A stretch of 64,000 bases of DNA from Salinibaculum rarum (lineage in GTDB: Archaea; Halobacteriota; Halobacteria; Halobacteriales; Haloarculaceae), in the NCBI RefSeq assembly GCF_030505615.1, contig NZ_CP129992.1, positions 2,852,001-2,916,000 of the forward strand, written 5' to 3'. The stretch's first letter is position 1. Each line of letters starts with the position of its first letter. The notes below the pieces were generated by a model. The model saw only the letters and a program-made list of their open reading frames with translations. It searched no databases and was not told where the DNA came from. This document shows positions 1 through 64,000 of the stretch, piece after piece. A program made the translations under genes and the position numbers.

Positions 1-577
1 CATCGACGAACTCGAAGCCCAGGGCGCGAGCTACCACGAAGTCGAGTTGCCGAGTGTCGAACACGCTGTCGAGGCCTACTACGTCATCGCGATGAGCGAG
101 GCCTCCTCGAATCTCGCGCGCTTCGACGGCGTTCGCTACGGAACCAGCGGCGGGTACGAGGGCAACTGGAACGACACCTTCGCGAAAGCCCGCGAAGAAG
201 GGTTCGGCCCGGAGGTCAAACGGCGCATCCTGCTTGGAACGTACGCGCTCTCTGCGGGCTATCAGGACAAATACTACAAGAAGGCACAGGACGCCCGCGC
301 CTGGGTCAAGCAGGACTTCGACGAGGCACTCTCGGAGGCTGACGTGCTCGCCTCGCCGACGATGCCCATCCCACCGTTCGAGCGCGGCGAGAGTCTCGAC
401 GACCCGCTGAAGATGTACCTGGCCGACGCCAACACGACGCCGGTCAACCTCGCCAACCTGCCCGCCATCTCGGTGCCTGCTGGCGAGACGAGCGACGGAC
501 TGCCGGTCGGACTGCAACTCGTCGGACCTGCCTTCGGCGAGAAGACGATTATTCGGGCCGGCAGTGCGCTGGCGTAG
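1..577 (+). CDS. gatA: Glu-tRNA(Gln) amidotransferase subunit A, C-terminal part, cut by left edge
   Basis: The frame is open from base 2 and ends with TAG at 575-577, giving about the last 191 residues of a protein normally well over 400 long. It carries C-terminal hallmarks of the amidase-signature family as seen in GatA: ASPTMPIPPFERGE, then NTTPVNLANLPAISVPAG and GLPVGLQLVGP. GatA hydrolyses glutamine and channels ammonia to misacylated Glu-tRNA(Gln) within the cytoplasmic GatCAB complex. The Ser-Ser-Lys catalytic triad would lie upstream, outside the window, so catalytic competence cannot be judged. Another amidase of the family is possible, but the Asn-Thr-Thr and Gln-Leu-Val-Gly motifs favour GatA. 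It converges on the glycosyltransferase gene that ends at 608. Confidence 0.85.
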   Translation, partial: IDELEAQGASYHEVELPSVEHAVEAYYVIAMSEASSNLARFDGVRYGTSGGYEGNWNDTFAKAREEGFGPEVKRRILLGTYALSAGYQDKYYKKAQDARAWVKQDFDEALSEADVLASPTMPIPPFERGESLDDPLKMYLADANTTPVNLANLPAISVPAGETSDGLPVGLQLVGPAFGEKTIIRAGSALA

Positions 578-607
578 TACCGCGAACGACCAGCGGAAGA
601 GAACCCG

Positions 608-1723
608 TTAGCTTTCGTCGAGAACGCTGTCGTAGACCTTTTCGAGGCGGTCGACGGCGTGTTCGGCGCTCGTTCGTTCGCGCCGGTCGAGACAGTGCTC
701 GCGCAGTCTGTCGCGCTCGTCGAGCGTGCGTTCGATGGCCGTTCGGAACCCCGCAACGTCGTCTGCTGGCGCCTTGTAACCGTTCTCGCCGTCGGTGATG
801 GTGTCGGCGAGCGCGCCCGCGTCGACGCCAGCGACCGGCGTGCCACAGGCGTTTGCCTCCAGAGCGACGAGTCCCTGTGTCTCGACGGGGCTCGGGAACG
901 CGAACACGTCGAGTGTCGCGTAGAACTCGGGCAGGTCCTCGCGGTCGAGAAAGCCCAGAAAGCGGGCGTCTACGTCGGCGTCGACCGCGGCCGCTTCGAG
1001 GTCCGCACGGGCCGGGCCATCGCCACCGAACACGAGCGTCACGTCACGGTCGCTGCCGTCGACGGCCGCAACGATGTTGTGCAGTTGTTTCTCGTAGCCG
1101 TGGCGGCCGGTGTAGCCGACGATGGGACCGTCTGGCAGGTCGAACCGGTCCCTGAAGTCGCCGGTGTGTGGCCGGAAGAAATCGGTATCGACGCCGTTGG
1201 GAACGACTTCGATGTCCGCCGAGACGCCGACCTGTTCGCGGACGTGACGGGCAGTCTTCGGACTCGGGACGACGACAGTATCGGACCGGTTCAAGAACGC
1301 CCGTTCGTAAGTCGTCGCCGAGCGCCGAATCACCTTCTCGATGGTCCCGTTGACCGAGAGATACTCCGCGTACTCGGCAGACGGGGTGTGATACGAGGTG
1401 ACAAGCGGTACGTCGAGGTTCCGTGCGAGTCGGACTCCGCCGAGGCCGATGCCAAACGGGGTGTGTGAGTGGACCACGTCGACACGCTGGATAGCGTCGG
1501 GAATCTGTGGAAGGCCGACGCGAAAGCCATCATAAAAGGGGAAGGGCAGGCTCCCGACCGGGAATTCGCCGGCTCCGGCGTCGTAGTCGCTGTTCGGATA
1601 GACGATGTCCATCCGCCCACCGCGACCCTCCCAGCAGTCACGCCAGGTTTTGACAGTGTATGTCACGCCGTTGACTGTCGGCAAGTACGTATCGGTAAAC
1701 GCAGCCACCCGCGGCAGTGTCAT
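608..1723 (-). CDS. GT4-family glycosyltransferase
   Basis: A 371-residue GT-B fold glycosyltransferase. The N-terminal domain opens with RVAAFTDTYLPTVNGV, typical of GT4 enzymes that use nucleotide sugars. VVHSHTPFG is near residue 84. The donor-side domain has VPNGVD (174-179) and the retaining-transferase E-x7-E motif (E281 and E289 in VETQGLVALEA). It most resembles the archaeal and bacterial enzymes that glycosylate diacylglycerol or phosphatidylinositol-type acceptors at the membrane face; sugar and acceptor are not readable from sequence. It lies 26 bp downstream of a second GT4 gene on the same strand, so the two are probably cotranscribed and act successively on one glycolipid or glycan. 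The ATG at 1723 matches the family start. Confidence 0.85.
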   Translation of the reverse strand: MTLPRVAAFTDTYLPTVNGVTYTVKTWRDCWEGRGGRMDIVYPNSDYDAGAGEFPVGSLPFPFYDGFRVGLPQIPDAIQRVDVVHSHTPFGIGLGGVRLARNLDVPLVTSYHTPSAEYAEYLSVNGTIEKVIRRSATTYERAFLNRSDTVVVPSPKTARHVREQVGVSADIEVVPNGVDTDFFRPHTGDFRDRFDLPDGPIVGYTGRHGYEKQLHNIVAAVDGSDRDVTLVFGGDGPARADLEAAAVDADVDARFLGFLDREDLPEFYATLDVFAFPSPVETQGLVALEANACGTPVAGVDAGALADTITDGENGYKAPADDVAGFRTAIERTLDERDRLREHCLDRRERTSAEHAVDRLEKVYDSVLDES

Positions 1724-1749
1724 CCGGTTGGACGTCGGTCACCGCACCT

Positions 1750-2826
1750 CTAATCAGTTGTGACTCGGTGTGGCTCCCCGTCGAGGACGGCGTTGTACAC
1801 CGCCGCGAGTTCCTCGGCCACCCGCTCGATGCTGTGTTCGCGTGCCGTCTCGCGGGCGTTTGCTCCCAGTCGATCGCGCAGGCCCGGATTCGCCGCCAAC
1901 CGGTCTAGGGCCTCGCGAAACTCCGAGAGGTCAGAACACAGCAGGCAGTCCTCACCGTCAGTGTAAAACTCACGGAAGACCGGAAGGTCCCGCAGGATGA
2001 CCGCTTTCCCGCAGGCCATCGCCTCCAGCACCGCGATACCCTGATTCTCCGCTTTCGTGGGGAACAGATAGACGTCGCCTGCGCCGTAGGCGCCCCGGAT
2101 GTCGTCGACCCAGCCGGTGAACGTGACGTTCTCGGGGGGGTTCTGGGTCCACTTGCGGACGGTCGCCGAAGCCTGGGGCCCGGTGTCGTAGGGACCGAAC
2201 CACGCGAAGTCGTAGTCGGTCGCTTCGGCGAGTTCACAGAACGTGGTCAGGCCCTTGCGCTCGAAGACGTTCCCGACGGCGAAGACGGTCATGCCGTCGA
2301 GGTCGAAGCGGTCGCGATACTGCTCGCGGAACGCTTCGAACCCCTCGAGTGCAGCGATGTCGACGCCGTTGGTGACCGGTTTGATCGGCGCGTCGACGGG
2401 GTACGATTCGAGGACGCCTTTCGTGTACTCGCTGGGACAGAGCACGAGGTCGGCCTGCGAGTAGAACCACCGCAGGTAGGTGCCGAGTGGCTTCGCGAGG
2501 TAGTTCGACCCGCGGAAACTCTCGGCGAAATCCTCCCGGGTAACGTGTGAGTGGAGGACGAGGGGCACGTCTTTTTGAGCAGCCCGACGGGCAACGGCGA
2601 CGCTGCCGGGGCCGATCATGTTGCAGTGAGCGAGGTCGAAATCCTGGAAGAAGCGCCGGTCTGCGGCGTAGTTCAGCGCGGCCCAGGCGGGATGGTCGTC
2701 CTGCCAGGGCGACGTGAGTACGTCGACGCTCGTCAAATCGAGTGCCTGCCGCTGGTGGTCGACAGAGGTCCCGATGCCGCTCCGGTCGAGACGGTCCTCG
2801 AGTTCGAGGTAGTGCAGGACGCGCAC
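1750..2826 (-). CDS. GT4-family glycosyltransferase
   Basis: A 358-residue GT-B glycosyltransferase. The frame stays open to 2994, but the family start VRVLHYLELEDRLDRSG corresponds to the GTG at 2824-2826. The upstream residues are Pro/Arg-rich, non-family, and would run into the divergent rnp4 gene, so 2826 is chosen. Visible features: HSHVTREDF acceptor-side segment, PSEYTKGV, VTNGVD, and the donor-site E-x7-E in AENQGIAVLEAMACG. The role is transfer of a nucleotide-activated sugar, probably to a lipid or glycan at the inner membrane face; specificity is unknown. It precedes the other GT4 gene in an apparent two-gene operon. Confidence 0.82.
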   Translation of the reverse strand: MRVLHYLELEDRLDRSGIGTSVDHQRQALDLTSVDVLTSPWQDDHPAWAALNYAADRRFFQDFDLAHCNMIGPGSVAVARRAAQKDVPLVLHSHVTREDFAESFRGSNYLAKPLGTYLRWFYSQADLVLCPSEYTKGVLESYPVDAPIKPVTNGVDIAALEGFEAFREQYRDRFDLDGMTVFAVGNVFERKGLTTFCELAEATDYDFAWFGPYDTGPQASATVRKWTQNPPENVTFTGWVDDIRGAYGAGDVYLFPTKAENQGIAVLEAMACGKAVILRDLPVFREFYTDGEDCLLCSDLSEFREALDRLAANPGLRDRLGANARETAREHSIERVAEELAAVYNAVLDGEPHRVTTD

Positions 2827-2912
2827 GGACGGAGAGAACACAGGGGGTGGCAAAATCCTGACGGTGCCGAGCGAACGCAAGCTATACACGAGCGGGGAGC
2901 CGAAAATCGGCC

Positions 2913-3194
2913 GTGACGGTCGCAGAAGAACGAATCGAGCGGTTACACGAACTGGCCCGTGAGGCGACGATAGCGGGCCACGAGGAGCGGACACGGGAGT
3001 ACGTCCGCCGGGCCCGCCGACTCGCCGAGCGCAACCGAATCCGACTCCCCCGCGAGTTCACCCGGTTTACCTGCGACAGCTGTGATACGTACCTCAGACC
3101 GGGCAAGAACGCCCGCGTCCGCCTCCAGAGCGGGCACGTCGTTGTGACCTGTGACTGCGGGCACCAGACACGGCATCCGTACGACGACAGCTGA
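2913..3194 (+). CDS. rnp4: RNase P protein component 4 (Rpr2/Rpp21 family)
   Basis: A 93-residue protein with a basic helical N-terminus (RIERLHELAREATIAG, VRRARRLAERNRIRLP) followed by a zinc ribbon whose ligands are in FTCDSCDTYLRPG and VTCDCGHQTR. This is the architecture of archaeal Rpp21, which with Rpp29 supports the specificity domain of RNase P during tRNA 5' maturation. It starts at GTG 2913. A TATA-like GCTATACAC at about 2879-2887 sits 26-30 bases upstream, so the transcript is probably leaderless. It is divergent from the GT4 gene, and the next gene downstream encodes a CRM RNA-binding protein, consistent with an RNA-processing neighbourhood. Confidence 0.92.
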   Translation: MTVAEERIERLHELAREATIAGHEERTREYVRRARRLAERNRIRLPREFTRFTCDSCDTYLRPGKNARVRLQSGHVVVTCDCGHQTRHPYDDS

Positions 3195-3263
3195 CGGGCC
3201 GCCACGATTTGCGAGGCGGCTCGGCAGTCGAGCCTTCCGTGGCCATAATTGGCCATCGTCAAG

Positions 3264-3270
3264 TTTAATA
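3264..3270 (+). promoter_or_regulatory. TATA-like box between rnp4 and the CRM gene
   Basis: TTTAATA in a locally AT-rich stretch, 70 bases after the rnp4 stop. It would place a start near 3290-3297, well before the CRM gene, which has its own TATA-like box at 3453-3462. Two promoter-like elements in one 293-bp gap suggest a separate transcript between them. Confidence 0.4.
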
Positions 3271-3289
3271 TTCACATCTCTAAGGCTGA

Positions 3290-3435
3290 CATCAAGCCCG
3301 TGCACGCTGCGGCGTCGACCGCGGCCGTACCGTGGTGGGTGACCCGCACGGGCTGGTAGAGACGTGACCTGGGGAGGTCACGACGGGGCACTGGCACCCA
3401 GACGCAGTCGGGTACCGCTCTCGTTTCGACAGTCG
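3290..3435 (+). ncRNA. candidate structured small RNA
   Basis: No coding sequence is supported here, but two strong hairpins lie side by side. The first pairs 3330-3334 with 3347-3351 and continues as 3337-3339 with 3343-3345. The second is a perfect 8-bp stem, 3363-3370 with 3375-3382, closed by a GGGG loop. A TATA-like box lies about 25 bases upstream of 3290. The element could be a leader of the downstream gene, an H/ACA-type guide, or an unrelated small RNA; I could not assign a class. Ends are approximate. Confidence 0.35.
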
Positions 3436-3452
3436 TCAGTGGCAAGAACGGA

Positions 3453-3462
3453 CTTTTAAAAG
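3453..3462 (+). promoter_or_regulatory. TATA box of the CRM/MscS operon
   Basis: CTTTTAAAAG centred about 30 bases before the ATG at 3488. The spacing fits a leaderless haloarchaeal transcript for the RNA-binding protein and MscS genes. Confidence 0.55.
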
Positions 3463-3487
3463 TGCGGACGACAAATTTGCGCACCAC

Positions 3488-3736
3488 ATGAGCGACGAGA
3501 CACGCGCACAGCGGATTCACGACCTCGAGGTAACAGTCTGGGTCGGCAAAAACGGACCCGAAGCAGTGACCGGCGAGCTCGACGACCAGCTCGACGACCG
3601 CGAATTCGTCAAGGTCAAATTCCACCGCGCTGCGCGGGGCGGAACTGACACGGAAACACTCGCAGAGGACCTTGCAGACAGCGTCGATGCGACAGTCGTC
3701 CAGACCCGCGGCCACACGACGGTGCTAGAGCGATGA
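3488..3736 (+). CDS. YhbY/CRM-domain RNA-binding protein
   Basis: An 82-residue single CRM domain with the GxxG-type loop in VWVGKNGPEAVTGELDDQL and the C-terminal strand VDATVVQTRGHTTVLER. CRM proteins bind structured RNA; bacterial YhbY associates with pre-50S ribosomes and archaeal versions are presumed to assist rRNA or tRNA handling. The full-length domain is present with no extensions. It lies downstream of rnp4 and overlaps the next gene by four bases (ATGA at 3733-3736), so it is translationally coupled to the MscS channel gene. Its promoter appears to be the TATA-like box at 3453-3462. Confidence 0.88.
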   Translation: MSDETRAQRIHDLEVTVWVGKNGPEAVTGELDDQLDDREFVKVKFHRAARGGTDTETLAEDLADSVDATVVQTRGHTTVLER

Positions 3737-4620
3737 TGCCACTCCAGGCAAACACCTGGATAGCAGAACAACTCGCAGACGCCGGCATCCCGGCCGCCGA
3801 CGCAGTCGGGTCCGCAGTAACGTTTGTCGCCGCGTTCGTCGCACTCTATCTCGGTAGCAAGGTACTCCTCCTGCCCATCGTACGTCGGTTCCTCAACCGT
3901 CGTGACCTCGACACACACGCAAAGCGGCCACTCCTGAAGTTGTCCAGCATCATCTTCACCTTCGTCGCTATCGCGGTTGCGTTTACCTTTGCTGGCTTTG
4001 GCAACATCCTCACCGCCATCGCGACCGTCGGTGCGGCGGCGACACTGGCAATCGGCTTTGCGATGCAGGACGTGCTGTCGAATTTCGTCGCTGGTATCTT
4101 CATCTACACCGACAAGCCGTTCCGCATCGGTGACTGGATAGAGTGGGACGGCAACTCCGGCGTCGTCGAGGACATCAGTCTCCGCGTGACGCGAGTGCGG
4201 ACCTTCGACAACGAACTGCTGACGGTCCCGAACTCCCAGCTGACCGGCGGCGTCATCAAAAATCCGGTCGCCAAGGACAAACTCCGTCTGAAGTTCGTCT
4301 TCGGAATCGGCTACGACGACGACATCGACAAAGCGACCGATATCATCATCGAAGAAGCCAAAAACCACGCCGATATTCTCGACGACCCCGAGCCCACAGT
4401 GCGTCTCATCGAACTCGGGGACTCCTCGGTTGGCCTCCAGTCGCGCATCTGGATTTCCCAACCCTCGCGGTCGGACTTCGTGAAAACGCGCGCCGAGTAC
4501 GTCAAGACGGTCAAAGAACGGTTCGACGAGGAGGACATCAACATCCCCTACCCGAACCGGACCATCGGCGGCGGCCTCAAACTGGAAGACACCGACGGAC
4601 TCGGCGAACTGTCGGGCTGA
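3733..4620 (+). CDS. mscS: MscS-family mechanosensitive channel
   Basis: A 295-residue small-conductance mechanosensitive channel. There are three N-terminal membrane segments at about 25-45, 62-82 and 88-112. The third is the pore helix, rich in Gly/Ala (ILTAIATVGAAATLAIGFA), followed by the conserved QDVLSNFVAGIFI and the beta-domain signature DKPFRIGDWIEWDG. The C-terminal alpha/beta domain is complete. It relieves turgor on osmotic down-shock by releasing solutes across the cytoplasmic membrane, relevant to a halophile. The start at 3733 overlaps the upstream stop; ATG 3736 is an equally possible start. A T-rich terminator follows at 4622. Confidence 0.92.
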   Translation: MMPLQANTWIAEQLADAGIPAADAVGSAVTFVAAFVALYLGSKVLLLPIVRRFLNRRDLDTHAKRPLLKLSSIIFTFVAIAVAFTFAGFGNILTAIATVGAAATLAIGFAMQDVLSNFVAGIFIYTDKPFRIGDWIEWDGNSGVVEDISLRVTRVRTFDNELLTVPNSQLTGGVIKNPVAKDKLRLKFVFGIGYDDDIDKATDIIIEEAKNHADILDDPEPTVRLIELGDSSVGLQSRIWISQPSRSDFVKTRAEYVKTVKERFDEEDINIPYPNRTIGGGLKLEDTDGLGELSG

Positions 4621-4632
4621 CGCTTTTTTCGC
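4620..4632 (+). terminator. T-run terminator after the MscS gene
   Basis: A run of six T within CGCTTTTTTCG immediately follows the MscS stop codon; archaeal RNA polymerase terminates at such oligo-T tracts. It also separates the operon from the oppositely oriented SRP RNA gene. Confidence 0.5.
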
Positions 4633-4699
4633 TGGCGGAATCCCACTTTTCGGCGCGGACGCACCGCTCGGGAACGAAAACCGGTATGAATGGAAGTGG

Positions 4700-5003
4700 A
4701 CAGTCGGGGTGGCCCGGCGTTCGGGCGTGGGTAGTCCCGCGTGCCTCCTCCACCCCGCGACCCTGCGAGCGACAGCTGTCCGAGGGTGCGCTGCTCGCTT
4801 CCGCGCCTGACGCGGTGCCCTCGGTTAACCGCGCGGGTCCTCCCCTGCAGGTGGTTCCACGCGGACCGCCGTCCCCGAAGGACGAGGCTTCTCTGTTGGC
4901 TTGCGGGGCCCACGTCCGTCTGACCGGACGTCCCCGAGGTTCGGTCCTCCCTCAAGACCATAGTGGGAGCGGGTGGAGCGGGGCCTAACCGCCCGACCTA
5001 GTC
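4700..5003 (-). ncRNA. ffs: Signal recognition particle 7S RNA
   Basis: Read on the minus strand, about 304 nt, the size usual for haloarchaeal 7S RNA. The diagnostic domain IV (helix 8) is the complement of roughly 4780-4824. It has the symmetric-loop and tetraloop signature GTCAGGCGCGGAAGCGAGC, the SRP54/M-domain binding site, enclosed by the perfect arms CCGAGGG...CCCTCGG. The 5' end GTCGGGCGG (about 4992-5000) pairs with the 3' end CCACCCCGAC (about 4702-4711) to form the terminal helix of the Alu domain. The RNA scaffolds SRP19 and SRP54 for cotranslational membrane targeting. No protein is encoded here despite long GC-rich open frames. Ends are estimated to within a few bases. Confidence 0.92.
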
Positions 5004-5023
5004 CACTCTACGGTAGCGTGGTT

Positions 5024-5034
5024 CCCCATAAGGG
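5024..5034 (-). promoter_or_regulatory. TATA box of the 7S RNA gene
   Basis: On the minus strand CCCTTATGGGG, centred about 26 bases upstream of the inferred 5' end of the SRP RNA. The flanking bases are palindromic (CCCC...GGGG), so the assignment rests mainly on spacing. Confidence 0.45.
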
Positions 5035-5064
5035 CCTTTCGGAACCGGGAGGCGGCGACCGAAC

Positions 5065-5454
5065 CTAAAAGATGCGCAGCGCCCGGACGTACCACAGCGA
5101 CCCGAGCGGAACGAGCGCGCCGGCTGCCGGCACCGTCCACCGGTGATACTCCCAGATGGTGAGTGCGTCGACGCGCATCGTCGCCGCCCACGCCAGCGAC
5201 AGGACGAAAACGAACAGACCAAAGACCAGTCCGGCACCAGCGGCCAGTTCGGGGTCTGCCCGGTTTTCGCGACCAGCCGCGAGGATGATTATGGTCACCA
5301 GCGCGAGCAGGCCGCCGACCAGTGGAGTGACCACTCCGGACCCGTAGTAGAGGCTCACTGCCCCCTCGGCGGCCACGTACGGATAGAGCAACGTGAGGAG
5401 GACACCGACACATCCGACGATACCGACCAGCGGCGCGGAACGCACGTCATCCAT
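5065..5454 (-). CDS. Conserved haloarchaeal four-helix membrane protein
   Basis: A 129-residue hydrophobic protein with four predicted membrane segments at about 8-28, 40-62, 72-95 and 108-126, joined by short loops; the longest is polar (AAGRENRADPE). No catalytic or metal motif is visible and I do not recognise a characterised family; small proteins like this are common and functionally unassigned in haloarchaea. The ATG at 5454 has a TATA-like GTTAAAT about 28 bases upstream on the same strand. It is transcribed toward the SRP RNA gene, which has its own promoter within the 60-bp spacer. Confidence 0.75.
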   Translation of the reverse strand: MDDVRSAPLVGIVGCVGVLLTLLYPYVAAEGAVSLYYGSGVVTPLVGGLLALVTIIILAAGRENRADPELAAGAGLVFGLFVFVLSLAWAATMRVDALTIWEYHRWTVPAAGALVPLGSLWYVRALRIF

Positions 5455-5549
5455 ACCCGGATTTCCGTCCGGGACGGTGTTAAATGACGCGGGGTCGGGT
5501 CACACTGCCGACCACAACACCCACGTATCCGCCTCCGTTACCCTGGAGC

Positions 5550-5879
5550 ATGGGACTTGGCGGAACCGCAAAGAAACTCCAGACGGTGATGGACTCGGCC
5601 GAGAAGCTCTACGCGAAGATGAACGAGATTATCGGCGAGCTCAAATCGCTCCAGCAAGAGGTCGAAGACACGAGCGAGCAGGTCGACCGCCTCGAACGTG
5701 ACCTCGCCGAACAGCGCGCGCTCGTCGAGGCGCTCGCGGCCGACCGAGACATCGACGTCGAAGCGATTCTCGAGGACGCGGACCTGCCACAAGCACCGGA
5801 CACAGCGGACGCCGATGAGACAGCGGATGACACTGCGGGCACGGACGTCCCCGTCACCGACGACTCGGACGATCAGTAG
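5550..5879 (+). CDS. Small coiled-coil protein (DUF5798-like)
   Basis: A 109-residue protein beginning MGLGGTAKKLQTVMDSAEKLY. The frame is open from 5484, but those residues are low-complexity and the ATG at 5550 gives the family-like N-terminus. Residues 8-60 form a heptad-patterned coiled coil (IGELKSLQQEVEDTSEQVDRLE) followed by an acidic, Asp/Thr-rich, probably disordered tail. It resembles haloarchaeal proteins classed as DUF5798, function unknown; a scaffold or oligomerisation role is only an inference. The gene stops at 5879, 12 bp before the end of the convergent CoA-binding protein gene. Confidence 0.75.
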   Translation: MGLGGTAKKLQTVMDSAEKLYAKMNEIIGELKSLQQEVEDTSEQVDRLERDLAEQRALVEALAADRDIDVEAILEDADLPQAPDTADADETADDTAGTDVPVTDDSDDQ

Positions 5880-5891
5880 ATGACCCGCCGG

Positions 5892-6299
5892 TCAGACCAG
5901 TCGCTGGTGTTCGACCTTGATGCACTTGTCCTGGACGACGCGCTTGCCAGCGTCTTCTGCGCGGGCGGCAGCCTCATCGTTGCGGATACCCAGCTGGAAC
6001 CAGACGACACCCGCATCGTCCCGTTCGAGAACAGCATCGACGATGTCCGGCGCCTCCTCGCTTGGACGGAACACGTCGACAATATCGATGTCATCCGGGA
6101 CATCCGCCAGCGAGTCGTAGGCCTCACGGCCGAGAATCTCGTCTGCGAAGGGATTGACTGGAATCACGTCGTACCCGTGGTCGAGGAGATACTGCGGGAT
6201 GTCGTGGGCGGCCTTTCCCGGCGTCGTCGAACACCCGACGACAGCGATGGTGTCGAGCGCGAGTATCTCACGGAGTTCGTCGTCGGTCTCGAGTGGCAT
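5892..6299 (-). CDS. CoA-binding domain protein (YccU-like)
   Basis: A 135-residue Rossmann-fold protein of the CoA_binding_2 family: IAVVGCSTTPGKAAHD is the glycine-rich nucleotide loop, NPFADEILGREAYDSL and IVDVFRPSEEAPDIV follow, and the Cys of VQDKCIKVEH is the conserved C-terminal position. The domain corresponds to the N-terminal CoA-binding portion of succinyl-CoA synthetase alpha and acyl-CoA synthetases, but stands alone here. The physiological role of stand-alone members is not established; sensing or buffering CoA or its thioesters is plausible. It starts at ATG 6299. The neighbouring 6338-6964 gene on the same strand is only 38 bp upstream and may be cotranscribed. Confidence 0.85.
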   Translation of the reverse strand: MPLETDDELREILALDTIAVVGCSTTPGKAAHDIPQYLLDHGYDVIPVNPFADEILGREAYDSLADVPDDIDIVDVFRPSEEAPDIVDAVLERDDAGVVWFQLGIRNDEAAARAEDAGKRVVQDKCIKVEHQRLV

Positions 6300-6337
6300 A
6301 CGCCTACAACGACAGGCACGATGAAAAAGATATGGCG

Positions 6338-6964
6338 TCAGGGCGTCGCGCCGGTCCCCGGTAGCTGAACGGTCAGGTCTCGCTGCTCGTCGACCTCGAT
6401 GATGCCGTCGAACAGTTGCTTCATCGTGTTCATCGCCTCGTCGTCGTGTGCGGTCGACTCGATGATGTGGACACCCAGCGCGTCAGCATCCTCGATGCGA
6501 CTCGTGAGGACGTGCATAAACCGGAAGACGGTCTGGACGTCGGAGTACATCAACAGCGCCGAGAGAGAATCGAGCAGAACGCGATTCTTGCGAACGTCAC
6601 GTTTGGTGTAAAACTCCTCGACGAACTCGGAGAATTTGATACCGATGCCTGTCATATCGACCGGTGACGACGCGTACTTGACCAGGTCGGTGTCGGACGC
6701 GGACCGTCCCTGATGTTTTGTGACACAGTCGACGACGCCGAGGTCTGCGTCACTGGGGTCGTCGATGTGTGACTGGAAATCGGAAATAACGCGGTCTGAA
6801 CTGTCCCGCGTCGTCACGATAACTGCCCCGTCACCGTCTGTCACACCGTGGGCGAGAATATCCATCGCGAGCCGGCGCTTACCAGTCAGTGGCGGTCCCG
6901 AGACGAGGATGTTTGTCCCGGGGTCGACCGACACACCGTCTAATTCCGTTCCCAACTCGTACAT
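6338..6964 (-). CDS. RecA/KaiC-like ATPase (HTR-like protein)
   Basis: A 208-residue P-loop protein of the RAD55/KaiC-related group. Walker A is GPPLTGKRR at residues 24-32 and Walker B is VLLDSLSALL. The rest of the fold has AVIVTTRDSSDRVI and VHIIESTAHDD. Such short single-domain proteins are often named HTR-like in haloarchaea because of proximity to transducers; they probably bind ATP and act in signalling, not in recombination. Walker A carries Lys-Arg in place of Lys-Thr/Ser, which may weaken nucleotide hydrolysis. Start ATG 6964. A TATA-like TATATATC lies near 7029-7036 on this strand. Confidence 0.78.
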   Translation of the reverse strand: MYELGTELDGVSVDPGTNILVSGPPLTGKRRLAMDILAHGVTDGDGAVIVTTRDSSDRVISDFQSHIDDPSDADLGVVDCVTKHQGRSASDTDLVKYASSPVDMTGIGIKFSEFVEEFYTKRDVRKNRVLLDSLSALLMYSDVQTVFRFMHVLTSRIEDADALGVHIIESTAHDDEAMNTMKQLFDGIIEVDEQRDLTVQLPGTGATP

Positions 6965-7111
6965 ACGAAGATCGCCTCAGACGCCTGCCAGGCAGTCGCT
7001 TTCGCCTAGATGGGGCTTGCTGTCCGTGATATATATGGCTTATCGTCCGACCAAGAATCCGCAGGCGAGAACCGGGGAGTTTTTATCTCGACACCAGCAA
7101 CTCGGTGTTGC

Positions 7112-7186
7112 GGGCGCTTAGCTCAGCTTGGACAGAGCACTTGGCTTCGGACCAAGATGCCGCGGGTTCAAATCCTGCAGCGCCCA
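7112..7186 (+). tRNA. tRNA-Arg (anticodon TCG)
   Basis: A complete cloverleaf without intron. The acceptor stem GGGCGCT (7112-7118) pairs with AGCGCCC (7179-7185), discriminator A7186. The D arm contains TAGCTCAG. The anticodon stem CTTGG/CCAAG encloses loop CTTCGGA with anticodon TCG, reading CGA. The T arm is GCGGG TTCAAAT CCTGC. CCA is not encoded. A TATA-like TTTTTATC about 28 bases upstream is consistent with its own promoter. The 380 bp downstream are gene-poor and look like debris, as often found beside tRNA integration targets. Confidence 0.95.
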
Positions 7187-7346
7187 TAGTAGGTTTACCT
7201 CCCGAATACTCGGATTACATCCCCTAATTCCGGCGTTTAGCGTTCTGCTGTTGCAATGCGTTTGCTTTCGTCCGACGAGCAACCGGGCAAGTGGTGTCCC
7301 CACACTCGTCGAAAACATTCAGGAGGTCCTCGAGCGCGAGGGGGTC

Positions 7347-7565
7347 TTAGTTCGATAAGAGTTTATCTGTAATATAGCCTTTGTGAGGTTCTGTCGGATC
7401 GAGATTGGTAGGAGTCGTACCATTTGCAGAGACTTTCGAGACGTCTGGATGGTACAGGGCCTGGTCTTCGAGTTTCTCGTTTTCCGTGAACAGCGTGAGG
7501 GAGAGTGCCCCTGAGACGTCGACGTTACCATCGTCGACCGGCACCGACCACGTGTCGGCTGCGTT
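7347..7565 (-). pseudogene. Unassigned open frame continuing after the phosphodiesterase stop codon
   Basis: Directly after the TAA of the upstream phosphodiesterase gene, the same frame stays open for 72 more codons (NAADTWSVPVDDGNVD... to ...HKGYITDKLLSN) before TAA. The composition (many Thr, Asn, Lys and Leu) and lower GC differ from the enzyme, whose own C-terminus LQQLGYME is a normal end for the family. It looks like the tail of an unrelated gene abutting the enzyme, possibly left by an insertion/deletion next to tRNA-Arg. I do not recognise the family. It could also be an untranslated chance frame. Confidence 0.3.
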
Positions 7566-9110
7566 TTACTCCATGTAGCCGAGTTGCTGGAGACGCTCGG
7601 TGACTGCCTCGGCATCACTCGCACTGGCACTGTCGTCGAGAGCGAGAGGCTCGCGCGCCCCCACCGGCCGGTCGTCGTCAAACACCGGCAACACCTCTCC
7701 GCGCATGTCGGTCGGCACGTCACAGCCCTGTGCCACCAGCAGCGTCGGCGCCATGTCACAGATGCTCATTTCGTCAAGCTGACCCCGGTGGCTGAAGTCC
7801 GGCCCCGACGCGACGAAGATGCCGTGGGGTGTGTTCTCGGCCTCCCAGCGGTCCGGATCGGTCATGATCTCGCCTCCACCCATGCCGTCGTTGACGTGGA
7901 CGCCCGGCCGCTGGTCGACGACGATTTCGGGAGCTTTCTCCACGTATGGCCCCTCGTATATCTCCTCGCCCTTGTAGACGTCAGTAAACAGCGGCCCCTC
8001 GCCGTCCGCGACGTCCCGGAGGTCGGCCATCAACTCCTCGCGGACGGTCTCGACGTCGAAGATGGGATTGATATAAATCGGTCCCTGCCCGCTGGCCATC
8101 GCCTTCGTCTCCGCGAGATCGACCGCCTCCAGCTTCCGTCCGCGCTTGATCCCTTGCTGGTCGGGGACGAGTTGCTGGAGGCGCTCGGGGACGGCCGTCG
8201 CAAGCAGGTCGACGATCCCCAGTCGCTTTGCGACCGATAACAGCGTTGCCCGGTCGAGCCCGACACGCTGGAGCGCGTCTTCCACTGTCCGAGTCCGGGT
8301 CTGGTAGCCATTCTCGGCCAGCCACTCGTTGACGTAGAACTCGGTGGTCGTCGGCGCACAGCCGTGGTCGGACATCAACACCAGGTTGGTATCCTCAAGG
8401 TCGGACAGCCGTCCGATCCACTCATCGATCAGCTCCCACGCCCGCCGGGTCGGCGCATCGTTCCAGAAGAAGTGCTGGAGCACGTTCAGATAGAAGAGTG
8501 TGACGTGCATGTACTCCAGGTCGCGCTCCTCGAACAACGTCAGCGCCACCTCGAAGCGGGTATCCAGCAAGTCGAGGATGGCGTCGACTTCGGCCCCGCG
8601 CTCGTCGTTGGAGGACAGAAGTGGGTCGGGGTGGACCCGGTAGTCGAACCGGTCTTCGAGTTCGGCTTCGAGTTCCGGCGGAGTGGCGTAACCGGAGCTG
8701 ATCGATCGGTACTCGCCCTCGACGGCGTCGGGGCCGCCGGCGACGACGACGCCGTCGATGTCGCGGGGCGGGTACATCGTCGGCATATTCACCACGCCCG
8801 CGGACTGCCCCGCGTCGTTGAGATAATCCCACAGCTCCGCGGTATCGAAGTCGCTGCCACTCATCACGTCGATTCGCTCGTTTTCGAGGTCGATATACTC
8901 GAACCAGAAGACGCCGAACCCGCCGGGGTCTTTCCCCGAGGAGTAACACTTCCAGTTGGGGAACGTAACGGGCGGAAGACAGCTCCGAGTCTGTGCCCAC
9001 GCCGAATCCGCACGCAGCGCCGCCAGGTTGGGCAACGTCCCGTCTTCGATCCACGGGTCGAGCAGCCGCCAGCTCGCCCCGTCGAGACCGACGACGAATG
9101 TTCGCGACAT
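7566..9110 (-). CDS. Type I phosphodiesterase/nucleotide pyrophosphatase-like alkaline phosphatase superfamily protein
   Basis: A 514-residue enzyme of the alkaline phosphatase superfamily. The metal site is visible: VVGLDGASWRLLDP (N-terminal Asp), the nucleophile region CLPPVTFPNWKCYSSG with Thr, LVLMSDHGCAP (Asp-His pair), and the late ENTPHGIFVASGPDF His. Haloarchaeal members with the GLDGA start are abundant in surface-glycan clusters, where they probably hydrolyse or transfer phosphate or sulfate esters; the substrate is unknown. No signal peptide is seen, so it is probably cytoplasmic. It is divergent from the GT2 gene at 9243 across 132 bp, and the context points to glycan or lipid-linked precursor metabolism. 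Start ATG 9110. Confidence 0.85.
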   Translation of the reverse strand: MSRTFVVGLDGASWRLLDPWIEDGTLPNLAALRADSAWAQTRSCLPPVTFPNWKCYSSGKDPGGFGVFWFEYIDLENERIDVMSGSDFDTAELWDYLNDAGQSAGVVNMPTMYPPRDIDGVVVAGGPDAVEGEYRSISSGYATPPELEAELEDRFDYRVHPDPLLSSNDERGAEVDAILDLLDTRFEVALTLFEERDLEYMHVTLFYLNVLQHFFWNDAPTRRAWELIDEWIGRLSDLEDTNLVLMSDHGCAPTTTEFYVNEWLAENGYQTRTRTVEDALQRVGLDRATLLSVAKRLGIVDLLATAVPERLQQLVPDQQGIKRGRKLEAVDLAETKAMASGQGPIYINPIFDVETVREELMADLRDVADGEGPLFTDVYKGEEIYEGPYVEKAPEIVVDQRPGVHVNDGMGGGEIMTDPDRWEAENTPHGIFVASGPDFSHRGQLDEMSICDMAPTLLVAQGCDVPTDMRGEVLPVFDDDRPVGAREPLALDDSASASDAEAVTERLQQLGYME

Positions 9111-9242
9111 ATATCCGGGGACGTGGAGGACGCACTAGTTCCTTTCCGTTGTCTTCCGGAATGGCGTCCGGGACGCGGCGGGGCCATCGACCACTCACGC
9201 AAAAGAAAAGACATTCGTACGTGCTGGACCGACCCTTCACCA

Positions 9243-9917
9243 GTGCGAACCGTCGCAGTCATCCCCGCCTACCACGAGGCATCAACCATCGGCCCCGTGA
9301 TCGACGGGACCAGCAAGTACGTCGATGAGATAGTTGTCGTCGACGACGGATCGACCGACGGGACGGCCGCAGTCGCCCGCGAGCACGGTGCGACGGTTAT
9401 CGAACACGTGTTCAACACCGGCGTCGGCGGCGCGGTCCGGACGGGCTACCGGTACGCCATCCGCAACGACTTCGATTTCGTCGTCCAAATAGACGCCGAC
9501 GGCCAGCACGACCCCACCCTCATCCCGCAGTTGCTCGACGAAGCCGAAGACCACGACATGGTCATCGGGAGTCGGTATCTCAACGAGAGCATCGAGGACT
9601 ACCCGCTGATACGGCGGCTCGGCATCTCGTTTTTCACCGGCGTCGTCAACACGCTGGGTGGGGTCAACATCACCGACGTCACGAGCGGCTTTCGTGTCTA
9701 CCGCGTCTCCGCGCTCGCGGACATCCTGCATCGCGCGGACAGCCACTGGGCGGTCGAACAAACACTCGAAGCGGCACAGTCTGGCCACCGGATCACCGAG
9801 GTTTCTATCGAGATGCCGACCCGCGAGGAGGGCGAGTCACAGTTCTCCATAGAGACCCTCGCCCTCTACCCAGTCCGGATGGCCGACGTCCTCATCCGCG
9901 TACTCGTCTTTCGCTAA
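9243..9917 (+). CDS. GT2-family glycosyltransferase (dolichol-phosphate sugar synthase-like)
   Basis: A 224-residue GT-A fold enzyme starting at GTG 9243 (VRTVAVIPAYHEASTIG). The longer upstream frame is antisense to the neighbouring gene and is rejected. Motifs: VVVDDGSTDGT (metal/UDP site), VQIDADGQHDP (DxD-like), SGFRVYR and the acceptor-side WAVEQTLEAA. This is the dolichyl-phosphate mannose/glucose synthase subgroup: it charges a polyprenyl phosphate with a sugar at the cytoplasmic face. It ends 2 bp before the DUF2304 gene and heads a tightly packed four-gene operon with DUF2304, a deacetylase and a flippase-like protein, which together resemble a split form of AglD-like systems. Confidence 0.9.
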   Translation: MRTVAVIPAYHEASTIGPVIDGTSKYVDEIVVVDDGSTDGTAAVAREHGATVIEHVFNTGVGGAVRTGYRYAIRNDFDFVVQIDADGQHDPTLIPQLLDEAEDHDMVIGSRYLNESIEDYPLIRRLGISFFTGVVNTLGGVNITDVTSGFRVYRVSALADILHRADSHWAVEQTLEAAQSGHRITEVSIEMPTREEGESQFSIETLALYPVRMADVLIRVLVFR

Positions 9918-9919
9918 CC

Positions 9920-10270
9920 ATGTTCACACTCGTCAACGCTGTCGTGCTGGTCGTCGGGATTGTCTTTCTGTTCAACGGCTACGTCATCTTCAATCGGGGC
10001 CGTGAGGACATCGCGCTTTTTGTCATGTCGCTGGTCGTCGGCGGCGGTCTCATCTTCGTCGCCCTGTTCCCCGACATTTTTGAGGTCGTCGCGACGCTAC
10101 TGGGACTGGAGTGGAAGGCCCGGGCGATGCTCGTGCTCTCGAACCTGACGCTTTTCGTCGTCGTCACATACCTGTTCAACCGCATCGGGAAACTCTATGA
10201 GCGGCTCTCGAAGGTCAACGAGGAACTGAGCCTGCTGAAAGAGGAACTCGAGGAGCAGTCCGATGAATGA
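9920..10270 (+). CDS. DUF2304 membrane protein
   Basis: A 116-residue protein with three membrane helices (about 4-20, 31-52, 63-85) and a charged C-terminal coiled coil (LYERLSKVNEELSLLKEELE). This matches the DUF2304 family, which is repeatedly found next to GT2 dolichol-phosphate sugar synthases. It is thought to act as a membrane partner or anchor of the transferase, analogous to DPM2/DPM3, though this is inference from genomic context. It lies 2 bp after the GT2 gene, and its last 8 bases overlap the start of the polysaccharide deacetylase, indicating translational coupling. Confidence 0.88.
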   Translation: MFTLVNAVVLVVGIVFLFNGYVIFNRGREDIALFVMSLVVGGGLIFVALFPDIFEVVATLLGLEWKARAMLVLSNLTLFVVVTYLFNRIGKLYERLSKVNEELSLLKEELEEQSDE

Positions 10271-11132
10271 GGCGATCCTCACCATCGACTTCGAACTGTT
10301 CACGCAGACCCCCGCCTACCGGAGTGCCGACGGCGAGACTGACCAGGACGACATCGGCCTCGAGGGCGGGAGGTTCCTGCGCTCGATAATCGAGGAGTAC
10401 GCCGCCACCGCGACCTGTTTCGTCGTCTCCTCGGTCGCAGAGCAGTTCCCCGACGCCGTCACCGCGCTGGCTGATGCCGGCTACGAGATTGGGTCCCACA
10501 CACACACTCACCGACTGCTCACGGAACTCGATCCCGGCGCGCGCCGCGAGGAACTGGCTCGCTCGCGAGAGATACTGGAACAGGTCACCGACCGGACCGT
10601 CGAGGGATTCCGTGCGCCCGCGTTCGACGTTCCGGCAGATCACTTCGATGCGCTGGCAGAGACGGGATACGGCTACGACTCCAGCGTCGTCGCCAGCCGA
10701 TGGATTCCAGGCTGGTACGGCGGCGAATACGACGTACAGCGGCCCGTGCCCGCGACAGACGTGCAGGCCGACGCGCCCGCCGGGCTCGCGGAACTGCCGG
10801 CAAGTGTTATGCCTGGACTCCGGCTGCCGCTAACAGGGACGTGGATCCGGTTTTTTGGCCCTCGGTACACGATCCTCGGGATGAAACTGCTTGCCCGGCG
10901 CGGGATCGCGCCCGTCCTGTATGTTCACCCCTGGGAGTTCGTCGACCTGCCGGACGTCGAGGGAGTCCCGACGCGGGTCTACTATCACACTGGTGCGTGG
11001 ATGCGCCGCGCAATCGAGCGGATCCTTGCACAGCCGTTCGAGTTCGTCACCGCCCGCGAGATCGTCAGTCGGGTTGACGGCGTTCGTGAATCGGAAAGTG
11101 GCGTCGCCTCGACGACGCCCGGGGAGCAGTAA
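10263..11132 (+). CDS. Polysaccharide deacetylase family protein
   Basis: A 289-residue NodB-type CE4 domain. LTIDFELF carries the first Asp (motif 1), GYEIGSHTHTHRLLTEL gives the His-x3-His zinc pair (motif 2), and GFRAPAFDVP is motif 3 with the conserved Arg. LYVHPWEF supplies the late catalytic His. Members remove N-acetyl groups from sugars on lipids or polysaccharides. No signal peptide is visible, so it probably acts on a cytoplasmic lipid-linked or nucleotide-linked sugar. It overlaps DUF2304 upstream and is followed one base later by the flippase-like gene, so it belongs to the same glycan operon. Confidence 0.88.
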   Translation: MNEAILTIDFELFTQTPAYRSADGETDQDDIGLEGGRFLRSIIEEYAATATCFVVSSVAEQFPDAVTALADAGYEIGSHTHTHRLLTELDPGARREELARSREILEQVTDRTVEGFRAPAFDVPADHFDALAETGYGYDSSVVASRWIPGWYGGEYDVQRPVPATDVQADAPAGLAELPASVMPGLRLPLTGTWIRFFGPRYTILGMKLLARRGIAPVLYVHPWEFVDLPDVEGVPTRVYYHTGAWMRRAIERILAQPFEFVTAREIVSRVDGVRESESGVASTTPGEQ

Positions 11133-11133
11133 C

Positions 11134-12159
11134 GTGGTGGACCAGTCAGCGCGGAACATCATCGTCACGCTTGCAAAGATTGGGCTGGCCGTTGCTGCGT
11201 TCGCATGGTTGTTGACACAGATCGATGTCGGGGAGGCGGTGGCGTTACTGGGCCGTTTGAACGCGACGGTACTGGCGGCAGTGCTCGCGGTCAGCGTCCT
11301 CGGCTTACTCGGGCGCTTTTACACCTGGCAGGCCACCGCCGCCCCAATCGAACGCGTGTCGCTGCGTGGGGCCGGCAGTGTCGCACTCGTCGTCAACTTC
11401 ATCAACCAGCTGCTCCCCTCGCGGCTGACCGGGCGGGTCGCCGCTCCCTTCGTGTTGCGGAGCCGGCTCGGCCTGTCGTATCCGGACGCGACCGCGGTCT
11501 CTGGGGTTCACACGGCACTGTACTCGGTCTACTACGGGTTAGCGGCGTCGGTTGGGCTAGCGCTGGCGTTCGATCGCCTGTCACCAGGGCTAATTCTCGT
11601 TCTGGCTCTCTCGACGGCGCTGTATATTGCTGCTGGGGTCTTTCTGCTGGCCGCGGGGACGAACCTCTCGCGGCTGGACCCGCTTTTGGACTGGTTCGCC
11701 AGGCTGGCCAACCGCCTGCCACGGATTGGTGCATCGGTCGCCGAGCAGATCCGCGGGCTGTCGGCCTTTGCCGAAACCTCGACGGACGCGTTCCGGAAGA
11801 TCGCGCTCAGTCCGGGCGTCTGGCTCCGGTACGCCGCGGGGTGGTCGCTGACGCTGCTGGTCGCCGCGGGCGTGCGTGTCTGGCTCCTGCTGGGGAGTTT
11901 CGGCGCCGAACTCGAGCCCGCCGTGTTCATCCCGCTGTATCTGGTCGCCGCCTACAGCGTGACGCTGTTGCCCCTGACGCCCGGCGGCATCGGCGTCACG
12001 GAGGCGACCGCGACCGCAGTGTTCGTCGCGCTCGGCGTCCCCGGCGAGGTCATCGTCCCGATTGTCCTCATCGACCGCGCGATGGGTATCTACCTGCCCG
12101 CACTGGCCGGCTGGTACCCGTCGCTCCACCTGGACCTCTCGACGCTCTCGACGGAGTGA
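11134..12159 (+). CDS. UPF0104/lysylphosphatidylglycerol synthase TM-like flippase family protein
   Basis: A 341-residue integral membrane protein with about eight helices. Features include ALVVNFINQLLPSRLTGRVAAPFVL, typical of the UPF0104 (LPG_synthase_TM) family, and the later LPLTPGGIGVTEA signature. The start is GTG 11134 (or 11137), 1 bp after the deacetylase stop; upstream in-frame residues belong to another gene. The same domain forms the C-terminal half of Haloferax AglD, fused to a GT2 domain; here GT2 and membrane parts are separate genes of one operon. Probable role: handling or flipping of polyprenyl-linked sugars. Its stop (12157-12159) abuts the stop of the convergent PMT-like gene. 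Confidence 0.85.
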   Translation: MVDQSARNIIVTLAKIGLAVAAFAWLLTQIDVGEAVALLGRLNATVLAAVLAVSVLGLLGRFYTWQATAAPIERVSLRGAGSVALVVNFINQLLPSRLTGRVAAPFVLRSRLGLSYPDATAVSGVHTALYSVYYGLAASVGLALAFDRLSPGLILVLALSTALYIAAGVFLLAAGTNLSRLDPLLDWFARLANRLPRIGASVAEQIRGLSAFAETSTDAFRKIALSPGVWLRYAAGWSLTLLVAAGVRVWLLLGSFGAELEPAVFIPLYLVAAYSVTLLPLTPGGIGVTEATATAVFVALGVPGEVIVPIVLIDRAMGIYLPALAGWYPSLHLDLSTLSTE

Positions 12160-13962
12160 TCAGAAGGGGATGTAGCGTGGCCGCTCGCACGGTCCCGTCC
12201 GTTCGAGGATGACCGTGTACTGGTTGGCCGCAAGTTCCTGCTCGTCAGCGAACTGGTCGGTCTGGGGAACGACACCGTACCTGACCAGGTCGCGGACCGA
12301 GCCAGGCGTCGCCCGACGGGGGACGAAGTTCGGCGGCCGCGTCCCGAACTCGGCGGCCACCGTGTAGTTGTACTCGCCGTTCAGCAGCGATCGAAGGTAG
12401 CGTTGCTTCACCTGACTGTTCCGATAGTAGGTGTCATTTTTGAGATACAGCAGGTCCCGGTAGCCGATCTGGATGTACTCGGGGCAGACGGCGACCGGTT
12501 CAGAGACGTCACGGCCGTAGGGATGGTGCATATTCATGCCGTGGGGCACGACCGAATCCTGCATATTCCGGCGGTAGCTCTCCAGCGTCGCGTTCTCGCC
12601 GGCGTTGTCGGTCAGCCACGTCCGGGACTCGTCGCGGGGCATCGAGGCGAACCCGGCAGCGCCGATGCCGGCGTATATCGCCGAGGTCACCAGCAAGGCG
12701 GCGATGACCGGCCGCGCGATGGCGGGCCGGGACTCGCGGGCGGCGACGAGACTCCTGGCGAGTAATATTGCGAGTAGCGGGAACGTCGGCAGGAGGTGAT
12801 GCACCCGGAAGTCGTGCCACCGCGAGAACAGCAGGAGATACAGGAACACACCGGCGAGCACTAGCGCCGTCGCGTCGAGGTCGTCGGGTGTCGTCGATCC
12901 GTCCAGCCACCGCCGGAGCGAAACGGCGCTGGCGAGGGCACCGACGACCGACGCGACGAACAGCGGCAACCCGAGGCCGCTGAAATAGCCCCGGAGGAAC
13001 CACCACCAGATGGGTGCGTCGGGGCCGGTCGCCCAGTTCATCCGCGTGCTCGAGCCTGCGAAAATCCGCTCGTAGACGACGTCGAACCCGCCGACCAGAA
13101 GCGTCGGGAACCCGAGCATGATCGCCGCGAGCCCGAACAGCGCGCCGCTGGCGAACAGCCAAGGACGGAACAACGTGCCGACACGGTCCTCGACCCGGCG
13201 TGCCCGCAGGAGGTGGGCCAGCCCAATCAGCGCGACGACGGGCGCCGCGGTGAGTTTGAATGCGATGGCGAGACCACCGGCGGCGCTGCCGGCCAGAAAG
13301 CTCGTCGTGTCGTCAGTCTGGACGTACCGGACGACGAGATAGAGCGCAAGAAGCAGGAAAAACGTCGCCGGCATATCTTCGCCGCCCTCCTTCGCGATGG
13401 TGAGAAAGCCGAAGGTCAGCGACAAGAGCACGCCGGCCAGCCGCCCGGTCGCACGGTCGCGCACCACGGTGCCGATCCGGTAGGTGAGATAGACCGCACC
13501 GACGGCAAAGCAGACGTTAAAGAGCCGGACAAAAAGTAGCGACCAGGTCCAGAACCACTCGGGCGTAGTCGCCCACGATGGATAGAAGCCGAACTCCCAG
13601 CTTGGCTGCTGAAAGGCCGTGAAGATGTCGAGCTGGCCGGTCACGACAGTGACGAGAAAAACCGGCAGGACCGCCAGCCCGAACAGGTAAAACGTCGCGC
13701 CGAAGGGCGCGCGGCTCCACATGACACCCTCCCTGAGCGACGCGTAGCTCGGGTCGGCGATCACGTTGCCGTACGCGACCAGCACGTCCATGAGCCGGCT
13801 GTGTTCGTCGCGGGTGGCGAAGTTGGGAATGCGGTGCCAGAACCAAAAGCCCGCCAGCACGACCGCCAGCCCGAGGACGTACTTCAGGTACGGGTCAGTC
13901 CGCAGGTCGTCGGCGACCCGCCCGGCCGCCCGCCCGTACAGTTTCCGGATGGCCGTTCGCAT
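12160..13962 (-). CDS. PMT/ArnT-like glycosyltransferase, multi-spanning membrane protein (divergent paralogue)
   Basis: A 600-residue protein with about 11 membrane helices and an extracytoplasmic C-terminal domain. It shares the layout and many motifs of the two larger paralogues at 14003 and 17838: FWFWHRIPNFAT(R/W)DEH with the catalytic-type Asp-Glu in the first loop, AKEGGEDMPATFFL, FKLTAAPVVALIGLAH, WHDFRVHHLLPTFPL, ECEYIQIGY-like region, LLNGEYNYTVAAEFGTRPPNFVPRR. Such GT39/GT83-type enzymes use dolichyl-phosphate sugars to glycosylate lipids or proteins outside the membrane; acceptor unknown. It is clearly older and more divergent than the near-identical pair. Start ATG 13962. Confidence 0.82.
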   Translation of the reverse strand: MRTAIRKLYGRAAGRVADDLRTDPYLKYVLGLAVVLAGFWFWHRIPNFATRDEHSRLMDVLVAYGNVIADPSYASLREGVMWSRAPFGATFYLFGLAVLPVFLVTVVTGQLDIFTAFQQPSWEFGFYPSWATTPEWFWTWSLLFVRLFNVCFAVGAVYLTYRIGTVVRDRATGRLAGVLLSLTFGFLTIAKEGGEDMPATFFLLLALYLVVRYVQTDDTTSFLAGSAAGGLAIAFKLTAAPVVALIGLAHLLRARRVEDRVGTLFRPWLFASGALFGLAAIMLGFPTLLVGGFDVVYERIFAGSSTRMNWATGPDAPIWWWFLRGYFSGLGLPLFVASVVGALASAVSLRRWLDGSTTPDDLDATALVLAGVFLYLLLFSRWHDFRVHHLLPTFPLLAILLARSLVAARESRPAIARPVIAALLVTSAIYAGIGAAGFASMPRDESRTWLTDNAGENATLESYRRNMQDSVVPHGMNMHHPYGRDVSEPVAVCPEYIQIGYRDLLYLKNDTYYRNSQVKQRYLRSLLNGEYNYTVAAEFGTRPPNFVPRRATPGSVRDLVRYGVVPQTDQFADEQELAANQYTVILERTGPCERPRYIPF

Positions 13963-14002
13963 CGTTTGTCAGTCGTCGAAGTTGCCTGAGTATCTTTCGC
14001 TG

Positions 14003-14905
14003 TCACCATGGCGGCGTCCGCGACTCAACGCAGGACCCGTCGCGTTCCAGGATGGCGACGTACTGGTTAGCCCGTAGTTCCTGCTCGTCGCCGTACTGGT
14101 CGCTGTGTGGGTTGACCCCGAGCGGAATCAGATCGCGGAGCGAACCCGGCTCGGCCCGACGGGGAACGAAATTCGGCGGCCGCTGTCCGAACTCCGCGGC
14201 CACCGTGTAGTTGTACTCACCGTTCAGTAGCGCCCGGACGTAGGTGGCCCGCTCGTCGACCCGCGAGTCCACGTCGTAGCCCCGCTGGTCGTCGGGGATG
14301 TCCCGGAGATAGAGCAGTTCCTTGTAGCCGATCTGGATGTACTCGGGACAGCGCTCGACGCGCGGGTCGTCCATGCCGTGCCAGATCGGATTGACCCGCA
14401 TCCCGTGGGGGATGGCGTTCTCCACGAACCCGTGATAGTACGTCTCCATCGTCGCATTCTCCTCGGCGTCCTCGGCCAGCCACGCCGTCGCGTCGTCCCG
14501 GGGCATCGAGGCGTACAGCCCGACGCCGACGCCCGCATAGACCGCCGAGCCAACCAGCACGACCGCGAGTGCGACCCGCCCGACCGTCCGCCGGCGGGCC
14601 ACAAGCCGGCGCAGGGCGTCCGCGAGCAAAATCATCACCAGCGGGAACGTCGGCAGGAGGTGATGCACCCGGAAGTCGTGCCACGTCGCAAAGAACGCGA
14701 GGAAAGCAAGGAGGGTGGCGACGACGAGCACCTGGGCATCGAAATCCGGCGCCGGGGCGCGTACACCCTCTGTGGGTGCGAGCCGGACGAGCCCGACGAG
14801 GCTCGCGGCGAGGCCGACGACAGCGGCGACCAGAAGCGGCCAGCCGAACGCGCTGACGTACGTCCGAAGGAACCACCACCAGCCCGGTGCCGTGGGGCCG
14901 ACCGC
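14003..14905. repeat. Direct repeat unit, copy 1 (C-terminal half of PMT-like gene)
   Basis: About 900 bp nearly identical to 17838-18740 at constant offset 3835 with only scattered substitutions. The match begins slightly before the gene ends (about 13976 versus 17811: TCGAAGT(T/C)GCCTGAGTATC). Both copies lie in the same orientation. Confidence 0.85.
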
Positions 14906-15832
14906 GAGATTCGTCCGGCCAGTCCGGCCAAAGAGCCGATTCACGACCGGCTCGACCTCGCCGACGAGCGCGGTCGGGAAGCCGAGTGCAATCGTGACGG
15001 CACCGATGCCGGCACCAACGAGCAGGAGCCGGGGCCGCCAGAGTGCGCGCCGCCACGGTCCCGCGTCGGTCCGGGCTTCGAGCAGGTGAGCGAGCCCGAA
15101 AATCGGGACGACCAGTCCCACCGTGGGTTTGAACGCGATGGCGAGGCCGCCGGCGGCGCTGGCCTCGTAGAAGTGCCGTTGCCGCCCGTCCCTGACGTAG
15201 CGAACGAGCAGGTACAGCGCGAGCACGAGACACATTGTCGCCGGGATGTCCTCACCGCCCTCCTTTGCCAGCTTGAGAAAGCCGAACGTACACGCGAGCA
15301 GGGCGGCGGCCACCCGCCCGGTCCAGCGGTCCTGGAGTTCGGTTCCCAGCCGGTAGACCAGGTAGACGGTGACGACGGCGAAGACGACGTTCGTCAACCG
15401 GACAAAGACCAGACTCCACGTCCAGATCCAGCGGGGCGTCTCGGCCCACACTGGGTAATGGGCGTACGTGCCCTCCGGGACCCCTATCGCCGCGATGGCG
15501 TCGAGATTCCCCCCGATAGCGGCGGCCACGATCACCGGCGCCACGGCGAGCGCGTAGACGTAAAAGGTCGCGCCAAAAGGCGCACGGCCCCAGGCGACCC
15601 CCTCCTGGAGTCCCTCGAGGCTCGGGTCGGTGACGACCGACGCGTACGCCACCAGCGGGTCGAGCACGCGGTTGTGTTCGTCCCACGTGGCGAAATTTGG
15701 AATCCGGTGCCAGAACCAGAACCCCGCGAGCAGGAGCGTCGCCGCGAGCACGTAGCCCAGATACGGGTCCGCCCGAAGATCCGACATCAGCTGCCGCTTC
15801 GCGCGGCCGACCACATCGGATCGCAGTTCCAT
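14003..15832 (-). CDS. PMT/ArnT-like membrane glycosyltransferase, duplicate copy 1
   Basis: A 609-residue multi-helix protein of the dolichyl-phosphate-sugar-dependent transferase type, with the first-loop motif IPNFATWDEHNRVLDP, the periplasmic-type AKEGGEDIPATMC, the WHDFRVHHLLPTFPLVMILL helix and a soluble C-terminal domain (CPEYIQIGYKELLYL, GEYNYTVAAEFGQRPPNFVPRR). It is nearly identical at base level to 17838-19835 in long blocks, including about 30 bases past the stop codon, so the pair arose by recent duplication or is held together by gene conversion. The internal segment between residues about 255 and 315 differs. Start ATG 15832; the neighbour gene starting at 15945 is divergent. 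Confidence 0.82.
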   Translation of the reverse strand: MELRSDVVGRAKRQLMSDLRADPYLGYVLAATLLLAGFWFWHRIPNFATWDEHNRVLDPLVAYASVVTDPSLEGLQEGVAWGRAPFGATFYVYALAVAPVIVAAAIGGNLDAIAAIGVPEGTYAHYPVWAETPRWIWTWSLVFVRLTNVVFAVVTVYLVYRLGTELQDRWTGRVAAALLACTFGFLKLAKEGGEDIPATMCLVLALYLLVRYVRDGRQRHFYEASAAGGLAIAFKPTVGLVVPIFGLAHLLEARTDAGPWRRALWRPRLLLVGAGIGAVTIALGFPTALVGEVEPVVNRLFGRTGRTNLAVGPTAPGWWWFLRTYVSAFGWPLLVAAVVGLAASLVGLVRLAPTEGVRAPAPDFDAQVLVVATLLAFLAFFATWHDFRVHHLLPTFPLVMILLADALRRLVARRRTVGRVALAVVLVGSAVYAGVGVGLYASMPRDDATAWLAEDAEENATMETYYHGFVENAIPHGMRVNPIWHGMDDPRVERCPEYIQIGYKELLYLRDIPDDQRGYDVDSRVDERATYVRALLNGEYNYTVAAEFGQRPPNFVPRRAEPGSLRDLIPLGVNPHSDQYGDEQELRANQYVAILERDGSCVESRTPPW

Positions 15833-15944
15833 CGGCTGGCGATAGGACGAGGGGGTGGTAAAGCGTTGTTTTCCCGTTCGCAGCGCTGGACTGATCGATA
15901 CGTACCACGTGATTTACGTGACGCGACAGCAGAGTCCCGGTTGG

Positions 15945-17273
15945 ATGGGTATCACTACCGACGGCGCTCCCTCGCTCCGGGAGTGTGAACAGTGGGTGGC
16001 GGACAACTGGTGGTCGGTCCTGCTTGCGTGTGCGATCCTCGTTCCCGTTGCCATGACCGTGTTCAACTTCTTCGAGTCACCGTTTTACATCCACGAGGAC
16101 TCCGCGCTGTTCCAGCACGGCGGCTGGTACATCGGGCAGGGAGCGGCGCTGTACGTCGACATCTGGGACCTCAAACCGCCGCTGATCTACGCCGTCACGA
16201 CCGTCCTCGCCTTCCTCTCGTTTGGCAACATGGCCGCGTTGCACGTACTCGGCGTCACCGCGGCGGTAGCGGCCGTCTCCGGGGGCGTCGTGTGTCTCGG
16301 GCTCGTCGTCCACCGGCTGACCGACGACGGCGTCGCCAGCGTCGTCGCGGCCGTCTCGATGTTCGGCCTCACATCGGTGTACGCCTTCCCCTACGCCGGC
16401 ATCCGACCGAAGTACTTCGCGTTCCTGTGTGCCGCCGGGGCGCTTCTCTGTGCCGTCGACGACCGCCATCTCGCCAGCGGTGCCGCGGCCGCACTGAGTG
16501 CCGGCTTCTGGCAACTCGGGGGCGGCATCGCCGTGCTCGTGGTGGCGATGGCACTCCAGCGGGAGGGACTCGAGGCCGCCGGCCGGACCGTCGCCGGCGG
16601 GGTCGCCGTGGCCGCGGTGACGGTCCTGCCCTTCGTCCTCACCGGAACAGGGACGGCGCTGTTCGTCGAGGCAGTCATCGCGCCGCTGTACGGCGTCGAG
16701 CGCTACACCGTCCCCGGGCGCATTCTCACCTTCGTCGTCCAGCTCGGATACGGTGCCCTGCTCGTCCCCCTGGCCGCCTACGGCTGGTGGCGCGGCGCGA
16801 GCACGGACCTGAGCCGATACGGGTGGGTCGCCGCCGGCGGTGTCACCTACCTCTTTCAGATCTTCCTCGAATTCCAGGGTGCCATCGAGATGATCCTCGT
16901 GTACCTGTTCGTCGCACTCGGGATCGGGGTCCTCGTCGCGGAGATGCCGACGCCATCCCACCGGGTACTCGTCGCCGGGTGTGTCCTCCTGTTCGTGGTG
17001 ACTGCGCCGGCTTGGCACAATGGCACGGTCGCGCCGCTGAAAGAGGAGACGGTCGACCTGCAAAACGACTTTGACGTGCCCGATCACGCCAGCATCCCGC
17101 CCGATCCCGAGGGCGTCCCGTCGATGCAGACCATCTACTGGGAGAAACTGAAGCCGGACATCTGTCACTACCGGCTGGGAGACAAACAGAAGTACTTCAT
17201 GGCAGCCACTAACGGAACGCTGGACAAGGCCGAGTGCGGACAGTGGCCCTTCGAGGAGACGCCGTCAACGTGA
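15945..17273 (+). CDS. Large membrane protein, DolP-mannose mannosyltransferase-like
   Basis: A 442-residue protein with about 11 membrane segments. The N-terminal loop after TM1 carries FYIHEDSALFQHGGWYIGQGAALYVDIWDLKPPL, which is split here only for description: the acidic pair after the first helix and the WDLKPPL motif are those of GT39/GT83-type polyprenyl-phosphate-sugar transferases. The C-terminus (from about residue 395) is a short extracytoplasmic tail ending in ECGQWPFEETPST. The start is ATG 15945, chosen over in-frame GTG codons upstream because it directly precedes the charged segment before TM1. It sits between the two duplicated PMT-like genes, on the opposite strand, and probably serves the same glycan pathway. 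Confidence 0.75.
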   Translation: MGITTDGAPSLRECEQWVADNWWSVLLACAILVPVAMTVFNFFESPFYIHEDSALFQHGGWYIGQGAALYVDIWDLKPPLIYAVTTVLAFLSFGNMAALHVLGVTAAVAAVSGGVVCLGLVVHRLTDDGVASVVAAVSMFGLTSVYAFPYAGIRPKYFAFLCAAGALLCAVDDRHLASGAAAALSAGFWQLGGGIAVLVVAMALQREGLEAAGRTVAGGVAVAAVTVLPFVLTGTGTALFVEAVIAPLYGVERYTVPGRILTFVVQLGYGALLVPLAAYGWWRGASTDLSRYGWVAAGGVTYLFQIFLEFQGAIEMILVYLFVALGIGVLVAEMPTPSHRVLVAGCVLLFVVTAPAWHNGTVAPLKEETVDLQNDFDVPDHASIPPDPEGVPSMQTIYWEKLKPDICHYRLGDKQKYFMAATNGTLDKAECGQWPFEETPST

Positions 17274-17478
17274 CTCCGCGGCGGGCTGTGGCCGCTTGGC
17301 GCTGCCACTCGTCGTCTATGGACCGGTCGACGAAAGCTTCGCCATCGGAGTCGCCGAGGGGAGAGCGGCAGTCGCTGAAAGACCGACCCGAAGCGCTCGT
17401 TGAGAATACGCCCACTGGCGTTCGGTGTGATACATCCGGCATACGGACACCCATCTCAACATCGTCAATAAAAGGTAG

Positions 17479-17808
17479 TGTCTCGGTTGGTTTCCGAGGC
17501 CTTTGGTGAGTCTAGCTCCCCCCATTGAGCGACGCGATGTCCCAGAATCGTCTGGTTGGATCCCGACACGACAGGGCCGGTACCAGCAACGACTCGATGG
17601 CCAATTCGCGCCTTCTATTCAGTACGATCCTCTGAACATCAACGGGATCTGGTAGAATCTGCAGCAGTAGGTCGGCATGCTTATTGAGTGGACGATTCAG
17701 CCAGCTCTCGATAGAACAAATCACGTGGGTTATTTCTCTGACCCGTTCGAGAAGTGGTTAGTTAGCCTTGCGGAGCGTGCCATCAACGTCGTAGAGCCGG
17801 CCCTCTAA
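17479..17808 (+). pseudogene. Relic of an unassigned gene with two nonsense codons
   Basis: One frame reads as protein-like sequence (VPESSGWIPTRQGRYQQRLD, then QFAPSIQYDPLNINGIW) up to TAG at 17653, then NLQQ, TAG at 17668, then VGMLIEWTIQPALDRTNHVG and YFSDPFEKWLVSLAERAINV, ending VEPAL TAA at 17806. Both stops could come from CAG to TAG changes. It is truncated upstream (in-frame TAG 17476). I do not recognise the family. It lies beside the edge of the duplicated PMT block, which begins at about 17811, so it may mark the junction where the second copy inserted. The rest of the gap 17274-17478 shows nothing identifiable. Confidence 0.45.
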
Positions 17809-17810
17809 CG

Positions 17811-18740
17811 TCGAAGTCGCCTGAGTATCTTTCGCTGTCACCATGGCGGCGTCCGCGACTCGACGCAGGCCCCGTCGCGTTCCAGGATGGCGACGTACTG
17901 GTTGGCCCGTAGTTCCTGCTCGTCGCCGTACTGGTCGCTGTGTGGGTTGACCCCGAGCGGAATCAAATCCCGGAACGACCCCGGCTCGGCCCGGTTGGGG
18001 ACGAAGTTCGGCGGCCGCTGTCCGAACTCCGCGGCCACCGTGTAGTTGTACTCACCGTTCAGTAGCGCCCGGACGTAGGTGGCCCGCTCGTCGACCCGCG
18101 AGTCCACGTCGTAGCCCCGCTGGTCGTCGGGGATGTCCCGGAGATAGAGCAGTTCCTTGTAGCCGATCTGGATGTACTCGGGACAGCGCTCGACGCGCGG
18201 GTCGTCCATGCCGTGCCAGATCGGATTGACCCGCATCCCGTGCGGAATGGCGTTCTCCACGAACCCGTGGTAGTACGTCTCCACTGTCGCGTTCTCCTCG
18301 GCGTCCTCGGCCAGCCACGCCGTCGCGTCGTCCCGGGGCATCGAGGCGTACAGCCCGACGCCGACGCCCGCATAGACCGCCGAGCCAACCAGCACGACCG
18401 CGAGTGCGACCCGCCCGACCGTCCGCCGGCGGGCCACAAGCCGGCGCAGGGCGTCCGCGAGCAAAATCATCACCAGCGGGAACGTCGGCAGGAGGTGATG
18501 CACCCGGAAGTCGTGCCACGTCGCAAAGAACGCGAGGAAAGCAAGGAGGGTGGCGACGACGAGCACCTGGGCATCGAAATCCGGCGCCGGGTCACGTACG
18601 CCCTCTGTGGGTGCGAGCCGGACGAGCCCGACGAGGCTCGCGGCGAGGCCGACGACAGCGGCGACCAGAAGCGGCCAGCCGAACGCGCTGACGTACGTCC
18701 GGAGGAACCACCACCAGCCCGGTGCCGTGGGGCCGACAGC
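17811..18740. repeat. Direct repeat unit, copy 2
   Basis: Partner of the repeat at 13976-14905. A further near-identical block, 15128-15470 against about 19131-19476 (offset about 4003-4006), follows the diverged middle segment. The two copies flank the 15945-17273 gene. Confidence 0.85.
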
Positions 18741-19835
18741 ATGACTGATCCGTCTAGATATCCGACCTACGATCCGTCCTGTAAGCGGTTCAACCTGATT
18801 TACGACGGCGGTTGGAGCAGCTATGGCGAGTGTGACGGCACCCACGACGGCACTGGCAAGCAGGAGTCGTGGCCGCCAGAATGCACGCAGTCCTGGTCCG
18901 ATGCTCGTCCGTGTTCGAAGGAAATATATGAGTCCGAGGACCGGGACAAGGGGCCAGACATACCGGACAACCGCGGTCGGGAAGCCGAACACGGTCGTCG
19001 TGAGACCGATGCCGGCACCGACGAGCAGGGGTCGGGGCTGCCAGAGTGCACGCAACCACGGATCTGTGTCGGTCCGGGTTTCGAGCAGGTGGGCAAAGCC
19101 AACGGACAGAGCAATCAGCCCGACAGTCGGCTTGAACGCGATGGCGAGGCCGCCGGCGGCGCTGGCCTCGTAGAAGTGCCATTGCCGCCCGTCCCTGACG
19201 TAGCGAACGAGCAGGTACAGCGCGAGCACGAGACACATCGTCGCCGGAATGTCCTCACCGCCCTCCTTTGCCAGCTTGAGAAAGCCGAACGTACACGCGA
19301 GCAGGGCGGCGGCCACCCGCCCGGTCCAGCGGTCCTGGAGTTCGGTTCCCAGCCGGTAGACCAGGTAGACGGTGACGACGGCGAAGACGACGTTCGTCAA
19401 CCGGACAAAGACCAGACTCCACGTCCAGATCCAGCGGGGCGTCTCGGCCCACACTGGGTAATGGGCGTACGTGTTTTCGGGGAACCGAATCGCAGCAATT
19501 GAATCAATGTTCCCGACCACTGCCGCGGCAGCGACGACGGGCAACACCGCGAGCGCGTAGACGTAAAACGTCGCGCCGAATGGCACACGACCCCATGTGA
19601 TGCCCTCGCGGAGCGCTTCAATGCTTGGGTCGGCAATGACCGACGCGTACGCCACCAGCGGGTCCAGTACTCGGTCGTGTTCGTCCCACGTGGCGAAATT
19701 TGGAATCCGGTGCCAGAACCAGAACCCCGCGAGCAAGAGCGTCGCCGCGAGCACGTAGCCCAGATACGGGTCCGCCCGAAGATCCGACAGGAACTGTCGT
19801 TTTGCACGCCTGAACCGGCTGGGACGATTCTGCAT
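17838..19835 (-). CDS. PMT/ArnT-like membrane glycosyltransferase, duplicate copy 2, with internal 56-codon expansion
   Basis: A 665-residue homologue of 14003-15832. The C-terminal half (17838 to about 18738) and the block at about 19136-19476 are almost base-for-base the same as copy 1, while the start of the gene and a middle segment (about 18740-19135) are diverged. The middle segment is 168 bp longer and reads as two diverged versions of one module: TRTDTDPWLRALWQPRPLLV and TRTSIGPGLRAFWRPRLLLA, each followed by a hydrophobic helix and FPTAVV or APTAVV. All family motifs (NFATWDEHDRVLDP, AKEGGEDIPATMC, WHDFRVHHLLPTFPL) remain, so it is probably functional. Start ATG 19835. Confidence 0.82.
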   Translation of the reverse strand: MQNRPSRFRRAKRQFLSDLRADPYLGYVLAATLLLAGFWFWHRIPNFATWDEHDRVLDPLVAYASVIADPSIEALREGITWGRVPFGATFYVYALAVLPVVAAAAVVGNIDSIAAIRFPENTYAHYPVWAETPRWIWTWSLVFVRLTNVVFAVVTVYLVYRLGTELQDRWTGRVAAALLACTFGFLKLAKEGGEDIPATMCLVLALYLLVRYVRDGRQWHFYEASAAGGLAIAFKPTVGLIALSVGFAHLLETRTDTDPWLRALWQPRPLLVGAGIGLTTTVFGFPTAVVRYVWPLVPVLGLIYFLRTRTSIGPGLRAFWRPRLLLASAVVGAVTLAIAAPTAVVNQVEPLTGRIVGRISRRISHAVGPTAPGWWWFLRTYVSAFGWPLLVAAVVGLAASLVGLVRLAPTEGVRDPAPDFDAQVLVVATLLAFLAFFATWHDFRVHHLLPTFPLVMILLADALRRLVARRRTVGRVALAVVLVGSAVYAGVGVGLYASMPRDDATAWLAEDAEENATVETYYHGFVENAIPHGMRVNPIWHGMDDPRVERCPEYIQIGYKELLYLRDIPDDQRGYDVDSRVDERATYVRALLNGEYNYTVAAEFGQRPPNFVPNRAEPGSFRDLIPLGVNPHSDQYGDEQELRANQYVAILERDGACVESRTPPW

Positions 19836-20252
19836 CAGGTTTGAATCAGACGACGGAGAAAAAAGCGTTCTTATATGTATATGGGCGGAGCAATCCGATT
19901 GGTTCGGAATTGTTACTCATTGAGAGGGTTTGGTGCTGCTGAGATGCTTCGCGTCTCGGACCTCCTGCTTCGAGATGTTTCACCGAATCAAGTAGTTGTG
20001 GACTGAATGGCGGTGTGGCTTCTCACCCGAACGACCAGGTTTGGGCGGCAATCCTACAGGAGTAGGTCCGTTGCAAACGGCCATTGACCACAGTTGGCTT
20101 CGTAAGACTACCGTGGGGTGGAGTGTGCGAAGTATTTCTGTTTGTGGCCTGGTTGATATCTGTGGTATTCAACACAGACCACGACCGTTGAAAACGTCAG
20201 GACAGGTGGACACCAGAAAACATATAGCAGTACTATTTTCAATACCCATATC
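19836..20252. other. AT-richer intergenic region without recognisable gene
   Basis: 417 bp with lower GC than the surroundings and no frame that looks coding. It contains TATA-like tracts (CTTATATGTATATGG near 19870, which could serve the minus-strand PMT gene, and AACATATAGCAG near 20220 before the GT87 gene). No tRNA, inverted-repeat IS end or CRISPR-like repeat was found. Confidence 0.5.
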
Positions 20253-21473
20253 TTGCAGAGAGAGGAATCCACTGCATCATTACGCCGAGCGCGGTTGGCT
20301 CTCGGATTGGGCGTATTCCTCGGGACGGTGTATGTGCTTTATCGACTTACTATTACTCCAGATCTATTCGGCCTTGATTTTGAGATCTATCGTGCTGCGG
20401 CTGTAGATTTACACACGGGCCAGGAAGTCTACGGCCGGTCTCCTGTCGGTGTTCCGAATCTTACGTACCGGTATCCAATCATACTGCTGGCTGTCTTTTC
20501 GCTCTATCTTCTGATTCCCCCTGTTGTCGGGTTTGCGCTTCATCTCGCCGGAACCATTCTTGTGAGCGTGATACTTGGACTCGCTATTGCGAGGGTAACC
20601 GAATCACACGGTATCCGGTTGTCGAACCTTGATCGCGGTCTAATCTGCGCATTCATCGCCATCAGTCCGATTAGCGTACCATCGTTAGTGTTTGGTAATA
20701 TCAACCATCAAATTGCACTTTGCTTCGGTCTGGGTCTTATCTGGCTAGAACAGAACCTGCAACACCGCGCTGGTGTCGCCCTCGGACTTGCGGCTCTTCC
20801 AAAAGTATTTCCTGCTGCTGTCGGCGTCTGGTTGGTCTACCGACGAAAGTGGTATGCGATTTTACTGGCCATTGCCACCGGTGTCGGGGCACTTGCCGGT
20901 GGTATCGTGCTCTTTGGGTGGACTCATACACAGCGATATTTTGTTGAGGAACTGCTCCCACGAGGTACTGCAAATGCCGCTTCAGGCGGCCTGTCTCCTT
21001 CAAGTCTCTATGTGACACTTCAGCGGCCGCTTACAGCGATGTTCGCTGATGCAAGTGGAACTCTGCTCACAGTGATGGCACTCGTACTAGTCGCTCCAGT
21101 GGTAGCCTACGCGTATCTGTACAGTGAGGGCCCTCTGCAAAGACTCATTGCGCTCCTCACAACGCTGTGTGCGATTCTGCTGGTAATTCCCTCGTATACG
21201 ATGTATTTCGTTCTCCTTTCGTATCCGCTGATTCCGCTGTTGTATCTCCTCTCAGGTTGGCCCGGTCGGATTTTCACCGGGGGAGTGGTTCTGATGCAGT
21301 TTACGTTGAAACTTCATGATGCGGGTATGCTGGTTCGACTGCTTGGATTCCCTGCATGGGGCACTGAAGTGATGCTGGAGAGCCTCCGTGTGTTCTACAC
21401 GCTCGGAACTCCGGTCCTTTGGGGAACTGTGGCTGTCCTCATCGCGGGAATCTGGCAGATCCATTCAAACTAA
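20253..21473 (+). CDS. GT87-family (DUF2029) membrane glycosyltransferase-like protein
   Basis: A 406-residue polytopic protein with about 10 helices. The signature lies after TM1: DLFGLDFEIYRAAAVDLHTG with an Asp in the first outer loop, GQEVYGRSP, then YRYPIILLAVFSLY; later GNINHQIALCFGLGL and LPKVFPAAVGVWLVYRRKW. These are typical of the GT87 polyprenyl-phosphate-mannose-dependent mannosyltransferases. The only upstream start is TTG 20253; an internal GTG (TVYVLYRL) is also possible, so the N-terminus is uncertain. Codon use and GC are visibly lower than in the neighbouring PMT genes, suggesting separate acquisition. Probable role: adding a sugar to a surface glycan or lipid outside the membrane. 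Confidence 0.75.
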   Translation: MQREESTASLRRARLALGLGVFLGTVYVLYRLTITPDLFGLDFEIYRAAAVDLHTGQEVYGRSPVGVPNLTYRYPIILLAVFSLYLLIPPVVGFALHLAGTILVSVILGLAIARVTESHGIRLSNLDRGLICAFIAISPISVPSLVFGNINHQIALCFGLGLIWLEQNLQHRAGVALGLAALPKVFPAAVGVWLVYRRKWYAILLAIATGVGALAGGIVLFGWTHTQRYFVEELLPRGTANAASGGLSPSSLYVTLQRPLTAMFADASGTLLTVMALVLVAPVVAYAYLYSEGPLQRLIALLTTLCAILLVIPSYTMYFVLLSYPLIPLLYLLSGWPGRIFTGGVVLMQFTLKLHDAGMLVRLLGFPAWGTEVMLESLRVFYTLGTPVLWGTVAVLIAGIWQIHSN

Positions 21474-21555
21474 CGTGGGTGTGTCATAGAACGATTCCCA
21501 AGGCGTTGTCTACCGTATGTTCGGTAAATAAGCGTTTCAGTGAACGGATGGAGGC

Positions 21556-21699
21556 GTGAATACTGATACACTCACTCTCTATATCGATGGTGTCAGAAGT
21601 TGGCTGCTGAATAGAGAGGATCTATACCACAATGCGACTATTCCACCACGACCCCGCGAAACTAACCGCTCGGTAAATCTGCTAACTGAGCACCAGTGA
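21556..21699 (+). CDS. Short open frame, uncertain
   Basis: GTG-started frame of 47 residues (VNTDTLTLYIDGVRSWLLNR... to ...RSVNLLTEHQ) in the otherwise empty 21474-21811 gap. The amino-acid composition is plausible for protein, but there is no recognisable family and no clear promoter. It may be a remnant of a longer gene. Confidence 0.2.
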   Translation: MNTDTLTLYIDGVRSWLLNREDLYHNATIPPRPRETNRSVNLLTEHQ

Positions 21700-21811
21700 C
21701 CGCTTCTCGGACAAATTCCGACCTCTGTTCGAGACAGGTTTGTCTCAATTCACGCTTGCCCTGGCACAGAGTAGTCACAAACATCTTCACCGGGCGCCAG
21801 TTTTTGTTGGT

Positions 21812-22534
21812 ATGGTTGCCCGCCCTCGAAGTCCCCTTCGTGCAGTACTACTGGCCGTTGTCATACTGCTGGCTGGCTGTTCGGGTCTACTTGGTACAGA
21901 CCAACAGACGCCCACTCCAGACCCGGCGGTAGAGAACTTCTCCTACCCCTCGGGATGGTCTCAAGCGGGGATAACAGACCTTACCGTTGCGGTGGAAACG
22001 CACGACGAGACCGTGGAAAATGTCTCCCGGAAAAATCGGCTGGTCATTACCGACGAGGACTCGAACCGCACGGTAGTCAGAACAGTAGACACCGGTGCTG
22101 GTACCGGTTCGATACGGTTTATCGACACGCAACTCAACACTGATGTTCACGCCTACTACAACGCCGAGGGCGTGTTCGAGTATGATCGGACAACGGAGGA
22201 ACTGACCCGGAGGTCCGATGAGAACTGGACAACAGCAGACGTAGCCACAATGCCGGGGATTGAACGACCACTCCGGAATCTCGAACTGAACGCGGCTGAG
22301 ACTGTCACCGTCGACGGGTCGACAGCCGTCAAATACACTGTGACTGGTATCAGGAACCCTGACTCAGTCCCGTCGAATACCGCAACCGGGCACGTCACTG
22401 TTGCCGAAGACGGATTCATCGCAGAATACGATGTCACGAGAGGAAACGATGACTTTACGCGCCAGACGCGCTACAAGCTCTCAGCGTTGGAGACTGCGAC
22501 GGTTACACGGCCAGCGTGGATGCCCGACCAGTAG
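21812..22534 (+). CDS. Haloarchaeal lipoprotein (DUF7537-like)
   Basis: A 240-residue secreted protein. The ATG at 21812 gives MVARPRSPLRAVLLAVVILL followed by lipobox LAGC (Cys about residue 23), whereas the longer open frame from 21740 would bury the signal; hence 21812. The mature part begins with a Thr/Pro linker (TPTPDPA) and then a beta-rich domain with pattern YPSGWSQAGITDLTVAVETH, YYNAEGVFEYDRTTEELTRR and VKYTVTGIRN, resembling bacterial LolA/LppX-like folds and the haloarchaeal DUF7537 lipoprotein family. It is anchored to the outer face of the membrane; binding of a lipid or other hydrophobic ligand is speculative. It stands alone, upstream of three small or unrelated genes. Confidence 0.75.
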   Translation: MVARPRSPLRAVLLAVVILLAGCSGLLGTDQQTPTPDPAVENFSYPSGWSQAGITDLTVAVETHDETVENVSRKNRLVITDEDSNRTVVRTVDTGAGTGSIRFIDTQLNTDVHAYYNAEGVFEYDRTTEELTRRSDENWTTADVATMPGIERPLRNLELNAAETVTVDGSTAVKYTVTGIRNPDSVPSNTATGHVTVAEDGFIAEYDVTRGNDDFTRQTRYKLSALETATVTRPAWMPDQ

Positions 22535-22756
22535 CCATACTCGTCCGTAGAATTTTGCCGCTCAAAGCCCCCTCTGGCGGGGATATATGCGAGTGAATCC
22601 GGCAGTCGGGTCACTTTCGACAACACCAGGGAGACACCCATATTCGAAGTGACGTTTTCTATGTCGGTTATTCGCCGCACGCCGTTTGTGAAGGCCCCTC
22701 ATATTCGAAGACGAGTTTCCGTTCCAGCGCTCCTGTAAAGTAACAACTCCATTCGA

Positions 22757-22984
22757 TTAGTTGATCGGGCGAGCAGTACGTCGTCGCCTGTTGCGTTTCT
22801 GGAGGTAGAGCATTCCGACGACGATAGCACCGATAATTGGTGGGATGAACATGCCGACAAAGAACCCGACAGCCCACATGTCGGCAGTCTCCATATTCCG
22901 CTGTCGCCCGTCGACATAGATCCAGCCACCGCTGAGTAGGCCGATGATGACGGCCAACATTCCGGAGATTTCGATACCAACCAT
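22757..22984 (-). CDS. Small two-helix membrane protein
   Basis: A 75-residue protein with helices at about 6-22 (ISGMLAVIIGLLSGGWIYVD) and 38-62 (VGFFVGMFIPPIIGAIVVGM) and a basic tail (QKRNRRRRTARPIN) indicating a cytoplasmic C-terminus. The loop GRQRNMETADMWA between helices is typical of small uncharacterised haloarchaeal membrane proteins. No function assigned. It is in an AT-richer stretch with weak codon bias. The next gene on the same strand, another small membrane protein, is 124 bp upstream. Confidence 0.6.
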   Translation of the reverse strand: MVGIEISGMLAVIIGLLSGGWIYVDGRQRNMETADMWAVGFFVGMFIPPIIGAIVVGMLYLQKRNRRRRTARPIN

Positions 22985-23108
22985 GCAGCGAGATTATCTC
23001 CGCGGGCAAGTAAGACGCCCGATGGGACAAATACCCATTTCACTAAGCGGGCACAGAGAGCAACGATTTCCGACCAGTTCTGGAAGGGATTCGTGGCCGG
23101 GGAGAGCA

Positions 23109-23351
23109 TCAATTGTCTACCGCAGTAGCCGGGCTCTGGGCCGTCGTGGTTTCACCAGTGGCATACTCTATCCACCGCTGTATCATGAAGTACGTGACCG
23201 AAATGTGAATCGCCGAAAACGCCAGCACGAAGCCGAGGAATTCGACTGAAATGTTCGTCCCTCGTGCTTGTCCATACGTCACGAAGACGCTCAACACGGT
23301 CAGAAAGAAGGCGATACCGAGATACTGTGACAGGGCGGGCTTCGATGTCAT
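23109..23351 (-). CDS. Small two-helix membrane protein
   Basis: An 80-residue protein starting at ATG 23351 (MTSKPALSQYLGIAFFLTVL). The frame extends upstream to 23399, but those residues have no membrane-protein character. Helices lie at about 9-27 and 40-60 (LGFVLAFSAIHISVTYFMIQ), with a polar tail ending TTTAQSPATAVDN. No motif suggests activity. It is codirectional with 22757-22984 and may be cotranscribed with it. Confidence 0.5.
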   Translation of the reverse strand: MTSKPALSQYLGIAFFLTVLSVFVTYGQARGTNISVEFLGFVLAFSAIHISVTYFMIQRWIEYATGETTTAQSPATAVDN

Positions 23352-23668
23352 GGGTGGTAAATTCTCACACAGTAGATTAAAATTGATGTCGGCAGACACA
23401 GCGTTCTGTTCCGGTCATAGCGCGATTGTCTGTGCTGATTGCGTGAATACTGTCCGTGTTGACGCTGTGTGGTGGACGCAGATTTATCGCTCCAGCGGGC
23501 ACAGCACTGGCTATCGCACACGCCAGAGATTCCGACGCAAGATCAGACAGCAGCCAACAGGTCGTCTCCACTGGCGGACCTATTTTCCGACGGACTCGAC
23601 GCAGCTTTCTCGCTGGTCGTAAAGAAGAACGGTAGTCTTTCGTCGGTCCATTCTGAACACTCCGGTAG
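23352..23668. other. Intergenic region upstream of trkA
   Basis: 317 bp with no coding-like frame and no recognised RNA. Overlapping frames here are low-complexity Ser/Arg-rich translations of the opposite strand. The trkA promoter must lie in its right part, but no clear TATA box is visible. Confidence 0.4.
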
Positions 23669-24352
23669 ATGTACATCGTCATCGTCGGGGCAGGTGACAT
23701 CGGAACGCCACTCATCGACATCGCCACCAGGGGTGGCAACGAGGTTGTCGTCATCGAGCGCGATGAGGAGCGGGCCGAACGCGCGTCACGGCAGTTCGAC
23801 TGTCTGGTACTCAACGATGACGCAACGACCAAGGAGACCTTACAGGACGCCGGGGCCGACCGTGCTGATGCGCTCATCTCGACGACCGACCAGGACGCGA
23901 CGAACATCATGGTCTGTCTGCTGGCACAGGAACTGGACGTCCCGGATATCGTCTCGGTCGTCCACAACCCCGAACACATGAGCGTGTTCCGCCAGATCGG
24001 CGTCAACACGATGCAGAATCCCCAACATCTCATCGCCGAATACCTCTATCGCGCCGTCAAACGTCCCTCGATTGTCGATTTCATGCGCATCGGCGACCAG
24101 GCAGAAGTGTTCGAGATTACTGTCGAAGAGAACGCGCCCATCACGGGCAAGACCTTACAGGAGGCCAACGAGGAGGGACTCGTCGGTGGCGATACGCTCA
24201 TCGTTGCCGTCGAGCGGAGCGACGACGAGGGGCCGATCACGCCCCGCGGCAGCACACGAATCAGGCCCGGCGACTTGCTCACGGTCTACTCTGCAGAGGG
24301 TGCCACACCCGAAGTGACGGATGTGTTCGGCCATCCTGAAGACCACAGCTAA
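23669..24352 (+). CDS. trkA: TrkA-type potassium uptake regulatory protein (RCK_N and RCK_C)
   Basis: A 227-residue cytoplasmic gating protein. The N-terminal Rossmann domain has MYIVIVGAGDIGTPLID and the acidic strand end VVVIERDEERAE that selects NAD(H); ISTTDQDATNIMVCLLA follows. The C-terminal RCK_C (TrkA_C) domain spans about 140-220, with VEENAPITGKTLQEAN and GDTLIVAVERSDD. It ends three bases before trkH and is clearly in the same operon. TrkA binds nucleotide and opens the TrkH pore, allowing uptake of the K+ that haloarchaea hold at molar levels. Confidence 0.9.
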   Translation: MYIVIVGAGDIGTPLIDIATRGGNEVVVIERDEERAERASRQFDCLVLNDDATTKETLQDAGADRADALISTTDQDATNIMVCLLAQELDVPDIVSVVHNPEHMSVFRQIGVNTMQNPQHLIAEYLYRAVKRPSIVDFMRIGDQAEVFEITVEENAPITGKTLQEANEEGLVGGDTLIVAVERSDDEGPITPRGSTRIRPGDLLTVYSAEGATPEVTDVFGHPEDHS

Positions 24353-24354
24353 TC

Positions 24355-26049
24355 ATGTCCAGACGGACCGACGGCCTGGTACCCACAGACCTCCAGATTA
24401 TCGCGCGGGAAATTGGCTCGCTCCTGTTGATGGAAGCCGGACTCATGACGGTCACGGCCGTCATTGCACTCGGATTTCAGGAGTTCCATGCCGCGCTCGC
24501 GTGTTTGATTGCGGGTGGTCTAACTGCCGGTGTCGGTGGCCTCGCCAACCGCGCGTTCACCGACGCCCCGACGCCGAAGATGAAACACGGGATGGTCATC
24601 GCTGCTGGTGGGTGGCTCATGGTCGCGACGTTCAGTGCGCTTCCCTTTCTGTTGACCGCCTGGCTGACACCACCGGCCGTCATGGACACGTTCGTGCCTG
24701 CTGGCACAGACACGAGCGCGTGGGAACCGATCAAGGTCGGCACCACCACGACGCTGTCCAGTCTCGGGTACTTCCGTGACCCGCTGCACGCCTTCTTCGA
24801 GAGCATGAGCGGCTGGACCGGGAGTGGCCTGACCATGGCCATCCACGAGCCCACGCTGCCACGGACGATTCAGTGGTGGCGGTCGTTCATCCAGTGGGTC
24901 GGCGGCGTCGGTGTCATCGTCCTGACGGTTTCTATCCTCACCCGTCCCGGAAGCGGGAGTTACGCGCTCTATCAGAGCGAGGCGCGTGAGGAGAAAATCC
25001 ATCCGAGCGTCGTCTCGACAGTGCGGACAGTCTGGAAACTCGTCGTCGGCTACACCGCGCTGGCGTTTGTCCTGCTGTTTAGCGCGATAGTCGCAAGCGA
25101 CAGTGCCTACGCCGAGTCGCTGTCGCTGGGGGACGTGGCCTGGCAGGCGCTCAACCACGCGATGACTGGTCTTACGACCGGCGGATTCTCTGTCACGGAC
25201 AACTCGATTGCGACGTACAACTCACCGCTGGTCGAGACAGTCCTCCTCCCGATTATGATTCTGGGCGCTATCGCGTTTCCTGTCCACTATGTCATTCTCC
25301 AGGAGCGGAACGTGAGTGAACTGGTCTCGGACCTCCAGACACGCTGGCTGTTAGTGCTCCTCGCAGCAGGTGTCCTCGTCCTCTCGGCTCAGAACGTGTT
25401 GTCGGTCTCCGCAGCGTCCGATGCGTTTGCAACCCAGTCGTTTCTGCCGTTTTCGATACCGTCGCTGGGCGGGCCGGAACTTGACGCAATCCGGGATTCG
25501 ACGTTCCAGTGGGTCAGCGCGCTGAGTTGTACCGGCTTCCAGTCTGCCCCCATCGGGCGCTGGCTCGCCGGCGGGAAGGTGATGCTCACCGGAGCGATGG
25601 TGCTCGGCGGCGCTGCCGGGTCGACCGTGGGCGGTATCAAAGTCATCCGCGGGTACACGATTGTCCGTGGCATCATCTGGCAGTTCTCCCGTGTGTTCCT
25701 GCCAAAAAGCGCCGTCGTCACCGCCAGAATCGGTGACCGCACGCTCGACCGTGAGGGGATGGAACGGGAGTTCAGTGAGGCCGCCATCGTCACGCTCCTG
25801 TGGTTGCTCATCCTCGTCACCGGTAGTATCGTGCTCGTCAACGTCGCCGGTCCCGACTTCAGCTACGCTGACGCGCTGTTCGAAGTCGCCAGCGCACAGG
25901 GCAACGTCGGGCTCTCCTCGGGGATCACCGGGCCGACGATGTCGCCCCTGGCCGAAGGGATGTTCATCCTGAACATGTGGATCGGCCGGCTGGAGATTAT
26001 TCCCGTGCTCGTGTTCATCCGAGCGGCAATCGCCGGGCTAAACCCCTGA
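24355..26049 (+). CDS. trkH: TrkH-family potassium transporter membrane subunit
   Basis: A 564-residue protein with the four repeated M1-P-M2 units of TrkH/KtrB. Pore loops contain the short selectivity segments, for example ESMSGWTGSGLTM, MTGLTTGGFSV, SALSCTGFQSAP and ASAQGNVGLSSG, each with the conserved Gly at the filter. The conserved GGVGVIVL after the first pore region and GGAAGSTVGGIKVIR before the late helix are present. It forms the K+ pathway through the cytoplasmic membrane, partnered by the adjacent trkA product. Length is normal or slightly long for the family. Start ATG 24355. Confidence 0.92.
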   Translation: MSRRTDGLVPTDLQIIAREIGSLLLMEAGLMTVTAVIALGFQEFHAALACLIAGGLTAGVGGLANRAFTDAPTPKMKHGMVIAAGGWLMVATFSALPFLLTAWLTPPAVMDTFVPAGTDTSAWEPIKVGTTTTLSSLGYFRDPLHAFFESMSGWTGSGLTMAIHEPTLPRTIQWWRSFIQWVGGVGVIVLTVSILTRPGSGSYALYQSEAREEKIHPSVVSTVRTVWKLVVGYTALAFVLLFSAIVASDSAYAESLSLGDVAWQALNHAMTGLTTGGFSVTDNSIATYNSPLVETVLLPIMILGAIAFPVHYVILQERNVSELVSDLQTRWLLVLLAAGVLVLSAQNVLSVSAASDAFATQSFLPFSIPSLGGPELDAIRDSTFQWVSALSCTGFQSAPIGRWLAGGKVMLTGAMVLGGAAGSTVGGIKVIRGYTIVRGIIWQFSRVFLPKSAVVTARIGDRTLDREGMEREFSEAAIVTLLWLLILVTGSIVLVNVAGPDFSYADALFEVASAQGNVGLSSGITGPTMSPLAEGMFILNMWIGRLEIIPVLVFIRAAIAGLNP

Positions 26050-26090
26050 TGGCTCGGCAAACACTGCAGCGGATGTGTTCGAAGTGGTAG

Positions 26091-26447
26091 TCAGTCCTCC
26101 TCGACTCTTGCCTCGCCGATAAACGACCAGTGGGTTCGTGTGTCGCCATCTGGTTGTGGTTCCTTGGTGACGTGGTAGAGGAAGGGGCCGTGGGGGCAGT
26201 TCTCACAGCCCTCGTTACAGTGGACCTGTTTCACGACTTCCGTGTACCCATCGTGTTCGGTGACTCGAAGGATGTCGTCGCCTGGTTCTGGCTCGACGGG
26301 GAACTCGGACTCCTCGTGGAACTGCAGCAGTTCTCGGGCATGGACGATTGTTTTGCGGAGTTCGTCGGGTGACAGCCCCGCCAAATCCGACACGAGCTGG
26401 TCAGGCAGGCCCTCCGGTGGCGTCGGTCCATTCGAGGAATCGGTCAT
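26091..26447 (-). CDS. Conserved haloarchaeal protein with C-x3-C-x2-C motif
   Basis: A 118-residue acidic protein starting at ATG 26447 (MTDSSNGPTPPEGLPDQLV). A helical N-terminal part (LVSDLAGLSPDELRKTIVHA) precedes a small domain with VHCNEGCENCPHGPFLYHV, a cluster of three Cys and a His able to bind metal, followed by a Trp-rich strand THWSFIGEARV. The HGPFLYHV pattern is reminiscent of DUF6788-type domains, which also have a Cys cluster before HGPYWY, but the match is partial. Function unknown. GTG codons further upstream are possible starts but lack support. Confidence 0.65.
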   Translation of the reverse strand: MTDSSNGPTPPEGLPDQLVSDLAGLSPDELRKTIVHARELLQFHEESEFPVEPEPGDDILRVTEHDGYTEVVKQVHCNEGCENCPHGPFLYHVTKEPQPDGDTRTHWSFIGEARVEED

Positions 26448-26583
26448 AGATACGAGTTCTGTCTGAACGCACATAACTCGTTTGCGGGGATGGCTGAGTG
26501 AACTGCAGGGTCGTGAGCCAGGTGGGGTACCTGTGTCGGGAGACGCCGCACGCAATGGGACACCTGGGCCGACATTCGCAGTA

Positions 26584-27600
26584 TTAGTCCTCGTCTTCGG
26601 ACAGATTGAGTTCCGCGACGAGGCGTGCGGTGATGATCTGTTCGAGCATATCGAGCAACTGCGCGTCGTCGGACGTGTAGTCCGCGACGATGCCGAGTGG
26701 GATTTCCCCGCCGGCGACATCGTGATGACCGCCGCCACTCCCGACGTCTTCGAACGCCTCGCTCAGGACGTCCCCGACGTGGACTCGCGGGTCGGGCGAC
26801 CGGGCACTGATGTGGACGGCGCCGTCGACGATTCCAAACACGATTGCGGTTTGGACGCCCTCGAGTCGCACGAGATAGTCGACGGCCTGAGGGAGTGCGT
26901 CCCGTTCGCTCGTGCGGCCGACATGCGAGAGGAGTGTCGCGTCGATCGAGCGCCGGTTGTCGATTGCGGATGAGATGGCGTCGAGAGTTCCCCCGGTAAT
27001 CGACGGCGTCGAGAGCTGTCGGAGGATGTCCTGGTCCGCGTAGTCGTGGAGTTGTCCCGCCGCCTCATACTCAGCAGGGGTGGCTCCGCGGAGGAAATCG
27101 AGGGTATCCGACCGGATGGCAAAGAGGAGTGCTGTCGCGAGGTCCGTATCGAGTTCGATGTCGAGGGCCCGGACGTACTCTGTCAGAATCGTCGCGGCGG
27201 CCCCCACCTCTTCACGATGGTCGATGAACCGGGCCTCGATGTCTTCGGCGGGGTGGTGGTCGATCACGATATCGACGTCCGTGTCCGGGGGCACCCGGTT
27301 GTTCTCGCCCGGAATCGAGTGGTCGACAAAGGCAAGCAAGGAGTTCGGGTGGCGGTCCTGGAGCGAGTCGGGTTCGAACGGCTGGAGGTCGATATCGAGT
27401 AGGTTGACAAACGCCCGGTTTTGCTGGTGGGAGATGTCGCCGCTGTAGAGTATCTGCCGGTCGTCGATGCCCGCCGCCGCCGCTATCCGACCCAGCGCGA
27501 GTGCGCTCGCGAGACAGTCCGGGTCGGGATTGTTGTGACAGACGATGTTTATCTCGTTTCCCTCACCGAGAAGTTCGTCAAGTTGTTGCGGCGAACTCAT
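26584..27600 (-). CDS. DHH-family phosphoesterase (NrnA/RecJ-like)
   Basis: A 338-residue DHH/DHHA1 protein. Metal-binding motifs are visible in order: HNNPDPDCLASALALG (motif I), AFVDHSIPGENN (motif II), IVIDHHPAED (DHH, motif III), and the late DHHA1 motif GSGGGHHDVAGGEIP that binds substrate. The composition matches oligoribonuclease/pAp phosphatase (NrnA) type enzymes, which degrade 2-5 nt RNAs or dephosphorylate 3'-phosphoadenosine 5'-phosphate; other DHH members hydrolyse cyclic di-AMP, so the substrate is uncertain. It is cytoplasmic. The start ATG 27600 is flanked by a 417-bp gap before the sensor kinase. Confidence 0.85.
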   Translation of the reverse strand: MSSPQQLDELLGEGNEINIVCHNNPDPDCLASALALGRIAAAAGIDDRQILYSGDISHQQNRAFVNLLDIDLQPFEPDSLQDRHPNSLLAFVDHSIPGENNRVPPDTDVDIVIDHHPAEDIEARFIDHREEVGAAATILTEYVRALDIELDTDLATALLFAIRSDTLDFLRGATPAEYEAAGQLHDYADQDILRQLSTPSITGGTLDAISSAIDNRRSIDATLLSHVGRTSERDALPQAVDYLVRLEGVQTAIVFGIVDGAVHISARSPDPRVHVGDVLSEAFEDVGSGGGHHDVAGGEIPLGIVADYTSDDAQLLDMLEQIITARLVAELNLSEDED

Positions 27601-28017
27601 TCGCTGTGACCTACGCTCTCTAGACAGTTAGGCGTACAGGCCCCAGGTCAAACGACGCGTGGACGCGGGATTTTGAGACTGTACCGCGTGTGTCACGAAG
27701 CCGGAGACTGTGGCCGCCTCGCGACTGAAAGATAGCGTGCTGGGGCGAGAGATTTCGAACACGGGATAGGCCAGCAGATGGGTCCGGAAGGCCGGCGGAT
27801 TCGTGCTGGGACACCGACAGGGGTGGCACTGCCAAGAGAGGTATCGGAATCTCTTTGAACTGACAGAGCAAAGATAAAATCATCGTTAGACAGACTCCGC
27901 AACAGCGCATACGTCACGCGGTATGGCGGGCGTGTTCAGAGGAATGCTACTGACCCGGCCGGCGGCAGTCTCGGCGCCGGAGGGCAGACCAAACCACCAC
28001 GGAAGACACCGCTGACA
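27601..28017. other. Intergenic region, no gene seen
   Basis: 417 bp between two divergent genes. No frame shows coding character. An AT-rich AAAGATAAAATCATCG at about 27870-27885 is the only promoter-like element; it could serve a transcript toward the kinase gene with a long leader. No tRNA or repeat found. Confidence 0.4.
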
Positions 28018-30201
28018 ATGACTCCGAAAGAGGTGCCTGACTCAGAGAACCGGGTGCTCCCGCTCGTTGCCGATTCAGCCAACCGGCAGTTGCTCGCCGA
28101 GTGGCTCGACGACCACCCAGCGTACGAAGCCGTAGAGTTGGCGGAGAGTCTCGACGCTACCGAGTTCGACGTGTGCATCATCGATAAAGGCGCCTTCGAA
28201 CAGCGTCTCGATGCACTCCGAGCAAAGAAAAGGGCGGCCGACCCGGTTTTGCTCCCGTATCTGCTCTTGCTTCCGGAGTCCGGACGGGACATCATCGACT
28301 CGGATGCTGGCGAACTTGCGGACAACGTGATTACGGAGACGATCGACGAAATCGTCTCGTTGCCGATTCAGCAGACCGAACTCCACTGGCGACTGTCAGC
28401 GTTGCTCCGTCTCCGGAAGCAATCGGTCACGCTACGAACGCGAGAGCAGGAACTCGAACGGCAGGTCGACCTGTTCGCGAAGGCCCAGGATATTGCGAAC
28501 GTCGGCGTCTGGGAGTACGATGTCGATACCGAAACGGGATGGTGGTCAGAAGAGGCGACTCGCATACACGCGCTCCCCGAAGACACGGAGATGTCGCCAG
28601 AGATTAGCCTCAAGCATTACCACCCCGAAGACCGGCCGATTATCGAGGAGACGTTCGAGGCGGCTGTCGAGGAGGGCGAACCCTACGACGTCGAAGTCAG
28701 ACTTATCGATGCGGACGGCAACCACCGGTGGGTTCGAACGCGTGGTGAACCACAGTACAAAGACGGGGAACTGACCCGCATCCGCGGGACGATTCAGGAC
28801 ATCACCGACCGCAAAGAGCGTGAACGCGAACTCAGGCGCATCAAGCAGGCGGTCGAATCCGCTGGCCACGCGATTTTCATTACCGAACCCGACGGGACAA
28901 TCGAGTACGTCAATCCAGCCTTCGAGAAGTTGACCGGATTCAGCCAGGCCGAAGCCGTGGGGAAGACCCCACACATGTTGAACTCCGGCGAGATGCCGGA
29001 CGAGTATTTCGAGAGACTCTGGGAGAGCCTGGAGGCAGGAGAGATATGGAGAAGCGAAATCGTCGACCGCCGGAAAAACGGCGAACTGTACACCGCGATG
29101 CAGACAATCGCGCCGGTGACAGACGGTGACGACATCCACGCGTTCGTGGCAATCCAGGAGGACATCACCGAGCGCAAGGAAAATCAGAAGGCACTCAGGC
29201 GACGGCGGAAGGCAATCGACGATGCACCGGTCGGCATCACTGTCACCGACCCCGACCAGGAAGACAATCCGCTGATTTACGTCAACGATGCGTTCGTGGA
29301 GATGACGGGCTACCCACGCGAGGAAGTCCACGGGCGGAACTGCCGATTCCTCCAGGGCGAGAACACGGACCCGGAGAAAGTCGCTACCCTCAGGGGGGCA
29401 ATCGACAACGAAGAGCCGGTCTCGGTCGAACTCCGGAACTATCGAAAGGATGGAACGGAGTTCTGGAACCACCTCGAAATCGCCCCGGTACGGAATGATG
29501 ACGGAGAGATTATCAACTACGTCGGATTCCAGCAGGACGTGACCGGCCGAAAACAACGCCAGGCACAGCTAAAAGTCCTCGATAGGGTGTTGCGCCACAA
29601 TCTTCGAAACGACATAAACGTCATCCAGGGGCGAGCCGAGACGATTCAGGTCACTGCATCGGGTGAGATTGCGGAGGGTGCACGCAAAATCATCGAGAAG
29701 AGCGACGAACTGCTCAAACTGGCCGAAAAGGAACGAGAGATAACGGAACTGTTGCGTGAGGAACCGACGCTTACAGACATCAATCTCGGAGACTGTCTCG
29801 AAACCGTCGTGTCGGCCGTGGAATCGGACTACCCGGACGCAACTGTCACCGTTGACTGTCCCGAGGGAGTCGTCGTGCAGGCGACCGAAAAATCCGGACA
29901 GGCGATACGGGAACTCATCGAGAACGGAATCGTGCACAACGACTCGCCCGCCCCCGAGGTCAGCGTCACTGTGACGGATGCCGACGAAGCCGTTCGCATC
30001 GAAATCGCCGATACCGGATGTCGGATGCCGGAGATGGAGCGGAACGTGTTAGCAAACGAGGCCGAAGAAACACCGCTGTATCATGGAAGCGGTCTCGGAT
30101 TGTGGCTGGTCAGTCTGATCATCTCGCGGTCAGAGGGGATCATCACGGTCGAGGAGAATTCGCCAACTGGCAACATCGTCACCATAGAACTGCGACGGTG
30201 A
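28018..30201 (+). CDS. LOV/PAS sensor histidine kinase
   Basis: A 727-residue soluble kinase. Residues about 10-135 look like a degenerate receiver-type domain (VADSANRQLLAEWLDDHPAY). Then come PAS 1 (155-265), PAS 2 (275-385), a LOV-type PAS (395-512), an H-box (VLRHNLRNDINVIQGRA, His 527) and an ATPase domain with the N box ELIENGIVHND, ADTG and HGSGLGLWLV. The third PAS has the LOV signature GRNCRFLQGENTD with the photoactive-type Cys 442, plus the flavin-contacting Asn and Gln in RNYRKDGTEFWNHLE and NYVGFQQDVT, so blue-light or redox sensing through FMN is expected. No membrane helix is visible. No response regulator is adjacent. Confidence 0.88.
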   Translation: MTPKEVPDSENRVLPLVADSANRQLLAEWLDDHPAYEAVELAESLDATEFDVCIIDKGAFEQRLDALRAKKRAADPVLLPYLLLLPESGRDIIDSDAGELADNVITETIDEIVSLPIQQTELHWRLSALLRLRKQSVTLRTREQELERQVDLFAKAQDIANVGVWEYDVDTETGWWSEEATRIHALPEDTEMSPEISLKHYHPEDRPIIEETFEAAVEEGEPYDVEVRLIDADGNHRWVRTRGEPQYKDGELTRIRGTIQDITDRKERERELRRIKQAVESAGHAIFITEPDGTIEYVNPAFEKLTGFSQAEAVGKTPHMLNSGEMPDEYFERLWESLEAGEIWRSEIVDRRKNGELYTAMQTIAPVTDGDDIHAFVAIQEDITERKENQKALRRRRKAIDDAPVGITVTDPDQEDNPLIYVNDAFVEMTGYPREEVHGRNCRFLQGENTDPEKVATLRGAIDNEEPVSVELRNYRKDGTEFWNHLEIAPVRNDDGEIINYVGFQQDVTGRKQRQAQLKVLDRVLRHNLRNDINVIQGRAETIQVTASGEIAEGARKIIEKSDELLKLAEKEREITELLREEPTLTDINLGDCLETVVSAVESDYPDATVTVDCPEGVVVQATEKSGQAIRELIENGIVHNDSPAPEVSVTVTDADEAVRIEIADTGCRMPEMERNVLANEAEETPLYHGSGLGLWLVSLIISRSEGIITVEENSPTGNIVTIELRR

Positions 30202-30259
30202 CAGTTTCGGCACTCTCAGGCGAAAGCGGGCCGTCTGCGCGGTCACCTGACGCGAAGGC

Positions 30260-30793
30260 TTATCGGAGAGACCGCTCCATGTGGTACAGCGATTCCTCCG
30301 AAACCCGCTCGAAGCCAACGCGGCGATAGAGATTGATAGCAATGTTGTTGTGTCGCTCGACGGTCAGCCAGATGGTCTCGATGTCGTGAGCGTGGGCGTA
30401 TCCCAGCAGACACTCCATGAGTCCGGACCCGATGTGGACCTTCTGATAGTCAGACCGGATGAAAATGACCAGTTCCCACTTCTCGTCTTCCATCGGCACG
30501 ATTGCCGCGTGACCGACGACCACGTCGTCGTGCCAGGCAACGAGATTCACGCCCTCCTCGATCAGCGTTTCCAGCCACGAGACGACGCGAGGGTGAGTCC
30601 GCGGTGGGAGCCCCTGGGCCCTGTCGTACGTGTCCATCTTCTCGTACATCGTCACCAGCTCGTCTATGTCATCGTCGTACAGCCGAATGTCTATCTCGCG
30701 ACCGAGTTCGTCGGTCATCGAGTGGGGCGGCTGTGGGCACTGGTCGGCCGGAAGTGGCCCATCGCTGTTGTCTCCGGAGGTCTCTGAGTTCAT
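30260..30793 (-). CDS. GNAT-family N-acetyltransferase
   Basis: A 177-residue acetyltransferase. The GNAT fold is visible from about residue 40: RLYDDDIDELVTMYEKMD, the acetyl-CoA pyrophosphate loop RSDYQKVHIGSGLMECLLG, and the motif B end ERHNNIAINLYRRVGFERV. The start is set at ATG 30793 (MNSETSGDNSDGPLP); a second ATG (MTDELGREID) 25 codons later could also serve, as the first residues are probably disordered. The substrate cannot be read from sequence; some GNATs near Htr genes modify proteins. It is divergent from the soluble transducer gene over a 264-bp spacer and convergent with the LOV kinase. Confidence 0.85.
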   Translation of the reverse strand: MNSETSGDNSDGPLPADQCPQPPHSMTDELGREIDIRLYDDDIDELVTMYEKMDTYDRAQGLPPRTHPRVVSWLETLIEEGVNLVAWHDDVVVGHAAIVPMEDEKWELVIFIRSDYQKVHIGSGLMECLLGYAHAHDIETIWLTVERHNNIAINLYRRVGFERVSEESLYHMERSLR

Positions 30794-31025
30794 TAGCGCG
30801 TACCAAGTGGACGCACGACGACAGGTCAAAAAGGTAATGGTGGGTCAATCTCTTGCATGCCCCGAGTTGACGCGCACCGTTGTAGCTGAGTTTCACGAAG
30901 TCCGGTTTCCGTCAGCGTATCAGCGACTCGGTTACGGACGGCTACTTGCCAGTATGGAAATCAGTGGCTCTGGCCCCATCAGCACGCTCCGAGATTCTGT
31001 CCGTCCCGTCGCCCCCGCAAAAAGA

Positions 31026-31033
31026 GTTAAATG
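31026..31033 (+). promoter_or_regulatory. TATA box of the soluble transducer gene
   Basis: GTTAAATG centred about 28 bases before ATG 31058. It overlaps the alternative ATG at 31031, which therefore cannot be the start of a leaderless transcript; this decides in favour of 31058. Confidence 0.5.
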
Positions 31034-31057
31034 TCTGTTAGACGAAATTTAGTTACA

Positions 31058-32455
31058 ATGTCAAATGAAAGTGCGAGTATGCAAGAAAATGTTGGGAGAG
31101 AGGAAACGACGGCGGGGATAGACGAGTCGGCACTCCCCTCAGAACACTTCGTCCTGGCCGACGAGTACCGGTCGCTGTCCGGCGTCGAGGCCAAAGTGAT
31201 GTTACAGGAACGGTCCAAGGAACTCGACGCAATCACGACCGCGGCGATGATGTTCAACGAACTGGACGAACCGGTCGAGCAACTCATCCAGGAGTACGTC
31301 GACGAGTTCCACCAATGGTTACAGTACCCCAAGGTGACCGAAGCGAGAATTTCCGTCGGGGACACGGTCGTCGAGTCCAGCGGATTCCACAGCACGAATC
31401 ATCCCCTCACCACCCAGGCCGAAACAGAAGACGGAACGGCAGTCTCTATTGAGCTTGTCTACACGGAAGAGCGCCCAGAGGAAGACGACGGCCCGTGGCT
31501 CGAAGAGGAACAGGACCTCATCGACACGATTGTCTCGTTCATCCAGGGATACGTAAATCAGTGGGAGAACAGAGAGCAAATCGAGGCCCAGCTCGACCAC
31601 CAGCGGGAAGTGGCACAGGAAGTCGAAAGCGGTGTCGAGGAAATCAAACAGACCTCGGACGACATCGCCGAAAAGTCCGAGGCCATCAGCGCGGGCGCGC
31701 AGAGTTCCGCAGAATCGACCCGAGAAGTCTCGAACGAAGTCGCCGATATGTCCGCGACCGTCGAGGAGATTGCCTCGACGGCGAGCGATGTCGCGGCGAC
31801 CAGCCAGGAGACGGAACGACTCGCAAAACAGGGTCGGGACGCAGCGACCGAAGCCATCGACGTGATGGAAGAGATTGACGCCTCGACGGAAGACGTCACA
31901 GCCGATATTTCGAGTCTACAGGACAACATCAACGAAATCGACGAAATCGTCGAAGTCATCAACGACATCGCGGAACAGACGAACATGCTCGCGCTGAACG
32001 CCTCCATCGAGGCCGCCCGGGCCGGCGAGGCCGGTGATGGATTCTCCGTCGTTGCCGACGAAGTGAAAGCACTGGCTGGGGAGTCCCAGGAACACGCCAG
32101 TGATATTGAATCGATGGTCAACAGCATCCAGACCGAAAGCGCCGACGCGGTGACGAGCCTCGAAGAGACGAACGAACGGGTCAGCCAGGGTATCGAGCAG
32201 GTCGAATCGGCGATGGAGACACTCCAGGAAATCGCCAGCTCTGTCGAACAGACGACAGGCGGCATCCAGGAACTCGCCGATGCGACCGACGACCAGGCTG
32301 CAAGCACCGAAGAAGTCGCAAGCATGATAGACGAAGTGAAAGAGGAAGCCGAGGAGGCCGCAGCGGCAATCCAGGAGGTCGCCGCGGCAAACGAGGAACA
32401 GGCCGCCAAAGTCTCCGAGATTCAGAAAACGGTCCGACAGTTGGGCCAGCAGTGA
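31058..32455 (+). CDS. Soluble halobacterial transducer (methyl-accepting chemotaxis protein)
   Basis: A 465-residue cytoplasmic transducer with no membrane helix. Residues about 35-175 form an input domain ([51 protein letters not shown]) of the type found in several haloarchaeal Htrs, ligand unknown. Residues about 180-465 are the coiled-coil signalling domain with the hairpin tip [20 protein letters not shown] and flanking Gln/Glu-rich heptads that carry the methylation sites. It passes signals to CheA through CheW for taxis. The chosen start follows a TATA-like box. Its neighbours, cheW and a second transducer, are on the opposite strand. Confidence 0.92.
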
Positions 32456-32657
32456 AGCCTTCGCCGCCAGGGATTGACCGCCGCGAGGTCCTGCCGTCCT
32501 CGCGAGTCGATGCCTGGTGAGAATTTCCCATCATCGAGAACCGTACTCCGCTGGCCCGTGTCCCGAGACTGGCTGTCGCTGCAAGGCTGACAGCATCGTC
32601 AAAACAGGATTCCACCGGCAAACACGACCAGTCAGGCGAACGGTCAGGGACAGTGAC

Positions 32658-32768
32658 TTACGCCCAGTCGGGCAACACGACGACACTATCCGACTGTATC
32701 CATTCGCCGTCTGCGCCACTCGATAGTTTTGCGAACTCACCGTTTTCCTCGTACGCTATCTGCTTCAT
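32658..32768 (-). CDS. 36-residue acidic protein (DUF7331-like)
   Basis: Read directly: MKQIAYEENGEFAKLSSGAD followed by GEWIQSDSVVVLPDWA and TAA at 32658. The YEENGEFAKLSS... WIQSD pattern resembles the very small DUF7331-type proteins common in haloarchaea. A strong TATA-like AATATTATACC lies about 25 bases upstream on the same strand (about 32789-32799), supporting a leaderless start at 32768. Function unknown. It lies downstream of cheW in the same direction, with its own promoter, in the 480-bp gap between the soluble transducer and cheW; the rest of that gap shows nothing else recognisable. Confidence 0.6.
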   Translation of the reverse strand: MKQIAYEENGEFAKLSSGADGEWIQSDSVVVLPDWA

Positions 32769-32936
32769 TGCTACTCGATTGTGAGAGGGGTATAATATTA
32801 GTTTCTACACCAAACTAGTTTGTGAGAGTCCCGCAGTGTCCCAGCAGACCTATGATGACACCGACGAGTCACGAGCCGATAGCCCGGTCTATCCAGTGTC
32901 GTGGAATCTGAAAAACGGAAAATTGACCGCAGTCGC

Positions 32937-33365
32937 TCAGATCGAGACTGACTCGTTGACCGCCTCGGCGTCGACCCAGATGACGAACTCCTCACCGTCG
33001 CTGATGAGTCCGCTAATGTACGCGCTGTCGGGTCCCGAATCGATGTCGGCGTCGTCGAGTCCGCTGACGCGGTTGACCCGGTCGACGAGCCACCCGATTC
33101 GTTCGTCGCTGTCGAGGATGATGACCTGCTGACTGGTCTTGTCCGAGTGGACGCTGAGCACGGTCGTCAGGTCCAGTATCGTCGTCGTCTCGCCACGCAG
33201 GTCCATCACGCCCGCGACGCCCGGTGACGTGTTCGGCAGGGTCGTGATTTCCTCGGCTCTGACGATTTCCTCGATGCGGTCGATACCGAGACAGTACTGC
33301 TCGTCCCCGAGCGTGAACTCGAGGACCTGCTCGGGAACCGACGGGACTGCAACAGCGGCCGTCAT
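32937..33365 (-). CDS. cheW: CheW chemotaxis coupling protein
   Basis: A 142-residue CheW domain: [21 protein letters not shown], the conserved [24 protein letters not shown] stretch (described in parts: Pro-Asn-Thr then GVMDLRG), and [12 protein letters not shown]. CheW bridges transducers and the kinase CheA in membrane or cytoplasmic arrays. The ATG at 33365 overlaps the stop of the upstream membrane transducer by four bases (TCAT on the plus strand), so the two are translated together, suggesting a dedicated coupling protein for this transducer. No cheA, cheB or cheR is present in the window. Confidence 0.93.
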
Positions 33366-35707
33366 TGGTCTGGCTCCATGGTGTCTTTGCCGTCGCTGTC
33401 GATGTCTGACCCGCCGTCGGTCCCGGCGACCGAGAGGTCAGTTCCCGGTTCGATTGCGGTCACGTCCGAGTCATCGTCGCCGTTCGACTCGTCGGTGTCG
33501 ATGTCCATGCTCGTGCTGGGGCTCGTTTGCGATGGCAGGCTGGACGTCCCGGTGGTGCCTTTCGCTCCGCCCACGTCGAAGTCCGCGACGTTGTCGTTGA
33601 GTTCTTCTGCGAGCTGGGAGAGCGTCTGGATGTTCGTGCTCGCCGAGGACAGCGAGGAGGTCATTTCTTCGGAGGCGGCCGAGACGTTCGTCGCTTCGGC
33701 GGCGGTCTGCTGACTGACACTCGAAACCTCGTCGACCATCGAGACGACCTCCTCGGTGGAGGCTGCCTGGTCGTCGGTCGCTTCGCTTATCTCTTTGATG
33801 CCGCTTTCTGCCTGCTGGACCGCGTCGGCGATTTCGTCGAACATCGCGACGGCGTCTTCGATGGTGTCTGCACCCGTCTGGACGCGCGTACTCATCTCCT
33901 CGATGTCTTCGACGGTTTCGCCGGTCGTGTCCTGTATCTCTTCGATGCGGTTCTCGATTTTCGTCGTCGCGTTGCCGGCTTCCTCGGCCAGCGATTTGAT
34001 TTCGTCTGCGACGACACCGAATCCTTCGCCCGCTTCGCCCGCCCGAGCGGCCTCGATGGAGGCGTTCAGCGCAAGCATGTTCGTCTGTTCGGCGATTTCG
34101 GAGATCATCTCGACGATTTCGCCGATCTGGTCCATCTCCGCGTCGAGTGCCGCGACCTGCTCGGAGGCGTCGTCGGCCTGTGATTCGATTGCCTCGATCT
34201 CGCTGGTCGCCTCGGCGGCGTATTCCCGTCCGGTCTCGCCACGGTCGACGGCGGTACTCGCGGTCGCAGAGACCTCTTCGGCCGAGGAGGCAATCTCCTC
34301 GACGGTCGCGGACATGTCGTTCATCTCGCTTGCGACCGTCTGGAGTTTCTCGCTTTGGACGTCGGCCCCCTGTGAGATTTCCGTCACCGAGGTCGCGACG
34401 TCCTCGCTTGCGGTCTCTATCTCCTCTGCGCTCGCAGCCACCTGCTGGCTCGAATCGGCCACGTCGTCGGTAATCGCCTGTACGCTGCCGACGCTCTCAC
34501 ACAGCTGTTCGACGCCGTCTTCGAGGTTGGCCAGTACCTCCCCGTACTCGCCGGGGAAGTCCGTCTCGATAGACTGGTCCAGTTTCCCGCGCTTGAGGTC
34601 GTCGCTCGCCGCCGAAATCTGCCCGAAGCTCTCGGAGAGGCGGTCGGTTCCGCGCTGGAAGTCTGCGAGTACCTCACCGTACTGGCCGGGCCGGTCGGCG
34701 TCGATACGCTGGTCGAGCTGCCCGGTTCGCAACGCCTTGCTGGCGTCTTCTATCTCGTCGAAACTCCCGGTGAGCTGGTCGGTCCCGGCGTCGAGACCGG
34801 CCATAATCTCACCGTAGGTTCCGGGGTAGTCCGTCTGGACGTCCGCCTGGAGTCGGCCTGCTTCGAGGTTCTGGCTGACATCGCGCAGGTCCCCGAAGAC
34901 GCCGGTCAGATTCGTTTGCATATCGCGGAACGACTCGAGCATACGACCGATTTCGTCGTCGTACGCGCGATTGTCCATGTCGTTGTCGAGTTTCCCGTCA
35001 CTGATATTCGCGGCCGACGCTGAGAGTTGCTGCAGTGGGGGCGTGATGTGTCGGTTGAGGACGACTCCGATACCGATTGCCATGATGAAGGCAACCAGCG
35101 TCAGCCCGATCATCTCCATCTGGGCCGTCTGGGTGGTGCTATCGGCAAGCGCGACCTGGGCCTCCTTGTCGGCCTGTATCGTCTCCTCGAGCGTGTGCGC
35201 TTGCTCTTCCATCTCGGTTCGAAGCGTGTTCATCTCGGCCAGTTTCTGGGCGGCAAGCTCGTGGTTGCCGGCGTCTTCGGCTTCGAAGTATTCCTGGGCG
35301 AGCGCGTTGTACTCTTCGTGGGTTTCGACGAGCGCTTGCTTTTCAGCAGTGGCCTCGTCTGTATCGGGGTTTAGTGCCTCCGAGTTTTCCTCGAAGTGAG
35401 TGGCTGCCTGGTCGTAATCAGCGCGGGCCTCCGTGTCCCCAAGCTCGACTGCTTGTACTGCGCTCTGTTGTTGTTCGACGGCGACGAGCATCTCCATCGC
35501 TCGGTCGACGTTTTCGCCTTCTTCTGCGATGTGGTGTGCCTCCTTGTCGAGTTCACCGACGGCCATATACCCTAGCAGTCCCGTTCCTGCGACTAGCAAC
35601 GCGACCACCAGAAACGATGCAATAAGCTTCGTTCTGAGGTTCAGCCCGTCAAGATGCAGTTTCTGTGAAAGTCCCATGTCTAACCAATGCGGTCTTTCGG
35701 GGTTCAA
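33362..35707 (-). CDS. Membrane halobacterial transducer with 4HB-like sensor and HAMP-like repeats
   Basis: A 781-residue transducer. TM1 at 28-50, an extracytoplasmic helical sensor at about 51-197 (four-helix-bundle MCP type), TM2 at 198-218, a HAMP at 219-272, then three tandem 44-45 residue repeats (276-319, 320-364, 365-409), each containing a L(E/R/K)xGxL segment and YPGTYGE/RPGQYGE/FPGEYGE. The signalling domain follows with [20 protein letters not shown]. An acidic Ser/Asp tail ends EPDQ. The start is ATG 35707; ATG 35677 ([11 protein letters not shown]) is an alternative. It is translationally coupled to cheW. The ligand is not readable from sequence. Confidence 0.9.
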
Positions 35708-35743
35708 TGCAGATGATAACCAGCTAGCAGCCTCCGAGCGAGA

Positions 35744-35765
35744 AGGGGTTAACTGCGTAACCCCT
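35744..35765. terminator. Perfect inverted repeat after the Bat-type gene
   Basis: AGGGGTTA (35744-35751) and TAACCCCT (35758-35765) with a 6-base spacer, lying 5 bases beyond the stop codon of the Bat-type gene and 37 bases upstream of the transducer ATG. It could end the bat transcript or act as an operator for the transducer-cheW operon; position alone cannot decide. Confidence 0.4.
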
Positions 35766-35770
35766 CGTTC

Positions 35771-38700
35771 TCACTCGTTAGTTTCGGCCGCTGGCTCGAA
35801 CACTGCTTCGAGCACCCGGCGGTGTGCAGCCTGGAGGTGATTGTAGACGGCGGGCCCCGAGATACCGAAACTTTCCGCGAGGTCCTCGCCTTTCACTCGC
35901 CGTGGTGTCTCGTAGTAGCCCCCATAGAAGGCCGCGTTGAGGATTTCGTGCTGTCGCTCGGTCAGCAGGTCTTCGACCTGTCTCGCATCCGGCACTGCCT
36001 GCGTGCGTCGCTGGCGCTTTGCCACGAGGTCGAGGTCGTCGTACCGTGAGATGAGCGAGTCGAGTATCGGCCGGTAGGAGACGTTCGCCGGCAGTTCCAC
36101 ACGGAACGTCGTCCCGTCCGCGCCCGAGGTGGCCTCGAGTAGCTTTCCCGCGTGTTTGCTGACGACCGATTCGAGGAACGGCTTCCGGAGGAGCAAACTG
36201 AGCTGGTTGTGTTCGACAGCACCGAACCACTCGGCTGCCTCGATGCTGGTCATCGACGAGGCCTGTTCGAGGACCGTCGCCGCGTCACCGTCGACGACGG
36301 TCACGAGGATGCGAACGGTGTCTCCCTCCCGTTCGGCGACGGTGTCGAACCGTATCGTGGCGTCGGTCGCCGTCGCGAGTCGCTGCAAGGGAAAGGTCTC
36401 GTCACCGAGGGTAAACTCCAGTTCCGTGTGCATCTGCTGGGTCCCGGCCTGGCGCTGTTCGAGGATGCGACTGTAGTTGACCACCAGCGACGCCACGTCG
36501 GCCAGGAGAGTCTCGTAGATTCCGTCGAACGCCGCCTCGGTGTGTGAATAGACAGTCAGAACGCCGTAGAGGACGCCATCGTAGAGCAGTGGGACGCTCG
36601 CGACACTCTTGAATCCATACGAGAGTGCCTCCTTCGCCCAGGACTCATCGAAGACATGCTCGGAGATGTTCGAGACGCCGTACACGTCGTGGCTGTCTGC
36701 GGCCTGCCGGGCCGGAAGGGAGGGGTCGTCACTGTCGGTCAGCACCGAATCGAGATAGCCGTCGCCGTCGCCGGCCCACGCCGTCGGCGAGAGGTCGGTG
36801 TCCGTTCCCGTCGGCTGGCCAATCCACCCAAAATCGACGCGGTCCATCTCGAGCAGTTCTTCACACACCCCAGTCTCTAGGGCGTCCTGGCTGTCGCTGT
36901 CGGCGAGTCGCCGCTGGACCGCCTGGACGGCGTCGATGATGCTGTTTAGCTCCGCGATGCGTGACTGCTGGGCCGACAGTTCGTCTGTAATCGTCGAGTG
37001 GACCTTGTCGGTCCGGAGCCGCTGAAACGCCGACTCGGCGTTTGCCGTCAACACGTCGACGAGGTCGATGTCTACGTCGTCGAACCCGCGCTTGGCCGTC
37101 GTCACGGCGGTCAGCACACCGAAATCGCCGACCGGCGCGACGAGCAACTGCGAGGTGGACGCGTCGAACTCGTCGCCGAGGTGCTCGACCTCTGTCCCCG
37201 GAAACAGTCGTATCTCACCCGTCCGGTACGCCTCCCAGATTGGGTTCGCACCGGGCTCGATGCGACCCAGTACGCTGTCCGCGTCGATGCCGGGCGCGGA
37301 CCGCACAGCGGGCACCAGTGCGCCGGTCTCTTCGTCGTACTCCTTGACACTCACGTAATCGACGTCGAAGGCGTTCTCGGTGAACTCGACGAGAAAGTCG
37401 CCAATATCCTCCGGTGACCCCGGCGGGTAGAACTCACGTGTCGCCGTGTGCAGTTCGTTGAGGACACGCTCTCGCTTTTCGAGTGCGCGTTCGCGATGCT
37501 TGCGTGCGGTGATGTCGGTCACGACACCGAGCATGCGCGTGTGCGTCTCACTCCCGTCTCCGGAGACAGTACCGCGACTGTGGACCCACCGTCTGCCCTC
37601 GTCTGTCAGGACCCTGTACTCGATGTCGAACCGCTCGTCGTGCTCCTGTGCCGTCCGCAACGCGTCTTCGACAACGGGCCGGTCCTCCGGATGGATTGTC
37701 TCCAGATAGGCCTCGACATCGTGTCTGTCGGACGCAAGCCCGTGCAGGTCCGTCGTCTTCCCGAACGTCGTGACGGTGTCGTCGGCGTAATCGAGCACCC
37801 AGATGCCGGTTTCGGTCTCCTCGAGGGCGACATCGAGCACCTGGTTCATCTCCCGCAGTTCCCGTTCACGGGTTCGTTCTGCTGTAATATCCTGTGAGAC
37901 ACCCATCGCGACGAAGACTTCCCCTTCGTCGTTGCGGACCGGAACGATGCGGAATCGGTACGTTCGGGTTCCGATCTTCTCCTCGAAGACACTCTGTTCG
38001 CCGTCGAACGCGGCAACGTAGCGGGGAAGGAGTGTCTCGGCGATGTCGGACGGGAGCGCATCTTCGAGAGAATTTCCCTGCAGTTCCGATACCGTCGCGT
38101 CAGTGTCATCGAGGGGCGTCCCACCGACGGTGATGTAACGCAGTTCCTCGTCGACGAGTGCGACTGCGCCGTTCGGGAAGTTCTCCACCAGCGTCCGATA
38201 GCGGTTGCGGGACTCCTCTAACTCCTGTTCGCGCTCTTTGCGCTCGGTGACGTCTTGCTGGAAGCCGACGTAGTTGACGAGAGCGTCCTCATCGTCCCGG
38301 ACGGGGGCGATTTCGAGGTGGTTCCAGAACTCTGTTCCGTCGTTCCGGTAGTTCCTGATTTCGACCGATACCGGCTGCTCTGCGTCGATTGCCGTCCGTA
38401 GTTCGTCGACCGTCTCGGCGTCGGTGTCCTCACCCTGCATGAACCGGCAGTTCCGACCCAGTATCTCCGCAGCGTCGTACCCGGACTGCTCGCGGAATCG
38501 GTGGTTTGCATAGATTATCGGGTTGTCCGCCTGCCCCGGGTCGGTGATGGTAACTCCGACTGGCGCCTCGTCGAGTGCCCGACTCTTCCATCGGAGTTCC
38601 TCCTCCCTGCGCCTGCGGTCCGTGACATCCTGAGTCATCCCGATTGCGGTCCGAACGACACCGTCGTCGTCGTACACCGGGAGTGTTCGATGGACGAGAA

Positions 38701-39736
38701 GACGGTCTTCGACTTCCGTTTCGACCGTAACCTGCTCGCCATTCAGGGCGTCCCGGTAGCTCTCGACGAACACCTCCCTGTCGCCTGCGCTGACGTCACT
38801 GACCTTCGCTCCAGTGACCGTCTCGGGAGTTTCGTCGAGAACGTCGAAGAGTTTCCCGCCGACCAGTTGGTATCGAAGCTCCTCGTCGACGAGCGTGACG
38901 GCACCGTTCGGGAAGTTCTCGACCAGCGTCTTGTAGCGGCGTTCCCGCTGTCGCTTCACGGACACGTCACGGGCCGTCACAATCGCTCTCGTCCCGCTCT
39001 CTGTCCGTATACACTCGAAACAGTACGTCTGCCGGTCGGCTGTCTCGCCCAGCTGTAATTCGACTGTTTCAGAGTCGTTCCCGTCCGTTTCGAAAACTGC
39101 GTCCAGAATACGTTCGAGGCGCTCGGTGGTCTCTTGGTCTGCAAAGAGCGTCGACAGCGACGAGCAGAGCGGTTCGCCGGTTATCGCCGACAGCGAACGG
39201 TCGGCCAGCTCTCGTGCGGCAGGGTTTGCATACTCGACGGTGCTGTCGCTGTTGACGACGTAGACGGCGTGGTCGGTCGTCTCGGCGATACTCTGGTACT
39301 GTTCGAACCGGTCCCTGGTCTGTTCGCCTGTTACGTCGACGTACTGTTCGAGCCGACCGCCAGCGAGGTCACCCGTCGTTATCGGGGTACTGTCGTAGCG
39401 GAGCCACCGCTCGCTGCGGTCTGCTGACGGCAGGACGTGACAGACGGACTCGTCTTCGGTTGTGGTTCCCGAATCGGGAAACTCCTCTGGAGCGTCGAGA
39501 CACGGCAGGACGTGCGAATCGAGAAATTGCGACCGCTCCATGCCGACGCCTGTGCCGCTCTCGAGGCCGAAAAACTCCGCTGCGCTCTCGTCGACCCACT
39601 GGACCGTCGAATCCGGTCCGACGACGACGAGGCCGATGGGTGAGGCCGCTGCGAGTGACTCGACGATTGCAGGCTCGCTGGTCAGTCCACTCTCGGCGAG
39701 ATACGACTGCTCCCCGACCCGCCGATCCGTACTCAT
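35771..39736 (-). CDS. Giant LOV/PAS/GAF regulator with Bat-type HTH_10 output
   Basis: A 1321-residue protein. In order: PAS (about 25-135), PAS (145-260), PAS (265-373), LOV-type PAS (385-500) with GRNCRFMQGEDTD and Cys 430, PAS (510-625), PAS (640-750), GAF-like (765-930), GAF (950-1110), the Bat-associated domain (about 1115-1250) and a C-terminal HTH_10 DNA-binding helix-turn-helix (LTERQHEILNAAFYGGYYET, then EDLAESFGISGPAVYNHLQA). It has no kinase domain, so it probably couples light/redox and small-molecule signals directly to transcription, as for the bacterioopsin activator. A TATA-like TTTTATATC lies about 60 bases upstream of ATG 39736. The target genes are unknown; the adjacent transducer-cheW operon is a candidate. 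Confidence 0.9.
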   Translation of the reverse strand: MSTDRRVGEQSYLAESGLTSEPAIVESLAAASPIGLVVVGPDSTVQWVDESAAEFFGLESGTGVGMERSQFLDSHVLPCLDAPEEFPDSGTTTEDESVCHVLPSADRSERWLRYDSTPITTGDLAGGRLEQYVDVTGEQTRDRFEQYQSIAETTDHAVYVVNSDSTVEYANPAARELADRSLSAITGEPLCSSLSTLFADQETTERLERILDAVFETDGNDSETVELQLGETADRQTYCFECIRTESGTRAIVTARDVSVKRQRERRYKTLVENFPNGAVTLVDEELRYQLVGGKLFDVLDETPETVTGAKVSDVSAGDREVFVESYRDALNGEQVTVETEVEDRLLVHRTLPVYDDDGVVRTAIGMTQDVTDRRRREEELRWKSRALDEAPVGVTITDPGQADNPIIYANHRFREQSGYDAAEILGRNCRFMQGEDTDAETVDELRTAIDAEQPVSVEIRNYRNDGTEFWNHLEIAPVRDDEDALVNYVGFQQDVTERKEREQELEESRNRYRTLVENFPNGAVALVDEELRYITVGGTPLDDTDATVSELQGNSLEDALPSDIAETLLPRYVAAFDGEQSVFEEKIGTRTYRFRIVPVRNDEGEVFVAMGVSQDITAERTRERELREMNQVLDVALEETETGIWVLDYADDTVTTFGKTTDLHGLASDRHDVEAYLETIHPEDRPVVEDALRTAQEHDERFDIEYRVLTDEGRRWVHSRGTVSGDGSETHTRMLGVVTDITARKHRERALEKRERVLNELHTATREFYPPGSPEDIGDFLVEFTENAFDVDYVSVKEYDEETGALVPAVRSAPGIDADSVLGRIEPGANPIWEAYRTGEIRLFPGTEVEHLGDEFDASTSQLLVAPVGDFGVLTAVTTAKRGFDDVDIDLVDVLTANAESAFQRLRTDKVHSTITDELSAQQSRIAELNSIIDAVQAVQRRLADSDSQDALETGVCEELLEMDRVDFGWIGQPTGTDTDLSPTAWAGDGDGYLDSVLTDSDDPSLPARQAADSHDVYGVSNISEHVFDESWAKEALSYGFKSVASVPLLYDGVLYGVLTVYSHTEAAFDGIYETLLADVASLVVNYSRILEQRQAGTQQMHTELEFTLGDETFPLQRLATATDATIRFDTVAEREGDTVRILVTVVDGDAATVLEQASSMTSIEAAEWFGAVEHNQLSLLLRKPFLESVVSKHAGKLLEATSGADGTTFRVELPANVSYRPILDSLISRYDDLDLVAKRQRRTQAVPDARQVEDLLTERQHEILNAAFYGGYYETPRRVKGEDLAESFGISGPAVYNHLQAAHRRVLEAVFEPAAETNE

Positions 39737-39839
39737 CCTCTCACCCCGCTCTGTTCAGACAGCCACATGTCCGTATCAGTAGAGTTCCTTCGATATAAAA
39801 TACAGTCCAGTCCATGGGGTCTTCCTCCCCCGTCGCTTG

Positions 39840-40112
39840 CTACTGGATTCGACCGTACAGCGAGTACAGGATGACGAGCATGCCAACCGCGACGACGGCC
39901 GTCTGGATCGTTCCCGCCAGGAAAATCGAGAGGCCAACGACGTCGTAGAGGACGCCTTCAATAACCGATCCGACGCTAATGAACAGGAAGCCGATGGCGA
40001 CATACAGCATCGGCTCGCTGTCGTACATTCGATACCCCTTGTATGCCTGGTACGTTATCAACAGCCCGAGTCCGATCGTAACGAGTTTTGCGATGACGAG
40101 TTCGATGTGCAT
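39840..40112 (-). CDS. Small three-helix membrane protein (DUF7521-like)
   Basis: A 90-residue protein with three membrane segments at about 3-20, 33-55 and 62-84. The loop TYQAYKGYRMYDSEPMLYVA between the first two is characteristic of the small haloarchaeal DUF7521 proteins, usually encoded directly after an ArsR-like winged-helix regulator. Here too it lies 6 bp after such a gene (40119-40469) and is certainly cotranscribed. The pairing suggests a membrane sensor or partner of the regulator, but this is inference. ATG 40112. Confidence 0.78.
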   Translation of the reverse strand: MHIELVIAKLVTIGLGLLITYQAYKGYRMYDSEPMLYVAIGFLFISVGSVIEGVLYDVVGLSIFLAGTIQTAVVAVGMLVILYSLYGRIQ

Positions 40113-40118
40113 GCTTGG

Positions 40119-40469
40119 TTAACTCTCCCGGATGTCGCTCCAGATGCGCGAAAAGCGCTGGGCGGCGTCCTCGCGAACGTGGACGTCGACGTCGATGGTC
40201 CCGTCGTCGATATCGATATCGAGGTGGTCGACATTCGCCTCGTAGACGCTGTGGTGGCTCCCGTCCGATTCGATGCGTGTCCGCTCGACGAGTAGGTCGC
40301 TTTCGATCATCTCCTCGACCCGGCGATAGATCGTCGAGAGGGCGACGTCACACTCCTCGCCGAGTTCCTTTGCCGACTTTGGGTCGCGGCTGGTCGCAGC
40401 CAGGATCTGCCGGACCCGCTGTTGGCCCAGCAGTTCCAGGAGGTCGTCAGCGTGGTCGTCAGTGGACAC
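40119..40469 (-). CDS. ArsR-like winged-helix transcriptional regulator
   Basis: A 116-residue regulator. The winged helix covers residues about 8-70: LLELLGQQRVRQILAATSR, KELGEECDVALSTIYRRVEE (recognition helix) and the wing VERTRIESDGSHHSVYEA. The C-terminal part is an acidic strand-rich domain (VDHLDIDIDDGTIDVDVHV). The frame extends to 40523, but GTG 40469 gives the usual short N-terminus and lies downstream of a TATA-like TTTTAAGTACC at about 40506-40516; an ATG at 40523 would fall upstream of that box. It is divergent from a halocyanin gene, with an inverted repeat between them, so it probably controls both. Confidence 0.8.
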   Translation of the reverse strand: MSTDDHADDLLELLGQQRVRQILAATSRDPKSAKELGEECDVALSTIYRRVEEMIESDLLVERTRIESDGSHHSVYEANVDHLDIDIDDGTIDVDVHVREDAAQRFSRIWSDIRES

Positions 40470-40522
40470 GGCAGTTCCTCGCACTACGAGTAGTTGCTCG
40501 ATGGTACTTAAAACAGGGACCA

Positions 40523-40541
40523 TTTTGCGTGGCGTGCAAAA
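40523..40541. promoter_or_regulatory. Inverted repeat in the regulator/halocyanin intergenic region
   Basis: TTTTGC (40523-40528) and GCAAAA (40536-40541) separated by seven bases. It sits just upstream of the regulator TATA box and about 60 bases before the halocyanin ATG, a typical place for an operator acting on both divergent genes. Confidence 0.45.
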
Positions 40542-40599
40542 CAGGCTTCCCCCCTATTTCCCCGGCCACCCTCTCTCGAACTGTAAGGTGACCTGTGTT

Positions 40600-41358
40600 A
40601 TGAGCGAACACCGACTCACGCGACGGGGACTGCTTGCGGGAACCGCTGGCCTGGCTGTTGCTGGACTTGCCGGATGTACCGGCGCTCCGGAGGCATCCAA
40701 CGATCAGAACTCCGGAGACGACCAGGCTGGGCACGGGGACGAAGCGCACGGCCACGACACGGTCAGCGAACCCAAGGCCTCCCGGGAAGTGGCGGTCAAC
40801 ACCGCGCGGAACGGAGATTCGACCGAGTATCACTTCGACCCTCACGTCACGTGGGTCGAACCCGGAGGGACAGTCACGTGGCGCCTCGAGAGCGGGTCGC
40901 ACACCGCGACTGCATACCACCCCGGAAACGATCAACCTCAACTGGTTCCGGACGGGACCGAGGCCTGGGACAGCGGAATGTTGTCCGAAGAAGGAGAGAC
41001 GTTCGAGCATACCTTCGAGAACGAGGGGGTCTATCACTACCTCTGTACGCCCCACGAGACGTTCGGGATGATGGCTACCGTCATCGTTGGAGAGCCTCAC
41101 GTCGAGGACCAGCGGGCGCTCCAGACGATTCCGGAGGACAAACCCGAGGAAGTTCGCGGAAAGCTCAAGGAACTCAACACGATGGTCCGTGACATCGTGG
41201 GTGGCGGGCACGAAGAGGACGGCGGCCACGAAGATGACGGCGGACACGACGAGAGTACTAGTACTGAAGAAGGCGGACACGAAGAGGACGGCGGACACGA
41301 CGAGAGTACCAGTACCGAAGAAGGCGGCCACGAAGAGGAAACCCACACCGAAGGGTGA
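40600..41358 (+). CDS. Halocyanin-like blue copper lipoprotein with His-rich repeat tail
   Basis: A 252-residue exported protein. ATG 40600 gives the Tat-type signal MSEHRLTRRGLLAGTAGL ending in lipobox LAGC (Cys 26). The plastocyanin-like domain spans about 60-165, with copper ligands His 101 (SGSHTATAY), Cys 149, His 152 (YLCTPHETFGM) and Met 157, as in halocyanins, which carry electrons at the outer membrane face. After residue 165 there is a helical stretch, then from about 200 a repetitive acidic/His tail built from GGHEEDGGH and DESTSTEE units, potentially metal-binding. The frame upstream of 40600 is non-coding. It is divergent from a winged-helix regulator. Confidence 0.88.
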   Translation: MSEHRLTRRGLLAGTAGLAVAGLAGCTGAPEASNDQNSGDDQAGHGDEAHGHDTVSEPKASREVAVNTARNGDSTEYHFDPHVTWVEPGGTVTWRLESGSHTATAYHPGNDQPQLVPDGTEAWDSGMLSEEGETFEHTFENEGVYHYLCTPHETFGMMATVIVGEPHVEDQRALQTIPEDKPEEVRGKLKELNTMVRDIVGGGHEEDGGHEDDGGHDESTSTEEGGHEEDGGHDESTSTEEGGHEEETHTEG

Positions 41359-41437
41359 GAGGGTTCCGCACGGAACAAGCCGCTGTGACGACGGGTACGT
41401 TTTTCCTCGCTGACTGACCACCGCTTCGGGACCTACG

Positions 41438-41443
41438 CTTAAG
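41438..41443 (+). promoter_or_regulatory. TATA-like box of the DUF302 gene
   Basis: CTTAAG centred about 27 bases before ATG 41468, fitting a leaderless transcript covering DUF302 and the SHOCT protein. Confidence 0.4.
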
Positions 41444-41467
41444 TCCATCAAGAGAGAACTATATTGC

Positions 41468-41884
41468 ATGAGAGCTACAATACAAAAGTCCGTGGCTGGA
41501 GACTTCGACCAAGCGGTCGAAAAGACGATTGACGCGCTCGAAGACGAAGGATTCGGCGTGCTCTGTGACATTGATGTCCAGGCAACGCTCGAAGAGAAAC
41601 TCGGCGAAGAGTTTCGACAGTACCGCATCCTCGGTGCGTGCAATCCGGCACTCGCACACGAGGGACTGAACGAAGAGATCGAACTCGGCGCTCTCCTCCC
41701 GTGTAACGTCATCGTCTACGAAACCGACGACGGAGAGGTCATTGTGAGTACAGTCGATCCACAACAGCTCATCAGCATCGCCGACAATGAGGCGCTCGAC
41801 TCGATCGCGACGGAGGTCAGCGACCGGTTCGAACGCGTCCTCACCAGTGTCGCTGACGAACTTGGACTACCATCGGAGGCCTAA
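41468..41884 (+). CDS. DUF302 family protein
   Basis: A 138-residue protein of the DUF302 family: FDQAVEKTIDALEDEGFGVL, the mid-domain ILGACNPALAHEGL with its conserved Cys-Asn-Pro, and LLPCNVIVYETDDGEV. The family forms an alpha/beta fold often encoded near sulfur, heavy-metal or respiratory genes; biochemical function is unproven. The Cys in ACNPALA and the Cys in LPCNV are conserved and could bind metal or heme. Three bases separate it from the SHOCT gene, with which it forms an operon downstream of the halocyanin gene. Confidence 0.88.
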   Translation: MRATIQKSVAGDFDQAVEKTIDALEDEGFGVLCDIDVQATLEEKLGEEFRQYRILGACNPALAHEGLNEEIELGALLPCNVIVYETDDGEVIVSTVDPQQLISIADNEALDSIATEVSDRFERVLTSVADELGLPSEA

Positions 41885-41887
41885 GCT

Positions 41888-42253
41888 ATGTCGTCATCGA
41901 ACCAACTCGACACCACGACCATTGTCCTCCTCATCCTCGGGGCATTCATCGTTTTGCCCTTTCTCACGATGGGATTCGGCGGGATGATGGGCTACGGTGG
42001 TATGATGGGATACGGTGGTATGATGGACGGGTACGGAACAACCAGCGGCTGGTGGCCAATCGCGGGGATGCTCGTCCAAGTGGTCTTCCTTCTCATCCTG
42101 CTCGGCGGTGGATACCTGGTCTTCCGTCGGGTAACGGACTCGCAATCGTCGCAGAATCCCGCGATGGAGGAATTACGCATGGCGTACGCCCGCGGTGACC
42201 TCACTGACGAAGAGTTCGAGACGCGTCGGGACAGGCTCGAACGCTCGGAGTGA
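41888..42253 (+). CDS. SHOCT-domain membrane protein
   Basis: A 121-residue protein. TM1 at about 12-30, a Gly/Met-rich loop with repeats GYGGMMGYGGMM at 33-46, TM2 at about 56-79, and a C-terminal SHOCT motif (MEELRMAYARGDLTDEEFET) at about 92-118. SHOCT is a short oligomerisation motif on membrane or secreted proteins. The Met-rich segment next to copper-protein genes could contact copper, but that is inference. It follows DUF302 by three bases. Confidence 0.82.
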   Translation: MSSSNQLDTTTIVLLILGAFIVLPFLTMGFGGMMGYGGMMGYGGMMDGYGTTSGWWPIAGMLVQVVFLLILLGGGYLVFRRVTDSQSSQNPAMEELRMAYARGDLTDEEFETRRDRLERSE

Positions 42254-42381
42254 TCGATTACGTTCGGTTTCCCGAACACGAGTCATCGACGCGAACACAC
42301 CCCGGTAATTCCTTCCGAGAGTCCCCCTTCGAATCCAAAAGCGGAGTCTCCCCAGGTTTCGATAGCGAATAGAACTGTCCT

Positions 42382-42495
42382 ACAATCACAACGCCAGTTT
42401 CTGGGGCGCTCGGAGCCGGCACAGTCGCGACGGCGGGACTCCCCCGGCCAGTCGCTGCACAGGAGATCCATATCGTCGAGATGGCGAACGACTAG
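42382..42495 (+). pseudogene. Truncated halocyanin relic (signal peptide only)
   Basis: One frame reads TITTPVSGALGAGTVATAGL then PRPVAAQEIHIVEMAND before TAG at 42493. This is the signal peptide and first strand of a halocyanin-type protein, whose normal continuation would be the copper domain. No start codon precedes it (in-frame TAG about 42370) and the downstream sequence does not continue the fold. It is therefore debris of a second copper-protein gene near the intact one. The rest of 42254-42834 contains no recognisable gene apart from a dubious 33-codon frame at 42592. Confidence 0.5.
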
Positions 42496-42591
42496 TCTAG
42501 GGCAGTGAAATCTGGCTGCGTCCGGCGGTTCACCACGACCAACGTAAGCTACAAATACGCACGGTGAGCATTTGAAATGTTGATTGATACC

Positions 42592-42693
42592 ATGCACCAA
42601 CGATGTGGCTGTCAGTCAAAGAGCAGTCACGACAGCGGGCCGACAGCGATGTCGGCGTCCAGGAACGAGCGGCGCACTGGCGACGACTGGTGA
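42592..42693 (+). CDS. Very short Cys/His-containing open frame, uncertain
   Basis: ATG-started 33-residue frame MHQRCGCQSKSSHDSGPTAM and on to ERRTGDDW, TGA. An AT-rich CTACAAATACG lies about 40 bases upstream. The C-G-C and His residues hint at metal binding, but the length and lack of a family make this weak; it may be a fragment of a metal-handling gene. Confidence 0.2.
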   Translation: MHQRCGCQSKSSHDSGPTAMSASRNERRTGDDW

Positions 42694-42834
42694 GCTGGTA
42701 GCTATGTTCAGGAAGAGATTAGATGCGAGTCGCGGGGACAGTGTGAGTCGAGGACTGAGTGCCAGTGAAATCTCGGCATCGGCGCCGAGGCCGTCAGCGA
42801 GAGCGGTATCCTGTCCGTCTGGGGGTTGCTACCG

Positions 42835-44562
42835 ATGAAAGTCCGCGTCTCCACCGATACGACCGACGACGAGGCACAGGCGATTGCCCAGGCACTCGCA
42901 ACGCGGTTCGAAGACGACGTGACGGTCACCGCCGCTGACGGGACCGAAATCGGCAGTGCAGCGTACGACGGCCCGTCCGACGCCGAAGCCGCCGAGACAC
43001 CGCCCACCGAGGAGGGCCTCGGACCGACCGAACGCGAAGAACAGCTCTGGGCGGAAATCGAGGAGATAGAGCAGGGCGGCAAAGAAAAGTACAAAGCACA
43101 GTTGCCCGACCAGGGCAAGAAGTTCGTTCGCGACCGGCTTGACCTCTGGTTTGGCGAAGACGGACTCTTATTCGAGGACGGGAAGTTCGCGGAGTTCGAC
43201 GCCGAGGACCGGCTCCCGGCGGACGGACTCGTCACCGGCGCCGCGGCGTTCGACGGCCGTGACGTCCACTTCATGGCCAACGACTACACCGTCAAGCGGG
43301 GGAGCATGGCCGCGAAGGGCGTCGAGAAGTTCCTCCGGATGCAACAGCGCGCGATGAAGACCGGCCAGCCCGTCATCTACCTGATGGACTCGTCGGGTGG
43401 CCGCATCGACCAGCAGTCCGGCTTCTTCGCCAACCGCGAAGGCATCGGGAAATACTACTACAACCACTCGCTGCTGTCGGGCCGCGTCCCGCAAATCTGT
43501 GTCCTCTACGGCCCGAGCATCGCTGGCGCCGCGTACACCCCGGTCTTTGCCGATTTCACCGTCATGGTCCGCGAGATGTCAGCGATGGCGATTGCCAGCC
43601 CGCGGATGGTGAAGATGGTCACCGGCGAGGACATCGACATGCAGGACCTGGGCGGTCCCGACGTCCACGCCCGGGAGTCCGGCAGTGCCGACCTCGTGGC
43701 CGACGACGGGGAACACGCCCGCGAACTCGTCTCCCAACTCGTCAGCTATCTCCCGGACAACAGCGACGAGAAACCACCGCACACAGACGGACAGGCACCC
43801 GCGCGGTCGCCCGAGGGCATCGACGGCGTGATTCCCCAGGAACCGAACCGGGGCTACGACATGACCGACGTTATCGACCGGGTCGTCGACGCCGACTCGT
43901 GGTTCGAGCTCCAGCCGGAGTACGGCAAAGAGATTCTGACCGGGTTCGCCCGCATCGACGGCAGGCCGGTGGGTATCGTCGCGAACCAGCCAGCACAGCG
44001 AGCGGGCGCTATCTTCCCCGATTCTGCGGAGAAGGCCGCCCAGTTCGTCTGGAAGTGTGACGCGTACAATATCCCGTTGCTGTATCTGGCGGACACGCCC
44101 GGTTTCATGGCCGGTTCGAGCGTCGAGAAAGAGGGGATTCTCGAACAGGGCAAGAAGATGATTTACGCCACCTCTTCGGCGACGGTGCCCAAACAGTGTG
44201 TGGTCGTCCGGAAAGCCTACGGAGCGGGCATCTACGCGATGTCCGGCCCGGCCTACGACCCCGAATCGACGATTGCGCTCCCCTCGGGGGAGATTGCGAT
44301 TATGGGACCCGAAGCCGCCATCAACGCCGTCTACGCCAGAAAGCTCGACGAAATCGACGACGAAGACGAGCGCGACGCGAAAGAACAGCAACTCCGCGAG
44401 GAGTACCGCGAGGACATCGACGTCCACCGGATGGCAAGCGAGGTCGTCATCGACGAAATCGTCCCGCCCAGTACTCTCCGGACGGAACTGGAGAACCGCT
44501 TTGCATTCTACGAAGACGTCGAGAAAGACCGACCGGACAAAAAACACGGCACCATCCTCTGA
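42835..44562 (+). CDS. Acyl-CoA carboxylase carboxyltransferase subunit (propionyl-CoA/methylmalonyl type)
   Basis: A 575-residue enoyl-CoA-hydratase/isomerase-fold carboxyltransferase. A 60-residue N-terminal extension (MKVRVSTDTTDDEAQAIAQA) precedes the N-lobe with DRLDLWFGEDG, KRGSMAAKGVEKFLRMQ and LMDSSGGRIDQQSG. The C-lobe has GIVANQPAQRAGAIFPDSA, LLYLADTPGFMAGS, RKAYGAGIYAMSG and IAIMGPEAAINAVYARKL. The two oxyanion-hole Gly-Gly motifs are present. It transfers CO2 from biotin to an acyl-CoA. The extension is longer than in the usual ~515-residue archaeal PccB, as in a second haloarchaeal subgroup. The biotin carboxylase partner is not in the window. ATG 42835 is chosen over TTG 42826. 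Confidence 0.88.
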   Translation: MKVRVSTDTTDDEAQAIAQALATRFEDDVTVTAADGTEIGSAAYDGPSDAEAAETPPTEEGLGPTEREEQLWAEIEEIEQGGKEKYKAQLPDQGKKFVRDRLDLWFGEDGLLFEDGKFAEFDAEDRLPADGLVTGAAAFDGRDVHFMANDYTVKRGSMAAKGVEKFLRMQQRAMKTGQPVIYLMDSSGGRIDQQSGFFANREGIGKYYYNHSLLSGRVPQICVLYGPSIAGAAYTPVFADFTVMVREMSAMAIASPRMVKMVTGEDIDMQDLGGPDVHARESGSADLVADDGEHARELVSQLVSYLPDNSDEKPPHTDGQAPARSPEGIDGVIPQEPNRGYDMTDVIDRVVDADSWFELQPEYGKEILTGFARIDGRPVGIVANQPAQRAGAIFPDSAEKAAQFVWKCDAYNIPLLYLADTPGFMAGSSVEKEGILEQGKKMIYATSSATVPKQCVVVRKAYGAGIYAMSGPAYDPESTIALPSGEIAIMGPEAAINAVYARKLDEIDDEDERDAKEQQLREEYREDIDVHRMASEVVIDEIVPPSTLRTELENRFAFYEDVEKDRPDKKHGTIL

Positions 44563-44597
44563 ACGCCCCGTCTTGCAAAACCAGCCACAACAGACCA

Positions 44598-45080
44598 ATG
44601 ACAGGACGATACTTCGAGGAATTCGAGGTCGGAGAGACCATCGAACACGACAAACGCCGGACGATTTCGGAAGCGGACAACCAGTCGTTTTGCGACCTGA
44701 CGATGAACCAGCAGCCACTGCATCTGGACGCCGACTTCGCCGCCGACACCGAGTTTGGCCAGCGAGTGGTCAACGGACTCTACACGATGAGTCTCGCGGT
44801 CGGGCTGACGATTCCGGACACGACCGACGGGACGGTCGTCGCGAACCTCTCGTACGACAGCGTCGAACACCCGAGCCCGGTGTTTCACGGCGACACCATC
44901 CGCGTTCAGTCGACGGTGACGGACACGCGTGAGACCAGCGACGGCGAGCGTGGCACGGTCACGATGCACGTCGAGGTGTTCAAAGTCGCCGGCACTGCGC
45001 CGGACGGCACAGCGGAGACGGGCGAACCGCTGGTCTGTGAGTTCGACCGGACCGCGCTGGTCCGGAAACGGGAGCGGTGA
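44598..45080 (+). CDS. MaoC-family (R)-specific enoyl-CoA hydratase-like protein
   Basis: A 160-residue hot-dog fold protein: YFEEFEVGETIEHDKRRTIS, ISEADNQSFCDLTMNQQPLHLD with the catalytic Asp-His pair region, FGQRVVNGLYTMSLAVGLTI, and NLSYDSVEHPSPVFHGDTIR. The family hydrates enoyl-CoA or mesaconyl-CoA; the spacing resembles mesaconyl-CoA/(R)-hydratases of haloarchaea. It is 35 bp after the carboxyltransferase and precedes an acyl-CoA dehydrogenase and methylmalonyl-CoA mutase, so a branched-chain or propionate-type acyl-CoA pathway fits better than PHA synthesis, although methylaspartate-cycle use cannot be excluded. ATG 44598. Confidence 0.85.
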   Translation: MTGRYFEEFEVGETIEHDKRRTISEADNQSFCDLTMNQQPLHLDADFAADTEFGQRVVNGLYTMSLAVGLTIPDTTDGTVVANLSYDSVEHPSPVFHGDTIRVQSTVTDTRETSDGERGTVTMHVEVFKVAGTAPDGTAETGEPLVCEFDRTALVRKRER

Positions 45081-45132
45081 CTAGTTTCTCTGAGTCGATA
45101 GTATAATCACGACCGCAACGGTAGTGCCGTGT

Positions 45133-46275
45133 ATGGATTTCAGCCCGTCACAGGAACAGCAACAGATTCGGGATATGGTCGCAGAGTTCGTCGACGAGGA
45201 GGTCGTCCCCCGCGCCAGCGACATCGACGAGACCGACGAGTTCCCACAGGACATCATCGACGAGATGGCGAAACTGGGGCTCATGGGGATGCCCATTCCC
45301 GAAGAGTACGGCGGCGCCGGACTCGACTACCACAGCTACGCGATGGCACTCGAAGAGATTGCCCGTGGCAGCGGGGGTGTCGGCACCATCGTGGCCGCCC
45401 ACATCTCGCTTGCCTGTAACATGGTGTACGACTTCGGGAATGAAGAACAGAAATCCGAGTACCTGACGCCGATGGCCGAAGGCGACGAGATTGGTGCGTT
45501 CGCACTCTCGGAAGCCGGGGCGGGCAGTGACGTTCCTGCGATGGACACGACCGCCGAGAAGGACGGCGACGAGTACGTCATCAACGGCGAGAAACTCTGG
45601 ATTTCCAACGGAAGCGTTGCTGATACAGTGACGGTGTTTGCGAAGACCGACCCGGACGCAGGTGGGAAGGGTATCTCCTCATTTATCGTCCGCCCGGAGG
45701 AGGACGACGGGTTCTTCGTCGAAGGGACAGAGCACAAACTCGGTGACAAGGGCTGTCCGACCGCGGAGTTGCGCTTCGACGACTTGCACGTTCCCGAGGA
45801 CCGCCTCATCGGCGACGAGGGCGAAGGACTCAAGCAGGCGCTGAAGACGCTCAACGGCGGCCGAATCTCGATTGCCGCCCGCGGTGTCGGCATCGCACAG
45901 GCCGCACTCGACCAGGCACTCGAGTACGCTCAGGACCGCGAGCAGTTCGACCAGCAAATCTCCGATTTCCAGGCGATTCAGCACAAGCTCGCGGACATGG
46001 ACACCAAGACGGAAGCGGCCCGGATGCTCATGCACCGTGCCGCCGACAAGAAGATGCGCGGCGAACGCTACGTGAAAGAGGCCGCCCAGGCGAAACTCTA
46101 CGCCTCGGAGGTCTCCCGTGAAGTCGCCAACGAGGGGATTCAGGTCCACGGCGGGTACGGCTACGTCAAGGACTTCCCCGCCGAGCGGTTCTACCGCGAC
46201 GCAAAGCTCAACGAGATCTACGAGGGTACCAGCGAAATCCTGCGCAACACCATCGCCGACCAGCTGCTCGACTGA
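45133..46275 (+). CDS. Acyl-CoA dehydrogenase
   Basis: A 380-residue FAD enzyme of normal family length. Landmarks: MDFSPSQEQQQIRDMVAEFV, LSEAGAGSDVPAMDTTAEKD (FAD/substrate), GEKLWISNGSVADTV, GGRISIAARGVGIAQAA, RMLMHRAADKK, QVHGGYGYVKDFPAERFYRD and IYEGTSEILRNTIA, whose Glu is the catalytic base. It oxidises an acyl-CoA to the 2-enoyl-CoA; chain specificity is unknown (isovaleryl, isobutyryl or short-chain). A TATA-like AGTATAATC at about 45099-45107 lies about 30 bases before ATG 45133, so it may be transcribed separately from the MaoC gene. ETF, the electron acceptor, is not in the window. Confidence 0.92.
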   Translation: MDFSPSQEQQQIRDMVAEFVDEEVVPRASDIDETDEFPQDIIDEMAKLGLMGMPIPEEYGGAGLDYHSYAMALEEIARGSGGVGTIVAAHISLACNMVYDFGNEEQKSEYLTPMAEGDEIGAFALSEAGAGSDVPAMDTTAEKDGDEYVINGEKLWISNGSVADTVTVFAKTDPDAGGKGISSFIVRPEEDDGFFVEGTEHKLGDKGCPTAELRFDDLHVPEDRLIGDEGEGLKQALKTLNGGRISIAARGVGIAQAALDQALEYAQDREQFDQQISDFQAIQHKLADMDTKTEAARMLMHRAADKKMRGERYVKEAAQAKLYASEVSREVANEGIQVHGGYGYVKDFPAERFYRDAKLNEIYEGTSEILRNTIADQLLD

Positions 46276-46325
46276 GACGCCCTGCGGCGGGCTGTTCGCC
46301 CGACGGGAATCCCGACCCGCCGGCA

Positions 46326-46335
46326 AATATTTTAC
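46326..46335 (+). promoter_or_regulatory. TATA box of methylmalonyl-CoA mutase gene
   Basis: AATATTTTAC centred about 29 bases before ATG 46360. Leaderless spacing supports 46360 over the GTG at 46354 as start. Confidence 0.5.
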
Positions 46336-46359
46336 ACGCGGCGGGCCAAGTTCGTGGTA

Positions 46360-48057
46360 ATGTTTGACGAACGCGAACTGGCCGAAATATCCGAGCAACG
46401 GGACGAGTGGGAAACGGAGACCCTCGACCCGTCGCTCGAACGTGGGGAGCGAAAAGAGCGGTTCGCGACGGTGTCGAACCACGAGGTCGACAGGCTCTAC
46501 ACCCCCGAGGACATCGCCGACATCGACTTCGAGGCGGACATCGGCTTCCCTGGCGAGGAGCCGTACACCCGGGGCGCGTACCCGACGATGTACCGGGGGC
46601 GGACGTGGACGATGCGCCAGTTCGCCGGGTTCGGGACCGCAGAGGAGACCAACGAGCGGTTTCACTACCTCATCGACGAGGGCCAGACCGGCCTCTCGAC
46701 GGCCTTCGACATGCCGACACTGATGGGACTGGACTCGGACGACCCCATGAGCATCGGTGAAGTCGGCAAGGAAGGCGTCGCCGTCGATACGCTCCGTGAT
46801 ATGGAGATTCTGTTCGACGGCATCGACATCAGCGAGGTCTCGACGTCGTTTACCATCAATCCGTCTGCGGCAGTCATCTATGCAATGTATCTCGCGCTCG
46901 CCGACGAGCAGGACATCCCGCGCGAGGAGATTCGCGGGACCCTCCAGAACGACATGCTCAAAGAGTACATCGCACAGAAAGAGTGGGTCGTTCCCCCGCG
47001 GCCGGCGCTGTCGGTCGTGACAGACACCATCGAGTTTGCCATCGACGAGACGCCGAAGTTCTACCCGGTGTCGGTGTCGGGATATCACATCCGGGAGGCC
47101 GGCTCGACTGCCGCACAGGAGGCCGCCTTTACCCTCGCCGACGGCTTCGCGTACACCGAGGACTGTCTCGACCGTGGACTGGATATCGACGACGTGGCAC
47201 CGCTCTTGTCGTTCTTTTTCAATTCACACAACTCCATCTTCGAGGAGATAGCGAAGTTCCGCGCGTCTCGGCGCATCTACGCACGCGTCATGGACGAGTG
47301 GTACGACGCCGACACGCCGGCGGCAAAGCGCCTGAAGTTCCACACCCAGACCGCGGGACAGTCACTAACCGCCCAGCAGCCGCTGAACAACATCGTCCGC
47401 GTGACGCTTCAGGCACTCGCTGGCGTGCTCGGCGGGACCCAGTCGCTGCACACGAACAGTTTCGACGAGGCACACGCACTCCCGAGCGAGAAGGCGGTCC
47501 GGGTCGCGCTCCGGACCCAGCAAATCATCGCCGACGAGTCGGGCGCGGCCGACATCGTCGACCCGTTGGGTGGCTCGTTTGCCATCGAGGCGCTCACAAA
47601 CGAGATGGAAGCCGAGATTATGGACTACATCGAGGAAATCAAGGCGATGGGTGATGGTTCGGTCAGGGACGGCGTCCTCGAGGGCATCGACCAGGGTTAC
47701 TTCCACCGGGAGATACAGGATGCCAGCTACGAGTACCAGCAGCGTGTCGAAGACGGCGACGAAGTCGTGGTCGGCGTCAACAAGTACGTAATCGAGGAGA
47801 ACACGGACCCGGACATCCTCAAAATCGACGAGGGGACCCGGGAGAAGCAACTCGACCGACTCGAACAGGTCAAAGCCGACCGAGACGACGCCGCTGTCGA
47901 GGAAACCCTCGAAGCACTCTCGACGGCCATCGAAGACGACGAAAACGTGATGCCGTCCATCGTCGACGCCGTCAAGGAGTACGCCACGATGGGCGAAATT
48001 ATGCAGGTCTTCGAGGACCACTACGGCTCGTATCAGGAGGAAGTGACGCCGGTGTGA
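46360..48057 (+). CDS. Methylmalonyl-CoA mutase, large (catalytic) subunit
   Basis: A 565-residue TIM-barrel subunit: YTRGAYPTMYRGRTWTMRQF (acyl-CoA binding, with the catalytic Tyr), FDMPTLMGLDSDDP, TFTINPSAAVIYAMYLALAD-like FTINPSAAVIYAMYLALA, FYPVSVSGYHIREAGSTAAQ, RLKFHTQTAGQSLTAQQPLN and LGGTQSLHTNSFDEAHALP. The B12-binding domain (DxHxxG) is absent, as is normal in archaea where it is a separate small subunit; that gene is not in the window. The enzyme converts (R)-methylmalonyl-CoA to succinyl-CoA. The context with carboxylase, dehydrogenase and hydratase indicates propionyl-CoA or branched-chain acyl-CoA catabolism. It starts at ATG 46360. Confidence 0.93.
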   Translation: MFDERELAEISEQRDEWETETLDPSLERGERKERFATVSNHEVDRLYTPEDIADIDFEADIGFPGEEPYTRGAYPTMYRGRTWTMRQFAGFGTAEETNERFHYLIDEGQTGLSTAFDMPTLMGLDSDDPMSIGEVGKEGVAVDTLRDMEILFDGIDISEVSTSFTINPSAAVIYAMYLALADEQDIPREEIRGTLQNDMLKEYIAQKEWVVPPRPALSVVTDTIEFAIDETPKFYPVSVSGYHIREAGSTAAQEAAFTLADGFAYTEDCLDRGLDIDDVAPLLSFFFNSHNSIFEEIAKFRASRRIYARVMDEWYDADTPAAKRLKFHTQTAGQSLTAQQPLNNIVRVTLQALAGVLGGTQSLHTNSFDEAHALPSEKAVRVALRTQQIIADESGAADIVDPLGGSFAIEALTNEMEAEIMDYIEEIKAMGDGSVRDGVLEGIDQGYFHREIQDASYEYQQRVEDGDEVVVGVNKYVIEENTDPDILKIDEGTREKQLDRLEQVKADRDDAAVEETLEALSTAIEDDENVMPSIVDAVKEYATMGEIMQVFEDHYGSYQEEVTPV

Positions 48058-48132
48058 AACTGCACAGTACACCAGAGTTGCTATTGTACAAGATACACAA
48101 GACTAAATACGCCGTTGAACCAAGTTGGACGT

Positions 48133-48987
48133 ATGCGCGCAGTATTCGCAACGGACCTGTCCGATGCAATCGAATCCGCAATCAGCTCTCGGACGTGTCT
48201 GGAGTGTCTCGAACGGTACGGAATCGAGGAGTTCGACCTCATCACGGTCACCAGTCCGAACGTCACGACCGGGATGCCCGGCAGCGACATCGGCGGCCGA
48301 ACGAAGAAGGGGCTGGCCCGACAAAAGCAGATGCTCGAAAAAGAGGGCTTTGCCGTCAACACACACGTGATGCGGGGGACCCCACACCGTCGTATCAACG
48401 GGCTGGCCGACCGGATAGACGCGGATTTGGTCATCGTCGGGTCGCGCGGTCAGAGCCCACTCGAACAGCGGTTCATCGGGAGTACGGCACGCAACGTCGC
48501 CCGGACCTCGACGCGGCCGCTGCTCGTCCAGCGCATCGTCGAGGACGACGACGAACACGAGGTCGCCAACGAACACCTCTTCCAGCGTGTCCTCTATGCC
48601 ACGGACTTCTCGGAGAACGCCGAGTGGGCCTTCGAGCAGTTCGACCACCTCTCGACGGCCACACAGGAGGCGACCCTGCTCCACGTTGCCCCGCCGGAGC
48701 GACGCGCAGCAGGTGACGAAGACGCCGTCCCGGACCCCCAGATTCGGCTCGACGAACTGGCAGCGAGACTCGAGGAGATGGAAATCGAGACGGAGACGAT
48801 GGTCAGACACGGCGAGGCCTCCGAGGAAATCCTCGGCGTCGAGAAAGAGGTAGACCCGACCTCGATTCTGGTGGGGTCCAGAGGTCAGAGCCCGATGCGG
48901 CGACTCATGCTCGGGAGCGTCTCGGAAGATATCACCGCCCAGTCGGAGTCGAACGTGTTGCTCGTGCCGCCGGCCCGGACTCGCTAA
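48133..48987 (+). CDS. Tandem UspA-domain universal stress protein
   Basis: A 284-residue protein with two Usp domains. Domain 1 (about 1-138) starts MRAVFATDLSDAIESAIS and ends with the ATP-binding GSRGQSPLEQRFIGSTARNV. Domain 2 (about 148-284) starts VLYATDFSENAEWAFEQ and ends with GSRGQSPMRRLMLGSVSEDI. Both glycine loops are intact, so both could bind ATP. ATG 48133 fits the first strand better than ATG 48115. Usp proteins modulate stress survival; targets unknown. A T-run (about 49018-49023) after the stop probably terminates transcription. Confidence 0.9.
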   Translation: MRAVFATDLSDAIESAISSRTCLECLERYGIEEFDLITVTSPNVTTGMPGSDIGGRTKKGLARQKQMLEKEGFAVNTHVMRGTPHRRINGLADRIDADLVIVGSRGQSPLEQRFIGSTARNVARTSTRPLLVQRIVEDDDEHEVANEHLFQRVLYATDFSENAEWAFEQFDHLSTATQEATLLHVAPPERRAAGDEDAVPDPQIRLDELAARLEEMEIETETMVRHGEASEEILGVEKEVDPTSILVGSRGQSPMRRLMLGSVSEDITAQSESNVLLVPPARTR

Positions 48988-49014
48988 TCGGCCACTCGTC
49001 GGCTCCAGTTTCAC

Positions 49015-49025
49015 GTCTTTTTTGT
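49015..49025 (+). terminator. T-run terminator after UspA gene
   Basis: Six consecutive T in GTCTTTTTTGTG, about 30 bases after the UspA stop. Confidence 0.45.
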
Positions 49026-49246
49026 GACTCGATTCGCCCCAGGCGTGCCCAGGTTTCGCTCGAGCGGGCAGTAGACCTGCGGGGGGCCGCTGGCACGTTA
49101 ATCAACTGCGTCGTCGTCGCTGTCCGTAGCCTGGCGGCTATCGCCAATTTGGGGCGGTGAGATACGGCAAAACAGCGCGTGGTTCACGACGGCAAAAGGG
49201 GGGAGCGTGTGGGACAGACTGGAAACCGCTGGGGGTGGGAGCGTCG

Positions 49247-50440
49247 TCAGTCGCCGGTCAGGGCGTCCTGACTGGCTGCACAGTTGTTGGGTCCGAGTTC
49301 GAGCGTGAACGCCTCCTCGTCGTCGGCAGTCTGCTGGCCGAGGTTAGTCGCGATGATGTCGACGTAGTTGGCCGGCCGGGGCGGCATATCGGAGAGGATG
49401 AGGTCGACGAAGTCTTCCTCGTCCATCGTGAGTGCGTCCATCTCCTCTTCGAGTTGCCCGATGGGTGCGGTGTAGGTGCCGTCCTCGGCGGGTTCGGCGG
49501 CGTCGCTGAAGTGTGCACCACCGATGAGCACGTCGTCGTCGAGCGGGAGAACCTTCGTCTGGAGCGTCTCGTAAAGCTCTCGTGCGGCGTCGGGTGCACC
49601 TTCGTCGCCCTCTTCGAGGTCCGGCCGCGCGACACTCTCGACGAAGAGTCCGTCGCCGGTCGCGAGCAGACTCTCACCGAGGAGATACGACGTCATACCG
49701 GACGTGTGACCGGGCGTGTAGATGGTCTCGACGGTCGCGTCGCCGACGGCGTAGGTGTCACCGTCGTCGGCCGTTTCGAGGTCGTCGATGTAGGTCACAC
49801 CACGCTGGCGTGACTGCTCGGGGATAACGCCCGTGACGCCACGGTCGTCGAGTTCGCGCACGCCGCTGATGTGGTCGGCGTGAATGTGCGTGTCGAAGGC
49901 GTAGGTCAGGTCGGCGCCGAGTTCGTCGGCGTCGTCGAGATACCGGTCGGTGAAGGCACGAAGCGGGTCGACGATTGCGGCCTCGCCGTCGGAGACGAGC
50001 AGGTAGCCGAGACAGCCACTGGAGGGACGCTGGTACTGGTACAGCGTGCCCGGGCCGTCGTAGCGGGAGACTTCCTCGCGCTCGTAGATGCGCGCCCAGC
50101 CGTTCATCCCGTCGTCGAGGTGAACGACGTCGCGGCCGTTCTCCGCCAGTTTGCCGGCGGCGTACTCGCTGGCGCCACCTTTCGCACAGAGGACGACGAG
50201 CGGGTCGCCCTCGGGCACCTGGTCGAGAACCTCGTCGTCGACCTCGTCGTCGAGGAAGTTGAAGTACGGAACGTTGGCGATGGTCACCGACTCGCCTTCG
50301 ATGTGCCACTCGTCGAAGTCACTCTCCATTCGGGTGTCGAGAATTGTCACCGACTCGCCGTCGTCGATACGCTGCTTGAGTGTCGCTGGGTCAAGTTCAT
50401 CGACTTCGACGTCGGGTGTCGGAAACTCTTCTGGGTCCAT
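49247..50440 (-). CDS. Rhodanese-metallo-beta-lactamase fusion (persulfide dioxygenase-like)
   Basis: A 397-residue two-domain protein. The N-terminal rhodanese domain (about 13-120) has VTILDTRMESDFDEWHIEG and the active Cys 85 in VVLCAKGGASEY. The MBL domain (from about 125) has FDTHIHADHISGV (H185, H187, D189, H190), IYTPGHTSGMTSYLL and LATGDGLFVE. Order and motifs match rhodanese-ETHE1 type proteins, which oxidise glutathione- or thiol-bound persulfide to sulfite or transfer sulfane sulfur. ATG 50440 is chosen; the frame upstream is the promoter, which contains an inverted repeat around the TATA box. It is adjacent to a TauE/SafE exporter and a TusA-like carrier, all on a sulfur theme. 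Confidence 0.88.
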   Translation of the reverse strand: MDPEEFPTPDVEVDELDPATLKQRIDDGESVTILDTRMESDFDEWHIEGESVTIANVPYFNFLDDEVDDEVLDQVPEGDPLVVLCAKGGASEYAAGKLAENGRDVVHLDDGMNGWARIYEREEVSRYDGPGTLYQYQRPSSGCLGYLLVSDGEAAIVDPLRAFTDRYLDDADELGADLTYAFDTHIHADHISGVRELDDRGVTGVIPEQSRQRGVTYIDDLETADDGDTYAVGDATVETIYTPGHTSGMTSYLLGESLLATGDGLFVESVARPDLEEGDEGAPDAARELYETLQTKVLPLDDDVLIGGAHFSDAAEPAEDGTYTAPIGQLEEEMDALTMDEEDFVDLILSDMPPRPANYVDIIATNLGQQTADDEEAFTLELGPNNCAASQDALTGD

Positions 50441-50464
50441 GTTACAACCACTGTTTGCAGCCTG

Positions 50465-50494
50465 TTGCACATATATCTTGTGGACTTTGTGCAA
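50465..50494. promoter_or_regulatory. Inverted-repeat operator around the TATA box of the rhodanese-MBL gene
   Basis: TTGCACA (50465-50471) and TGTGCAA (50488-50494), perfect 7-base arms with a 16-base spacer holding the minus-strand TATA-like AGATATATG. TATA to ATG distance is about 33 bases. A factor bound here would overlap the core promoter. A similar CAATACTA-flanked element occurs before the TauE operon. Confidence 0.55.
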
Positions 50495-50638
50495 TACTAC
50501 TATAACCACTAGAGCAGAATAGAAATCGGCCCTGGACAAATTGGCTCGAAAAGTCCTGGGAAAGAGAATTACTCCTCAGCGCAGACGACAACGGGTCGGC
50601 AATATTGGAGAGAACGCTAAAAGATAGGGTGCAGCCAG

Positions 50639-51676
50639 TCAGACGTCAGCTGCGACCGTCTGGTCGCTGGCTTCCGCCCGCAGTTCGCGGATGGCACTGA
50701 GGGAGACAGCGCCACTGACCAGCAACGCGGCACCCAGGATAATCAACAGGCTCACCGTGTCGAGAACCGGCATCTCGAGGTAATCGCCGGCCTTTCGCAC
50801 GGCGACAGCGACAGCACCGAGCAACAGCATGATGCCGAAGTACACCTTGATATCCTCTTCGTCGACGAGACTCGTCGAGATGGCACCGATCCGGGCGCCG
50901 AGTGCACTCCCGGCCAGGAGCGGGACGACGATAGTCAGGTCGACCGCACCGGACTGGGCGTACAGGAAGCTCCCAAGACCGCCGGAGAAGACAATCTCGA
51001 AGAGGTCAGTCCCGACGGCGACCGGGACCGGCACGCCGATGAGGTAGAACAGTGCCGGCATCCGGATGAAGCCACCACCGACGCCGAGGAAGCCCGACAG
51101 CAGACCCGTCAGGAAGGCGACGGCCAGAATCATCCACAGTGACGCCTCGAAGCCACCTTTGAGCGACATCATCGGGGGGATGCGGTAGGACTGAATCTTC
51201 TGGGCGATGTCCGGGATGTCTGCCTCGTCGGGGTCAATATCTTCTGCGTCGTGGTCGATGCCACCACTGTCGTCGCTTTTCAGTGATTCTCGGGTGACGA
51301 ACGCACCGATACCACCCAGTAACAGGATGTACGCGACACTGACGAACGTGTCTGCGGCACCGATGTGCTGGAGATACTCGAGCCCGATTTTCCCGACTTC
51401 GATGCCGGCAGTCGTCCCGGCAATCATCAACACGCCGAGTTTGTAGTCGACCTGCCCGAGGTCACGGTGTTTCAGCGTCGCGATGACCGACGTCCCGAAG
51501 ACGAACGCGAGCCCGGACCCGACCGCCACGTTGGGTTCGTACCCCATCACCAGCAACGCCGGCGTCACGAGGAACGAACCGCCCATCCCGAAGAACCCGA
51601 ACAGGATTCCGATGAGCAGACCGAATCCCACGAACAGGGCAATCAGCGACGCGCTGACGCCAAATATCTCCATCAT
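50639..51676 (-). CDS. TauE/SafE-family sulfite/anion exporter
   Basis: A 345-residue permease with eight helices in two halves, separated by an acidic cytoplasmic loop at about 135-170 (DDSGGIDHDAEDIDPDEADI). Each half begins with the family motif: GFFGMGGSFLVTPALLVMG and GFLGVGGGFIRMPALFYLIG. ALGARIGAISTSLVDEEDI is conserved in the second half. TauE/SafE proteins export sulfite, sulfonates or related anions; here sulfite from persulfide oxidation is a sensible substrate given the neighbouring rhodanese-MBL gene. The start overlaps the stop of the small upstream gene (ATGA). Confidence 0.9.
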   Translation of the reverse strand: MMEIFGVSASLIALFVGFGLLIGILFGFFGMGGSFLVTPALLVMGYEPNVAVGSGLAFVFGTSVIATLKHRDLGQVDYKLGVLMIAGTTAGIEVGKIGLEYLQHIGAADTFVSVAYILLLGGIGAFVTRESLKSDDSGGIDHDAEDIDPDEADIPDIAQKIQSYRIPPMMSLKGGFEASLWMILAVAFLTGLLSGFLGVGGGFIRMPALFYLIGVPVPVAVGTDLFEIVFSGGLGSFLYAQSGAVDLTIVVPLLAGSALGARIGAISTSLVDEEDIKVYFGIMLLLGAVAVAVRKAGDYLEMPVLDTVSLLIILGAALLVSGAVSLSAIRELRAEASDQTVAADV

Positions 51677-51885
51677 TGCTTTGGCCCTCCCTTATTGTCG
51701 ACAGTACAGCGCCTGAGCAGCATGTCCATCACTGCACACCGGCCCTGCAGGACGCGCTTGAACGACGGGCCAACCTGGGACTCGAGCCATCCGTACCCGA
51801 CGTACAACAGGAACGCCTCGACGAGCACGAGGCCAACGAGGACGGCCGCCTGTGCGTTTCCGCTGAGGGTCTCAATGCCGAACAT
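51673..51885 (-). CDS. Small membrane protein coupled to TauE (DUF7512-like)
   Basis: A 70-residue protein with one helix at about 12-32 (QAAVLVGLVLVEAFLLYVGY) and an amphipathic basic C-terminus (GPSFKRVLQGRCAVMDMLLRRC). This is the pattern of the tiny DUF7512 proteins found next to TauE/SafE in haloarchaea. The gene overlaps the exporter by four bases and is probably translationally coupled; an accessory subunit role is inferred from this conserved linkage only. Two Cys (in GRCAV and RRCTV) could be redox-active. ATG 51885. Confidence 0.75.
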   Translation of the reverse strand: MFGIETLSGNAQAAVLVGLVLVEAFLLYVGYGWLESQVGPSFKRVLQGRCAVMDMLLRRCTVDNKGGPKQ

Positions 51886-52277
51886 AGCTAGCCACCTTTG
51901 GGAATGGTTTTGTGAACATTGCGGGATTCTTCACGGGAATGCCTACTGGCAGGAAGTAAATAACGGTTTTGGGTTAATTGCACAATACTATATCGCCATA
52001 ACTGACCGATACTGATGTATAAGTTATGAGTGGCTACGCGATCTCTCGGCACTGGTCGTGGCAACCGCACTCAGTAAGGATGGTGTCGCGGTGTCAACCG
52101 CCTCCGGAGCGTACGTGTGTAGTTCACAAGAACAGTAGTTTCTGTCCAATATCCGCACTTCGCAGTCGTCGGCTTGTTTCCGAAGCGGTTCGTGAACCCA
52201 AGACTTCCCGCCCGGTTGTGTACTCAAACAACAACATTATAACCCACCGGGCCGATACGGTAGAATGACGAGAGATA
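51886..52277. other. Divergent regulatory region between TauE operon and TusA gene
   Basis: 392 bp, AT-richer around 51955-52030. Apart from the motif at 51977-51990 and a TATA-like ACATTATAACCC at about 52231-52242 before the TusA gene, nothing is assignable. A minus-strand frame 52024-52227 (VHEPLRKQADDCEVRILDRN) has some protein-like character but no family, and is not called as a gene. Confidence 0.4.
51977..51990. promoter_or_regulatory. Shared motif upstream of the DUF7512-TauE operon
   Basis: ATTGCACAATACTA, a near-palindromic ATTG(CA)CAAT followed by ACTA. The sequence GTGCAATACTACTATA in the rhodanese-MBL promoter shares the CAATACTA part and the same orientation relative to the gene. 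It lies about 100 bases upstream of ATG 51885. Confidence 0.4.
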
Positions 52278-52532
52278 ATGAGTTCCGAGATAGACGTAAC
52301 AGAGATGCTCGACGTAAAGGGTGCATCGTGTCCGATGCCAGTCGTAAAGACGAAACAGGCCGTCGACGAGCTGACCGCAGGTGACGTGCTCGAAGTCGTG
52401 GCGACCGACTCGGGAAGCATGAGCGACATCGACGGCTGGGCCAGTGGTACCGACGGCGTCACGCTCCTCGACCAGGAGGAGCGCCAGGAGGGCGGCGAGA
52501 CGGTCTACGCCCACTACGTACAGGTGTCGTAG
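52278..52532 (+). CDS. TusA-like sulfur carrier protein
   Basis: An 84-residue SirA/TusA fold: LDVKGASCPMPVVKTKQAVD carries the Cys-Pro-x-Pro motif with the sulfur-accepting Cys 18, and GDVLEVVATDSGSMSDIDGW follows as in the family. TusA-like proteins accept sulfane sulfur from rhodaneses and pass it to tRNA thiolation, cofactor synthesis or sulfur oxidation. Proximity to the rhodanese-MBL and TauE genes suggests it takes part in persulfide transfer. A TATA-like ACATTATAA precedes the ATG by about 40 bases. Confidence 0.92.
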   Translation: MSSEIDVTEMLDVKGASCPMPVVKTKQAVDELTAGDVLEVVATDSGSMSDIDGWASGTDGVTLLDQEERQEGGETVYAHYVQVS

Positions 52533-52581
52533 CGACCCAGGTCGACGGCCCATCCAGTGTCACACGTTTTTGGAGTCCTCC

Positions 52582-53679
52582 TCACCGGCCAGCGCCAAGT
52601 GTGTCCGCCCACGAGCGGTCGCTGACCCTCGGATTGTCCCCACCGTGTGGCGTCTGCCGCTCCCGGACTTGGGCGGTGTGGACCGTCTCGGTCGCGTCGT
52701 CGACCACGACCACCTCGCCGGGTACCGACGGGAGCTGGTTTTCCAGCGCGGTGGTCAGGTAGGTCGGCCGGGCACGCGCCAGCGCGTCGAGGTCAGTCTG
52801 GGCGGTCAACCGATGTGCAACCAGAATATCCGACTGTGAGACGGCGACCGGAGGAATCGCGCTTGGCCGCTGGGTCGCAACGACCAGACTGACACCGGGC
52901 GCCCGGCCCCGCGTGAGAATCCGCTCGAGTGCAGCCCGTGCAACACCGTCGAAAAACGCGTGCGCCTCGTCGACGAGTAGCCAGGGGAGTCGCTCGACTG
53001 TCTCGTCGACGCGCATCCGATAGAGCACGTCACCGATGCCCCGGACGACGGCGTTCATCGGTGCCGGGTCGAGTCCCGAGACGTCGACGACGGTCAGTGC
53101 ATGGCCGGCGAGGTCCTGTGCCGACAGTCCCTCGTCGTCGAAGACGCCCCACGACTCGGCGAGTGAAAGGTGGTTGATGGCCGCGCGCCGGTCACGCGTG
53201 GGCGCGTCCGCGTCGTCTATCGACTGGCGCATCGCCGGAAGCCGGTCCCCCGTCTGGGCGGCCCGCCAGACGAGGCTGCCTGCCCCGCTCTCGGGGTCGA
53301 GGCCGAGCAGGGCACACCACGACCGAGGGTCCAGTGCAGTCGGTGCGACCGAGGGCTCGGCGACGACTGTCGCCGGAACCGGACCATCAGTGTCCTCCGC
53401 GTCTGCCATCGGCGCGAACACGCCCATCGGGTCGACGATGACGGGTGCCACGCCGGGCGTTCGGGCGAGAAACTCCGCGACGACGCCGAGGGTGTAGGAT
53501 TTACCGTAGCCACGCTTGCCGACGACCAGCGCCGCGTGTGGACCGTCGACATCGAGATACAGCGGTGCGCCGTCGCTGCCATCCAGCGCGCGGTAGGCGC
53601 CGAGTCGGCCGACCGGACCGGCGTCGACGCCCGCCTCGCGACCGAGTACGAATGTCACACCTGCGGGTGGTCGCCCCAT
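52582..53679 (-). CDS. HerA-like/DUF87 ATPase
   Basis: A 365-residue P-loop ATPase. An N-terminal beta-barrel-like part precedes Walker A ALVVGKRGYGKSYTLGVV; Walker B is LPWLLVDEAHAFF; sensor-type VSLVVATQRPSAIPP and an Arg-finger-like VAHRLTAQTDLDALARARP follow. This is the HerA/FtsK-related family used in DNA end resection with NurA, and also in plasmid and membrane-linked roles. It is shorter than canonical HerA (about 500 residues) and no NurA gene is nearby, so a DNA-repair role is not assured. It lies 49 bp after the convergent TusA gene. ATG 53679. Confidence 0.82.
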   Translation of the reverse strand: MGRPPAGVTFVLGREAGVDAGPVGRLGAYRALDGSDGAPLYLDVDGPHAALVVGKRGYGKSYTLGVVAEFLARTPGVAPVIVDPMGVFAPMADAEDTDGPVPATVVAEPSVAPTALDPRSWCALLGLDPESGAGSLVWRAAQTGDRLPAMRQSIDDADAPTRDRRAAINHLSLAESWGVFDDEGLSAQDLAGHALTVVDVSGLDPAPMNAVVRGIGDVLYRMRVDETVERLPWLLVDEAHAFFDGVARAALERILTRGRAPGVSLVVATQRPSAIPPVAVSQSDILVAHRLTAQTDLDALARARPTYLTTALENQLPSVPGEVVVVDDATETVHTAQVRERQTPHGGDNPRVSDRSWADTLGAGR

Positions 53680-53747
53680 CGTATTTGAATCTCCACTCGA
53701 ATCCCCGACACAGTACGTTTTAATCGGGCCAGCGACTGTACGCGAGT

Positions 53748-55382
53748 ATGAATCGGTGGCAACGGCGGACGATATACTATCTCTTTGTCCTCACGGGCTT
53801 TGTGTTCGCGTTTACCCTCGTCTACCAGTACGGGATGACGAACTTCGAAAACCGCCCCCGCAGTTTCCTTCGTTCGCTCCAGATTGTCGTCGAGACGTTC
53901 ACGACGACCGGCTTTGGCTCCGACGCGCCCTGGGAGACGACGTTTATGAACGTCGTCATCATCGCGATGGACACCATCGGGACTGTGATGATATTCCTCG
54001 CTCTCCCCGTCTTCCTGTTCCCTGCGATGGAGGATGTCCTTTCGACGTCGGTGCCGGGCGCTGTCGAGAACGGACTTTCGGACCACGTCGTCATCGCTAC
54101 GTTCTCCCCGCGGGCCGACACACTCATCTCAGAACTCGAAGACCGCGGCGTCGAGTACGTTCTCGTCGAACCCGACCGGGACCAAGCGGCAACACTCCGA
54201 GAGAACGACTACAACGTCATCAACGCCGAACCCGACGTAGTCGACGGACTGCGAGGTGCAAACGTCGCCGAGGCACGCGCACTCGTCGCCGACGTCTCCG
54301 ACCGGGTCGACACCAGCATCGTCCTCACCGCACGTGAGATTTCCGAGGACGTCCGCGTCGTCAGCGTCGTCGAAGACCCTGACAGCACCCGCTATCACGA
54401 ACTCGCCGGCGCAGATGTCGTGTTGTCGCCCCGCCCCCTGCTGGGAGAGCGACTCGCGGAAGTCATCTCGACGGGTGTGACGACAGAGCTGGGCGACGGC
54501 ATCGAAGTCGGAGAGGACTTCGAAATCGCGGAGTTGCTGGTCCACCACGGCAGTCCGCTCGCGGAGACGACACTGGCGACCTCGGGGCTGCGAGAACGGA
54601 CCGGCGTCAACGTCATCGGCGCGTGGTTCGGCGGCGAGTTCCAGACACCGGTCGACCCCGACCGGGCGTTGAAACCCGGGACCGTACTGCTCGTCAGCGG
54701 TCGTGAACACCAGCTAGAGCAGGTCGAGCAGGTCCCCAAATCGGCCGTCCGGGAGTTCGAGCGCGGTGAGGTACTCGTCGTCGGCCACGGGCAAGTCGGG
54801 CAGGCCATCACCTCGGCGCTCGCGGCCGACGGCCAGCCCTACACAGTATTGAATCTCAACGACGCGCCGGGTGTAGACGTGGTCGGCACGGCAAGCGACG
54901 AGAACGCCCTCAGAGAGGCCGGTATCGAGGACGCCCGCTCGGTGATTCTCGCCATCCCCGACGACACGGAGACGGAGTTTGCGACGCTCGTGATGCGTGA
55001 TTTGAACACCGACCTGGACATCGCCGCCCGGACCGAAGAAGAGGAGGCCGTCCAGAAGATGTATCGTGCGGGGGCCAACTACGTCCTCTCGCTCGCGCAG
55101 GTGGCTGGCCGGATGACAGCCTCCGCAGTGCTCGACGACGAGACGGTAATCTCGATGGACACCCAGGTCAACATCCGACGAACCGAGGCGCCGGGACTGG
55201 TCGGGCAGACACTCGCCGACGCCGACGTCCGAACGCGCACCGGATGTACGGTCATCGCCGTCGAACGCGACGGGAAAGTGCAGACGAACGTCGGCCCAGA
55301 CTTCCGCGTCGAGTCCGGCGACCGACTCATCATCGCCGGAACCGACAAGGAGACAGCGCACTTCAGGCAACTGCTCGGGTAG
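53748..55382 (+). CDS. Potassium channel-like protein with two RCK domains
   Basis: A 544-residue protein. Two membrane helices (about 8-28 and 68-92) flank a pore loop IVVETFTTTGFGSDAPWET, whose filter TTGFG replaces the TVGYG of classical K+ channels. RCK_N 1 (about 108-230) has HVVIATFSPRADTLISELE in a degenerate nucleotide loop; RCK_C 1 follows near 245-325; RCK_N 2 (about 340-455) has VLVVGHGQVGQAITSAL with the intact Gly-x-Gly-x-x-Gly; RCK_C 2 (about 470-544) ends AHFRQLLG. The layout is that of MthK/TrkA-type ligand-gated K+ channels, with both RCKs in one chain. Ion selectivity is uncertain because of the altered filter. ATG 53748. Confidence 0.85.
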   Translation: MNRWQRRTIYYLFVLTGFVFAFTLVYQYGMTNFENRPRSFLRSLQIVVETFTTTGFGSDAPWETTFMNVVIIAMDTIGTVMIFLALPVFLFPAMEDVLSTSVPGAVENGLSDHVVIATFSPRADTLISELEDRGVEYVLVEPDRDQAATLRENDYNVINAEPDVVDGLRGANVAEARALVADVSDRVDTSIVLTAREISEDVRVVSVVEDPDSTRYHELAGADVVLSPRPLLGERLAEVISTGVTTELGDGIEVGEDFEIAELLVHHGSPLAETTLATSGLRERTGVNVIGAWFGGEFQTPVDPDRALKPGTVLLVSGREHQLEQVEQVPKSAVREFERGEVLVVGHGQVGQAITSALAADGQPYTVLNLNDAPGVDVVGTASDENALREAGIEDARSVILAIPDDTETEFATLVMRDLNTDLDIAARTEEEEAVQKMYRAGANYVLSLAQVAGRMTASAVLDDETVISMDTQVNIRRTEAPGLVGQTLADADVRTRTGCTVIAVERDGKVQTNVGPDFRVESGDRLIIAGTDKETAHFRQLLG

Positions 55383-55585
55383 TCGGCTGCGTGCCACCGC
55401 AGGCGGGTAATCTCCACCCACGCCAACGGTTTTTACGCCACCAAAAAGTCGCTTGGTCTCTTCTCACATGTTACCGCACGGCAAACAGAACTCTCGGTGA
55501 CACAGTCCCACTCCGGCGCGAACAGGAGTCGGTCGAGACCGTCGACAGCGTCACGGCGTGGCGCAGGGAGCGCGACGAGTGTCGC

Positions 55586-55840
55586 TCAGGAGTCCGTCCG
55601 CTCAGTCTCGCTTGTCTCAGTTGCATCGGCGATGTCGTCGGGGTCGTTTTGCCCCGTAATGTCCATCTCGCGGAGCCAGCCGTACCACAGCAGGAAGATA
55701 GTCGTCCCGTAGCCAAGAAACCAGATGAGCGACCCGAGGGTGCTGTAGCCAGCCACGTTCACGAGTCGCACGGAGATGCCGGTCCCCGCAACACCGACGA
55801 GCAACACCAGCGCGAACAGTCCGCGCGAACTCAATGCCAT
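55586..55840 (-). CDS. Small two-helix membrane protein
   Basis: An 84-residue protein. The frame opens at 56017, but ATG 55840 gives MALSSRGLFALVLLVGVAGT, a normal first helix, and upstream residues are Arg-rich and antisense to the next gene. Helices lie at about 7-25 and 34-54 (LGSLIWFLGYGTTIFLLWYG) with a Thr/Asp/Glu tail. Similar small proteins of unknown function are common in haloarchaea. It is divergent from the arylsulfotransferase-like gene. Confidence 0.65.
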   Translation of the reverse strand: MALSSRGLFALVLLVGVAGTGISVRLVNVAGYSTLGSLIWFLGYGTTIFLLWYGWLREMDITGQNDPDDIADATETSETERTDS

Positions 55841-55926
55841 AGGACCTATTGGGTTTCGAGGGGTGTCTGTCTTTCGTGTCGAACCGACCACAGCGCTCAT
55901 ATACCGTCTGGGGAGCATGTATCGGT

Positions 55927-57258
55927 ATGCGCCCGACGGTCCCCTGGTCGTGGTTCCTGCTTGCCGGTCTCGGTCTGCTAGTCGTGACAGTGGGTGCAAG
56001 CGCCGCGCTCGCGCCACCGATTCAGGACGGAACAGCGGTCAACAGCACGGCCGGCGAACCGCGACAGACGCTGGTCGGCTCTCACGGCGGCGGCCCCGGC
56101 TACCACGAGGACGGCAGTGTCTACCACCTGAACGGCACCGACGTCGCGTGGAAAGAGGACAGCGCCGACAGCAACTTCGAAGTCACACGCCTCGACAACG
56201 GGAGCGTCATGGTCGGATTCGCGGAGGGTGGCTACACCGACTGTGGCCCCTACGACGCGCCCTGTACGCACACCGGCTACCGCATCGTCGACCCCGACCC
56301 CGAACCGACGGTCGTCAGTGAGTACAGCTTTCCAGTCCGGTCGATTACCAACAGCGAGTCCCACGCTGCGAAACCGCTCCCGGACGGAAGTGTCGCTGTC
56401 ACGGACATGGACCAGGAGCGGCTGTTCGTCGTCGAGAACGGGTCGACAACGTGGGAGTGGCGGGCCAGTTCCTTCTACGACGCGCCCGAGGACCCCACGC
56501 GTACCGACTGGCTCCACATCAACGACGTCGACTACATCGGCGACGACCGCTTCCTGCTCTCGGTGCGCAACGCAAACCAGATTCTCGTCATCGAGCGCGG
56601 CGCCGGCGTCGTCGAAGTCATCAACGGGGACCGCTCGGACGAGGGCGAGAACTCGTGTACGAGAAACGGAAATCTGAACGATTACGACGGCGACGGTGAG
56701 ATTCGGTGTGGCAACCCGGACGTGTTGAACCACCAGCACAACCCACAGTGGCTCGGCGACGGCGCAGTGCTGGTCGCCGACAGCGACAACGACCGCGTGG
56801 TCGAACTTCACCGCACCGCAAACGGCCGCTGGGAACCCGTGTGGTCACTCTCTGAAGCCCAAGGCATCGAGTTTAGCTGGCCCCGCGACGCGGACAGACT
56901 CGCCAACGGGAACACGCTCGTCACGGACACGCGCAACCAGCGCCTCGTCGAAGTCGACGAAGACGGGGACCTCATATGGAGTGTCGAAACCGAACGAATC
57001 CCCTACGAGGCCGACCGCGTCGGCGAGAACGACACAGAAAGCCGGGATACCTACAAGAACAGTTCCGTCGCGGATGCCGTCGGCGGCGGCGTCCCGGTCC
57101 TGTCGACGCTGACTGTCGCCGCCCACTCCGTGGTCCCGGCACTCCCCTACTGGTTCCAGGAGTTGCAGGTGCTCGGAACGCTCGTGTCGGCACTGCTGGT
57201 CGTGGGCGCGCCAGTACAGTGGTACCGAAACCGCGGGAGAACAGAGGGGGGAACCTGA
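55927..57258 (+). CDS. Arylsulfotransferase-family-like membrane-anchored protein
   Basis: A 443-residue protein with an N-terminal helix (about 8-28) and a C-terminal helix (about 405-425), the middle being an extracytoplasmic beta-propeller of repeats such as GSVAVTDMDQERLFVVENG, WLHINDVDYIGDDRFLLSV and LNHQHNPQWLGDGAVLVAD. The conserved His residues in HINDVDY and NHQHNP correspond to the arylsulfotransferase (ASST) fold, whose bacterial members move sulfate between phenols; haloarchaeal relatives are uncharacterised, and sulfation activity is inference. ATG 55927 fits the signal-anchor better than 55849. The spacer to the divergent small gene is 86 bp. Confidence 0.75.
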   Translation: MRPTVPWSWFLLAGLGLLVVTVGASAALAPPIQDGTAVNSTAGEPRQTLVGSHGGGPGYHEDGSVYHLNGTDVAWKEDSADSNFEVTRLDNGSVMVGFAEGGYTDCGPYDAPCTHTGYRIVDPDPEPTVVSEYSFPVRSITNSESHAAKPLPDGSVAVTDMDQERLFVVENGSTTWEWRASSFYDAPEDPTRTDWLHINDVDYIGDDRFLLSVRNANQILVIERGAGVVEVINGDRSDEGENSCTRNGNLNDYDGDGEIRCGNPDVLNHQHNPQWLGDGAVLVADSDNDRVVELHRTANGRWEPVWSLSEAQGIEFSWPRDADRLANGNTLVTDTRNQRLVEVDEDGDLIWSVETERIPYEADRVGENDTESRDTYKNSSVADAVGGGVPVLSTLTVAAHSVVPALPYWFQELQVLGTLVSALLVVGAPVQWYRNRGRTEGGT

Positions 57259-57266
57259 CCCGCGAC

Positions 57267-57455
57267 TCAGGCCGTTCCGTCCCAGTCCATCCGGCATTCG
57301 TCGTCACAGAAGTGCGCGCTCTGTACCTGGCCGTCGTCTATCCACGTGATGACGCGGTGGCGTGGGTCGTCCAGAATCGTCACGCCACAGGTCGCACACG
57401 CGGGGGCATCCTCCTCGGAGACGTCCTCGCCGAGGTCCGAAGTGGGGTCAACCAT
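57267..57455 (-). CDS. Small zinc-finger protein (DUF7576-like)
   Basis: A 62-residue protein with ACATCGVTILDDPRHRVITW and HFCDDECRMDW: C-x2-C and C-x3-C pairs typical of a treble-clef or MYM-type zinc site found in many small haloarchaeal proteins. The N-terminus is acidic and flexible. Function unknown; protein or nucleic-acid binding is possible. It converges on the ASST-like gene with 8 bp between stops. ATG 57455. Confidence 0.75.
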   Translation of the reverse strand: MVDPTSDLGEDVSEEDAPACATCGVTILDDPRHRVITWIDDGQVQSAHFCDDECRMDWDGTA

Positions 57456-57558
57456 GTTAGTTCGAATCTCGGGACGCCCCTACTTAATCCCATATATCGA
57501 GGGTTTACCTTCACGATTGTCTTGCACAGACCGGACCGCGGGACGGCAGCCGAATCGG

Positions 57559-58740
57559 TTACCGGTCCCGGGTGACTGTCTCGCCCGGTTTCGTCGTCGC
57601 GCCAGTCGAGAGGACGACGCCGGCGTTGAGGTTGGTGTCGATTCCCGTCTTCGCGCCGTCGCCGACGACGACGCCGAACTTCCGCCGGCCAGTCGAGACG
57701 CGCTCGCCTTTGACCGTCAGGCCCACCGCCTCGTCGTCGTGACGGAGGTTCGCGACCGTCGTTCCCGCGCCGAAGTTCACGTCCTGCCCGAGGACGCTGT
57801 CGCCGACATACGAGAGGTGTGGGACGTTCGTGCCCGCACGGACGACCGTGTTCTTCAGTTCGACGCTCTGGCCGACGTGGACGTTCTCGCCGAGCAGTGT
57901 CGCACCGCGAATGTAGGCGTTGGGCCCGACCGACGCGCCCGACCGGACGAGCGCCGGTCCCTCGATGACGACGCCGGGTTCGACCGTCGCGCCGTCTTCG
58001 ACGACGACGGCACCCCGGAGGTCGGCGCCATCGGCCACGTCCCCGCGGATGTCTCGAGAAAGGTCGCCGAGTTTCCACTCGTTTGCTTCGAGCAGTTCCC
58101 AGGGCCGGCCGACGTCCAGCCAGCGTTCCAGTTCGACGGCGGTCACGTCGAACTCGTCGACGACTCGTCCCACGACGTCGGTCAGTTCGTGTTCGCCCCG
58201 TTCGGATTCGGGCACGTCCAGCCACTCGCGTGCGACCGCCGGGAAGACGTACGCGCCGGCGTTCGCCAGGTTCGACGGCGGGTCCGCCGGCTTCTCGACG
58301 ATGTCGGTCACCCGAGTCCCGTCAGTCGAGAGGACGCCGTAGCTGGTCGGGTCCGACACTTCCTGTGCGGCGATGGCCGGGCCGGCCGCAAAGAGCGCCG
58401 CCACGCTCTCGGGGTCGTAGAGGTTGTCGCCGTTGAGGACGGCGAAATCCCCATCGAGTGCGTCGCGGGCGGCACGAACTGCGTCGGCGGTTCCGCGCTG
58501 CTGGTCTTGAATAGCGTAGGTGACCGGCACGCCACGGTACTCCGCTCCGAAGAAGTCCCGGACGGCGTCGGCCTCGTATCCCACGACGAAGACGAGTTCG
58601 TCGGTCCCCGCCTCGACGGCTGCGTCGGCGGTGTGTGCCGCGAGCGGGCGGTCGGCGACAGGTAACATCGGTTTTGGCGTCCCGTCGGTCAGCGGCCGCA
58701 TCCGGGTTCCCTGTCCCGCCGCGAGGATGACAGTCTGCAT
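57559..58740 (-). CDS. Bifunctional sugar-1-phosphate nucleotidylyltransferase/acetyltransferase (GlmU-like)
   Basis: A 393-residue protein. The N-terminal nucleotidylyltransferase (about 1-225) has MQTVILAAGQGTRMRPLT and PKPMLPVADRPL, with VLNGDNLYD as the metal site. The C-terminal left-handed beta-helix (about 235-393) shows hexapeptide repeats (DGATVEPGVVIEGPALVRSG, ENVHVGQSVELKNTVVRAGT) and the loop VNFGAGTTVANLRHDD. This is the archaeal GlmU/ST0452-type bifunctional enzyme making UDP-GlcNAc or a related activated sugar for surface glycans. ATG 58740 is preferred over the longer 58767 start because it begins directly at the first strand. Confidence 0.9.
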   Translation of the reverse strand: MQTVILAAGQGTRMRPLTDGTPKPMLPVADRPLAAHTADAAVEAGTDELVFVVGYEADAVRDFFGAEYRGVPVTYAIQDQQRGTADAVRAARDALDGDFAVLNGDNLYDPESVAALFAAGPAIAAQEVSDPTSYGVLSTDGTRVTDIVEKPADPPSNLANAGAYVFPAVAREWLDVPESERGEHELTDVVGRVVDEFDVTAVELERWLDVGRPWELLEANEWKLGDLSRDIRGDVADGADLRGAVVVEDGATVEPGVVIEGPALVRSGASVGPNAYIRGATLLGENVHVGQSVELKNTVVRAGTNVPHLSYVGDSVLGQDVNFGAGTTVANLRHDDEAVGLTVKGERVSTGRRKFGVVVGDGAKTGIDTNLNAGVVLSTGATTKPGETVTRDR

Positions 58741-58806
58741 ACGCGGGCGGTCGGCTGGGTGGCACAAATGGCTACCGCAAGCGGCACAGCGGCTGGACGC
58801 CAGGGG

Positions 58807-58977
58807 TCACCGGCGCTTGCGGCCGCGGCGAGCCGAGACGGGCGCGCGGTCCTCGAAGGACGTGCCACAGCTGGGACAGAGCCCCTCCTCGAAAAACACC
58901 GTCGGCCCTTCACGCGTCTCGGGGTTCCAGTGGACCCGGTAGCCACAGTCGTCACACCGCGTGGTTCGTCTGGCCAT
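58807..58977 (-). CDS. Small zinc-ribbon protein (56 residues)
   Basis: Read directly: MARRTTRCDDCGYRVHWNPE, then TREGPTVFFEEGLCPSCGTS, ending FEDRAPVSARRGRKRR and TGA. Two C-x2-C knuckles 28 residues apart form a zinc ribbon, and the basic tail suggests nucleic-acid contact. No known role; such ribbons are common single-domain haloarchaeal proteins. It starts at ATG 58977 and lies 66 bp upstream of the GlmU-like gene in the same direction, so they may be cotranscribed. Confidence 0.7.
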   Translation of the reverse strand: MARRTTRCDDCGYRVHWNPETREGPTVFFEEGLCPSCGTSFEDRAPVSARRGRKRR

Positions 58978-59048
58978 ACCGGAGTTTTCGAGCGGCGAGT
59001 TCTTAACAGTAGTTCCCGTCCCGGCGTCGCCGAGCAGGGTCGGGACTG

Positions 59049-60677
59049 TCAGGACTCTGCCGAGCCATCAGCATCCGAACCCGCCGGCTCCGCCGCGTCG
59101 TCGGGGGAGCGGTCGCCAGTCGTGGCCGCGACGTCCGGGTCGATCCCCTTGCGTGCGGCGTCCAGCGACGAGAGGACATACACCAGCACGACGAGCGCGA
59201 CGGCACCGAACGGGAGCCACACGAGCGGGGTGATGCCGGTGACTCCCCACGCGAGCAGGACGGCGATTGCGACGACCGCCACCGTCACGGCGTAGTAAAG
59301 CTGCGTCCGGACGTGATCGATCAGATCGGCGCCGGTAAAGGTCGCCGACAGTACGGTCGTATCGGAGATCGGCGACGTGTGGTCGCCGAATATCGACCCG
59401 GAAAAGACCGCGCCCACGACGGCCGCGACGAGCGTGTGGTCGCCGGTGAGACGCCAGGCGACCGGGACGACGATGGGCGTCAGGATAGCCATCGACCCCC
59501 ACGACGTCCCCGTCGAGAAGGCGACAAAGGCCCCGATAAACAGGACCACCACCGGGAGCACGGCCGGGTCGAGGACCGCCTCGGCGTAGCCGGCGACGTA
59601 GGCCCCAGTGCCCAGGGCCTCGACGGCCTCGCCCAGCCCCCAGGCGAGGACGAGAATCGACACCGCCGTGAGCATGATACCGAAGCCGTCGATCACCGTG
59701 TCCGTCAGTTCGCCGAGCGTCATCACATCGAACAGCTTGCCCAGGAGAAAGCCCGACCCCACCATCGCAAAGGACCCGTACGTGAGCGCGGCCGCGTAGT
59801 CCGCGCCGGTCACCACGTCGTACGCCGTGGCCCCCGGCTCGTAACCGGTCCAGAGCGCGGCCCCGACGGTCACCGCGATCAGGACCGCAACCGGCCCGAA
59901 GAACGCGAGCAGCCGGGGGTTGGTCACGCTTGGCGTCCCGAGCGTTCCCTCGACGTCCTGCATCGGCGTCGCCCCGTCCCGGACGACAGCACCCGTCTGC
60001 CGGGCGCGGGCCTCCGCGTCGAGCATCTCCCCGTAGTCGCGGCCGCTCGCGACGACGATAGCGACCATCGCGATCGCGAGGATGGCGTAGGCGTTGAACG
60101 GAATCGACCGCAGGAACACCTCGAACGCCGGCGGGGCCGACTCGACGCCGAGTTCCGCGTACGCGTCGGCGATCAGTCCGAGCTGGAACGCTACCCACGA
60201 CGAGATGCCCAGCGTCGCGACCGGGGCCGCCGTCGAGTCGACGATGTAGGAGAGTTTCTCCCGGGAGACGGCCAGGCCGTCGGAGACGTCTTTCATCGTA
60301 CTCCCGACGATGGCCGTGTTGGCGTAGTCGTCGAAAAACAAAAGCAGGCCGAGCAGCCAGGCGATCAGCCCGGCCTTCCGCGGCGTGTCGAGGTGCTCTA
60401 AGGCCCAGTTGCGCAGCGCCAGCGACCCGCCGAGTCGCCAGACCATCCCGACGCCCGACCCGAGCAACAGGGTAAACAGCAAGATGCGGACGTGTAGCTC
60501 ATCGGCCGCGGCGGCGACAATCCAGTCGAAGGTCTGTGCCAGTCCCAGGCCACCGCTGACTAGTACTCCACCGGCCCAGATTCCCAGGAACAGCGACAGT
60601 ACCGCCTTCCGTGTGACGATGGCGAGTCCGATCGCCAGCAGGGGCGGAACCAGTGACACCAGTCCGTACTCGGCCAT
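59049..60677 (-). CDS. NhaC-family Na+/H+ antiporter
   Basis: A 542-residue permease with about 12 helices. Landmarks of NhaC: LFFDDYANTAIVGSTMKDVS, VDSTAAPVATLGISSWVAF, FVAFSTGTSWGSMAILTPIV and GSIFGDHTSPISDTTVLSA. It exports Na+ (some members exchange lactate or other organic anions for malate) using proton inflow, maintaining low cytoplasmic sodium. An acidic C-terminal tail (from about 515) is cytoplasmic. Start ATG 60677, followed upstream by the TATA-like region of the divergent zinc-ribbon gene. Confidence 0.9.
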   Translation of the reverse strand: MAEYGLVSLVPPLLAIGLAIVTRKAVLSLFLGIWAGGVLVSGGLGLAQTFDWIVAAAADELHVRILLFTLLLGSGVGMVWRLGGSLALRNWALEHLDTPRKAGLIAWLLGLLLFFDDYANTAIVGSTMKDVSDGLAVSREKLSYIVDSTAAPVATLGISSWVAFQLGLIADAYAELGVESAPPAFEVFLRSIPFNAYAILAIAMVAIVVASGRDYGEMLDAEARARQTGAVVRDGATPMQDVEGTLGTPSVTNPRLLAFFGPVAVLIAVTVGAALWTGYEPGATAYDVVTGADYAAALTYGSFAMVGSGFLLGKLFDVMTLGELTDTVIDGFGIMLTAVSILVLAWGLGEAVEALGTGAYVAGYAEAVLDPAVLPVVVLFIGAFVAFSTGTSWGSMAILTPIVVPVAWRLTGDHTLVAAVVGAVFSGSIFGDHTSPISDTTVLSATFTGADLIDHVRTQLYYAVTVAVVAIAVLLAWGVTGITPLVWLPFGAVALVVLVYVLSSLDAARKGIDPDVAATTGDRSPDDAAEPAGSDADGSAES

Positions 60678-60782
60678 ATATCAGGGGCCGTCTGACGGCA
60701 AATATGCATATCGGACTCGAACCAGTGTGTCCACTGGACGACTGGAACGTCCCAGCCCGGGGTCGCGACCGACACCCGGAGA

Positions 60783-60792
60783 TTTAAATTAA
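60783..60792 (+). promoter_or_regulatory. TATA-like box and ribosome-binding site before the 60814 gene
   Basis: ATTTAAATTA centred about 26 bases before ATG 60814, and AAGGAG at 60803-60808 just upstream of the start. Having both is unusual; the Shine-Dalgarno match supports real translation of this 55-codon gene. Confidence 0.5.
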
Positions 60793-60813
60793 GACGCGCC
60801 CGAAGGAGTGCGT

Positions 60814-60981
60814 ATGAGCCTCGAAATGGAACACGAGTGTCCGAACTGCGGCGAGACACGGTCGTTCTGGAAGATAGCAAGCACGGAACTGCACCTCGGT
60901 CGGAAAGTCAAGTGGGACTGTCCGGAGTGTGACTACGGATTCGTGCGCATCGACGGGGCTGTCGACACGAGTACCGCGTGA
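60814..60981 (+). CDS. Small zinc-ribbon protein (DUF7838-like, 55 residues)
   Basis: Read directly: MSLEMEHECPNCGETRSFWK, then IASTELHLGRKVKWDCPECD, ending YGFVRIDGAVDTSTA, TGA. C-x2-C at residues 9-12 and 36-39 form a zinc ribbon. An AAGGAG motif lies 5 bases upstream of the ATG. Similar small ribbons occur throughout haloarchaea; role unknown. Its stop is 6 bases before the receiver gene on the same strand, so the two form an operon. Confidence 0.7.
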   Translation: MSLEMEHECPNCGETRSFWKIASTELHLGRKVKWDCPECDYGFVRIDGAVDTSTA

Positions 60982-60987
60982 TCGGTG

Positions 60988-61368
60988 ATGGATGATGACA
61001 TCCGGGTACTCGTCGTCGACGAAGACCGCGATGTACTCGAACTGACGGAGACGTTCCTCGAGCGTGAATCGGCCACTCTGACGGTCCTGACCGAGCAGAG
61101 CGCCAGCGACGCCGTCGACCGCATCTTCGACGAGGACATCGACTGTGTCGTCAGCGACTACCGGATGCCCGGGATGGACGGCCTTGAACTGTTCGAGGCC
61201 GTCCGCGACCGGACCGGCGACCTCCCGTTCTTTTTGCTGACTGCCGCCGCTGACGAGGAAACGGTCGAGCGAGCCGAAAGTGCCGGCGTCACCGGTTTCA
61301 TAGAGAAAGGCGCGGGCACCGACCACTATACGGACCTTGCGAACCGCATCGTCGACGTCGTCGAGTAA
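60988..61368 (+). CDS. Stand-alone response regulator receiver protein
   Basis: A 126-residue receiver. The acidic pocket is DEDRD near residue 11-15 (VLVVDEDRDVLELTE), the phosphoacceptor is the Asp of CVVSDYRMPGMDGLELFEA, FFLLTAAADEE gives the Thr switch, and the conserved Lys is in GFIEKGAG. No output domain is attached; it probably works by protein interaction, as CheY or Spo0F do. ATG 60988 is chosen, with GTG 60985 one codon earlier possible. No cognate kinase is adjacent; the LOV kinase at 28018 is a distant candidate only. Confidence 0.9.
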   Translation: MDDDIRVLVVDEDRDVLELTETFLERESATLTVLTEQSASDAVDRIFDEDIDCVVSDYRMPGMDGLELFEAVRDRTGDLPFFLLTAAADEETVERAESAGVTGFIEKGAGTDHYTDLANRIVDVVE

Positions 61369-61391
61369 CAGTCGGGAGCGCCGAACGTCCT

Positions 61392-62813
61392 TTACTCGTC
61401 GTCCAGCGCCTGCCAGGAGAGTTGCGGCGTTCGCGCTGCGGCCACCTGGTCGATTCGGCGGGCCGCGGTCGCCTCGGGTGCGGCTTCGAGTGTGGCGTCG
61501 TCCTCGCCAGCGACAGCGTTGAACGCCGTCGCCAGCTGGTCGAGCGTTCGCTTGCCCTCGATTTCGGTCGGTTCGGTCATCAGCGCTTCCGGGACGATTT
61601 CGGGCCACTTCGTCGTCGGCGGGTGGACGCCGTAATCGAGCATGCGCTTTGCCACGTCGGCGGCATCCTGGTCACCGGCGCTGGCGACGAACTCGTGGTG
61701 GAAGGGACCAAAAGGCACGTCGTACTCGATTTGCTCGGCCAGATAGTTCGCGTTCAACACCGCCTTCGCGCTGGCGTCGGCCAGCCCCGAATCGCCCAGC
61801 CGGGCGATGTACGCGTACGTCTTCAGGAGCACCAGCCAGTTGCCCTCGAAGCCGTGGACCTTGCCGATGGTGTGGGCGGGGTCGAACCGCTCGTAGCCAC
61901 CGTCGTCGGTCTCCCGGACGCGTGGTGCGGGCAAGAACGGCGCGAGGTCGGAGACGACACCGACCGGTCCGGCACCGGGACCGCCACCGCCGTGTGGCGT
62001 CGCGAACGTCTTGTGGACGTTGTAGTGCATGATGTCGAATCCCATGTCGCCGGGCCGGGCCTGCCCGAGCAGTGCGTTGAGGTTCGCCCCGTCGTAGTAG
62101 AGGAGTCCGCCGGCGTCGTGAACTATGTCTGCAATCTCTTCGATGTCCCGCTCGAAGAGCCCGAGCGTGTTGGGGTTGGTGAGCATCAGCGCCGCCGTCT
62201 CCTCCGAGACCGCCGCTTCGAGTGCGTCGAGGTCGACGCGGCCGTCCTCGGCACTCGGCAACTCCACCACGTCGAAGCCGGCCATCGCCGCACTCGCGAA
62301 GTTGGTTCCGTGAGCGCTGTCCGGAACCACGATTTCCGATCGGTCCTCGCCGTTGTGGTCGTGGTAGGCTTTGGCGACGAGGACGCCCGCAAACTCGCCT
62401 GCGGCGCCCGCCGGTGGCTGCAGCGTCACCGCGTCCATCCCGCCGATGCGCGCCAGGTAGTCCTGGAGTCCCTGCATGACACCGAGCAGTCCCTGAACCG
62501 TCCGCTCGTCGCGGTCCGGGTGGACCCCGGCACTGGGCAGGGCAGCCAGGTCCTCCGTGAACTTCGGGTTGTACTTCATCGTACACGACCCAAGCGGGAA
62601 GGGGCCGCTCTCGACGCCGTAGTTCATCTGCGAGAGTCGCGTGTAGTGCCGGGCCAGTTCCGGTTCCTCGAGTGCCGGGAGTTCGACGGAGTCGCGAGTC
62701 AGGTCCTCGGGAAGCGGCCCGTCGTCGCTCACCTCGACTGTCGTCGTGTCTTTCTCCGAGAGGAGCGGTTCGTAGCGGTCGTCCTCGGCCCAGCGAGCCT
62801 GTTCGTAGCTCAT
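61392..62813 (-). CDS. gcvPB: Glycine dehydrogenase (decarboxylating) subunit 2
   Basis: A 473-residue PLP enzyme, the beta part of the split P-protein of the glycine cleavage system. [63 protein letters not shown] and the PLP-lysine motif [18 protein letters not shown] are all present. ATG 62813 overlaps the stop of gcvPA by four bases. With gcvPA, GcvT, GcvH and dihydrolipoamide dehydrogenase it converts glycine to CO2, NH3 and a methylene group on tetrahydrofolate; the other components are not in the window. The frame upstream of 62813 lies within gcvPA and is not coding for this product. Confidence 0.93.
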
Positions 62814-64000
62814 CGTGCCACCTCCTCGACGGCGGCGACCAGCCCATCGACGGCGTGTTCGTTCGTCTCGGTCACACAGACCTGGAGGAGGTGGTCGTCG
62901 ATAGCGTGGACGGCATAACCTTCGTCTGCGAGGTCGGCGGCGATGGCACCTGCCGGCTGCTCGGTGCGTGCGACGAACTCCCGGAAGTGGTGGCAGTCGT
63001 GGACCGGTGCCTCGATACCGACAATCTCGTCCAGCCGTGCGGCCGTGTCGCGTGCCCGCCGGACCGACTCTTCGGCGAGTTCGACCAGACCGTCGGGACC
63101 GAGCATGGTGACGTGCATCGCGGTCCGAAGCGCGACCCACGCCTGGTTCGTACAAATGTTGCTCGTGGCCCGCTCCCGGCGGATGTGCTGTTCGCGCGTC
63201 TGCAGTGTGAGCGTGTACGCGCGCCGCTCCGTGCTGTCCTCGCCCGCACCGACGAGTCGACCGGGGACCTGCCGGAGATACTCCTCGCGGGTGACGAAGA
63301 GTCCAAGTCCCATCCCGTAGGCCGTCCCGAGGCCCAGCGTCGCGGCGTCGCCGACTACCACGTCCGCGCCGACATCGACTGGGCGTTCGAGCAACGCGAG
63401 CGCGACGGGGTCGGTGCCGAGACAGAACAGCGCGCCGGCGTCGTCGGCAATCTCGCCGATGGTATCGAGGTGTTCCTCCACGACGCCCCGGACCGTCGGC
63501 GTCTCGGCGTAGACCAGCAGGGTCTCTTCGCCGGCACTGTCTGCGAGTGCGTCGACGTCGACACAGCCGTCGTCCATCGGATATGTCTCGACGGTCAGGT
63601 CGACGCCGTCGGCGTAATTTTCCAACACGGAGCGTTTCTCCTCGCGGACGTGTTCGGGCACGAGTACGCGCGAGCCGTCCACGTCGCGGACGCGCGCGGC
63701 GAGGGTCGCCGCCTCCCCCAGCGCCGTCGCCGCATCGTAGACAGAGCAGTTGGCGACTTCGAGACCGGTCAACTCGACCAGCATCGACTGATACTCAAAG
63801 AGTGCCTGCAGGAATCCCTGGGCGATTTCGGGCTGGTACTGGGTGTAGGAGGTCAGAAACTCCTGGCGGTCGGCCAGGTGGTCGACCAGCGACGGGACGT
63901 AGTGGTCGTAGTGGCCCCGCCCGAGAAACTCCACGAGGTCGGCGTTGCGGCCAAGTTCCGTCCCCACCTCCCGACGGACAGCCTGTTCACTCCGGGCGTC
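62810..64000 (-). CDS. gcvPA: Glycine dehydrogenase (decarboxylating) subunit 1, truncated by right edge
   Basis: The alpha part of the split P-protein. The frame stays open to base 64000 ([19 protein letters not shown]), so about 50-60 N-terminal residues lie outside; a GTG at 63967 lies inside the family sequence and is not the start. Visible motifs: [38 protein letters not shown] (assembly with subunit 2), [32 protein letters not shown] and [20 protein letters not shown]. It pairs with gcvPB, which it overlaps by four bases, to form the glycine decarboxylase. Confidence 0.92.

Follow-up and report, generated by a model that had tools for sequence, protein, structure and literature searches.

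A mosaic pair of GT-C glycosyltransferase genes in Salinibaculum rarum, best read as gene conversion between old paralogues

Two neighbouring glycosyltransferase genes of Salinibaculum rarum, here called A and B, alternate along their length between near-identity and strong divergence. The mosaic is best explained by ectopic recombination between old paralogues, and we infer gene conversion as its route in preference to others. A duplication within this lineage, followed by divergence and then by patchy conversion of B with A as template, is very probable. Gene conversion or recombination between the paralogues, proposed in a preliminary description of this DNA, is supported by the profile of silent-site divergence (dS), by tractwise comparison with relatives, by a GC3 asymmetry between the genes and by permutation tests against controls. 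The window, the whole stretch of 64,000 nucleotides that was analysed, covers positions 2852001-2916000 of one of the three contigs of the 3.54-Mb source genome, and positions below are those of the window unless another genome is named.

Genes and protein family

Four genes are central to the locus:
14003-15832, minus strand: gene A, GT-C (PMT_2) glycosyltransferase of 609 aa and probable donor; an ORF with a Pfam PMT_2 match (E 4e-16), the GT-C fold and uniform GC3
17838-19835, minus strand: gene B, GT-C (PMT_2) glycosyltransferase of 665 aa, mosaic and probable recipient; an ORF with a Pfam PMT_2 match (E 5e-15) and GC3 that differs between its tracts
12160-13962, minus strand: gene C, PMT_2 out-paralogue of 600 aa with no clear part in the exchange, as judged by Pfam, trees, neighbours and A/C clustering
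15855-17273, plus strand: Mannosyl_trans4 (DolP-mannose mannosyltransferase family) gene between A and B (Pfam E 1e-28), with a possible alternative later start at about 15948

The PMT-like identity first proposed for the glycosyltransferases was borne out, as A, B and C all match Pfam PMT_2 and PMT above the curated cut-off. The AlphaFold model of A (pTM 0.84) matched ALG12, AglB, ArnT and Pmt4 in Foldseek at E 3e-08 to 3e-04, which is the GT-C fold, while a search of solved structures by sequence gave no relevant match. GT-C enzymes have acidic active-site residues. The acidic pair D51-E52, directly after the first long hydrophobic helix, was invariant in 13 of 13 sequences and would lie in the first extracytoplasmic loop, as predicted from the topology of known GT-C enzymes. 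Its position fits that of the active-site residues, and a catalytic role is suggested by the same enzymes. Family, fold and neighbours indicate that A and B are probably both working GT-C lipid-linked sugar transferases within a surface-glycan gene cluster.

Relatives of the gene were present in 69 of the 146 genomes of the family. Protein identity to named haloarchaeal relatives was 72% for Halovenus carboxidivorans, 68% for Haloarcula rara and 63% for Halorientalis salina. A Mannosyl_trans4 gene also lies close to A-type genes in Halovenus (G018) and in genomes G060, G121 and G123.

Alternating tracts, direction and proposed history

Of 1827 coding positions aligned between A and B, 174 differ. 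The first stretch of the gene (A 15832-15787) holds 22 of these differences, and the following tracts alternate in A:
15674-15786, minus strand: presumed converted tract S2, 113 nt, 1 difference (B 19789-19677; codons 16-53; dS 0.04)
15471-15673, minus strand: divergent tract D1, 203 nt, 53 differences (B 19676-19474; codons 54-121; dS 1.02, dN 0.165)
15129-15470, minus strand: presumed converted tract S3, 342 nt, 3 differences (B 19473-19132; codons 122-235; dS 0.035)
14903-15128, minus strand: divergent tract D2, 226 nt, 73 differences (B 19131-18738, including an extra 168 nt; codons 236-310; dS 0.87, dN 0.285)
13976-14902, minus strand: presumed converted tract S4, 927 nt, 22 coding differences (14902-14003) in small clusters (B 18737-17811; codons 311-609; dS 0.07)

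Segment values of dS and dN were obtained by the Nei-Gojobori method. Identity in S4 runs 27 nt past the stop codon and no further, and the regions upstream of A and B share no similarity. The ends of A/B homology lie inside or near the gene.

The ORFs and blockwise differences agree with the patchwork identity noted earlier for the copies at 14003-15832 and 17838-19835. Its tract of about 340 bp corresponds to S3 and its 3' tract of about 900 bp to S4, and the divergence placed at the 5' end and in the middle is found in the first stretch and in D1 and D2. Two features are absent from that description, namely the third near-identical tract (15786-15674) and a partial internal duplication of 56 aa in B. 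The codon-level alignment that it had proposed, with synonymous divergence followed along the gene, was carried out and gave dS alternating between 0.035-0.07 and 0.87-1.02 rather than uniform values.

Exact identical runs between A and B reached 300, 236 and 225 nt, all longer than in any of 10,000 codon shuffles (mean longest run 69 nt, maximum 172). The dispersion of A/B differences was 10.6 against 1.3 in the shuffles. For synonymous differences at amino-acid-identical codons, the clustering index of A/B was 3.59, compared with 0.71-1.25 in 14 between-genome controls. The small clusters of differences inside S4 may reflect several conversion events of different age.

Between A and the Halovenus gene, dS is roughly even (0.8-1.5) over all the same segments, which shows that silent sites in the shared tracts are not slow by nature. 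The divergence of A and B outside those tracts is of the size seen between genera. Protein constraint is ruled out as the cause of the patches because silent sites are affected. A and B group as sisters (95% bootstrap) when the divergent tracts are used for the tree, at a distance of 0.52; the tree of the shared tracts puts them 0.017 apart. This combination of sisterhood and near-identity points to duplication in this lineage, long divergence and patchy homogenisation, in that order. Bounded tracts more alike than their history predicts, silent sites included, are what conversion between paralogues is expected to leave, and A and B carry them.

The third paralogue at 12160-13962 was confirmed as an ORF. 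In both trees C groups with genes of other genera in a separate, older clade, and members of this clade in G020, G120 and G121 adjoin the same cassette of a GT2 gene, a polysaccharide deacetylase and an LPG-synthase-like gene. Judged by these comparisons, C appears to have formed a lineage of its own since ancient times and shows no clear conversion. One identical A/C run of 45 nt (around WHDFRVHHLLPTFPL) stands out against a plain codon shuffle. Conversion involving C was rejected, as the run is not significant among amino-acid-identical codons (P 0.07-0.11) and the A/C dispersion of 1.21 falls within the control range.

GC3 of B is 0.64 in the divergent and 0.88 in the shared tracts (P = 2e-12), while that of A is flat at 0.84 and 0.86, respectively (P 0.44). 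The spacer upstream of B has 49% GC. In GC3 the shared tracts are like the remainder of A and unlike that of B, so A is probably the donor and B the recipient; GC3 is the one measure from which polarity is read.

Under this scheme, the paralogues would have arisen by duplication once this lineage had parted from the sampled relatives (Halovenus and others), and would have diverged to about 1 substitution per silent site. Later ectopic homologous recombination, most likely with A as template, would have overwritten at least three patches of B, at codons ~16-53, at codons ~122-235 and from codon ~311 to shortly beyond the stop. It would have spared the internal duplication of B and its codons 1-15, 54-121 and 236-310. 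The conversion would be recent relative to the duplication.

The internal duplication of B and tandem pairs in other haloarchaea

B is longer than A by 56 residues (a 168-nt insertion), which derive from the partial repeat of a segment of about 52 residues:
18783-19103, minus strand: in-frame partial internal duplication in B, with ~aa 245-296 repeated at ~aa 300-351; 26 of 52 residues identical, local score 118 against a shuffled maximum of 51

No repeat of this type occurs in A, in C or in the six relatives displayed in the alignment. A recent simple tandem duplication was rejected as the source of the insert, since the halves score 118 against each other and 202 and 187 against A. The AlphaFold model of B has low confidence at the insert, with residues 264-322 below pLDDT 50. 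Branch lengths in the D2 tree are 0.63 for B and 0.03 for A, which suggests that the D2 tract of B is fast-evolving; it is not free of constraint, because dN/dS between A and B is 0.33 there. In an A-type relative in G020 (L056 15461-17353), the alignment with A breaks near residue 246-256, the same region as the insertion in B, and an independent insertion at the D2 position is possible.

Two other adjacent close pairs were tested, of which the Haloarcula rara pair (NZ_CP119785.1, a complete genome) is mosaic and the G082 pair is not. The H. rara pair has a dispersion of 2.47 and 73 consecutive same-codon sites at A residues 119-201, with dS of 0.14 in codons 122-235 against 0.69-0.81 in codons 236-310 and 16-53. 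The set of spared tracts differs between species, D1 being spared in A/B but not in H. rara. The G082 pair was rejected as a third mosaic case, its dispersion of 1.12 lying within the controls. Universal sparing of D2 was likewise rejected, as it holds for A/B and H. rara and fails for G082. Pairs that are old or lie far apart, in G020, G120, G121 and Halorientalis salina, showed no mosaic.

A broader scheme can be drawn from these pairs, in which conversion would repeatedly homogenise the common core of tandem haloarchaeal GT-C enzymes while selection protects segments for acceptor specificity (the first extracytoplasmic loop and the helix pair 236-310). Two specificities would then be kept on one scaffold, and the duplication in B would be part of a new specificity. 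We regard this scheme as unlikely. If the spared tracts do carry specificity, they would reveal the acceptor-selecting part of a GT-C enzyme.

Competing explanations, known systems and genomic context

Patchy conversion of B was weighed against three other explanations. The first has B arise recently by copying of the whole of A, with codons 1-15, 54-121 and 236-310 replaced from a diverged homologue of another strain or species. Such allelic import would yield the same mosaic, would agree with the distinct GC3 of the divergent tracts of B, and would draw on the frequent recombination within haloarchaeal glycosylation genes (PMC5867893). A recent whole-gene copy should, however, bring its flanks, and the two genes share nothing upstream and only 27 nt past the stop. 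Since B groups as sister to A even in its divergent tracts, this account also calls for a donor from a closely related lineage outside the sample, and it takes more events. We consider it improbable.

The second explanation is programmed variation, in which recombination between A and B (and C) would shuffle specificity regions, alter surface glycans and allow escape from viruses. Genes of the surface-glycan type do sit in a segment missing from the sister species, and D1 comes immediately after D51-E52, the conserved pair in the loop predicted to be the first extracytoplasmic one. Antigenic variation of this kind joins one expressed gene with silent donor cassettes, whereas the whole-genome search matched only A, B and C, all intact ORFs, and found neither silent cassettes nor extra copies. 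No strong inverted repeat suggestive of a switch was found, C has no clear role in the exchange, and the spared tracts vary by species. Conversion homogenises here, its net effect being a B that is more A-like. The antigenic or phage-receptor diversification suggested in the preliminary description was not upheld on these grounds and because the sister species lacks the locus, and programmed variation is judged highly improbable.

Least credible of all is an assembly chimera or a collapse of two similar genes: a short-read assembler might stumble over exact shared runs as long as 300 nt, but both ORFs are intact with different flanks and 174 differing sites, small clusters of differences lie inside the shared tracts, and the same pattern occurs in the independent complete genome of H. 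rara.

Conversion between A and B has partial counterparts in known systems. Concerted evolution of duplicates by gene conversion is known from rRNA operons and the tuf genes of Salmonella (PMC8223754). As in those cases, tracts of about 100 to 900 nt appear homogenised between paralogues, silent sites included. Unlike them, the homogenisation of A and B is only partial, leaving a mosaic with long unconverted tracts at dS of about 1, and concerns membrane glycosyltransferases and not housekeeping genes. In the polyploid Haloferax volcanii, intermolecular gene conversion is very efficient (PMC8223754). The haloarchaeal recombination machinery is common to both, whereas that work dealt with alleles on separate genome copies and with tracts that often span kilobases, and A/B concerns short tracts between paralogues in one genome. 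Within-gene recombination is also described for Haloferax surface genes and for the glycosylation genes aglB, aglD and aglJ (PMC5867893), which likewise places recombinant segments in haloarchaeal surface-glycan genes. Those events occurred between strains or species at one locus, while A and B are neighbouring paralogues of one genome. Antigenic variation from silent cassettes by gene conversion in pathogenic bacteria (PMC8223754) shares recombination between homologous surface-related genes with A/B, which lack an expression site and silent cassettes and show homogenisation instead of diversification.

An open-access literature search, with most subscription papers outside its scope, found no report of this gene pair. 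Since both haloarchaeal gene conversion and concerted evolution of duplicates are known, A/B adds a clean new case of a process already described. It provides an unusually sharp and statistically clean record of conversion between archaeal protein-coding paralogues, with a second haloarchaeal lineage showing it independently. Trees of these glycosyltransferases, and annotation carried over between them, can be led astray by mosaic genes of this kind.

A, B, C and two genes next to them are missing from the sister species (G001). Its chromosome tracks the window up to a tRNA-Arg gene (7112-7186), differs for about 3.8 kb and then matches the window at 52610-53690. The roughly 45 kb downstream of the tRNA-Arg (about 7187-52600) thus vary between the two species. 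This region contains the glycosyltransferase cluster, TrkH, PAS kinases, chemotaxis transducers and methylmalonyl-CoA mutase, with many non-glycan genes among its contents, and parts of the window at 20-33 kb match scattered sites in G001.

The last 18 nt of the tRNA-Arg gene and 113 nt downstream (7169-7299) recur with 90% identity at G001:C1:1493203-1493333 (L053 8204-8334), where ARAGORN found no tRNA. The recurrence has the look of a scar left at an attachment site by a mobile element that uses this tRNA-Arg; no attR copy of the tRNA-Arg end was found inside the window. Directly upstream of B, the stretch 19836-24000 has a low GC of 49-57% compared with about 60-68% around it, and is possibly recently acquired DNA. 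It holds a GT87 gene (20253-21473) and a gene for a DUF7537-like protein (21740-22534). Further along the window, a 51-nt tandem repeat of 2.3 copies with 92% matches lies at 41221-41339.
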